Assembly (NCBI GenBank): GCA_012735315.1
Contig: JAAYHS010000137.1
Location: 1 to 34,204 of the forward strand
Origin: Bacillota bacterium
Lineage (GTDB): Bacteria; Bacillota; UBA4882; UBA8346
Reading direction: 5' to 3'
Length of the DNA: 34,204 bases
A program made the translations under genes and the position numbers. The notes under the pieces were generated by a model. That model was not told the DNA's origin, did not search any database, and saw only the letters and a list, made by a program, of their open reading frames with translations. Positions within the stretch are counted from its first letter, which is position 1. The number at the start of each line of letters is the position of its first letter. Below, piece by piece: positions 1 through 34,204 of the stretch.

Positions 1-995
1 ATTGGGAAAGCGGAGATTCCGGCGGCGCCGACCATCGGGTTCACTTTCTTTTTCAGGAAAAGGTTTAATAATTTTGCGAATAAAACCCCACCGGCGGTAT
101 CAAAGACGAAGGCGACCAAGCCTAAGATCAGGATTAGGATCGTGGCCGGATTCAGGAATTTATCCGCGATCATCGTCGAACCGATGGAGATGCCCAGCAT
201 TAAGGTGACCAAATTAGCCAATTCGTTTTGGGCGGCCTTTGAGAGTCTTTCCAGAACGCCGCATTCCCGGATTAGGTTGCCGAACATCAACGCTCCTACC
301 AAAGCCACGCTGATCGGGGCGATAATACCGGCCACTACCGTGACCAGGATCGGGAAGAGAATTTTTACAATCTTAGGTACTTTGACCTCGCGGGTTTCCA
401 TCCGGATCATCCGTTCCCGTTTGGTGGTTAAGGCTTTGATTACCGGCGGCTGGATAATTGGGACCAACGACATGTAGGAGTAAGCCGCTACCGCAATCGG
501 CCCCAGCAGGTCCTTGGCGAATTTGTTCGCCACATAGATCGCCGTAGGCCCGTCCGCGGCGCCGATGATTCCGATGGCTGCCGCTTCCTTTAAGCCGATA
601 TTGATGCCTAAGCCCAGCTCTTTAAGCCAATCGCCCAAGAAAAGCGAGGCGAGCATGGTGGCGAAGATTCCGAATTGAGCCGCGGCGCCGAAGAAAAGCA
701 TGAACGGGTTTTGAAGCAACGGCCCGAAATCGATCATCGCTCCGACGGCGATAAAGATTAATACCGGGAATAGTTCGTTTTTGATTCCGGCATTATAAAG
801 AACGGATAAAAAACCGTCTCCGCCGATGGCCGAGGAGAATGGAATATTGGCTAAAATTGCCCCGAAGCCGATCGGCAGTAAAAGCATGGGTTCATAATCC
901 TTGGCAATGGCGAGATAAATTAAGACGCCTCCAATCGCCATCATTACCAAACTTCCAAAATTCATTGCGAGAATGCCCTGGAAAAGCTCTTGCAT
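1..995 (-). CDS. oadB: Sodium-pumping decarboxylase beta subunit, copy 1 (3' end outside window)
   Basis: Integral membrane beta subunit of a biotin-dependent decarboxylase (oxaloacetate, methylmalonyl-CoA or glutaconyl-CoA type). In this family it decarboxylates carboxybiotin and exports Na+. The reverse-strand frame is open from ATG at 995 to the window edge, about 331 codons, so roughly the last 50 residues are missing. Seen: many hydrophobic segments and the family signature [10 protein letters not shown] near residues 146-155. Its Asp (about 148) matches the essential Asp203 of Klebsiella OadB. ACAGGAGGTT precedes the ATG. It is about two-thirds identical by eye in the core to the second beta subunit at 3176-4321. 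It is divergent from the gamma/biotin pair at 1288-2020. The substrate cannot be told from the beta subunit, and a partner alpha/MmdA gene may lie left of the window. Confidence 0.93.
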   Translation of the reverse strand, partial: MQELFQGILAMNFGSLVMMAIGGVLIYLAIAKDYEPMLLLPIGFGAILANIPFSSAIGGDGFLSVLYNAGIKNELFPVLIFIAVGAMIDFGPLLQNPFMLFFGAAAQFGIFATMLASLFLGDWLKELGLGINIGLKEAAAIGIIGAADGPTAIYVANKFAKDLLGPIAVAAYSYMSLVPIIQPPVIKALTTKRERMIRMETREVKVPKIVKILFPILVTVVAGIIAPISVALVGALMFGNLIRECGVLERLSKAAQNELANLVTLMLGISIGSTMIADKFLNPATILILILGLVAFVFDTAGGVLFAKLLNLFLKKKVNPMVGAAGISAFP

Positions 996-1044
996 AACCT
1001 AACCTCCTGTAGCTATTGATATAAGTAAATTTAGGCATAAGTTT

Positions 1045-1073
1045 AATTTATCACAGATCAAAAGCAATGTCAC
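1045..1073 (-). promoter_or_regulatory. Candidate sigma-A promoter for leftward beta subunit
   Basis: On the reverse strand GTGACA (1068-1073), a 17-nt spacer and TAAATT (1045-1050) stand about 50 nt upstream of the beta-subunit start. The match is moderate and was made by eye only. Confidence 0.35.
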
Positions 1074-1185
1074 CCGATAATTATTTTTTTAAATAATTTG
1101 AAATGTAGCATAGTCAGTATTCTTCAAACCGTAGTTATCGTGAAAAAGGCCAAGCCTGAAGAATTTGGAGTCTTAAACAAAAAAC

Positions 1186-1214
1186 TTGATTTAGCTGATG
1201 TTAGGTTGTATATT
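1186..1214 (+). promoter_or_regulatory. Candidate sigma-A promoter for rightward gamma/biotin genes
   Basis: TTGATT (1186-1191), a 17-nt spacer and TATATT (1209-1214) lie about 75 nt upstream of the small membrane subunit at 1288. The 292-bp spacer 996-1287 thus seems to carry divergent promoters. Nothing else is recognisable in it. Confidence 0.5.
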
Positions 1215-1287
1215 ATTTATCATAGTGTATTTTGTATGGAGAAATTCAAAGAATAAATATCGGCTTTAATCAAAAAGGAGGACCGGC

Positions 1288-1566
1288 ATGAACGAAACCG
1301 TTTCAATTGATTTGGGCATCTATCTACTTGGACTGATTGTATTACTATTGATAATTCTTTTAATTATGGTCCGTAAACTGGTTGTTCTATTAACCGCATT
1401 ACTAGAGCGACGGGAGCAAACCATTATACCTCAAACCGCCGAGTTGGACCGTTCGTTACTTAACGGGGACTGCACCGAGGAAGAACTGGCGGCAATCACA
1501 GCGGTTCTCGCTCGGATATTGCCTGATAACCATCGGAAAATCGTTAGTTTAAAGTTAATCCATTAG
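1288..1566 (+). CDS. Small membrane subunit (OadG/MmdD-like gamma/delta), copy 1
   Basis: A 92-residue protein with one N-terminal membrane helix (about residues 9-38, very Leu/Ile rich), then a polar linker and a short helical domain with EEELAAITAVLARIL. This is the layout of OadG/MmdD subunits, which assemble and stabilise the decarboxylase complex. Its C-terminal tail (VSLKLIH) resembles that of the second small subunit at 2514-2762 (IQLKLIQ), supporting a paralogous pair. AAAGGAGG precedes the ATG. It is followed after 61 bp by a biotin carrier. The family call rests on topology and context because the family is poorly conserved. The classical OadG zinc-binding His tail is not evident. 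Confidence 0.75.
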   Translation: MNETVSIDLGIYLLGLIVLLLIILLIMVRKLVVLLTALLERREQTIIPQTAELDRSLLNGDCTEEELAAITAVLARILPDNHRKIVSLKLIH

Positions 1567-1627
1567 AATTTACCGGACAAACTTATTGATGCCGATTTTA
1601 GCTTAGAAAACGACTGGGGGAAATGAA

Positions 1628-2020
1628 ATGCATAATTTTCGAGTTACGGTGAATGGTAAGGTTTTTGAGGTCACTGTTGAAGAAGCGGATTCCGCTAAAA
1701 ATGAAATCAATACTAAAGCCGTAGAAGAAGCCGCGGCGGCTGTTGCTCCTGCTAAGACCGGGGCTGCTCCGGTTTCTATAAAAGATACTGTTTTGGGGAG
1801 TGGGGAACAACCGGTAGTCGCCCCGTTATCCGGATCAATTCTTGAAATCAAAGTCAAAATCGGGGATCGGGTGAAATTCGGTCAGGTATTGTTAACATTG
1901 GAAGCGTTGAAGATGGAGAATGAAATTGTTGCTCCTCAAGACGGCGTGGTTAAGAATATTTTTGTTCAACAAGGTTCAATGGTAAATGTGGGAGATGTGT
2001 TGTTAAGCCTTACCGATTAG
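1628..2020 (+). CDS. Biotin carboxyl carrier protein of decarboxylase, copy 1
   Basis: A free-standing biotinyl carrier (130 aa) that would shuttle CO2 from the carboxyltransferase subunit to the membrane beta subunit. Seen: a short N-terminal beta-rich segment (residues 1-20), an Ala/Pro-rich flexible linker (about 35-60), then a biotinyl-lipoyl domain (about 62-130) with the EALKMENEI biotinylation motif. The target is Lys95. It corresponds to the MmdC/gamma-type or OadA C-terminal biotin domain encoded as a separate gene. GGGGAAATGAA precedes the ATG. It closely resembles the carrier at 2782-3153, sharing the [12 protein letters not shown] and MVNVGDVL motifs. No alpha or beta gene follows directly, and a terminator-bearing spacer comes next. 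Confidence 0.93.
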   Translation: MHNFRVTVNGKVFEVTVEEADSAKNEINTKAVEEAAAAVAPAKTGAAPVSIKDTVLGSGEQPVVAPLSGSILEIKVKIGDRVKFGQVLLTLEALKMENEIVAPQDGVVKNIFVQQGSMVNVGDVLLSLTD

Positions 2021-2044
2021 GCTTTCGAAGTAATTGATCGGAGG

Positions 2045-2270
2045 GCTGTCGCAAAATAGACTTTTTACCTTTCGTTTCACCAGGTTATAAAACCCTGGAC
2101 TAGGCTGAAAATCAATTAAAAACCCGATAAACGGGCGGGCGCTGGTAATTCGGAGCGTTAACCAAGCGCTCGTTTTCATGGATTTGAGAATGGTTTTAGA
2201 TGCCTCGCGGGTTAGGCTTGCAAGAAGATGAGGGCCGCCGGCTGTTGCCTATTTTTGCAACAGCTTTTTT
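2045..2270. repeat. Spacer segment bounded by imperfect inverted repeats, possible MITE-like relic
   Basis: GCTGTCGCAAAATAG (from about 2046) reappears on the other strand as GCTGTTGCAAAAATAG (2249-2264 reversed), bounding about 220 bp without a plausible ORF. The GCTGTCGCAAAA end resembles termini of some insertion sequences, as I recall them. The right arm is also part of a terminator hairpin, so chance is possible. The rest of the 493-bp spacer 2021-2513 shows only this segment, the terminator and a promoter. Confidence 0.35.
2241..2270 (+). terminator. Intrinsic terminator
   Basis: Perfect 8-bp stem GCTGTTGC (2241-2248) / GCAACAGC (2257-2264), 8-nt loop, then six T. It would end the transcript of the first gamma/biotin pair, or of the enclosed segment, before the next promoter. 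Confidence 0.8.
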
Positions 2271-2363
2271 GCTGTCCGGCGATCCTATTTTTAGTATTAA
2301 ATGGTATTTTAAAGTGTAGCTGGCCGGTTTGGTTAACTTTATCTTAAACCCTGCTAAATAAGG

Positions 2364-2392
2364 TTGACCATTATCAGTTTTAACATTATATT
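2364..2392 (+). promoter_or_regulatory. Candidate sigma-A promoter for second decarboxylase set
   Basis: TTGACC (2364-2369), a 17-nt spacer and TATATT (2387-2392). It sits between the terminator at 2241-2270 and the gamma gene at 2514, giving the second set its own transcription unit. Confidence 0.55.
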
Positions 2393-2513
2393 TATAAATA
2401 ACTTATTTTTTTCGGTCGTATACGATTCATCAGAGCTTGGGAGAAAAGTCTGGATTTTATTTGCCGGTGTTAGTGAAAAAAGGTACAAACCGCGTTAAAG
2501 GGGGGAGGAGCCT

Positions 2514-2762
2514 ATGGAAGGCGGCTTAAATACTGCTTTGGAGTTGCTTGTATTAGGAATGGCCGTGGTTTTTTTAGTGTTATTATTTCTCATGTTTATA
2601 ATGCAGATTATGTCCGGAATTGTGAACCTTAGACCAGCGGCAAAAACCAAACCGGCCGTAGAGGAAATTATCGAGGAAGAGTTGGCGGTGATCATGGCGA
2701 TTCTTAATGAGGTAAATCCCGGCCATGAAGTTTCAAATATCCAGTTAAAATTAATTCAATGA
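2514..2762 (+). CDS. OadG-family gamma subunit, copy 2
   Basis: An 82-residue small subunit of a sodium-pumping decarboxylase. One membrane helix (about residues 8-33), the sequence VVFLVLLFLMFIMQIM typical of OadG N-termini, then an acidic stretch (VEEIIEEELAVIMAILNE) and a short C-terminal IQLKLIQ. GGGGGGAGG precedes the ATG. It starts a tight run: biotin carrier after 19 bp, beta subunit 22 bp later, alpha subunit further on. It is longer-range similar to the small protein at 1288-1566. Its role in complex assembly is known for the family and inferred here. Confidence 0.82.
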   Translation: MEGGLNTALELLVLGMAVVFLVLLFLMFIMQIMSGIVNLRPAAKTKPAVEEIIEEELAVIMAILNEVNPGHEVSNIQLKLIQ

Positions 2763-2781
2763 AGTTTTTTGGAGGGAAATT

Positions 2782-3153
2782 ATGAAAAGCTATCGCGTAT
2801 CCGTAAACGGTAAGACTTATGAAGTCATTGTTGAAGAAACCTCGAATACAGGCATGGGTCAAGCAGCGGCCACCGCTGTCAAAGAGGAAACAGTTCCGGT
2901 AAATACCGAAAAAAATACTTCCCGCATGCCGGTCACCGAAGGCACGCCGATAAATGCGCCGCTATCCGGTTCGATTTTAGAGATTAAAGTCAAACCCGGT
3001 GAAACCGTAAAACAAGGTCAGGTTCTTTTAACTTTAGAGGCGTTGAAAATGGAGAATGAGATTGTAGCTCCGGTGGCGGGCGTGGTCAAGGGTGTATATG
3101 TTCAAACCGGCGCCATGGTCAATGTTGGAGATGTTTTAGTGGTCCTTGGTTAA
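2782..3153 (+). CDS. Biotin carboxyl carrier protein of decarboxylase, copy 2
   Basis: A 123-residue carrier with an N-terminal beta segment, a linker rich in Thr/Glu/Val, and a C-terminal biotinyl domain (about 55-123). The motif is EALKMENEI, with Lys89 as predicted biotin site. GGAGGGAAATT precedes the ATG. It lies between gamma and beta genes, and its product would be carboxylated by the alpha subunit at 4573 and decarboxylated by the beta subunit at 3176. The biotin domain core is nearly identical to that of the copy at 1628-2020, while the linkers differ. That pattern points to duplication followed by linker drift, or exchange between the copies. Confidence 0.93.
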
Positions 3154-3175
3154 TTCAGAGGAGGTCTTAATTAAG

Positions 3176-4321
3176 ATGTGGAACAGTCTTCAAGAGTTGA
3201 TATTAGGCACCGGGCTGGCTAATATGTCCTGGGAAACCATATTAATGATTGCCATTTCCTTAGTCCTGATTTATTTGGCCATTGTCAAGCAATATGAACC
3301 GTTGCTTTTATTGCCGATCGCTTTTGGGATGCTCTTAACCAACTTGCCTTTGGCCGGTTTGATGGATGAGCCGTTAATGGCTGATGGAAAACTGGTTCAA
3401 CCCGGGGGATTGATTTATTATCTGTATCAGGGTGTCAAATTAGGAATTTATCCGCCGTTAATCTTTTTAGGGGTGGGCGCGATGACCGATTTCGGTCCGT
3501 TGCTCGCCAATCCCAAAAGTATTTTATTGGGCGCCGCGGCGCAATTGGGCATCTTTTGCGCTTTAATAGGCGCTATAATCTTAGGTTTTGACATCAGAGC
3601 CGCCGCGTCAATCGGAATAATCGGCGGAGCGGATGGACCAACCGCAATCTATCTTACCAGTAAATTAAAACCCGAATTGTTAGGCCCGATCGCGATCGCC
3701 GCTTATTCCTATATGGCGTTGATCCCCATCATCCAACCGCCATTGATGAAGCTTATGACCACCAAAGAGGAACGGCAAATAGTTATGGAACAGTTGCGGC
3801 CGGTATCCAAGACGGAAAAAGTCATCTTTTCAATTGTAGTTACCATTATCGGCGCTTTATTGCTTCCTTCCGCCGCCGCTTTATTGGGTTCTTTAATGTT
3901 CGGAAATTTGCTGCGCGAATCGGGAGTGGTAGAGAGGTTATCGAAGACTGCCCAAAATGAAATGATTAATATTATTACCATTTTCTTAGGCTTGTCGGTG
4001 GGCGCCACCGCTAAGGCGGAAGTGTTTTTGAAACCATCGACTCTCGGTATTATTTTTCTAGGTCTGTTTGCTTTTGCCTTTAGTACGGTCGGCGGGTTGC
4101 TTTTTGGAAAGGCGATGTGTAAATTGACCGGCGGCAAAATTAATCCCTTAATCGGGGCGGCCGGGGTTTCGGCGGTGCCGATGGCGGCTCGGGTGGTCCA
4201 AAAGGTAGGAGCTGAAGCAAATCCAGGCAATTTCTTGTTGATGCATGCCATGGGACCAAACGTGGCCGGAGTGATCGGTTCGGCGATCGCCGCCGGAGTA
4301 TTGTTGGCGAGTTTGCAATAG
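3176..4321 (+). CDS. oadB: Sodium-pumping decarboxylase beta subunit, copy 2
   Basis: A 381-residue polytopic membrane protein, full length for OadB/MmdB/GcdB. Signature [10 protein letters not shown] near residues 151-160, with Asp153 equivalent to the essential membrane Asp of OadB. The motifs [21 protein letters not shown] and [15 protein letters not shown], as found in the family, are also present. I chose ATG 3176 because AGAGGAGG (3157-3164) stands about 11 nt upstream. An in-frame TTG at 3146 would overlap the carrier gene and lacks a good site. It is followed by a 250-bp repeat-bearing spacer before the alpha gene, so alpha may be on the same or a separate transcript. Confidence 0.95.
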
Positions 4322-4518
4322 CTCAGTGGTCAGTAGTCAGTAGTCAGTAGTCAGCATGAAGGGGAGTAGTCGAAAGCTGAGGATTCAAAAACCGACACAA
4401 AAGAGAGTAGCCAGAATTGAGGAGTCAGTGATCAGTAAAAGCAAGAATAAAACATCAAGGTTTTGGGATTTCAGAGCTTAGCTTACAACTCTCCCATCTC
4501 CTGTCTCCTGACTCCCGG
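4322..4518. repeat. Degenerate 7-nt direct repeats with a complementary arm
   Basis: From about 4322 the spacer holds AGTAGTC repeated back to back (GTCAGTAGTCAGTAGTCAG). More distant variants follow (GGAGTCAGTGATCAGTA), and at 4490-4515 an opposite-strand version (CTCCTGTCTCCTGACTCC). It looks like a short tandemly repeated repetitive element of the kind seen in many bacterial spacers. No gene or promoter is evident in it. Confidence 0.7.
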
Positions 4519-4572
4519 GTGCTGGTTACCGGCAAAAGTATATGTCCTACTTGTAAAAATGAGGTGACTAAA

Positions 4573-5913
4573 ATGGCAAAACCGGTTAAAATAACCGAAA
4601 CGATTTTCAGGGACGCTCATCAATCCTTGTGGGCTACTCGAATGAAGACCGAAGATATGATGGCGATCGCGGAGGCGATTGACGATATCGGCTATCATTC
4701 ATTGGAAGCTTGGGGCGGAGCCACTTTCGACAGTTGTTTACGTTTCTTAAAAGAAGACCCTTGGGTGCGTTTGCGCCGCTTAAAGGCGGTCATCCGGAAA
4801 ACGCCGCTGCAAATGCTGTTGCGGGGACAAAATCTTTTAGGTTACCGTCACTACCCCGACGATGTGGTCCGGGAATTTTGTCATCGGGCCGTTGATAACG
4901 GAATTGGAATTATTCGCATTTTTGATGCGCTAAATGATGTCCGGAATATGGAAACCGCCGTTAAAGCTTCGAAGGAAGCGGGAGCCCATGTCCAGGGCAC
5001 GGTGGTTTATACCATCAGCCCGGTCCATGATATCGATGCTTATGTCAAACTGGCCTTGGAATTGAAAGAGTTGGGTTGTGATTCGATTTGTATCAAGGAC
5101 ATGGCGGGTCTTCTCACGCCTTATCGGGCTGAGGAATTGGTTAAAAAGCTAAAACAAGCCGTAAATTTGCCCTTACAATTGCACGCTCATTATACCAGTG
5201 GTTTGGCTTCCATGACTTACCTAAAAGCGATCGAAGCCGGTGTGGATGTGGTGGACACCGCGTTTTCCGCTTTAGCGTTGGGTACGTCCCAACCGCCGAC
5301 TGAGTCGCTGGTGGCGGCCTTACAAGGAACTCCGTATGATACCGGCTTGGATCTGGCAAAGCTCGCTCCCATAAATCAGCATTTTAAAGAGGTTAAAAAA
5401 GAATACCAGTCCGTCTCAGCTCCGGTAGAAGTCGACACCGCGGTGCTTTCCTATCAAATACCGGGCGGAATGATTTCGAATCTTCGCAATCAATTGGCCG
5501 GACAAAACGCGTCCGATCGTTACGCCGATGTTCTGGCCGAAGTTCCGAAAGTCCGGGAAGAACTGGGTTATCCGCCCTTGGTTACTCCGACCAGTCAGAT
5601 GCTGGGAACTCAGGCGGTTTTAAATGTTTTGACCGGGAAACGTTATAGCGTAGTTCCGAAGGAAATTAAGGAGTATGTCCGCGGTATGTACGGTCGTCCC
5701 CCGGCGCCGATTAATCCCGAAGTCCGGAAGTTGATTATCGGTGATGAACAACCGATCACTCACCGTCCGGCCGATGATTTGGAGCCGATGCTGGGTAAAG
5801 CCCGCAAAGAGATAATCGAGTATTACCAGCAGGAAGAAGATGTTCTCTCCTATGTGCTTTTCCCCGAGGTGGCGCTGGAATTTTTCAAGACTAGGAATTC
5901 AAATTGCAAATAA
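4573..5913 (+). CDS. oadA: Oxaloacetate decarboxylase alpha / pyruvate carboxylase carboxyltransferase subunit without biotin domain
   Basis: A 446-residue carboxyltransferase of the HMGL-like TIM-barrel family. It moves a carboxyl group from oxaloacetate (or a related acid) to carrier biotin. Seen: the N-terminal FRDAHQSLWATR with metal-binding Asp14, SICIKDMAGLL with the active-site Lys175 that is carbamylated in the family, LHAHYTSG with zinc-ligand His204/His206, and a conserved PYC_OADA C-terminal domain (about 290-440). Classical OadA is about 590 aa with a C-terminal biotin domain; here that domain is absent and supplied by separate carriers. ATG 4573 follows GAGGTGA by 5 nt. An in-frame GTG at 4519 would add 18 residues encoded by repeat sequence and is rejected. 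It could instead be PycB of a two-subunit pyruvate carboxylase, but the beta and gamma neighbours favour the Na+ pump. Confidence 0.93.
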   Translation: MAKPVKITETIFRDAHQSLWATRMKTEDMMAIAEAIDDIGYHSLEAWGGATFDSCLRFLKEDPWVRLRRLKAVIRKTPLQMLLRGQNLLGYRHYPDDVVREFCHRAVDNGIGIIRIFDALNDVRNMETAVKASKEAGAHVQGTVVYTISPVHDIDAYVKLALELKELGCDSICIKDMAGLLTPYRAEELVKKLKQAVNLPLQLHAHYTSGLASMTYLKAIEAGVDVVDTAFSALALGTSQPPTESLVAALQGTPYDTGLDLAKLAPINQHFKEVKKEYQSVSAPVEVDTAVLSYQIPGGMISNLRNQLAGQNASDRYADVLAEVPKVREELGYPPLVTPTSQMLGTQAVLNVLTGKRYSVVPKEIKEYVRGMYGRPPAPINPEVRKLIIGDEQPITHRPADDLEPMLGKARKEIIEYYQQEEDVLSYVLFPEVALEFFKTRNSNCK

Positions 5914-5918
5914 GTGAT

Positions 5919-5953
5919 AAAAAATCGAGCCGCATTGACGACTCGATTTTTTT
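5919..5953. terminator. Bidirectional terminator between convergent genes
   Basis: AAAATCGAG (5921-5929) pairs with CTCGATTTT (5942-5950), with A- and T-runs on both sides. It lies between the alpha subunit and the convergent acyl-CoA synthetase and can serve both strands. Confidence 0.85.
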
Positions 5954-5967
5954 AATTTTTATTAAAA

Positions 5968-7620
5968 TTATTGGGCATCTTGTTCTCTGATTTCAACCCG
6001 GCGGATTTTACCGCTGATGGTCTTGGGTAATTCGGTCACAAATTCGATGATTCGCGGGTATTTATATGGCGCAGTCACATTTTTTACGTGATTTTGCAGT
6101 TCGATTTTGAGTTCCTCGCTTGGTTGATAGTCTTTAGTTAGAACCACGGTCGCCTTCACGACTTGGCCGCGGATTTCATCCGGAACCGCGGTTACGGCGC
6201 ATTCCAATACCGCCGGATGTTCAAGCAGCGCGCTTTCAACCTCAAAGGGCCCGATCCGGTAACCGGAACTTTTAATTATATCATCAGTCCGGCCGACAAA
6301 CCAGAAGTAGCCGTCCTCGTCTTTCCAGGCGGTGTCGCCGGTGTGATAAATACCATCATGCCAGACGTTTTGGGTGAGTTGCGCGTCCCGGTAATAGCCG
6401 TCGAAGATACCGACGGGTTTTCGGTTAGCGGTGCGAACGACGATTTCTCCGATTTCGCCAACCTCGCAAGAATGGCCGTTTTCATCAATGATATCGATAT
6501 CGTATCCGGGAGTCGGCCGTCCCATTGACCCGGGCTTTGGTTCCATCCAGGGAAAAGTGGCCACCGCCACGGTAAATTCGGTCTGACCATAGCCTTCCAT
6601 TAGTTTAATTCCGGTCAGTTTTAAAAACCGACTATAAACTTCCGGATTTAACGGTTCGCCGGCAACCACGCAATACTCCAGTTTACTCAGGTCGTACTGG
6701 GAGAAATCCTCTCGGATCAAATAACGATAAACCGTCGGCGGCGCGCAGAAAGTGGTAATTCCATACTTGGCAATTATGCTTAGCAGATCTTTAGGAACGA
6801 ATTTATCATAGTCGTAAACAAAGACAATAGCCCCGGAAAGCCATTGACCGTATATTTTGCCCCAGGCCGATTTGGCCCAGCCGGTATCGGAAACGGTAAG
6901 ATGTAATTTGTTAGGCCGCACACATTGCCAGAATTTAGCAGTCACGATGTGGCCTAATGGATAGGTGAAATTATGTTGCACCATTTTGGGATAACCGGTG
7001 GTCCCGGAGGTAAAGTAGAGCAGCATAATGTCGTCATTTTTGGTCATGTCGGCGCCGGAGGGCTTGACCCAAGTTTCAGCGGCATTTTTAAATTCGGTGT
7101 TAAAGTCAATCCAACCTTCCCGTTTTCCGCCGACCAGCGCTTTAAGGGTCAACGTAGGCGACTCGGGTTGGGCTTCGTCGATTTGATCGATGACTTCATC
7201 TCCGGCGACGGCGACTATCATTTTGATACTGGCGGCGTTAATGCGGTAAACTATATCTCTTTTCTTTAAAAGATGGGTGGCCGGTATACAAACGGCTCCG
7301 ATTTTATGCAGCGCCAGAATACAGAACCAAAATTCATAGCGTCGTTTGAGGATTAACATTACCGGGTCGCCTTTTTTGATGCCGATGGATTTAAAGAAAT
7401 TCGCCGTTTTGTCGCTGTATAGTTTTAACTCTTTAAAAGTAAATTGAGCTTTATTTCCTTTGTCGTCACACCAGACTAAAGCGATTTTGTCCGGCTCCCG
7501 GGACGCCCATTCGTCAACCACGTCATAGGCAAAGTTAAAATTATCCGGAACTTTTATCCGGAAATTTTGATAAAAATCTTCATATGATTGATATTCAAGA
7601 TCAATATATTTTTCCAACAT
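5968..7620 (-). CDS. AMP-forming acyl-CoA synthetase (acetyl/medium-chain type)
   Basis: A 550-residue adenylate-forming ligase that activates a carboxylic acid to acyl-AMP and then acyl-CoA. Seen: phosphate-binding loop [11 protein letters not shown] (202-212), GYGQTE, the [20 protein letters not shown] hinge region, and [10 protein letters not shown] with the catalytic Lys538. Length and motifs match the medium-chain acyl-CoA synthetase/AcsM group more than the 650-aa acetyl-CoA synthetase Acs. GAAAGG precedes the ATG. It is codirectional with and 115 bp downstream of an XRE-cupin regulator, a pairing often seen in Firmicutes. The acyl substrate is not predictable from sequence alone; short-chain, branched or aryl acids are possible. 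Confidence 0.92.
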
Positions 7621-7648
7621 CTTTTCTCAGCCTTTCTACAATAATTTA

Positions 7649-7682
7649 ACGCGAAACATCGACAAGAGACGCGAAGCATCGA
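7649..7682. repeat. Paired 14-bp direct repeats upstream of acyl-CoA synthetase
   Basis: ACGCGAAACATCGA (7649-7662) and ACGCGAAGCATCGA (7669-7682) match at 13 of 14 positions with a 20-bp period. They lie 29-62 bp upstream of the synthetase start. Either an operator pair for the adjacent XRE-cupin regulator or a dispersed spacer repeat. Confidence 0.55.
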
Positions 7683-7735
7683 GCATGCGCTTAAGTAAGA
7701 CCGGCGTTCCCTTCAAACCCGTAGCGATGATTTAA

Positions 7736-8290
7736 TCAAAGAATGATCGCCAGAAATTTGGCGGGTTTTCCGTTTAATGCCTTCATTCCGTGATTTATAT
7801 TTGAATCATAATAGATGGAATCCCCTTCATTGAGGATAACCTCATTCTCGCCTAATTTAACTTTCATGGCGCCTTCCAACAAATAGTTGAATTCTTGTCC
7901 GGGATGGTTGTTCAAATGGAACGGGGTATCTTCCGGTTCAGGCTCAACAATTACCAAAAAGGGTTCGGCTTTTTTATTAACAAAGTTGTATGCCAGATTT
8001 TGATATTTGTATTCTTTGCGGCGTTCCACAGAGACTCCCCGTCCGTTGCGGGTCAACGAATAGGTATGTAAACGGGGTTCTTCGCCGGTCAATAAGGCGG
8101 ATAGTTCTATATTGAAGCGTTGCGCTATCCGGTAAAGAACACCGACCGGGATGTCGGAAACGCCGTTTTCGTATTCTTGATAAACTTCCAGCGGAATGTT
8201 TAGTTCTTTAGCAAGATCGGCGGCGCTGATTCCGAAAATATCCCGCAACCCCTTTACCCGTTCGGCGATTTGTTTTAATTGTTCTTCCAT
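7736..8290 (-). CDS. XRE-family regulator with C-terminal cupin sensor domain
   Basis: A 184-residue DNA-binding regulator. Residues about 6-65 form a helix-turn-helix_3 domain (LAKELNIPLEVYQEYENG). Residues about 105-184 form a cupin_2 barrel (HPGQEFNYLLEGAMKVKLG and EGDSIYYDSNINHGMKALNG) that likely binds a small ligand. In this family such proteins control nearby catabolic or acyl-CoA genes. The downstream partner on the same strand is the acyl-CoA synthetase. The start is ATG 8290 with AAAGGAG about 12 nt upstream, which is a long spacing. It is divergent from the lactate-type operon across 277 bp. Ligand and sites are unknown; the paired repeats at 7649-7682 are one candidate target. Confidence 0.9.
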   Translation of the reverse strand: MEEQLKQIAERVKGLRDIFGISAADLAKELNIPLEVYQEYENGVSDIPVGVLYRIAQRFNIELSALLTGEEPRLHTYSLTRNGRGVSVERRKEYKYQNLAYNFVNKKAEPFLVIVEPEPEDTPFHLNNHPGQEFNYLLEGAMKVKLGENEVILNEGDSIYYDSNINHGMKALNGKPAKFLAIIL

Positions 8291-8525
8291 GGATTCTGAT
8301 AACTCCTTTCATTAAATTGGGCGGCAACTCTTAGTCTTATAGGGCATTATTGAAATAAAGTATTATTGTATAACATATTCGCTTTATTTTAAGTAGTTCC
8401 TTTTAATTTCAACAAATTATTTTGGAGCTGATATTATTGTTTTTATTCAAAATTTAAAAATGAATTTGGTATTAATATTGATGTAGTATAGCAGGAATCA
8501 GAAAATAATTATCGAACACTTTAGA

Positions 8526-8550
8526 GGTAAGGTGGTCAGACCGTCCTACC
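8526..8550. promoter_or_regulatory. Candidate FadR/LldR-type operator
   Basis: A 25-bp imperfect palindrome centred on A8538, with core TGGTCAGACC (8533-8542) and outer matching arms GGTA/TACC. It fits the TGGTnnnACCA pattern of FadR-subfamily GntR sites. It lies just 5' of the regulator start at 8568, as expected for autoregulation. Upstream, 8291-8525 is AT-rich and I see no convincing -35/-10 pair. Confidence 0.6.
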
Positions 8551-8567
8551 AATTTCGGGGGTGTGGA

Positions 8568-9260
8568 ATGGAGATAGTACCGATTAGCCAAAAACGGATT
8601 TATCAATCGATTATAGAACAGTTTGTTGGATTGGTTAAAACCGGAAAGTTGCAGATAGGGGAGAAAATACCTCCCGAACGGAGCTTGGCCGAGATGTTTA
8701 ATGTTAGTAGAGCCTCAATCCGGGAAGCGTTAAGAGTTTTGGAAATAATTGGTTTAGTAGAAGTCCGGCCCGGGGAAGGTTCCTTCGTTACCGAACTGAA
8801 AATCGCCCCCTTTATTAATGCCGTTACACCATTACTAATCAGCAATGAATCGATGGAACGAGATCTGCTCGACTTCCGAAAAATTTTGGAACTTAGAGCA
8901 GTGGAATTGGCTGCCACAAGGGCCGAAACCACCAAGGAGTTGTTGACGTCGCTGGAAAAAATGAAGACGGCTATTGATCACGATGATTTAAACGCCGGAG
9001 CGGAGGCCGATATTTTATTTCATAAAAGCATCTTTTTAATGAGCCGGAACTTTATCCTACAAAAGGCTTCGGAATGTATCGCAACGATTTTAGAGAGTTC
9101 AGTCAGGTTTAACCGGGGAAAAATACTTGCTAATAATCATAACGCGAATGAGTTATACAACCAACACTTCGGCATTTACGAAGCAATCAAGTTGCGCCAC
9201 CCGGAATTAGCCAAAAAAAGAATGGAACAACATTTGAACTTTGTTCTAGAAATTGTGTGA
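8568..9260 (+). CDS. GntR-family (FadR subfamily) regulator of the hydroxyacid operon
   Basis: A 230-residue transcription factor. An N-terminal winged helix (about 8-75) carries PPERSLAEMFNVSRASIREALR. An all-helical FCD ligand domain follows (about 100-225), with conserved Asp in LLDFRK and His in LFHKSI, NQHFGIY and MEQHL, which bind a metal and carboxylate ligand in the family. This architecture is that of LldR/LctA lactate regulators. ATG 8568 follows GGGGGTG. The in-frame GTG at 8532 overlaps the palindromic operator and has no ribosome site, so I reject it. EtfB begins 14 bp downstream. Inferred role: derepression of the operon by lactate or a related 2-hydroxyacid. Confidence 0.9.
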   Translation: MEIVPISQKRIYQSIIEQFVGLVKTGKLQIGEKIPPERSLAEMFNVSRASIREALRVLEIIGLVEVRPGEGSFVTELKIAPFINAVTPLLISNESMERDLLDFRKILELRAVELAATRAETTKELLTSLEKMKTAIDHDDLNAGAEADILFHKSIFLMSRNFILQKASECIATILESSVRFNRGKILANNHNANELYNQHFGIYEAIKLRHPELAKKRMEQHLNFVLEIV

Positions 9261-9274
9261 AGGTGGAGGTATAG

Positions 9275-10063
9275 ATGCGGATTATAGTATGTATAAAACA
9301 AGTACCGGGAACTTCCAAAGTTGAGATGGATCCCGAAACCGGAGTTTTGAAACGAAGCGGAGTAGATAGCAAAATGAATCCTTATGATCTATATGCGCTT
9401 GAAACCGCTTTTCGGGTTAAGGAACAAGTAGGAGGCAGCGTTATAGTAGTCACCATGGGACCTCCCCAGGCTCAAGCAGTAATTAAAGAGGCATATATGA
9501 TGGGAGCGGATGAAGGGTATTTGGTTTCGGACCCTAAATTTGTAGGTTCAGATGTGTTGGCGACTTCTTTCACTCTGTCTCAGGCAATTCGGAAAATTGG
9601 GGGATTTGATCTTATCATCTGCGGTAAACAGACCACCGACGGCGATACCGCCCAAGTGGGTCCCGAGTTGGCGGAATTATTAGGCATTCCCCATGTAGCC
9701 TGGGTGAAAAACATCTATGAAGTGTCAAACGACAAAATAATTGTGGAACAAGACCTGGCTGAGAGTTATGAAGTGGTGGAAATGGGTTATCCTTGTTTGA
9801 TTACGATCGAGAAAGACATTTACCAGCCGAGGCTTCCTTCGTATAAATTGAAACTGGCCACCGCTGAACGAGCAGTGAATATACTTACCCATAAGGATTT
9901 GGAGGAAGCGGATGATTCCCTGTTTGGCTTGGAAGGTTCACCCACTCAGGTAGAACGGATATTTCCTCCGGAAGTAAAACGAGAACAATTTTTATGGGAG
10001 GGTGCACCGGATGAACTGGTTGAAAAAATAGTTGAAAAATTACATGAAACTAAATTTGTTTAA
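9275..10063 (+). CDS. etfB: Electron transfer flavoprotein beta subunit
   Basis: A 262-residue EtfB. N-terminal MRIIVCIKQVPGT and the nucleotide-binding loop CGKQTTDGDTAQVGPELAE (about 112-130) are characteristic. In bifurcating ETFs this subunit helps hold the FAD at which electrons from NADH are split. GGAGG precedes the ATG. It pairs with the ferredoxin-fused EtfA immediately downstream and with the GlcD-type dehydrogenase, the same order as lctBCD of Acetobacterium woodii. That enzyme couples lactate oxidation with NAD+ to the exergonic oxidation of reduced ferredoxin. Confidence 0.94.
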   Translation: MRIIVCIKQVPGTSKVEMDPETGVLKRSGVDSKMNPYDLYALETAFRVKEQVGGSVIVVTMGPPQAQAVIKEAYMMGADEGYLVSDPKFVGSDVLATSFTLSQAIRKIGGFDLIICGKQTTDGDTAQVGPELAELLGIPHVAWVKNIYEVSNDKIIVEQDLAESYEVVEMGYPCLITIEKDIYQPRLPSYKLKLATAERAVNILTHKDLEEADDSLFGLEGSPTQVERIFPPEVKREQFLWEGAPDELVEKIVEKLHETKFV

Positions 10064-10116
10064 TATTTTGTTAAACGTTTTTTTGAAGTTGGATAATTTG
10101 GTAAGAGGTGAAATTG

Positions 10117-11307
10117 ATGGGAAGTATTTTGGTTGACGGCAGTAAATGTAACCTCTGCGGCAAATGTGTTGATCAGTGTCCTTTCGGGGCGATTCAAATT
10201 GATTTGGGGAAAGTAATAATTGATAATGGTTGCAGGCTTTGTAAGCTTTGTATTAAAAATTGTCCCGAAGGCGCAATTAGTCTGCTAAAGACCCAAAAGA
10301 CCGTTGATAAAAACGAGTGGAACGGTGTTTTGGTATATGTCGAACATCTGGAAGGGGAGATCCATCCGGTAACTCTAGAATTAATCGGCAAAGCCAGACA
10401 ATTGGCGGGCGAGATTAATCATCCGGTTTATGCATTGATTATGGGGACCGACGTAATAGATCTCGGCAAGGGATTGTTGGAATATGGCGTTGATCGGGTT
10501 TTGGCATATCAGGATGAAGCTTTGCGCCATTTTCGAGCGGATTTGTATACCAATATATTTGAAGATTGTATTAAAGAATTTAAGCCATCCATTGTTTTAG
10601 TCGGAGCTACTTCCGTTGGCAGGTCGCTGGCGCCGCGGGTGGCGGCTAGATTCCGGACCGGGTTGACTGCCGACTGCACCCAGTTGGAAGTCAGGCCCAA
10701 TACGGATTTGGTCCAGATACGTCCGGCTTTTGGCGGTAATATTATGGCCCAGATCGTCACTGTCCGAACCCGGCCGCAATTTGCCACAGTTCGTTATAAG
10801 GTGATGGAGAAGGCGGATCGTCTCCGCAAACCTGGAGGAGAGATAATTCGGTGTCAAGTAAAACCGGAAAGGCTCCAATCCGGGTTAAAAGTGATCCGTA
10901 CCGCGCTGCGGGAAAAACAAGAAAATATCTCTGATGCGGAAGTATTAGTCGTTGCCGGGCGCGGGGTAAAAAATCCCGCGGACCTGGGGATGATTAATGA
11001 ATTGGCTGAGTTGTTGAATGGACAATTGGCCTGTACCAGGCCTTTAGTTGAAGCAGGATGGCTGCCCTATACCAAGCAGATTGGTTTGTCGGGACGGACG
11101 GTAAAACCAAAGCTCATCATCACCTGCGGGGTATCGGGAGCGATTCAGTTTACCGCCTGTATGAGCGCTGCGGAACAAATTTTTGCCATAAACAAAGATC
11201 GGAACGCGCCCATCTTTAAAGTGGCCCATTACGGCATTGTCGGGGATATCTATCAAATAATCCCGGCTTTAATCGCCAAATTGAAAAAGGAGGTAAGGTC
11301 CGTATGA
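10117..11307 (+). CDS. etfA: Electron transfer flavoprotein alpha subunit with N-terminal 2[4Fe-4S] ferredoxin domain
   Basis: A 396-residue EtfA. Residues 11-21 and 39-49 contain two CxxCxxCxxxCP motifs (Cys 11, 14, 17, 21 and 39, 42, 45, 49), an added ferredoxin-like domain. The rest is EtfA, with the C-terminal FAD-binding region ([38 protein letters not shown]). The fused ferredoxin is found in LctC and in some other ETFs of anaerobes and gives an entry or exit for ferredoxin electrons. ATG 10117 follows AAGAGGTG. An in-frame GTG at 10108 overlaps that site and is less likely. Its stop overlaps the next start (ATGA), so translation with the dehydrogenase is probably coupled. Confidence 0.94.
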
Positions 11308-12701
11308 CATACCGAAGAGTAACCGAGGCCGACGTCGGGGTGCTGGAAACCATTTGCCCCGGCCGGACTTACTTCGGGGAGGAGATTCACGATGATTTCA
11401 GCCATGATGAAATGGTGGAATACGGTAAATACGCTCCGGAGGTAGTGGTTGAAGTATTAAATACCGCCGAAGTTTCGGCAATTATGAAATACGCCTATCA
11501 AAACGATCTTCCGGTAACGCCGCGCGGCTCCGGTACCGGACTTTGCGGCGGAGCGGTCCCGATTCATGGCGGGATCATTCTTTCCTTGGCTAAAATGAAC
11601 CGGATCTTAGAGATTGACGAAGAAAACACGACGGTCACCACTGAACCGGGAGTATTATTGATGGATTTAGCTAAGGCGGTCGCCGATCGGGATCTGCTTT
11701 ATCCGCCCGATCCCGGGGAAAAGAGCGCTACTATCGGGGGAAATGTAATGACCAACGCCGGCGGAATGAGGGCGGTCAAGTACGGTGTGACCCGGGATTA
11801 TGTTCGCGGCATGGAAGTGGTCCTTCCTAACGGAGAGGTTATCGAAGTCGGCGGAAAGGTAGCCAAGAACAGTTCAGGTTATAGTTTAAAAGACTTGTTT
11901 ATCGGTTCCGAGGGAACCCTAGGGATCATCACTCGGCTTACTTTGAAGCTGATTCCATTGCCTAAACGAACCGTCAGTTTATTGATCCCCTTCAACGACT
12001 TGGAGGCCTGTATCGATGCTGTACCCAAGATCATCATGGCTAAAGTGGTTCCGACAGCTATCGAGTTTATGGAAAAAGAGGTGATCGAGGCCGCTGAAAA
12101 GTATCTGGGAAAGCATTTCCCCGATAAATCAGCCAACGCTTATTTATTATTGACCTTTGATGGAAATTCCGCTGCCGAGGTTGAGAGTCAGATGGACCAG
12201 GCGGCTCAAATTTGTCTGGATGACGGGGCGGTTGATGTTTTTATTTCCGATACCGAGGAGCGCCAGGAGTCGGTTTGGAGCGCCCGGGGCGCGTTTTTGG
12301 AAGCCATTAAGAGTTCCACTCCGTCCATGGATGAATGTGATGTGGTAGTTCCCAGAAACCAAGTGGCCCGTTTCGTGAAATATGTTAAGGACCTGGAGCG
12401 AATCCATCAAATCCGGATCCGGAGTTTCGGTCACGCCGGCGACGGCAATCTCCATGTCTATGTTTGCAAGGATGATTTGAGTGATGCCGAATGGAAGCGG
12501 CGTTTGGAACCGGTGATGCAGGCCATGTACGACAAGGCCGGCGAATTGGGAGGCCAGGTTTCGGGAGAACATGGTATCGGCCATGCCAAAACGGAATTTT
12601 TGAGAAAATCGGTGGGCCGGATCCAGTTGGATTTGATGAAAAGGATTAAGCTGGCCTTTGACCCGAAGAATATCTTGAACCCGGGGAAGGTATGCTGGTA
12701 A
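11304..12701 (+). CDS. lctD: FAD-linked 2-hydroxyacid dehydrogenase (GlcD/LctD type)
   Basis: A 465-residue flavoprotein of the glycolate oxidase/D-lactate dehydrogenase family. An N-terminal FAD_binding_4 domain carries [34 protein letters not shown] and [17 protein letters not shown]-terminal FAD-oxidase domain carries [13 protein letters not shown] and GEHGIG, whose His residues ligate metal and substrate in relatives. It overlaps etfA by 4 bp. With EtfAB it forms the expected three-subunit bifurcating/confurcating complex. Lactate is the best-known substrate for this gene set, but glycolate, glycerate or 2-hydroxyglutarate cannot be excluded. No lactate permease or racemase gene follows, unlike the A. 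woodii operon. Confidence 0.9.
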
Positions 12702-12786
12702 TCTATAAATAACTATTGACTTTGGACGGGTAACTTTTGATTATTTTATATTTTAATTTATATTATTTTTAAGGGAGGTTGCATCA

Positions 12787-13656
12787 ATGATCAAAAATAT
12801 CGCTTTTATCGGGTTGGGGAATATGGGTTTTCCGATGGCGAAACGGTTGTGTAACGCCGGGTTTACGGTAAAGACGGCGGTCCACCGTAATGTCGAAAAA
12901 GCCCGGCAATTGGAGGCGGAAAACGGGATCATCGCCGATTCGTTGGTTGAAGCGGTCCGGGGAGTTGAGTTGGTTATCACCATCTTGCCCCAGGATGAGC
13001 AAGTGAAAGCGGTGCTGTTGGAACCGGAGGTTTATGAGGCGGTAACCGCAAATTCCGCAACCATTATTATGGAGATGACTTCTTGCGCCCCCGAAACTGT
13101 CCGGGAGGTAGGCCGGGAGTATTCCCAAAAAGGAGTCAGGGTCTTGGATGCGCCGGTCAGCGGCGGGACCGCCGGAGCCGCCGACGGAACCCTTACCGTT
13201 TTCGGAGCGGGGGAGCCGGAGTTATTGGATGAGTTGAGGCCGGTTCTGGATGTGCTGGCCGCCAAAGTGTATCATGTAGGCGAGTTGGGCGCGGGCAAGG
13301 CTTTAAAGGCGATTAATCAAATGATGGCCGCCGTGAATATGGTTGTCGTTGCCGAGGCGGTTGCGTTGGCTGAAAAAGAGAAGATTGATTTGGAAACCAT
13401 GTATAAGGTGATCAAGGAGAGCGCGGGGAATTCTTATGTGTTTGACCGCAAATTTAAGAATCTCGCCGCCGATAGTTTCCCGGCGGGGTTTAGGACTGCT
13501 TTGATGCGCAAGGATTTGGGAATCGCTCTGGGTTTGGGAGAAGGTTTGGAGTTGCCGCTGGCCAAGTTGGCTTATGAATATTACTTGAAGGCCGAAGCTT
13601 ATGATCATCTGGATTATTCGGCGGTGGCCAAGTTGTTGGTGGAAAGGTTAAAATAG
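12787..13656 (+). CDS. NAD(P)-dependent beta-hydroxyacid dehydrogenase (HIBADH / tartronate semialdehyde reductase family)
   Basis: A 289-residue oxidoreductase. A Rossmann fold starts with IGLGNMGFPMAKRL (GxGxxG at about 9-14), the substrate loop is DAPVSGG (121-127), and GAGKALKAINQ has the catalytic Lys at about 174. Arg at position 34 (VHRN) suggests an NADP preference, but this is inference. The family includes 3-hydroxyisobutyrate, 2-hydroxy-3-oxopropionate (GarR/GlxR) and succinic semialdehyde reductases. It lies 85 bp after lctD in the same direction, with AAGGGAGG upstream and an AT-rich spacer that may hold its own promoter (TTGACT at 12716). It ends 8 bp from the convergent araD with no terminator visible. 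Confidence 0.88.
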   Translation: MIKNIAFIGLGNMGFPMAKRLCNAGFTVKTAVHRNVEKARQLEAENGIIADSLVEAVRGVELVITILPQDEQVKAVLLEPEVYEAVTANSATIIMEMTSCAPETVREVGREYSQKGVRVLDAPVSGGTAGAADGTLTVFGAGEPELLDELRPVLDVLAAKVYHVGELGAGKALKAINQMMAAVNMVVVAEAVALAEKEKIDLETMYKVIKESAGNSYVFDRKFKNLAADSFPAGFRTALMRKDLGIALGLGEGLELPLAKLAYEYYLKAEAYDHLDYSAVAKLLVERLK

Positions 13657-13664
13657 ACTGTTCA

Positions 13665-14360
13665 TCAATTGTTGGCCTGGCCGTAATAAGCCTTGGGGCC
13701 GTGTTTGCGCGAAAAATGTTTGTCCAATATATAATTTGGTAATGGTCTAAGCTTTGGATTTAGTTGGAGAGAGGCCAAAGCCATTCGCGCAATCTCCTCC
13801 AAAACGACACTGTTATGGACGGCTTCGGCAACGTCCTTGCCCCAAGTGAACGGCGCGTGACCGGCGACTAATACGCCGGGGAGATGTTGATAGTTTAAGT
13901 TTTGAAAACGTTCAATAATTACTTGAGCGGTGTTTTTTTCATATTCGGCGGCGACTTCGTCTTTAGTAAGGACTCGGGCGCAGGGAATGTCGCCGAAAAA
14001 ATAATCGGCATGGGTGGTTCCCAAACAAGGGATGTCCCGGTTCGCCTGGGCCCAAACGGTGGCATGAGGGGAGTGAGTATGGACCACTCCCCCGATCTCC
14101 GGAAAACCGCGGTAAAGGCCTAAGTGGGTGGGGGTGTCCGAAGAGGGTCGCAACTCGCCTTCCACTATCTCGCCGTCCAAGTTTAAAACAACCATGGAAT
14201 CAACCCGTAGTTTTTCGTATGCCACTCCACTGGGCTTAATCACTACCAGGCCCCGCTCCCGGTCAATGCCGCTGGCGTTTCCCCAAGTGTAAATCACCAG
14301 TCCGCGGCGGTTTAACTCCAAGTTGGCTTCCAATACTAGCTCTTTCAGTCTTTCAAGCAT
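13665..14360 (-). CDS. araD: L-ribulose-5-phosphate 4-epimerase
   Basis: A 231-residue class II aldolase/epimerase, exactly the length of E. coli AraD. It converts L-ribulose 5-phosphate to D-xylulose 5-phosphate, the last arabinose-specific step before the pentose phosphate pathway. Seen: TWGNASGID and [10 protein letters not shown] phosphate-binding motifs, the zinc-binding [12 protein letters not shown], and [13 protein letters not shown] 14360 (MLERLKELV) has AAGGA about 10 nt upstream. An in-frame ATG at 14393 lacks a site and would add 11 residues. It is the third gene of araA-araB-araD, separated from araB by a 179-bp spacer with repeats. Confidence 0.95.
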
Positions 14361-14408
14361 AATACCGCTATCCTTTTCTTTTAAGTATGTCATGAGATTG
14401 GGTCTATC

Positions 14409-14534
14409 GTTCCGGGTTCCGCGTTTCGGGTTCCGGGTTTGGTTTATGGCCTAGGGTTCCAAGCCTATCGTTCCGGGTTGCTTACATTGACAAAGCTATA
14501 GAAAATGCGGAACGTTGAACGCGGAACACGGAAC
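14409..14534. repeat. Degenerate GGAAC-type repeats in inverted arrangement
   Basis: The araB-araD spacer has short repeats around GTTCCGGGTT on the left (14409-14480) and their complements around GCGGAACACGGAAC on the right (14511-14534). The arms 14409-14427 and 14517-14534 can pair nearly perfectly over about 18 bp, so the transcript could form a long stem-loop between araB and araD. Function unknown. Confidence 0.65.
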
Positions 14535-14539
14535 TTCTT

Positions 14540-16222
14540 TTAAAGGGTTTGTAATTGCTTTTCCAAGAGTTTGCCAAGTTCAAGGTATCTTTGGTAAGAT
14601 TCTTGATACTTTTGCGCCGCCTCCGGCTGGGGAGTATAAGTTTTGTCAAACCCGCTGCTCATACGGGTTTGAGCTTCGCTAACCGAGGAATAAACTCCTG
14701 CGGTGACGGCGCCGAACATTCCGGCCCCCAAAGCGCAGGCTTGTTCGGAACGGGCGACTTTAATCGGCATATTTAAGACGTCGGCGGTTACTTGCATCAC
14801 GAAATCGCTCTTTTTAGCGATGCCGCCGATGGCGATCACTTGATTGATGGCGATGCCTTCATCGCGGAAACGTTCGACGATGGCTTTGGCGCCGAAAGCG
14901 GTTGCTTCCACCAACGCGCGATAAAACTTAGGAGCGGTGGTGCCCAGGGTCAGTCCGGCGACCGCCCCTTTTAAGGTTTGGTCGGCATAAGGCGTCCGGC
15001 GACCGTTTAACCAGTCGAGCGCGATTAAAGCGGTTTCTCCGCTTTTAATCTGAGCCGCTTCGACGGCAAGTTTCGTTAGGATTTTGGATTCGATTTCCGC
15101 TTGAAGTTTGCCAACCAACTCCGGGTTTACAAGCGAGGTTTCCGGTAAGATCGCTTCCAGAGGCCAGCACAGTAATTTGCGGAACCAAGCGTAAACGTCG
15201 CCATAGGCTGATTGACCGGCTTCCAGGCCGATGTAACCCGGAATCACCGAACCGTCTACTTGGCCGCAGATCCCGGCGACCAGTTTGTCACCGATCACTT
15301 CGGGAGCGGCAATCATGATATCGCAGGTGGAGGTGCCCATGATTTTAACCAGGGTCGCTTCGGTGATCTCCGCGCCGACCGCGCCCATATGGGCGTCAAA
15401 TGCACCGACGGCGACGGCGATGCCCGGTTTTAACCCCAACCGTTCGGCCCATTCGGATGTCAAATCACCGGCTTTAACATCCGCGGTATATGTTTCTCGG
15501 TAAAGACGTTCCCGCAAACCGGCCATCAACGGGTCGATCTTGGTCAGGAATTCTTCACCCGGAAGGCCGTTCCAATCCTGATGCCACATGGCTTTATGCC
15601 CGGCCGCGCAGCGGCTTCGTTTCAGCTGGGATGGGTTTTGAACGCCGGTTAACAAGGCCGGTATCCAGTCACAATGTTCGATCCACGAGTAGGCGTGTTC
15701 ACGGATCCCCGGATCCTCCCGTAAAACATGGAGAATCTTCGCCCAGAACCATTCCGAGGAATAGACGCCGCCTTCGTACTTGGTATAGTCGACGCCGCCC
15801 CAATTTTTAGCGATCCGGTTGATTTCGGCGGCTTCCCGGACTGAGGTGTGGTCTTTCCAGAGAATGAACATGGCGTTGGGATTCTCACTAAATTCTTCCC
15901 GCAGAGCCAAGGGGAGTCCGCTCCGATCAATGGCGCAGGGGGTGGAACCGGTAGTGTCGACGCCAATCCCGACCACCCGCGCTCCGCTTCCCGCGGGCAT
16001 TTTGGCTAAGGCGCCTTTCACGGCTGCTTCCATGCTTTCAATATAGTCCAGGGGATGCTGGCGGAATTGATTTTTATCCGGATCGCAATACAACCCTTTA
16101 ACCCAGCGGGGGTAATAAGCCACTTCGCCGGCGGCTTCCCTTCCGGTTGCAGTTTCGATAATCAAAGCCCGGACCGAATCCGTTCCAAAATCAAGTCCCA
16201 GAACATATTGTTCATTACTCAC
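14540..16222 (-). CDS. araB: Ribulokinase
   Basis: A 560-residue FGGY-family carbohydrate kinase that phosphorylates L-ribulose. N-terminal LGLDFGTDSVRALI is the ATPase phosphate-1 motif. Also seen are GIGVDTTGSTP, EHCDWIPALLTG, the GAFDAHMGAVGAE motif with the catalytic Asp, GTSTCDIM, ALDWLNGRRTPYAD, and AIGGIAKKSDFVMQ near the C terminus. Length matches AraB. The start is GTG 16222 with AAGGGAG 9 nt upstream. It lies 34 bp downstream of araA, a clear operon. The DFGTDS and DWLNGRRTP motifs distinguish it from xylulokinase and glycerol kinase. Confidence 0.96.
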   Translation of the reverse strand: MSNEQYVLGLDFGTDSVRALIIETATGREAAGEVAYYPRWVKGLYCDPDKNQFRQHPLDYIESMEAAVKGALAKMPAGSGARVVGIGVDTTGSTPCAIDRSGLPLALREEFSENPNAMFILWKDHTSVREAAEINRIAKNWGGVDYTKYEGGVYSSEWFWAKILHVLREDPGIREHAYSWIEHCDWIPALLTGVQNPSQLKRSRCAAGHKAMWHQDWNGLPGEEFLTKIDPLMAGLRERLYRETYTADVKAGDLTSEWAERLGLKPGIAVAVGAFDAHMGAVGAEITEATLVKIMGTSTCDIMIAAPEVIGDKLVAGICGQVDGSVIPGYIGLEAGQSAYGDVYAWFRKLLCWPLEAILPETSLVNPELVGKLQAEIESKILTKLAVEAAQIKSGETALIALDWLNGRRTPYADQTLKGAVAGLTLGTTAPKFYRALVEATAFGAKAIVERFRDEGIAINQVIAIGGIAKKSDFVMQVTADVLNMPIKVARSEQACALGAGMFGAVTAGVYSSVSEAQTRMSSGFDKTYTPQPEAAQKYQESYQRYLELGKLLEKQLQTL

Positions 16223-16256
16223 AATTAACAGCTCCCTTCGAACTGAGATTTAACCG

Positions 16257-17774
16257 TTAATCTCGAATCCCTTGGGCCAGGTGATAATACAGTTCGTTCC
16301 AGCGGAGTTCTTTTTTGAAAGCGTCAATTTTGGTGTCGGCATCGATCAACAGATACTCGATCCCCGCGATCTCCGCGAAATCCTCCAAGTGCTCCTTGGT
16401 AAGCGCCTGGCTGAATCCGGTGTGATGAGCTCCACCGGCCAGGATCCAGGCCTCGGCGGCGGTTTTTAAGTTGGGTTGCGGCGTCCAAAGGGCTCGGGCA
16501 ACCGGAAGCTTGGGCAGTTCGTGGTCGGGAGCGGTCGCTTCGACCTCGTTTACTAATAAACGGAAGCGGTTGCCCAGATCAATGATTGACGCATTCAGGC
16601 CCCGCCCCGCTGGCACATTAAAGACCAAACGCACCGGGTCCGCTTTGCCTCCGATACTGAGCGGGTGGATCTCCAAAGAAGGTTGACCGGCGGCGATTGA
16701 CTCACAAACCTCAAGCATATGGGCGCCTAATACCTTCATTTGATCTTTCTGGAAATGGTAAGTATAATCTTCCATAAAAGAGGTCCCGCCTTTTAGTCCA
16801 TAAGCCATAACTTTCATCGCCCGGACCAAGGCGGCGGTTTTCCAGTCGCCTTCGGCGCCAAATCCGTAACCGGCCGCCATTAAACGTTGTACCGCCAATC
16901 CCGGCAACTGGATCAGGCCGTGTAAATCTTCAAAGGTAGTAGTGAATCCTTTGAACCCGCCGGTTTCTAAAAACTTCTTTAACCCCAGTTCAATCCGGGC
17001 CGCTTCTTCCAGGGAATTTCTTTGCGCGCCGCCGTCTGCCAGTTCTCTTTGAACCCGGTATTTTTGATCGTATTCAGCCAGTAAAGCGCTGATCTCGGTT
17101 TGGGAAACGCTTTTGATCACGGTTACCAGATCTCCTACCCCATAACCGTTGACCGAATACCCCAGCCGGATTTGGGCGGCGACTTTATCGCCCTCGGTGA
17201 CCGCCACCTCCCGCATGTTATCGCCGAACCTGGCGAATTTAGCGCCTTGCAGGTCATTCCAGGCCAGCGCCGCTCTGATCCAGGTCGCCAAGCGTTCAAC
17301 GACCTCCTCGTCCTGCCAGAAACCGACAATCACCTTGCGGGCTTTACGCATTCGGGCGCCGATAAAACCAAACTCCCGATCGCCATGGGCCGATTGGTTC
17401 AGGTTCATAAAATCCATATCGATTTCCGACCAGGGGATGTCCCGGTTAAACTGAGTATGAAGATGAGCCAACGGCTTCGTCAATGCTTTTAATCCGGCGA
17501 TCCACATTTTGGCCGGGGAGAAAGTGTGCATCCAGGCGACGATACCGATACAGTTGGGAGCGGTATTGGCTTCGATGCAGAGATTGAGGATAGCGTCGGG
17601 GGTTGTTAAAACCGCTTTCGGAACGATCTTTACCGGTATTTTGGGATTTTCGGATAATGAAGTCGCTATTACCCGCGAATCTTCGGCTACTTGGCGCAGC
17701 GTTTCCTCGCCGTAAAGGTGTTGACTTCCCGTAACGAACCATACTTCTTTTTGATCGATATTGATATTAATCAT
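16257..17774 (-). CDS. araA: L-arabinose isomerase
   Basis: A 505-residue cytosolic enzyme that interconverts L-arabinose and L-ribulose, first step of the operon. Seen: the N-terminal [43 protein letters not shown], and the metal-site motifs [32 protein letters not shown] and GGAHHTGFS, which hold the two Glu and two His ligands known from E. coli AraA. ATG 17774 has AAAGGAG 7 nt upstream. A longer frame start at 17813 has no site. Divergent from the sugar ABC transporter across an 850-bp spacer. Confidence 0.97.
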
Positions 17775-17930
17775 GGCAATCTCCTTTCTTTGTAAAAATA
17801 ATATAAGAACCAAGCTTTTGATTTTACCCTATTCATTCATCCCGGAGATTTAGAACATTTTTAGAAGTAAGGACTTAACGCCGCTCTTCAAAGTCGCAAA
17901 AGTCGAGGATAAACCTTTTTTCAAAAAATA

Positions 17931-17957
17931 AAAAAACCTATATGTCCAGGTTTATAA
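17931..17957 (-). terminator. Weak terminator-like hairpin in araA leader
   Basis: On the reverse strand a 6-bp AAACCT/AGGTTT stem with an 8-nt loop is followed by a T-rich run. It lies about 160 nt upstream of araA, where it could attenuate the operon. The stem is AT-rich and weak. Confidence 0.3.
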
Positions 17958-18171
17958 TAATTGATCAATTTTCTGCAATCAACTTGGCAATATTTTTTTT
18001 TAATGTAATATTTTTTGATCTTTGTAACAAAGGATTTGTTAGGACGGTTTTCTTTGGGCGGCAAATTGCGGCCGATACGGCGGGGGGTGGATTTAAAGAC
18101 CGGCTATTTGAGATGTTCCGATTGTAGCAGTTAATAGAGGCTGAATGAGTTCTTTTTGATTAATGGCATAA

Positions 18172-18182
18172 ACGTTAAACGT
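18172..18182. promoter_or_regulatory. Palindromic operator candidate in araA-transporter spacer
   Basis: ACGTTAAACGT is an exact 11-bp palindrome about a central A, flanked on both sides by GGCATAAA (18166-18173 and 18184-18191). Its style is that of LacI-family sites. No regulator of that family is in the window. A reverse-strand TTGACA (18207-18212) nearby could be the -35 of the araA promoter. Confidence 0.35.
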
Positions 18183-18291
18183 GGGCATAAAGATTGATCG
18201 AAGAAATGTCAATGATTGTTTTAAATACCTCTCAAATTATCACGGATGGTGTCAAAAATATTATAGCATAAACAAAAAAACTCTATTCAAT

Positions 18292-18320
18292 TTGAACGGT
18301 TCGTTTTTTATATTTATATC
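18292..18320 (+). promoter_or_regulatory. Candidate promoter for sugar ABC transporter
   Basis: TTGAAC (18292-18297), a 17-nt spacer and TATATC (18315-18320), about 300 nt upstream of the binding-protein gene. The dyad 18330-18349 lies right after the -10. Confidence 0.35.
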
Positions 18321-18329
18321 AGATTAAAT

Positions 18330-18349
18330 TTTGGTTAACACCAACCAAA
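18330..18349. promoter_or_regulatory. 20-bp dyad followed by 9-bp direct repeats
   Basis: TTTGGTTAACACCAACCAAA has 7-bp perfectly complementary arms. It is followed by direct repeats AGTCTAAAA / AGTCTAAAG (18351-18368). Position after the candidate promoter suggests an operator for a repressor or for the AraC-type regulator at 27635. Apart from the sites listed, the 850-bp spacer 17775-18625 shows no supported gene. Confidence 0.4.
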
Positions 18350-18625
18350 CAGTCTAAAAAGTCTAAAGAAGGTTCAAATATGTGATTTTAGGTGATTTCG
18401 CTCGGTGATCGCGATATCGGACTCCGGTTGATTGCATTTTCGGCCGTTTATTATCCGGCGCAACAATAGAGGCGGCCGACAGGTTTGCAAAGGCCGCTTA
18501 AAAAATCGGAAAAAAGAGAAAAAGGGGGTATTTACGGGACAGATAAACGAAATTGAGAAGGTAATTTTCGAAACGTTGTATGGATGGGTTACCTTGTTTC
18601 GGTCTAAAAAATCAGAGGAGGTTTA

Positions 18626-19624
18626 ATGATGAAGAAGTTGACGAAAGCGGGATTATTACTGTTAGTGGCTGTTCTTGTTTTGTCTACCGTCTGCGGGATT
18701 ACGGCGGCGGCTCCCAAAAAACTGATTAAGGTCGGTATTGTAAATTTACCGCCGGAAGAATCCGGCTACCGTCAGGCCAATGTTGAAGACATGAACAAGG
18801 TCTTCTCGAAGGCAAACGGTTATGACGCGAAACAGACCAATACCGCCGACAACAGCGAGCAGATCGCTGCGGCTAGAGGGTACATTCGCGATGGAGTGGA
18901 TTATCTTCTGATTTCGGCCGCCAACGCGACCGGATGGGACGATGTCCTGCAGTCGGCAAAAAGAGCCGGTGTCAAGGTTATTCTCTTTGACCGGTTAATT
19001 GATACGGCTGCTTCGAACTATGAGGCCGCGCTTGTTTCCGATATGCAATATGAGGGTCAGTTGGCAACCGACTGGGTGTTAAAAAATGTTCCGAAACCGA
19101 TCAAACTGGTCCTGATTCGTGGTCAGTTGGGTAGCGCGGCGGAAATCGGGCGCAGCGCCCCGGTGCTCAAAGCCGCCAAAGAAGGTAAACTCACCATTGT
19201 GGCTGATGGTACCGGTGGAGACACTTGGAGCCTTGAGGAAGCCCGTAAAGTGGTTGAAGCCGCGATCGCCGCAAATAAGGATTTCAACGTCATCTATGCT
19301 CAGAACGACGGAATGGCGCAAGGCGCTGTCCAGGCGCTCGAGGCGGCCGGGATCAGCCACGGCAAGAACGGCAAGGTTAAGATCATCGGTTTTGACTTTA
19401 ACCGTTTTGCCCTTAGGAACGTACAGGCCGGTTACTGGGATGCCGATGTCCAGTGCAATCCGCGTCAAGCCAGCCAAATTGATCAGTGGATCAAAAGTGG
19501 TAAGATTCCCAAAGGAATCGTCTATCAGAAAGAAATGATCTTAACGACGGACACGATCACCGACGCGGATATTGAAAAATATGGGATCAACGCCGATCCC
19601 GGCAAGGGTGTTATCACAAGGTAG
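18626..19624 (+). CDS. Sugar ABC transporter substrate-binding protein (YtfQ-like)
   Basis: A 332-residue exported binding protein of the Peripla_BP_4 family. A signal peptide (KK, then a hydrophobic stretch to about residue 28, ITAAA cleavage region) precedes two alpha/beta lobes. Motifs ESGYRQANVEDMNKVF, DGVDYLLISAANATGWDDVL, VILFDRLID and AQNDGMAQGAVQALE match YtfQ-type furanose binders. The Cys at about 23 lacks a proper lipobox, so a lipoprotein is doubtful. AGGAGG fits ATG 18629 slightly better than ATG 18626. It heads an operon with one ATPase and two permeases. Ligand inferred to be L-arabinose (perhaps the furanose form) from the adjacent araBAD genes. Confidence 0.92.
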   Translation: MMKKLTKAGLLLLVAVLVLSTVCGITAAAPKKLIKVGIVNLPPEESGYRQANVEDMNKVFSKANGYDAKQTNTADNSEQIAAARGYIRDGVDYLLISAANATGWDDVLQSAKRAGVKVILFDRLIDTAASNYEAALVSDMQYEGQLATDWVLKNVPKPIKLVLIRGQLGSAAEIGRSAPVLKAAKEGKLTIVADGTGGDTWSLEEARKVVEAAIAANKDFNVIYAQNDGMAQGAVQALEAAGISHGKNGKVKIIGFDFNRFALRNVQAGYWDADVQCNPRQASQIDQWIKSGKIPKGIVYQKEMILTTDTITDADIEKYGINADPGKGVITR

Positions 19625-19642
19625 TTTTTATGCAATAGTTTA

Positions 19643-19684
19643 AGCAGTGCGGTGGTAGGATCTTATCCGGCCAACCGCACTGCT
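19643..19684 (+). other. Intercistronic hairpin after binding-protein gene
   Basis: AGCAGTGCGGT (19643-19653) pairs perfectly with ACCGCACTGCT (19674-19684) across a 20-nt loop. There is no T-run, so it is more likely an mRNA-stabilising or partial-attenuation element, as commonly found behind highly expressed binding-protein genes, than a full terminator. Confidence 0.75.
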
Positions 19685-19719
19685 GTTAATTTAGGTGATA
19701 CCGGTAAGGAGGTCTTTGG

Positions 19720-21222
19720 TTGCTGACAGAAATCATCCTTAAAATGGAAGGGATCAGCAAATCCTTTCCAGGGGTCAGAGCTCTGCATAATGTAGATTTC
19801 GCGCTCCGAAGGGGCGAAATCCATGCCCTGATGGGCGAGAATGGAGCGGGCAAGTCCACCCTGATCAAAATTTTAACCGGTGTTTACGAAAAGGATGCCG
19901 GCCGGATCATTTTGGATGGAAGGCCGGTTCACTTTAAGTCGCCGCAGGATGCGCAGAACATGGGAATTGGCGCGGTCTTTCAGGAAATTGCGCTGTGCCC
20001 CAATCTAACCGTGGCCGAGAATATGTTTATCGGTCGCAGCCGGGACGCTTTCGTTCAATGGAAGCAGATGAACGCCAAGGCGGCGCAGATGCTCGACTCC
20101 CTCGGTATTCCGGCGAGCCCGACCCAAGAACTCGCAAGCTGCTCAATCGCAGTCCAACAGATGATCGCCATTGCCCGCGCGGTCGATATGGACTGCAAGA
20201 TTCTCATCTTGGACGAGCCGACGTCTTCCCTTGACGAAGATGAGGTGCAGAAACTCTTCGAGCTCATGCGCCAACTGAAAGCGCGAGGTGTCGGGATCAT
20301 CTTCATTACCCACTTTATCGATCAAGTTTACGAGATCAGCGACCGGATTACGGTGCTTCGCAACGGCGAGTTGATCGGTGAATACGAAACAGCCGCGCTT
20401 CCCCAAATCGAGCTGATCTCGAAGATGATGGGAAAGGCGCTAAGTGATGTCGCGGCGATAAAAAAACATGAGCCGTCGAAATCGGAGGATAGTGTGCCGA
20501 TCTTCGAGGCCACGGCCCTTTCGAGCGCCGCCGGGGTAAGGCCTTTCAATTTCACGATCCGAAAAGGCGAAGTGAACGGGTTTGCCGGGCTGCTCGGCTC
20601 GGGCCGCAGCGAAAGTGTGCGCGCAATCTTTGCCGCCGACAAAGTGACCGGCGGTGAAGTCAAAATAAATGGTAAGAGGGTGAAGATCAAGACGCCCCTG
20701 GACGCCATGAAACAGGGAATCGGCTATCTGCCGGAGGACCGTAAGGGCGACGGGATCATCGACGAGCTTTCGGTGCGCGACAATATTATCCTAGCCTTGC
20801 AGGTTATGAAAGGCTTTTTTAAGCCTTTGTCGCGGAAACAGACGGAAGAATTCGCCGAACAGTTTATACAGCAACTGGAGATTAAAACTCCGTCCCTCAA
20901 CACGCCAATCAAATCGCTTTCCGGCGGCAACCAGCAGAAGGTTATTCTGGCCCGCTGGCTGCTCACCCACCCCAGGTACCTGATCCTCGATGAACCGACA
21001 CGGGGAATCGATGTCGGCACCAAGGTGGAGATTCAAAAACTTGTGCTCAAACTTGCGGAAGACGGAATGAGTCTGACCTTCATTTCATCGGAAATCGACG
21101 AAATGCTTCGCGTCTGCTCGCGGCTGATTGTAATGAAAGATCGTGAAATTATCGGCGAACTCAGTGGCATGAATTTGACGGAACAAAATGTGATGCACAT
21201 GATCGCCCAGGGAGGTAAATGA
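19720..21222 (+). CDS. Sugar ABC transporter ATP-binding protein (duplicated ATPase, YtfR/AraG-like)
   Basis: A 500-residue cytoplasmic ATPase with two fused ABC domains, as in RbsA, AraG, MglA and YtfR. First half: Walker A GENGAGKST (about 39-47) and Walker B ILILDEPTSSLD, with a degenerate signature (SCSIAVQQM). Second half: degenerate Walker A (GLLGSGRSE), canonical signature LSGGNQQKV and Walker B LILDEPTRGID. The start is TTG 19720 with TAAGGAGG 8 nt upstream; the first ATG (19744) has no ribosome site. It is followed after 1 bp by the first permease. It powers the importer formed with the genes at 18626, 21224 and 22341. Confidence 0.95.
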   Translation: MLTEIILKMEGISKSFPGVRALHNVDFALRRGEIHALMGENGAGKSTLIKILTGVYEKDAGRIILDGRPVHFKSPQDAQNMGIGAVFQEIALCPNLTVAENMFIGRSRDAFVQWKQMNAKAAQMLDSLGIPASPTQELASCSIAVQQMIAIARAVDMDCKILILDEPTSSLDEDEVQKLFELMRQLKARGVGIIFITHFIDQVYEISDRITVLRNGELIGEYETAALPQIELISKMMGKALSDVAAIKKHEPSKSEDSVPIFEATALSSAAGVRPFNFTIRKGEVNGFAGLLGSGRSESVRAIFAADKVTGGEVKINGKRVKIKTPLDAMKQGIGYLPEDRKGDGIIDELSVRDNIILALQVMKGFFKPLSRKQTEEFAEQFIQQLEIKTPSLNTPIKSLSGGNQQKVILARWLLTHPRYLILDEPTRGIDVGTKVEIQKLVLKLAEDGMSLTFISSEIDEMLRVCSRLIVMKDREIIGELSGMNLTEQNVMHMIAQGGK

Positions 21223-21223
21223 T

Positions 21224-22339
21224 ATGCCAAGGTTAAAAGCACACTTTGATCGTTTGTCTCATCTGTTCCTTCCCCTCTCTGTTCTGGTGATACTCATTAT
21301 CATTAATCTGATCAAGGGCGCTGATTACTTCAGGATTACCATGGTAAACGGGGCATTTTACGGGAACATCCCGAATATCCTGTTCGGCGCTTCGGAGTTG
21401 GTTATTCTGGCAATCGGAATGACTCTGGTTACTGCGGCCTCACGCGGACAGGACATCAGCATCGGGGAGAACGGCGCGATTGCTTCCGCCATTTTTGTCC
21501 AGTACGTCTTGAATGCCGGAGAGGTTACCTTGTGGACCATCCTGGCGGGTTTCCTGATCAGTTGCGTGGCCGGAATAATCATCGGCGCCTTCAACGGCGC
21601 TTTGGTTTCGTTCTTCAAGGTTCAGCCAATGGTGGCGACCCTCATTCTCTTTTTAGGAGGCAGATCGATCGCCTTTATTATTGACGGCAAAGTATCTCCC
21701 ATCCTGGCGAACGAGATCTCGAACCGAATCGGCACCGTAATACCGGGAGTGCCGATCCAAACGCCGATCATCCTGACCGTTGTCTTCATCGCTCTCGTGG
21801 CTGTGGTCCTCAAGACTACCAATCTCAGGCTCTATGTGGAGGCGGTGGGGATCAACCCAAGCGCGGCGCGGCTGAACGGCATTAACCCGAAAAAAATTAT
21901 CTTCCTGACCTTTTTGATCATGGGCGTCTGTGCCGCAGTCGCCGGTTTCATCGCGGTTAACAAGGCGGGGCGCCACGATAGTGTCAATCTGCTCAAGTTT
22001 ATCATGATGGACGCGATACTCGCCGTCGCCATCGGCGGAAATTCGCTGGGCGGCGGAAAGTTCAGCATTACCGGTTCGATTATCGGCGCGTATACGATCG
22101 AGATGCTGAACCGGACCCTGCTCAGACTGGAGGTAGAGCCCGAGGCGATTAAGGCCTTTAAGGCAGTCTTCATTATCATTCTCATGGTCATTGCCTCGCC
22201 GGTGGTGAGGGTTTTTGCCAGGAAAGTCTTAGACAAGGCGAAAACGATCGTCGCCGGCTACTCCGTACGCAAGACAGTCGGACTAAACAAGGCAGTGCTT
22301 TCCACAACGGACACATCTGCCAGGAAGAAGGAGGAGTAG
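21224..22339 (+). CDS. Sugar ABC transporter permease (YtfT-like)
   Basis: A 371-residue inner-membrane permease of the BPD_transp_2 (ribose/xylose/arabinose) family, with about eight to ten hydrophobic segments. GASELVILAIGMTLVTAASRGQDISIGE near residues 55-85 and NPSAARLNGINPKKI (about 210-224) are family landmarks; the latter is the cytoplasmic loop that contacts the ATPase. A charged C-terminal tail follows. GGGAGG precedes ATG 21224. It is one of two different permeases, as in E. coli ytfT-yjfF, so the membrane channel is probably a heterodimer. Confidence 0.93.
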   Translation: MPRLKAHFDRLSHLFLPLSVLVILIIINLIKGADYFRITMVNGAFYGNIPNILFGASELVILAIGMTLVTAASRGQDISIGENGAIASAIFVQYVLNAGEVTLWTILAGFLISCVAGIIIGAFNGALVSFFKVQPMVATLILFLGGRSIAFIIDGKVSPILANEISNRIGTVIPGVPIQTPIILTVVFIALVAVVLKTTNLRLYVEAVGINPSAARLNGINPKKIIFLTFLIMGVCAAVAGFIAVNKAGRHDSVNLLKFIMMDAILAVAIGGNSLGGGKFSITGSIIGAYTIEMLNRTLLRLEVEPEAIKAFKAVFIIILMVIASPVVRVFARKVLDKAKTIVAGYSVRKTVGLNKAVLSTTDTSARKKEE

Positions 22340-22340
22340 A

Positions 22341-23426
22341 ATGGAATCGCTAAGCACAACCAAACCGAAATCAAGACTGTCCAATTCTAATCTGCTTTTT
22401 ATCATCGCCGGGATTATCTTCATCCTGATGTATGGGTTTTCCCTGATCAGTTTTCCCGACAGTTTCATGCAGTTTCAGACCTTCTTTGACCTGTTCAACT
22501 TTAACGCGGCGCTGTTTATCATTACCCTTGGGATGTGCATCGTGATGATCGCAGGCGGCATCGATATTTCCGTCGGCGCGGTATGCGGCCTGGTCACCAT
22601 GGCCTGTGCCATGTTGTTGGAATCGGGAACGGAGAACGTTTGGGGCGCCTTATTTCTGGCGCTGGGGATCGGTCTCGCGTTTGGTATCATGCATGGATAT
22701 CTCATTGCCTATCTTGAAATCCAGCCCTTTATCATCACGCTGGCCGGAATGTTCTTGGCGCAAGGGCTGTTGACGACACTCCACAAAGATCCGATCAACG
22801 TGACCTGGCCTGCTTTTGTTGCCTTGCGGAATTATACAATCGAAATTCCTTGGCTGGGTGCCGTAAATAGGCTGGGTGTTTTCATCCCGTGTGAAATCAA
22901 ACCGGGCGTCTTCGTTGTAGTGGCCCTGGTTATTCTCTACGCCGTTCTTATGAAGTGGTCGCGTTTCGGACGCAATGTCTACGCTGTCGGCGGCAATAGT
23001 CAGAGCGCACGGATGCTCGGGATCAATGTCAAGAAAACGCTCTTCTTCTCCTATGTGATCTGCGGATTGACCGCCGGGATCGGGGGTTTCGTGTTCCTCA
23101 TGACCACAGGAGCCGGCAATATCGGAAATGGGGCGTTATTCGAGATCAAAGCGATCGCCGCCAATGTAATCGGGGGCATTTTGCTCAATGGCGGCGTGGG
23201 GAACTTGCTTGGCGCGCCAATCGGGACGCTGACCCTGTTAACCATCAATGAACTGATCCGGGCGGCGGGTGTCCAATCAAACTTACAAGCGATCGTCAGC
23301 GGTCTCTTGCTGTACCTCTTCATTGTACTGCAAAGCATCATTATGTCGTTGCGCGGCAGTAGTAAATTCAGACTTGCTTTGCCTTCCTGGCTGAAACTCA
23401 ACCGGCTGCAGGACAACGGCGACTAG
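22341..23426 (+). CDS. Sugar ABC transporter permease (YjfF-like)
   Basis: A 361-residue second permease of the BPD_transp_2 family. Family marks include ITLGMCIVMIAGGIDISVGAV (about 58-78), QPFIITLAGMFLAQGL, and GRNVYAVGGNSQSARMLGIN as the ATPase-contact loop. Start ATG 22341 follows AAGGAGGAG, with the preceding stop 1 bp away, so translation is coupled to the first permease. Last gene of the transporter operon. A 89-bp gap without a clear terminator separates it from the sensor genes, so readthrough into them is possible. Confidence 0.93.
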   Translation: MESLSTTKPKSRLSNSNLLFIIAGIIFILMYGFSLISFPDSFMQFQTFFDLFNFNAALFIITLGMCIVMIAGGIDISVGAVCGLVTMACAMLLESGTENVWGALFLALGIGLAFGIMHGYLIAYLEIQPFIITLAGMFLAQGLLTTLHKDPINVTWPAFVALRNYTIEIPWLGAVNRLGVFIPCEIKPGVFVVVALVILYAVLMKWSRFGRNVYAVGGNSQSARMLGINVKKTLFFSYVICGLTAGIGGFVFLMTTGAGNIGNGALFEIKAIAANVIGGILLNGGVGNLLGAPIGTLTLLTINELIRAAGVQSNLQAIVSGLLLYLFIVLQSIIMSLRGSSKFRLALPSWLKLNRLQDNGD

Positions 23427-23515
23427 GGAGCAACGGCAGCCTCCATCCCGGCTTTTGCCTGGTGAAAGGCTCAGAAGGTAAATAATGAAACATGCCTTTT
23501 TATACAGGTGAATTA

Positions 23516-24628
23516 ATGATGAATTCCAGCAGGATTAGACCAATCAAATACTGGGGCTCCCGCATTCAAATATTTTTGGAGCGGATTTCCATCCGTAAAA
23601 CGCTGTTTTGCTTGTTACTCGCGCTTACATTAACTCCGGTATTAATCGTGGGCTTAATCTCCCACGGTCATTTTAAAAAAGCGGTTACCGACAAAGTGGC
23701 CCGCTATTCCCTGGCTGAACTGGCGCAAGCGGTAAACAACATTCAACTGAAACTGGCCGACTATGAAGCCGTTTCTTTGCAATTATTTGTGAACAACGAT
23801 TTTATCACCACTCTGGAAAACTATTGCGACCTCGGAAACAATTCGAGGGATGTCGCGGAAACAGTGAAAGCTTGTTTTAATGAATATCTGAAAAACAATG
23901 CCGATATATTCGGTTTCATGTTCCTCGGCGATTCCGATCAAGTCGAGCCGATAGTCGTCACCAAAGATATTGGAAAGGATTTGATCGATTTAAGCCGAAA
24001 ATTCAAAGAAACCGGCGCTTGTCGTAATATCATGGAAGCCGACGGCGGGATCGTTTGGTCGGCCCCTCTTAAGATCAACCGGAGTAATTATGTGTTTTTA
24101 GGCCGGCTTATTAAAAGGATTTCCACCGGGGCGACTTTGGGGATATTGGCGATCATTATCGATGAAGATAAAATCGATCCCTTGGTGAATTTGGCGTTTT
24201 ATAACGAATTAAATAATTTCTGGGACGGAATTGAGCATTATTCGCTTCTAATTAACAGTAGGGGTGAAATAATCTCTTCACCGTTTAAAGAAGATATCGG
24301 CAAAAAAGCCACTCAACTAATTGATAAGATTTTGGCCGCGGAAGGAGAAAACTTGACCGGACATGAAGCCGGCAAGGCACGGCAGGGGAGTTTCATTATT
24401 ACGGTCAATCAAAAACAAAATTTGGTCACTTATAAAGCGGTGGGCGGCAAAATCAAGAACGCCGGGAGGAATAGTTGGTATTTGGTGAATTTGGTTTCCA
24501 CTTCTTTTTTATATAAAGAAAGACGGGCGGTAGCGCTTATAACCTTGGTTTTATGTTTGATCTTTGGGGCGCTTGCCGTTTGGGTATCTTTATATTTGAC
24601 GAAGCGGGTCGGCAAGGAACGAAAATGA
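23516..24628 (+). CDS. Membrane Cache-type sensor without HAMP or kinase domains
   Basis: A 370-residue protein with a cytoplasmic N-terminus, membrane helix 1 (about 31-53, TLFCLLLALTLTPVLIVGLI), an extracytoplasmic region of some 280 residues resembling the dCache domain of YesM-type kinases, and helix 2 near the C terminus (ALITLVLCLIFGALAVWVSLYL). It stops about 10 residues after helix 2, exactly where HAMP begins in the full kinase at 25814. I chose ATG 23516 because AGGTG lies just upstream; ATG 23492 has none. It may be a decayed kinase or an accessory sensor that pairs with the neighbouring kinase. No HAMP or kinase remnant is visible in any frame after the stop. Confidence 0.72.
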   Translation: MMNSSRIRPIKYWGSRIQIFLERISIRKTLFCLLLALTLTPVLIVGLISHGHFKKAVTDKVARYSLAELAQAVNNIQLKLADYEAVSLQLFVNNDFITTLENYCDLGNNSRDVAETVKACFNEYLKNNADIFGFMFLGDSDQVEPIVVTKDIGKDLIDLSRKFKETGACRNIMEADGGIVWSAPLKINRSNYVFLGRLIKRISTGATLGILAIIIDEDKIDPLVNLAFYNELNNFWDGIEHYSLLINSRGEIISSPFKEDIGKKATQLIDKILAAEGENLTGHEAGKARQGSFIITVNQKQNLVTYKAVGGKIKNAGRNSWYLVNLVSTSFLYKERRAVALITLVLCLIFGALAVWVSLYLTKRVGKERK

Positions 24629-24765
24629 GAGTATACCGCTCTCAGGATGTAATCGACATTATTTGTGGGTGTGATTCAGGTGAATTTTTCGAATTAAAAA
24701 TGCGGATGATTCGGTTAAATACTGACATGTTTCTTCAAATTTTGGGTCGAAAAGGTTATAATTAG
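24625..24765 (+). CDS. Small ORF overlapping the Cache sensor, unknown function
   Basis: A 46-codon frame. Its ATG overlaps the stop of the upstream gene (ATGA) and has AAGGA 6 nt upstream, both typical of translational coupling. The product is MRVYRSQDVIDIICGCDSGE followed by a Met/Arg/Leu-rich helix-like tail. I recognise no family, membrane helix or kinase fragment. It ends 8 bp before the binding-protein gene. It may be real, or an accident that keeps ribosomes moving to the next gene. Confidence 0.35.
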   Translation: MRVYRSQDVIDIICGCDSGEFFELKMRMIRLNTDMFLQILGRKGYN

Positions 24766-24773
24766 GATTAGGG

Positions 24774-25829
24774 GTGATCGGATTGAAAGGTTGTCGGATC
24801 TTTTGTCTGTTCTTCCTTTTCCTTTACGTGGCTTTAAATTTATTCTTAATTCCTCCGGGTTTAAGGCCCGGTTTTGAGGTGGCGGCCGCCGAGAGCGCGC
24901 CCCCTTCCGGCTCTTTCTATCCGAAGACCAGGCCGATTGTAATCGCCATTGTCCCTAAATCTTTGGATAATCCGGTTTTTGTCGATTCAATGGAAACAGC
25001 CGAATTGACCGCGAAGAAACTGGGGGTCAATTTGGAATGGGTGGCGCCTTTTAAGGTTGATCCGGATCTCCAAGTGAAAATAATTGAAGGTTTAATCTGG
25101 CGTAAAGTTGATGGGATTGCCATCAGCACCAGTGACCCTGAAAAAATAAGGAAAGTGATCGATAAGGCGGTAGCGGCCGGCATCAAAGTGGCGACGATTG
25201 ACGCCGATTGTCCGGGCAGCAAGCGCCTTTTTTATTGCGGCACCGATAATTATATGGCCGGATGGGCTTGCGGCGAGGCCATGGTTAAAATCGTCACCGA
25301 GCGGGGGCTGGCGAAAAAAAGATTACGGACGGCGATCCTGACGGGCGGTATTGAGGCGCATAACTTAAATGAACGAATTCGGGGTTTTAAGGAAGCGGTC
25401 GCCGGAAAACTTGATCTGGATTATGTGGCCTTATTGGCTTGTGATGACGATACCACCACCGGAGCCAAGATGGTTGAAGCGTATATTAAAGAGCATCCGG
25501 AAACCGATTTGTTTTATTTTGCCGGCGGATGGGCTTTTTTCGGACCCACGGAATCGATGCCTTTGTATCAGGAATGGTGCGATAACGGCGGGATCGCCGT
25601 ATCGATGGATACTTTTTATTCGGTATTGCAAGCCGCTAAAAAAGGATTTGCTCAGGCCTTAGTGGGGCAAGATTTCCGAAAAATGGGAGAACTTACCGTT
25701 AAATACCTAGTGGCCGCCGTTAAAGGGCAACCGGTGCCGATAGAATATATCGATACCGGATTGGAGTTGGCCGATCAATCCAATTTTGATCAATTATTGA
25801 GCGAGAAAAAACCATGGGAAATGAAATGA
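24774..25829 (+). CDS. Periplasmic-binding-protein sugar sensor (AraP-like)
   Basis: A 351-residue exported protein of the Peripla_BP_4 family. An N-terminal hydrophobic segment (about 9-28) may be a signal peptide or an anchor. Two lobes follow, with IVIAIVPKSLDNPVF, DGIAISTSDPEKIRKVIDKA and TIDADCPGSKRLFYCGTDNYMAGW. It stands apart from the transporter and overlaps the histidine kinase gene. The order binding protein-kinase-regulator matches AraPST of Geobacillus stearothermophilus and XylFII-LytS-YesN of Clostridium beijerinckii, where the binding protein presents sugar to the kinase rather than to a permease. GTG 24774 and TTG 24783 are both possible starts; TTG 24783 has the clearer site (AGGGGTG). 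Confidence 0.88.
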   Translation: MIGLKGCRIFCLFFLFLYVALNLFLIPPGLRPGFEVAAAESAPPSGSFYPKTRPIVIAIVPKSLDNPVFVDSMETAELTAKKLGVNLEWVAPFKVDPDLQVKIIEGLIWRKVDGIAISTSDPEKIRKVIDKAVAAGIKVATIDADCPGSKRLFYCGTDNYMAGWACGEAMVKIVTERGLAKKRLRTAILTGGIEAHNLNERIRGFKEAVAGKLDLDYVALLACDDDTTTGAKMVEAYIKEHPETDLFYFAGGWAFFGPTESMPLYQEWCDNGGIAVSMDTFYSVLQAAKKGFAQALVGQDFRKMGELTVKYLVAAVKGQPVPIEYIDTGLELADQSNFDQLLSEKKPWEMK

Positions 25830-27616
25830 ATGCTTTAAAAACAGTTTTTGCCGGATTTCAAAACCGGCTGGTCAATACTTTCAGGTTGCGATCATTACGG
25901 TCCAAGTTTATCCTGGCTTTTGTAATTTTAAGCACGATTCCCATGATTATCTTGGCCTTTTTTTCCTATGGCGTTTATCATGATATCTTGCAACAAAATA
26001 TTCAATCATATACCAGCGAGGTTATTGACCGGGTCGATCGGAATCTGGAGATTTATTTGAGCGATCTGGAACGGATTTTGGAGCTGCGCAACGATTATTA
26101 TAATCTGCAATTTATCAAATTAAGTCTGGCGGGAGATGTTGAAGGCAACCGCAAGTTTACCTTCCGGCTTTGGGAAAATCTAAATAACATCCGACATTAT
26201 AAAACCGAATTAAGAGATGTTTCCATTACGACTATGGGTGGGGTAACGGTTGGTTGTTACGGCGTGAGTCATACCGATTTGGCGCAAAATGAATTGTTTC
26301 AGACTTTGGCCAACCGGACTTCCAAAGATGACAGCATCGCCATTTGGGGGCCTCATTCGGACTGGTTGGGCGGCCCCGTGTTTTCGGTCGGGAAGGCGAT
26401 TCATGGCGACTACGATAATTTTTTGGGCATGATGTGCATCGACGTTGATGTGGAATTATTGGATCGAATTTGCGGGAATATCAGGCTCGGTAAGACCGGT
26501 TACATCATGTTGATTGACGAAGATAACCGGATTATTTATCATCCGAATCCGGAATTAATCGGGAGAAGTATCGGCGCTTTGTTGGGAGAAGCCTCGCTCA
26601 CCGATTGGGAACAGGGTTTTACGACTAAAATGGGACCGGGCAATCAACTGATCGGGGTTAAGACTTTCACTCCGGCCAACTGGAAAATTATCGGGCTCTC
26701 AAACCGATTCGAACTGGCTACGGAGATGCAAAAGATTACCGGGCTTTCGTTAACCATCATTTTAAGCACCATTCTGGTTTTGGCGATAATGGCGGTCTAT
26801 TTCGCCAATTTGCTGACCAATCCCTTGAAGGAATTGCAGCAATCGATGAGGCAAGCCTCGGAGGACTTAAATACCAACGCTGAGATCCATACCATGGATG
26901 AGATCGGGCAACTGAGCGAAACCTTCAATCAAATGTTGGCCCGGATTCGCCAATTGATGAATCAGAGCGTTCAGGAACAGAAAAAACTGCGGCGCACCGA
27001 AATGAGAGCCCAGCAGGAACAAATTAATCCCCATTTCATCTATAACACGCTCGATCTAATCATCGGCCTCTTGGAAACGAATAAAAATGAAGATGTGATC
27101 AACACGGTGGAAGCGTTGGGAGCGTTTTTCCGGACCAGTCTCAGCCACGGCCAGGAGTTAATCACCATCCGCGAAGAAGCCGAGCATGTGCGGAATTATC
27201 TTTATATCCAACGGATCCGCCATGGGGATAAATATGATTATTCCATTGAAATCGAGGAGCGATTGCTGAATAAGAAAACTATTAAACTGATCCTCCAGCC
27301 GATCGTGGAAAACGCAATCTATCATGGGGTTAGGGAGTTGGAAACCGCCGGCGGCCTGATCACGATCAAAGGTTTTTTGATTGAAGCTTCGAATACGATC
27401 TGCTTTCAAGTAATCGACAACGGGGTCGGAATGGAACCTTCCAAGATGGAGGAGATCAATCGCTGCTTGCGGGAGAGCGGGACCGAACAACGGTATTTCG
27501 GGATCAGCAATGTCAATGAACGGATTAGACTGGCTTTTGGACCGGAATACGGTTTGGAGTTGAGCGCTACACCGGGCGGCGGAGTTACGGCGACGATCAA
27601 ATTGCCGGTTGTTTGA
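25814..27616 (+). CDS. YesM/AraS-type sensor histidine kinase
   Basis: A 600-residue membrane kinase. Helix 1 (about 32-53), an extracytoplasmic Cache region, helix 2 (about 312-335), HAMP (to about 385), a His_kinase domain with INPHFIYNTLD (phosphoacceptor His407) and a HATPase domain with ILQPIVENAIYHG (N box), DNGVGM and FGISNVNERIRLAFG. The gene overlaps the binding-protein gene by 16 bp; an alternative ATG at 25826 forms an ATGA overlap. It would phosphorylate the regulator encoded 18 bp downstream. Sugar sensing through the adjacent binding protein is inferred from the AraPST precedent. Confidence 0.94.
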   Translation: MGNEMNALKTVFAGFQNRLVNTFRLRSLRSKFILAFVILSTIPMIILAFFSYGVYHDILQQNIQSYTSEVIDRVDRNLEIYLSDLERILELRNDYYNLQFIKLSLAGDVEGNRKFTFRLWENLNNIRHYKTELRDVSITTMGGVTVGCYGVSHTDLAQNELFQTLANRTSKDDSIAIWGPHSDWLGGPVFSVGKAIHGDYDNFLGMMCIDVDVELLDRICGNIRLGKTGYIMLIDEDNRIIYHPNPELIGRSIGALLGEASLTDWEQGFTTKMGPGNQLIGVKTFTPANWKIIGLSNRFELATEMQKITGLSLTIILSTILVLAIMAVYFANLLTNPLKELQQSMRQASEDLNTNAEIHTMDEIGQLSETFNQMLARIRQLMNQSVQEQKKLRRTEMRAQQEQINPHFIYNTLDLIIGLLETNKNEDVINTVEALGAFFRTSLSHGQELITIREEAEHVRNYLYIQRIRHGDKYDYSIEIEERLLNKKTIKLILQPIVENAIYHGVRELETAGGLITIKGFLIEASNTICFQVIDNGVGMEPSKMEEINRCLRESGTEQRYFGISNVNERIRLAFGPEYGLELSATPGGGVTATIKLPVV

Positions 27617-27634
27617 GTAAAGGGGTGAAGAAGA

Positions 27635-29227
27635 GTGTTCGGACTGTTGCTGGTCGAAGATGAAGAAGCGATCAGAGAGAAACTCATGAACAACGTGGCT
27701 TGGGCCGATTATGGCTTTGAACCGGTCTTAGGCGCGGCCAACGGCCTTGAAGCGCTGGCTCTCTTGGAGAAGCATCCCGTTAAGATTATGGTGACCGATG
27801 TTCAGATGCCGAAAATGAATGGGATCGAACTGATTAAAGAGATCAAACGCCGCGAATACCAGATGAAGATCATCGTTATTTCCGGCTTTGCCGAGTTTGA
27901 GTATGCGCAGGAATCGATCAAACTGAATGTCTCCGATTATTTGCTTAAACCTTTCGCCAGTAAAAGACTGCTGGAGGTGGCGCTGCGTTTCAAGGAGGAG
28001 CTGGAAAAGGAGGAAGCCGAGCGGTCTGAAATGAACGACCTGCGGGATCAGTTAAAAAAAAACAAGGCCGCTCTGATTGAAAAACTCTTGTTGGACCTGC
28101 TTAACGGCAATGCGGTCGCCAATATTGAGGCTCAGTTGGATTTTTTGGGGCTCGGCGAGATTAATAACCGCGACTTTCAAGTGGCGGTGATCGAGATTCC
28201 TGAGAACCAATTATCGGAAATGAACGAAGAAGAAAAGTATCTCCTCAACTTGCACCTTTATCAACAGGTACAACGGTTGGCTGATGCCAACGCCTATCGG
28301 AATTTTGTAGTTAACCACCATCGCAACCAAGCAGTATTAATCTTCATTGAACCGGATCAAAATTTGCCGCTGCGTTTAGAGGAGATTTTATCCCAGACGC
28401 ATTTGGCGTTAAAGCTTTCGGTCGCCTGCGGATTGGGCCGTCAATACCGGGATTTGGCGGATCTGGACGTTTCCTACCGGGAGGCGTGTTCCGCGTTGCA
28501 ATACCGTTATTTATACGGAATGAATCAGGTTTTCTTTATTAATGATCTTAATCCCGATAATCAATCCTATCATAAAATCCTCAATGCGCTCCATCGCCAT
28601 CCGATTTTCGACAATATCAAAATCGGAGCGGCTTCAGCCATCGAAGAGGATTTGAAAAGGATCATCAATGAGATCCGTCTGGCCAAACTGAATCCCGAAT
28701 TATCGAAGATGGTGGCCAGTAATTTGATTCTGTTAACCCTTGCCACCCTAAATGAACTGGGGTATAACGCCGGTGAAATATTCGGCGCCAACGACACTAC
28801 CCTGGTCGACCTGAATCGGGTAGAAAGTTTGGAGGAGTTGGAGCGGCTTTTGGATTCGTTTTTTGACCGGATTAATGATTATATCCGGCAAAAACGCGCT
28901 TCCCTCAATCATCAATTAGTGGAGGAGATCCGGCGGTATCTGGATGAAAATTTCGCAGCGGATATTACACATTCCGCCATGGCCAATCGTTATAACATCA
29001 GTCCCAGCTATCTCAGTCTGTTATTTACGGAGCGGACCGGCAAGAATTTCATTGATTATCTCACCGAACGCCGGATCAAGAAAGCCAAAGAGTTGCTGAA
29101 ACATACCGATATGAAAATTTATGAAGTTTCCAACGCCGTCGGATATAAGGATTCATTTTATTTCAGCAATTGTTTTAAAAAGATGGCGGGCATGTCTCCC
29201 AGCGAATACCGGGAGAATACCAAGTGA
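27635..29227 (+). CDS. YesN/AraT-type response regulator with AraC DNA-binding domain
   Basis: A 530-residue regulator. The receiver domain (1-120) has acidic EDEE, phosphoacceptor Asp55 in VTDVQMPKMNG and the KPF lysine. A central region of about 250 residues is typical of YesN proteins, and a C-terminal AraC double helix-turn-helix (about 430-530) contains YNISPSYLSLLFTERTGKNF and GYKDSFYFSNCFKKMAGMSPSEYR. GTG start 27635 has AAGGGGTGAAG upstream. Likely targets are the transporter promoter near 18292-18370 and perhaps araA. It is followed by hairpins and a terminator, closing the sensor operon. Confidence 0.94.
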   Translation: MFGLLLVEDEEAIREKLMNNVAWADYGFEPVLGAANGLEALALLEKHPVKIMVTDVQMPKMNGIELIKEIKRREYQMKIIVISGFAEFEYAQESIKLNVSDYLLKPFASKRLLEVALRFKEELEKEEAERSEMNDLRDQLKKNKAALIEKLLLDLLNGNAVANIEAQLDFLGLGEINNRDFQVAVIEIPENQLSEMNEEEKYLLNLHLYQQVQRLADANAYRNFVVNHHRNQAVLIFIEPDQNLPLRLEEILSQTHLALKLSVACGLGRQYRDLADLDVSYREACSALQYRYLYGMNQVFFINDLNPDNQSYHKILNALHRHPIFDNIKIGAASAIEEDLKRIINEIRLAKLNPELSKMVASNLILLTLATLNELGYNAGEIFGANDTTLVDLNRVESLEELERLLDSFFDRINDYIRQKRASLNHQLVEEIRRYLDENFAADITHSAMANRYNISPSYLSLLFTERTGKNFIDYLTERRIKKAKELLKHTDMKIYEVSNAVGYKDSFYFSNCFKKMAGMSPSEYRENTK

Positions 29228-29387
29228 GCATTGGGTTTTTTTGAATTTTTGCCGGTAATATTAATCAAAAATAATCTATAATGATCAATTTTTTTCTATT
29301 CAAACCTTGGAAGGCTTTTTTTATAATGGATTCAGATTATCCCACCAACTCCTCAACTTAGTTACTTACCTCCGGTAAAATAGGCCA

Positions 29388-29423
29388 GTCAAGAGCTTTC
29401 CAATTTTTTGGAAAGCTCTTGAC
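29388..29423. repeat. Perfect 36-bp palindrome, 16-bp arms
   Basis: GTCAAGAGCTTTCCAA (29388-29403) is followed by TTTT and its exact complement to 29423. It is not followed by a T-run. It could be a bidirectional transcription barrier, a processed RNA hairpin or a protein site. It lies in the 425-bp spacer 29228-29652, which otherwise has only the terminator, a small GC hairpin and AT-rich sequence. Confidence 0.8.
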
Positions 29424-29431
29424 GTAAACTT

Positions 29432-29491
29432 AAAATAGCGGAATGTTTAGCGAAAAGATCGGGCGTCCGGCTAAACACCGCTATTTTTTTT
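29432..29491. terminator. Compound stem-loop terminator
   Basis: Outer stem AAAATAGCGG (29432-29441) / CCGCTATTTT (29478-29487), inner stem TGTTTAGC (29444-29451) / GCTAAACA (29470-29477), then a run of T to 29491. It ends the sensor operon; the A-rich left edge would let it work on the other strand too. Confidence 0.85.
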
Positions 29492-29504
29492 AATACCGTT
29501 CCGT

Positions 29505-29520
29505 GCGGCGCCGACGCCGC
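29505..29520. other. GC-rich hairpin
   Basis: GCGGCG (29505-29510) / CGCCGC (29515-29520) with a 4-nt loop, 15 bp after the terminator. No T-run and no known role. Confidence 0.45.
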
Positions 29521-29652
29521 CGTTTAAATCCTCCCGTAACAAAATAACCGACCGGAGCAGGGCGGTGATTTTAAAAATCGATGCCAAAGGCACGGTCCAA
29601 AGAGCATAGCTTACTTAATACTATATACTAAAAAGTCTAAAGGAAAGAAGTG

Positions 29653-30690
29653 ATGAATGTGTCGACCCAATGCCCTCCGGGTTCGTTTGTTTATAGTATC
29701 AAAGCGGGAGATACATTGTTCAGGCTTGCCCAAACATACGGCACCACCGTTAACGCTATTATCGCCATCAATCCGGGCATCAATCCCAATGCGCTTCAAA
29801 TCGGCCAACGAATCTGCATCCCCGGCGGAGCTCCGGTTGAATGCCCCGAAAATAGTTTTCCCTATGTAATCAGGAGTGGGGACACTTTATTCGCCTTAGC
29901 GCGACAATTTGGAACCACCGTAGCGGCGATTACCGCGATTAATCCGGGGATTGATCCCAATGCGCTTCGAGTTGGGCAAACGATTTGCATCCCCGGCGAG
30001 CCGACCGTAACTTGTCCGTCAGGGAGCTTTTCCTATACAATTCAGCGGGGTGACACGCTGTTTGCGTTGGCCCAAAGATACAACACCACCGTATCGGCCA
30101 TTTTAGCGCTTAACCCCGGCCTTGACCCCAACGCCCTCCAAATAGGCCGGATAATCTGCATTCCCGGCGCGGCGCCGCCAACCTGTCCGGAAGGTACCGT
30201 TTCTTATGAGATTCGAAGCGGGGACACTTTGTTCGCCTTAGCGCAACGCTTCGGGACGACCGTAGCGGCCATTTTGGCTCAAAACCCCGGTCTTGATCCC
30301 AACGCGCTCCGGATCGGCCAAATAATCTGTATTCCGCAAGCGGCGCCCGCTTGTCCGGGGGGTACTCTTTACACGATTCAGCAAGGCGACACCCTGTTTT
30401 TACTCGCCACCCGGTTCGACATTTCCGTGGGAGCGCTCCAAGCGGCCAATCCGGGGTTAGACCCGAACCGTTTGATTCCCGGACAACGGATCTGCATCCC
30501 GGCGACGCCGCCGATTACTTGCCCAGGCAATAACACTTATACCATCAGAGTGGGAGAAACGTTGAGTTCAATCGCGGAAAGGTTCACGGTTAGCGCGGCG
30601 GATATCTTAATCCTCAATCCCGGATTGCGACCCAGCGACTTTATTCCGGGCAGGACTATTTGTTTACCGACGACCCAGGCGCCGGTTTAA
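29653..30690 (+). CDS. Six-LysM-repeat protein with paired cysteines
   Basis: A 345-residue protein made of six LysM modules of about 57 residues (period about 171 bp, from 29671). Each has a GDTLF-type start, an INPG or LNPG middle and an ICIPG-type end, and binds N-acetylglucosamine glycans in the family. There is no signal peptide and no catalytic domain. Each module carries a Cys in a CP linker and a Cys in ICIP/ICLP, 12 in all, so disulfide pairing is plausible. The start is ATG 29653 after AAGGAAAG. Similar signal-less LysM proteins in spore-formers are coat or cortex proteins, but spore localisation here is only an inference. It is convergent with an amidase. Confidence 0.9.
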   Translation: MNVSTQCPPGSFVYSIKAGDTLFRLAQTYGTTVNAIIAINPGINPNALQIGQRICIPGGAPVECPENSFPYVIRSGDTLFALARQFGTTVAAITAINPGIDPNALRVGQTICIPGEPTVTCPSGSFSYTIQRGDTLFALAQRYNTTVSAILALNPGLDPNALQIGRIICIPGAAPPTCPEGTVSYEIRSGDTLFALAQRFGTTVAAILAQNPGLDPNALRIGQIICIPQAAPACPGGTLYTIQQGDTLFLLATRFDISVGALQAANPGLDPNRLIPGQRICIPATPPITCPGNNTYTIRVGETLSSIAERFTVSAADILILNPGLRPSDFIPGRTICLPTTQAPV

Positions 30691-30740
30691 ACGGATTGTC
30701 CTCTTAGGGTTTACGGGTTCAGCGTTACGCGTGCGGCTCG

Positions 30741-30780
30741 AAAAACGCCGGAAGTTGTCGTTCACTTCACGGCGTTTTTT
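30741..30780. terminator. Bidirectional terminator between LysM and amidase genes
   Basis: AAAAACGCCG (30741-30750) / CGGCGTTTTT (30770-30779), with inner GAAGT/ACTTC pairing and a single bulged A. It overlaps the amidase stop codon. Confidence 0.88.
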
Positions 30781-32566
30781 ATTTCCGGCGCATTTGGCCG
30801 GCGTAACGTTTGAGTCCGGTGATGATGGCGTCGGCGCAAGCCCTGCGGAAAGCGTCCGTTTTTAGATAGGCTTCTTCCTCGGGAACGATCATGTAAGCCG
30901 ATTCAATGAGCACGGCAGGCATTTGCGGCGCGCGGGCCAGGGCCAGGTTGCCGTAGTATAGGCCGTCGTCGCGTAGTTGAAATTCGCTTCCGGCAACGAA
31001 TGTTTCAACGTAAGCCTGATGAATTTCCTTAGCCAACGCCAGGCTCATCGGAGTATAGTAATAAACCCCGAAGCCCCGTTTGACGAAGGGGTTTCCTCCA
31101 TAGGGCAGGGCGTTGTTATGAAGGCTGATCAGAATGTCCGCCCGGTTTTCCCAAGCGATGGCCGGCCGCTGGTTCAGAGGAACGTTTTCATTGCCGGTGC
31201 GGGTCATGATGACTTTGACTCCTTCGGCTATTAAGCGCTGCTTTAAGACGAGGGCTTGGGCGAGATTGGCGTCTTTTTCGGCATAACCGGTGGGTCCGAC
31301 GGCTCCGGTATCGGCTGAATGACCGGGATCAACGGCGATGGTCAACCCTTCCAAAGGGGAGGCGTTGACTTTAAGCGGCGGAGGCGTCCGCAATTCCAAG
31401 ACGAAGCGGTTTTCTTCGTAGCGGGCGTCATAGCCCCACCAGCCGTTGGGAACGGTATCTATCCGCAGCCGGTAAGTCTCGGCGTCGTCTTGAAACCATC
31501 TTACTTGTTTAACTGCTCCGATTACCGGGTTGGTGATCCAATCGGTATTGGAAAAAGCGCCGTAGAAAAAGATATCGATATATTTCCCTTCGACATCGGG
31601 AATAATTTCAAAGGGAATCCTGCGCCCCAAGGGGATCCGGACTAAAGTTGAATTACCGGTTTTATTCAAAGTGACGTTTCCCGCTACGCTCCGGTTCGGT
31701 GGAGTTCCTTCCGGAAGCGGTTTAACTCGATTTTTATTCACCCAGACCGTTTTGGTCCCAGTGAGCCGGACCCGGTATTCGTTTCCCCTGCTCCCGGTTA
31801 TTTGCAATACGGTGCCTTGGGGAGGAAAGAGCAGGTATCCGGCCTTTTCATTTTGGGATAAAGCCGGTCCGGCGTACAGGACCGTATGGGGGGATATCGT
31901 TTCCACCATCACCGGGCGCTGGTTCGGGAACAGGGAAACTGTACCTTCCGATTCTTTGGTTTCCCGGCGGTGGCGATGATCGTCGAGAGTCGCTTGGATT
32001 TTGGCTTTGCGGAGTTTATCATTATTTTCAATCCGGTAAATTCCATGATAAATACCGGGTCTGGTCGGGGACTCGGTCATCGGGAATTTTCCCTTAACGC
32101 CGGTGATCGTGAAATAAGCCGTTTTCCCGGGACTCCCTTTACAAGTTACCTCCAAATAATCTCCGGGAAGCAGCTCCATATCTTCGCTCGGAGTTATGTA
32201 TTCGATGGTTAAGGGCGACTCGGGCGCGGGCTTTTCCGGTTCCGCCACATGAATCCTCCGAGTAAAGCGATAGGTATGATTATTCAATTGCAATTCGGCG
32301 TTGATCTGAAATTCCCCGGGAGCGAGTTTGACCATGGCTAGGAAACCGCCGCCGGGATGGATCGGAACCGGTTGGCCGTTGATCAAGAGCCTTCCTTCCG
32401 GAGGCGCCGAACCGTAAACGAAAGTGGAAGCCAAGGCCGGCAACCGGGCGTTCTCAGCCGGATGAACTATTTGAACGAGGTTTTCCGTAACCGGCATTGC
32501 CGAGTCGGCGAAGAGGACTCCGTGGAATAAAACGATAATCAATAAGGTGAAGATGATCCGTTTCAT
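30779..32566 (-). CDS. Secreted N-acetylmuramoyl-L-alanine amidase (Amidase_3)
   Basis: A 595-residue exported hydrolase that cleaves the bond between MurNAc and the stem peptide. A signal peptide (about 1-20, IIFTLLIIVLFHGVLFA) is followed by beta-rich domains, an SH3-like segment (about 215-285, ending in VWVNKNRVKPLPEG), an AMIN-like region (about 300-395), and a C-terminal Amidase_3 domain (about 405-590). The zinc ligands are in VDPGHSADTGAVGP, the EKDANLAQAL Glu and ISLHNNALP, and the catalytic Glu is in LIESAYM. It is longer than CwlC-like enzymes because of the N-terminal domains. Probably acts on the cell wall during growth or sporulation; it is convergent with the LysM gene. Confidence 0.93.
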   Translation of the reverse strand: MKRIIFTLLIIVLFHGVLFADSAMPVTENLVQIVHPAENARLPALASTFVYGSAPPEGRLLINGQPVPIHPGGGFLAMVKLAPGEFQINAELQLNNHTYRFTRRIHVAEPEKPAPESPLTIEYITPSEDMELLPGDYLEVTCKGSPGKTAYFTITGVKGKFPMTESPTRPGIYHGIYRIENNDKLRKAKIQATLDDHRHRRETKESEGTVSLFPNQRPVMVETISPHTVLYAGPALSQNEKAGYLLFPPQGTVLQITGSRGNEYRVRLTGTKTVWVNKNRVKPLPEGTPPNRSVAGNVTLNKTGNSTLVRIPLGRRIPFEIIPDVEGKYIDIFFYGAFSNTDWITNPVIGAVKQVRWFQDDAETYRLRIDTVPNGWWGYDARYEENRFVLELRTPPPLKVNASPLEGLTIAVDPGHSADTGAVGPTGYAEKDANLAQALVLKQRLIAEGVKVIMTRTGNENVPLNQRPAIAWENRADILISLHNNALPYGGNPFVKRGFGVYYYTPMSLALAKEIHQAYVETFVAGSEFQLRDDGLYYGNLALARAPQMPAVLIESAYMIVPEEEAYLKTDAFRRACADAIITGLKRYAGQMRRK

Positions 32567-32612
32567 TGATTCAGCCCCGGAAATGTTTTTGCGAACATCA
32601 TAAAGCTTCCGC

Positions 32613-32640
32613 TTACTATCTTTAACGTTTAATTCGTCAA
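32613..32640 (-). promoter_or_regulatory. Weak promoter candidate for amidase
   Basis: On the reverse strand TTGACG (32635-32640), a 16-nt spacer and TAGTAA (32613-32618). The -35 is good and the -10 poor. Confidence 0.25.
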
Positions 32641-32708
32641 AAGGTTACAGGATCTTGATCTGTAAATTATTTCATTAACTTTGCGAAAAATACTTTAAAA
32701 TGTTATGA

Positions 32709-32738
32709 TTGACAATCACGGGGCGGTAGTACTACAAT
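32709..32738 (+). promoter_or_regulatory. Promoter of the radical SAM gene with embedded palindrome
   Basis: TTGACA (32709-32714), an 18-nt spacer and TACAAT (32733-32738). The exact palindrome GTAGTACTAC (32726-32735) overlaps the -10 and could be a repressor site. The start codon is 62 nt further on. Confidence 0.6.
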
Positions 32739-32799
32739 TCATTTGTTGAATAAATTAGCGGCGCAAGCCTAAATCATTATCCAAAAGAAGGTCGGATCA

Positions 32800-34170
32800 G
32801 TGGTTCATACGTTTTTTTTGAACGGTATTCATGTTGCTTTGGATGTTAACAGCGGCAGCATTCATTTGGTGGATGAAAGCGTCCACCGGATCTTAAAAGA
32901 GTTTCCCAACGTTCCGCCGGAGGAGGGAGAGTTGCGGAAACGGTTCGAGCCCGAATATTCATGGGAAATGCTCCATGAGGCTTATCTGGAGATAAAATCG
33001 TTAATCGCTCAAAACCTCTTATACTCGCCGGAGATCACTTGGGATCAAATAGCGGAGATAGTGGCGGAACCCAAGGGGCTGAAGGCGCTTTGTCTGCATG
33101 TGGCCCATGATTGTAATTTGCGGTGCGATTATTGCTTTGCCGCCAAAGGGGATTATCATTCCGGAAGAAGCCTGATGCCGGGCGAGGTTGCGGTCAAAGC
33201 CGTCGAATTTTTGATACGAAACTCGGAACGTCATGAGTTGGAGATCGATTTTTTCGGCGGAGAACCATTGCTGAACTTTGAGACGGTGCGCCGGGCGGTC
33301 TCCTACGGGCGGGAACTGGAGCGAAGTTCCGGCAAGAAGCTTCATTTTACGGTCACCACCAACGGAACGCTGCTTAATGACGAGATCATCGAGTATCTGA
33401 ATGAAAATATCGACAATGTGGTGATCAGTATCGACGGCCGTCAAGAAGTCCATGACGCGATCCGCTATTTTGCGAACGGCAAAGGTTCCTATGAGAGAAT
33501 TCTCCCCCTGACCCGGAAATTGGTGGAGGGAAGGGGTTCGAAGGAGTATTACATCCGGGGCACTTATACCGCGAATAATCTGGATTTTACCAATGACGTG
33601 ATGCATTTGGCCGATTTGGGATTCCAGGAGATTTCGATTGAACCGGCGGTTGGGCAAATCGGGGCGGCCGCCATCACCCGGGAGCATTTGCCCCGGATTT
33701 TGGAAGAATACGAAACTCTGGCCCGAAAATATCTGGAACGGTTGGCCGCGGGCAAACCTTTCCGGTTTTACCATTTCAACCTGAATCTTTACGGAGGACC
33801 CTGCATTTATAAACGGATTACGGCCTGCGGCGCGGGAGTGGAATATTTGGCGGTTTCACCGCAAGGGGATTTATATCCCTGCCACCAGTTTGTCGGTGAA
33901 CCCGGTTTCCTGATGGGTAATCTGGAAGATGGTATTATCAATTTAGAGTTGCTGGAGCGGTTTAAAAGATCGAATATTTTCAGCAAGGAAGCTTGCAGGG
34001 GCTGTTGGGCCAAGTATTTTTGTTCCGGCGGCTGCCATGCCAACAGCTACTTTACCACCGGCGACATTGGACGGCCCGATGAACTGACCTGCGCCATGCA
34101 ACGTAAGAGAATCGAATGCGCGATCATGGTCGAGGTAATGCGGCGGATGGAGCCGGCAATTTGTAAGTAG
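32800..34170 (+). CDS. SCIFF-maturase-like radical SAM/SPASM protein
   Basis: A 456-residue radical SAM enzyme. N-terminal residues 1-90 form a small peptide-binding-like region. The cluster motif CNLRCDYC gives Cys105, Cys109 and Cys112 (CxxxCxxC). EIDFFGGEPLLNFE, TTNGTLLNDE and VVISIDGR are core motifs, and a C-terminal SPASM region has CGAGVEYLAVSPQGDLYPCHQF and CRGCWAKYFCSGGCHANSYF for auxiliary 4Fe-4S clusters. The overall sequence strongly recalls the maturase of six-cysteine SCIFF peptides, which forms thioether links. GTG 32800 follows AAGAAGG. No six-Cys peptide lies in the 233 bp upstream, where it is often found. A PqqE-like or other SPASM enzyme is less likely. Confidence 0.88.
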   Translation: MVHTFFLNGIHVALDVNSGSIHLVDESVHRILKEFPNVPPEEGELRKRFEPEYSWEMLHEAYLEIKSLIAQNLLYSPEITWDQIAEIVAEPKGLKALCLHVAHDCNLRCDYCFAAKGDYHSGRSLMPGEVAVKAVEFLIRNSERHELEIDFFGGEPLLNFETVRRAVSYGRELERSSGKKLHFTVTTNGTLLNDEIIEYLNENIDNVVISIDGRQEVHDAIRYFANGKGSYERILPLTRKLVEGRGSKEYYIRGTYTANNLDFTNDVMHLADLGFQEISIEPAVGQIGAAAITREHLPRILEEYETLARKYLERLAAGKPFRFYHFNLNLYGGPCIYKRITACGAGVEYLAVSPQGDLYPCHQFVGEPGFLMGNLEDGIINLELLERFKRSNIFSKEACRGCWAKYFCSGGCHANSYFTTGDIGRPDELTCAMQRKRIECAIMVEVMRRMEPAICK

Positions 34171-34204
34171 TCGCCCACCCCGGCAGCCGGGGCGCGTTAA
34201 AAGA

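Follow-up and report, generated by a model that had tools for sequence, protein, structure and literature searches.

Three-component sugar sensors are thought to need only a binding protein, a kinase and a regulator. In AraPST these are a binding protein, a sensor kinase and an AraC-type regulator encoded beside arabinose genes; we know of no additional output-less receptor in AraPST and, from general knowledge and the literature searched, of no fourth component in the described three-component sugar systems. AraPST is mentioned as the arabinose-sensing system of Geobacillus in PMC4194401. In the CuaDSR system of Ruminiclostridium cellulolyticum, a second binding protein, a class-I kinase and an AraC-type regulator control a sugar ABC importer, and the binding protein touches the kinase ectodomain with or without sugar (PMC10384115). 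Docking of a binding protein onto a kinase ectodomain is also described for XylFII-LytS (cited in PMC6321045 and PMC9769921). In Corynebacterium glutamicum, the receptor-like membrane protein GlnX lacks an output domain and ends in a tail of about 8 cytoplasmic residues, and its gene shares an operon with those of the binding protein GlnH and the kinase PknG, between the two (PMC9769921).

The window analysed here (the whole stretch of 34,204 nucleotides) holds a set of this type on its forward strand, next to a gene for an output-less dCache membrane protein of 370 aa (Q; 23516–24628). Domain searches identified an AraP-like sugar-binding protein (24774–25829; Peripla_BP_4), an AraS-like sensor histidine kinase (25814–27616; dCache_1, HAMP, His_kinase and HATPase_c) and an AraT-like response regulator (27635–29227; receiver, GGDEF_2-like and AraC HTH domains), bearing out the AraP-AraS-AraT-like set that the initial annotation had placed after Q. 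A sugar ABC importer of the ribose/galactofuranose type (binding protein, ATPase and two permeases, also by domain search) precedes Q on the same strand at 18626–23426, and the neighbours of Q show the AraPST/CuaDSR-type layout of adjacent binding protein, His_kinase-family kinase and AraC-type regulator near a sugar importer. As in AraPST, arabinose genes lie close by: an araD-like class II aldolase-family gene, an araB-like FGGY kinase gene and the L-arabinose isomerase gene araA (13665–17813, reverse strand). These divergent genes make L-arabinose the probable sensed sugar. CuaDSR, in contrast, has three components only, responds to cellobiose and comes without a headless receptor, and XylFII-LytS, as portrayed in the papers that cite it, has a four-helix-bundle LytS sensor instead of dCache and no fourth protein. 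The best functional analogue of the Q system is GlnH-GlnX-PknG, the one direct precedent for headless receptors in the literature searched. GlnX differs from Q in having four transmembrane (TM) helices and a four-helix-bundle sensor, whereas Q has two TM helices and a dCache-type sensor; PknG, a Ser/Thr kinase, has no sensor, whereas the window kinase carries its own.

The frame of Q is intact, with 370 codons from the ATG at 23516 to a stop codon ending at 24628, and is preceded by AGGTGA (23506–23511, forward strand), read from the sequence as its likely ribosome-binding site and identical in three relatives (G020, G022 and G001); frame and ribosome site are thus as initially reported. A second in-frame ATG lies upstream at 23492, and relatives begin at the MMN-equivalent. 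The protein consists of a variable N-terminal stretch of 29 residues, a TM helix (residues 30–50; 23603–23665), about 290 extracytoplasmic residues with the dCache-type sensor (residues 51–338; 23666–24529; domain search and conservation), a second TM helix (residues 339–360; 24530–24595) and a short cytoplasmic tail of about 10 residues (24596–24625), which is unconserved in orthologues. Hydropathy, on which the helix assignments are based, peaks at residues 30–48 and 339–357, with 13 residues remaining after the second window; two TM helices flanking an extracytoplasmic domain were found in the window protein and in 14 orthologues, whose tails extend 5–19 residues beyond the TM2 window. The one convincing family match of Q was to dCache_1 (PF02743), with an E value of 8e-8 and 32.5 bits, below the Pfam cut-off of 45 bits; the orthologue L033 matched above it (48.6 bits). 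A Pfam domain search of Q gave no match to HAMP, His_kinase, HATPase or MCPsignal, in keeping with the earlier claim that HAMP, phosphoacceptor and ATPase domains are missing and that the chain ends about 10 residues past TM2. In the orthologue alignment, invariant residues cluster in the first extracytoplasmic helix, the junction and the proximal subdomain, and none falls in the N-terminal 29 residues or the cytoplasmic tail. The R-x-W/Y-Y/F motif of amino-acid-binding dCache domains is not present in Q, an observation of little weight; a monomer structure predicted from three sequences had a mean pLDDT of 35, and a PDB sequence search with Q returned no useful match.

Our analysis of the sensor modules places Q with chemoreceptors. 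Its closest full-length kin are dCache chemoreceptors of the same sensor family (34–36% identity; L104 3627–5855 and L043 12085–14313), which carry HAMP and MCPsignal whereas Q has neither. A profile of Q scored chemoreceptors at up to 375 bits and the neighbouring kinase at about 20 bits, the latter match being limited to TM1 and the following helix; profile-profile comparison of Q with the kinase sensor (hhalign) gave 94% probability, 20% identity and an E value of 1e-7. In a tree of 62 sensor modules, the 14 Q proteins formed one clade (94/98), and in this unrooted tree its sister was a group of six chemoreceptors (98/91), the two together supported at 100/99, in a mostly chemoreceptor group. 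Q therefore shares the sensor of methyl-accepting chemotaxis proteins by common descent, without their HAMP and MCPsignal domains, and it has neither the phosphoacceptor nor the ATPase domain of a sensor histidine kinase. Because tree and profile scores ally Q with chemoreceptors, the origin as a half-kinase proposed in the initial annotation was rejected; the kinase-like design noted there reflects a general dCache plan common to both proteins, and the close resemblance did not hold up. Q would thus be best called a headless chemoreceptor, with the neighbouring kinase as only a distant dCache homologue, and loss of the HAMP and signalling hairpin from a chemoreceptor ancestor appears the most economical reading. 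Relatives of 740 residues, considered as membrane AraC regulators, proved to be chemoreceptors by Pfam. The same sensor family also occurs with a TM helix and a LuxR-type HTH in L106 (7156–8535), L141 (2469–3887) and, by reading only, L142 (2406–3971), apparently as membrane-tethered transcription factors.

A search for kinase-less orthologues beside AraPST-like sets, as had been suggested, found them in 14 of 100 related genomes and in two families (one genome per species; 40–75% identity, alignment A1). The genomes are drafts, probably metagenome-assembled (two are titled MAG). The next gene 3′ of Q was the binding-protein orthologue in all 14, and kinase and regulator come next as far as the contigs extend, with the exceptions of G027, where the binding-protein and kinase genes seem broken or mis-assembled, and G028, whose contig stops inside the binding protein. 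Neither a full-length kinase nor a HAMP remnant was seen at the position of Q in any relative examined. Pairwise dN/dS of Q (NG86, where dS was finite) was 0.05–0.30, well below 1, and that of kinase, binding protein and regulator about 0.03–0.15. These values indicate purifying selection on Q, but within the window's clade its rate of evolution is about two to three times that of the neighbouring genes, so that its constraint there is looser than theirs. Headless members of the Q clade were confined to the class of the window in a search of 398 genomes across the phylum. Two headless-looking candidates were rejected: L050 (G003), a gene cut by the contig end, and L127 (G024), a near relative of the chemoreceptor L126 with an in-frame stop. 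A second, independent headless dCache membrane protein was observed in another gene neighbourhood (L051 7819–8940 and L052 4163–5320, in G020 and G021).

Comparison with the same-genus genome G001 gave third-position identities of 0.64–0.85 over the four importer genes; the value falls to 0.41 in the opening bin of Q and is 0.41–0.58 across Q, binding protein and kinase; the regulator was likewise strongly diverged (pS 0.85). The change lies downstream of 23426 and no further than 300 bases into Q, and no comparable jump was seen against G020 and G022. In G003 and G007, the foursome adjoins another kind of ABC importer, with identities of about 53% for the ATPase and 34–39% for the permeases, and in most genomes of genus g8 it lacks adjacent ABC genes. 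The divergence jump at the start of Q, together with the varying or absent importer, groups Q with binding protein, kinase and regulator in one inheritance unit. Genus g8 also has an extended cluster of chemoreceptor, binding protein, Q, binding protein, kinase and regulator (L045 8983–13685, L043 9839–14313 and L046 4745–9197), which adjoins an L-lactate permease in L045 and L043.

One relative, G013, has lost Q. The whole arabinose locus is present there at 86–94% identity, and the gap of about 225 bp between permease and binding protein corresponds to the 3′ part of Q, interrupted by a frameshift and stops; the scar includes a TM2 remnant of roughly 130 bp, and no Q was found elsewhere in the genome. 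The genes for binding protein, kinase and regulator remain intact, with identities of about 90% (90–92%). Because G013 lost Q and yet retains the other three genes, Q appears to be a non-essential modulator, dispensable for keeping the system, and G013 and the other species form a natural pair without and with Q. The Q position lies beyond the contig ends in G021 and G012, and in G002 kinase and regulator are retained, but neither a binding protein nor Q adjoins them; a search for the permease in these three genomes and others, made to judge the absence of Q, found nothing. In G026 and G028, a paralogous second locus (L099/L100) comprises importer genes, a binding protein 51% identical to that of the window, a regulator and a kinase that itself carries a Q-type sensor (217 bits). 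This arrangement ties Q-type sensors to this binding-protein family and is suggestive of docking.

Taken together, we propose that Q is a headless chemoreceptor and a fixed fourth AraPST-type component that tunes L-arabinose sensing from outside, a reading that in our judgement is evenly balanced between right and wrong. An ancestral dCache chemoreceptor would have lost its HAMP and signalling hairpin to become Q, which then joined binding protein, kinase and regulator in an L-arabinose module. Because no conserved residues lie inside the cell, Q would work through its extracytoplasmic and membrane parts, most likely by docking the AraP-like binding protein and/or packing against the kinase dCache dimer, and would thereby tune the amount of sugar-loaded binding protein that reaches the kinase. 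In genus g8, however, the gene for another binding protein precedes Q, often along with that of a chemoreceptor, and this second binding protein could instead be its partner. The version we favour has Q as a decoy or desensitising feedback element. Q starts 89 bp past the permease gene, and a promoter-like box (TTCAAA-17-TATAAT, 24734–24762, forward strand) lies between Q and the binding-protein gene, reading GGTTATAAT in the window, G020, G014, G013 and G001 and GGTATAAT in G022; the promoter scan overall returned no more such sites than chance, and the support for this box is its recurrence across the six genomes. Since Q closely follows the importer while the other three genes have this recurring box, Q may be induced with the importer and the other three transcribed from their own promoter, and gene order and box hint weakly at feedback. 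A comparable split is described in R. cellulolyticum, where cuaDSR is expressed constitutively and CuaR up-regulates cuaABC (PMC10384115).

Its faster evolution and its deletion in G013 would also be expected if Q were a pseudogene being lost, derived by decay or truncation from a kinase or chemoreceptor gene. This is very improbable, since the 14 intact kinase-less orthologues and low dN/dS refute the decayed-gene reading as stated: the orthologues share their truncation point, intact frames and a conserved core, they form a single clade rather than scattered truncations, and a HAMP or kinase remnant downstream of Q was not seen. The initial annotation thus stands in treating Q as a functional membrane protein that serves an AraPST-like set as an accessory subunit, and not in its 'half-kinase' label. 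Q might instead assist the ABC importer, perhaps by giving the transport binding protein a place to dock, as its position after the permease in the window and the binding-protein gene preceding it in g8 and G003 would allow; however, Q is kept beside a different importer or none, and its divergence profile tracks the kinase block and not the importer, which leaves such a role improbable. We judge a part in chemotaxis, with Q and a chemoreceptor of its sensor family forming mixed dimers, to be similarly remote. The nearest kin of Q are chemoreceptors, one of which is encoded two genes upstream of Q in several g8 genomes, and the window genome (G000) has 7 MCPsignal domains; however, Q is fixed to the kinase set and not to a chemoreceptor, and because no other Q-like sensor was detected in the window genome despite those 7 domains, a chemotaxis role there is unlikely.

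The opposite sign of effect, with Q as a positive co-receptor that raises sensitivity in a heteromer with the kinase or by presenting the loaded binding protein, is possible, though we consider it rather unlikely. Q and the kinase are co-inherited, both have a dCache domain, their TM1 and first-helix segments are related, and a Q-type sensor, the same binding-protein family and a kinase share one locus in L099/L100; however, the kinase has its own sensor, is kept without Q in G013, and shows low sequence similarity to Q in the sensor. A further idea is that a chemoreceptor sensor, having lost its whole signalling half, now serves a sugar system of binding protein, kinase and regulator as a dedicated fourth component that sets sensitivity externally, as a decoy or co-receptor without output; we offer it tentatively, with somewhat less than an even chance of being correct. 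If true, Q would add a conserved fourth member to three-component sugar sensors, receptors could function through nothing more than competition for a binding protein or its presentation, and the finding would hint at the job of some bacterial 'cache-only' membrane proteins and provide a bacterial counterpart of decoy receptors.

Outside Q, the arabinose locus (13665–29227) is 85–94% identical to that of species from a different family (f2), whereas a further gene of the window contig is nearest to its own genus (88%, versus 64–74% in f2); the locus was therefore probably exchanged between families. Within the response regulator, a run of 9 A at 28054–28062 lies between the receiver and the rest of the protein; the run has 8 A in G020 and 11 A in G022 (L033 13216–14831 and L034 12487–14105), giving separate receiver and AraC-type ORFs, and these differences could reflect phase variation, transcriptional slippage or assembly error. 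Just past the regulator, 29650–30690 encodes a protein with about six LysM-like repeats, as read from its translation.
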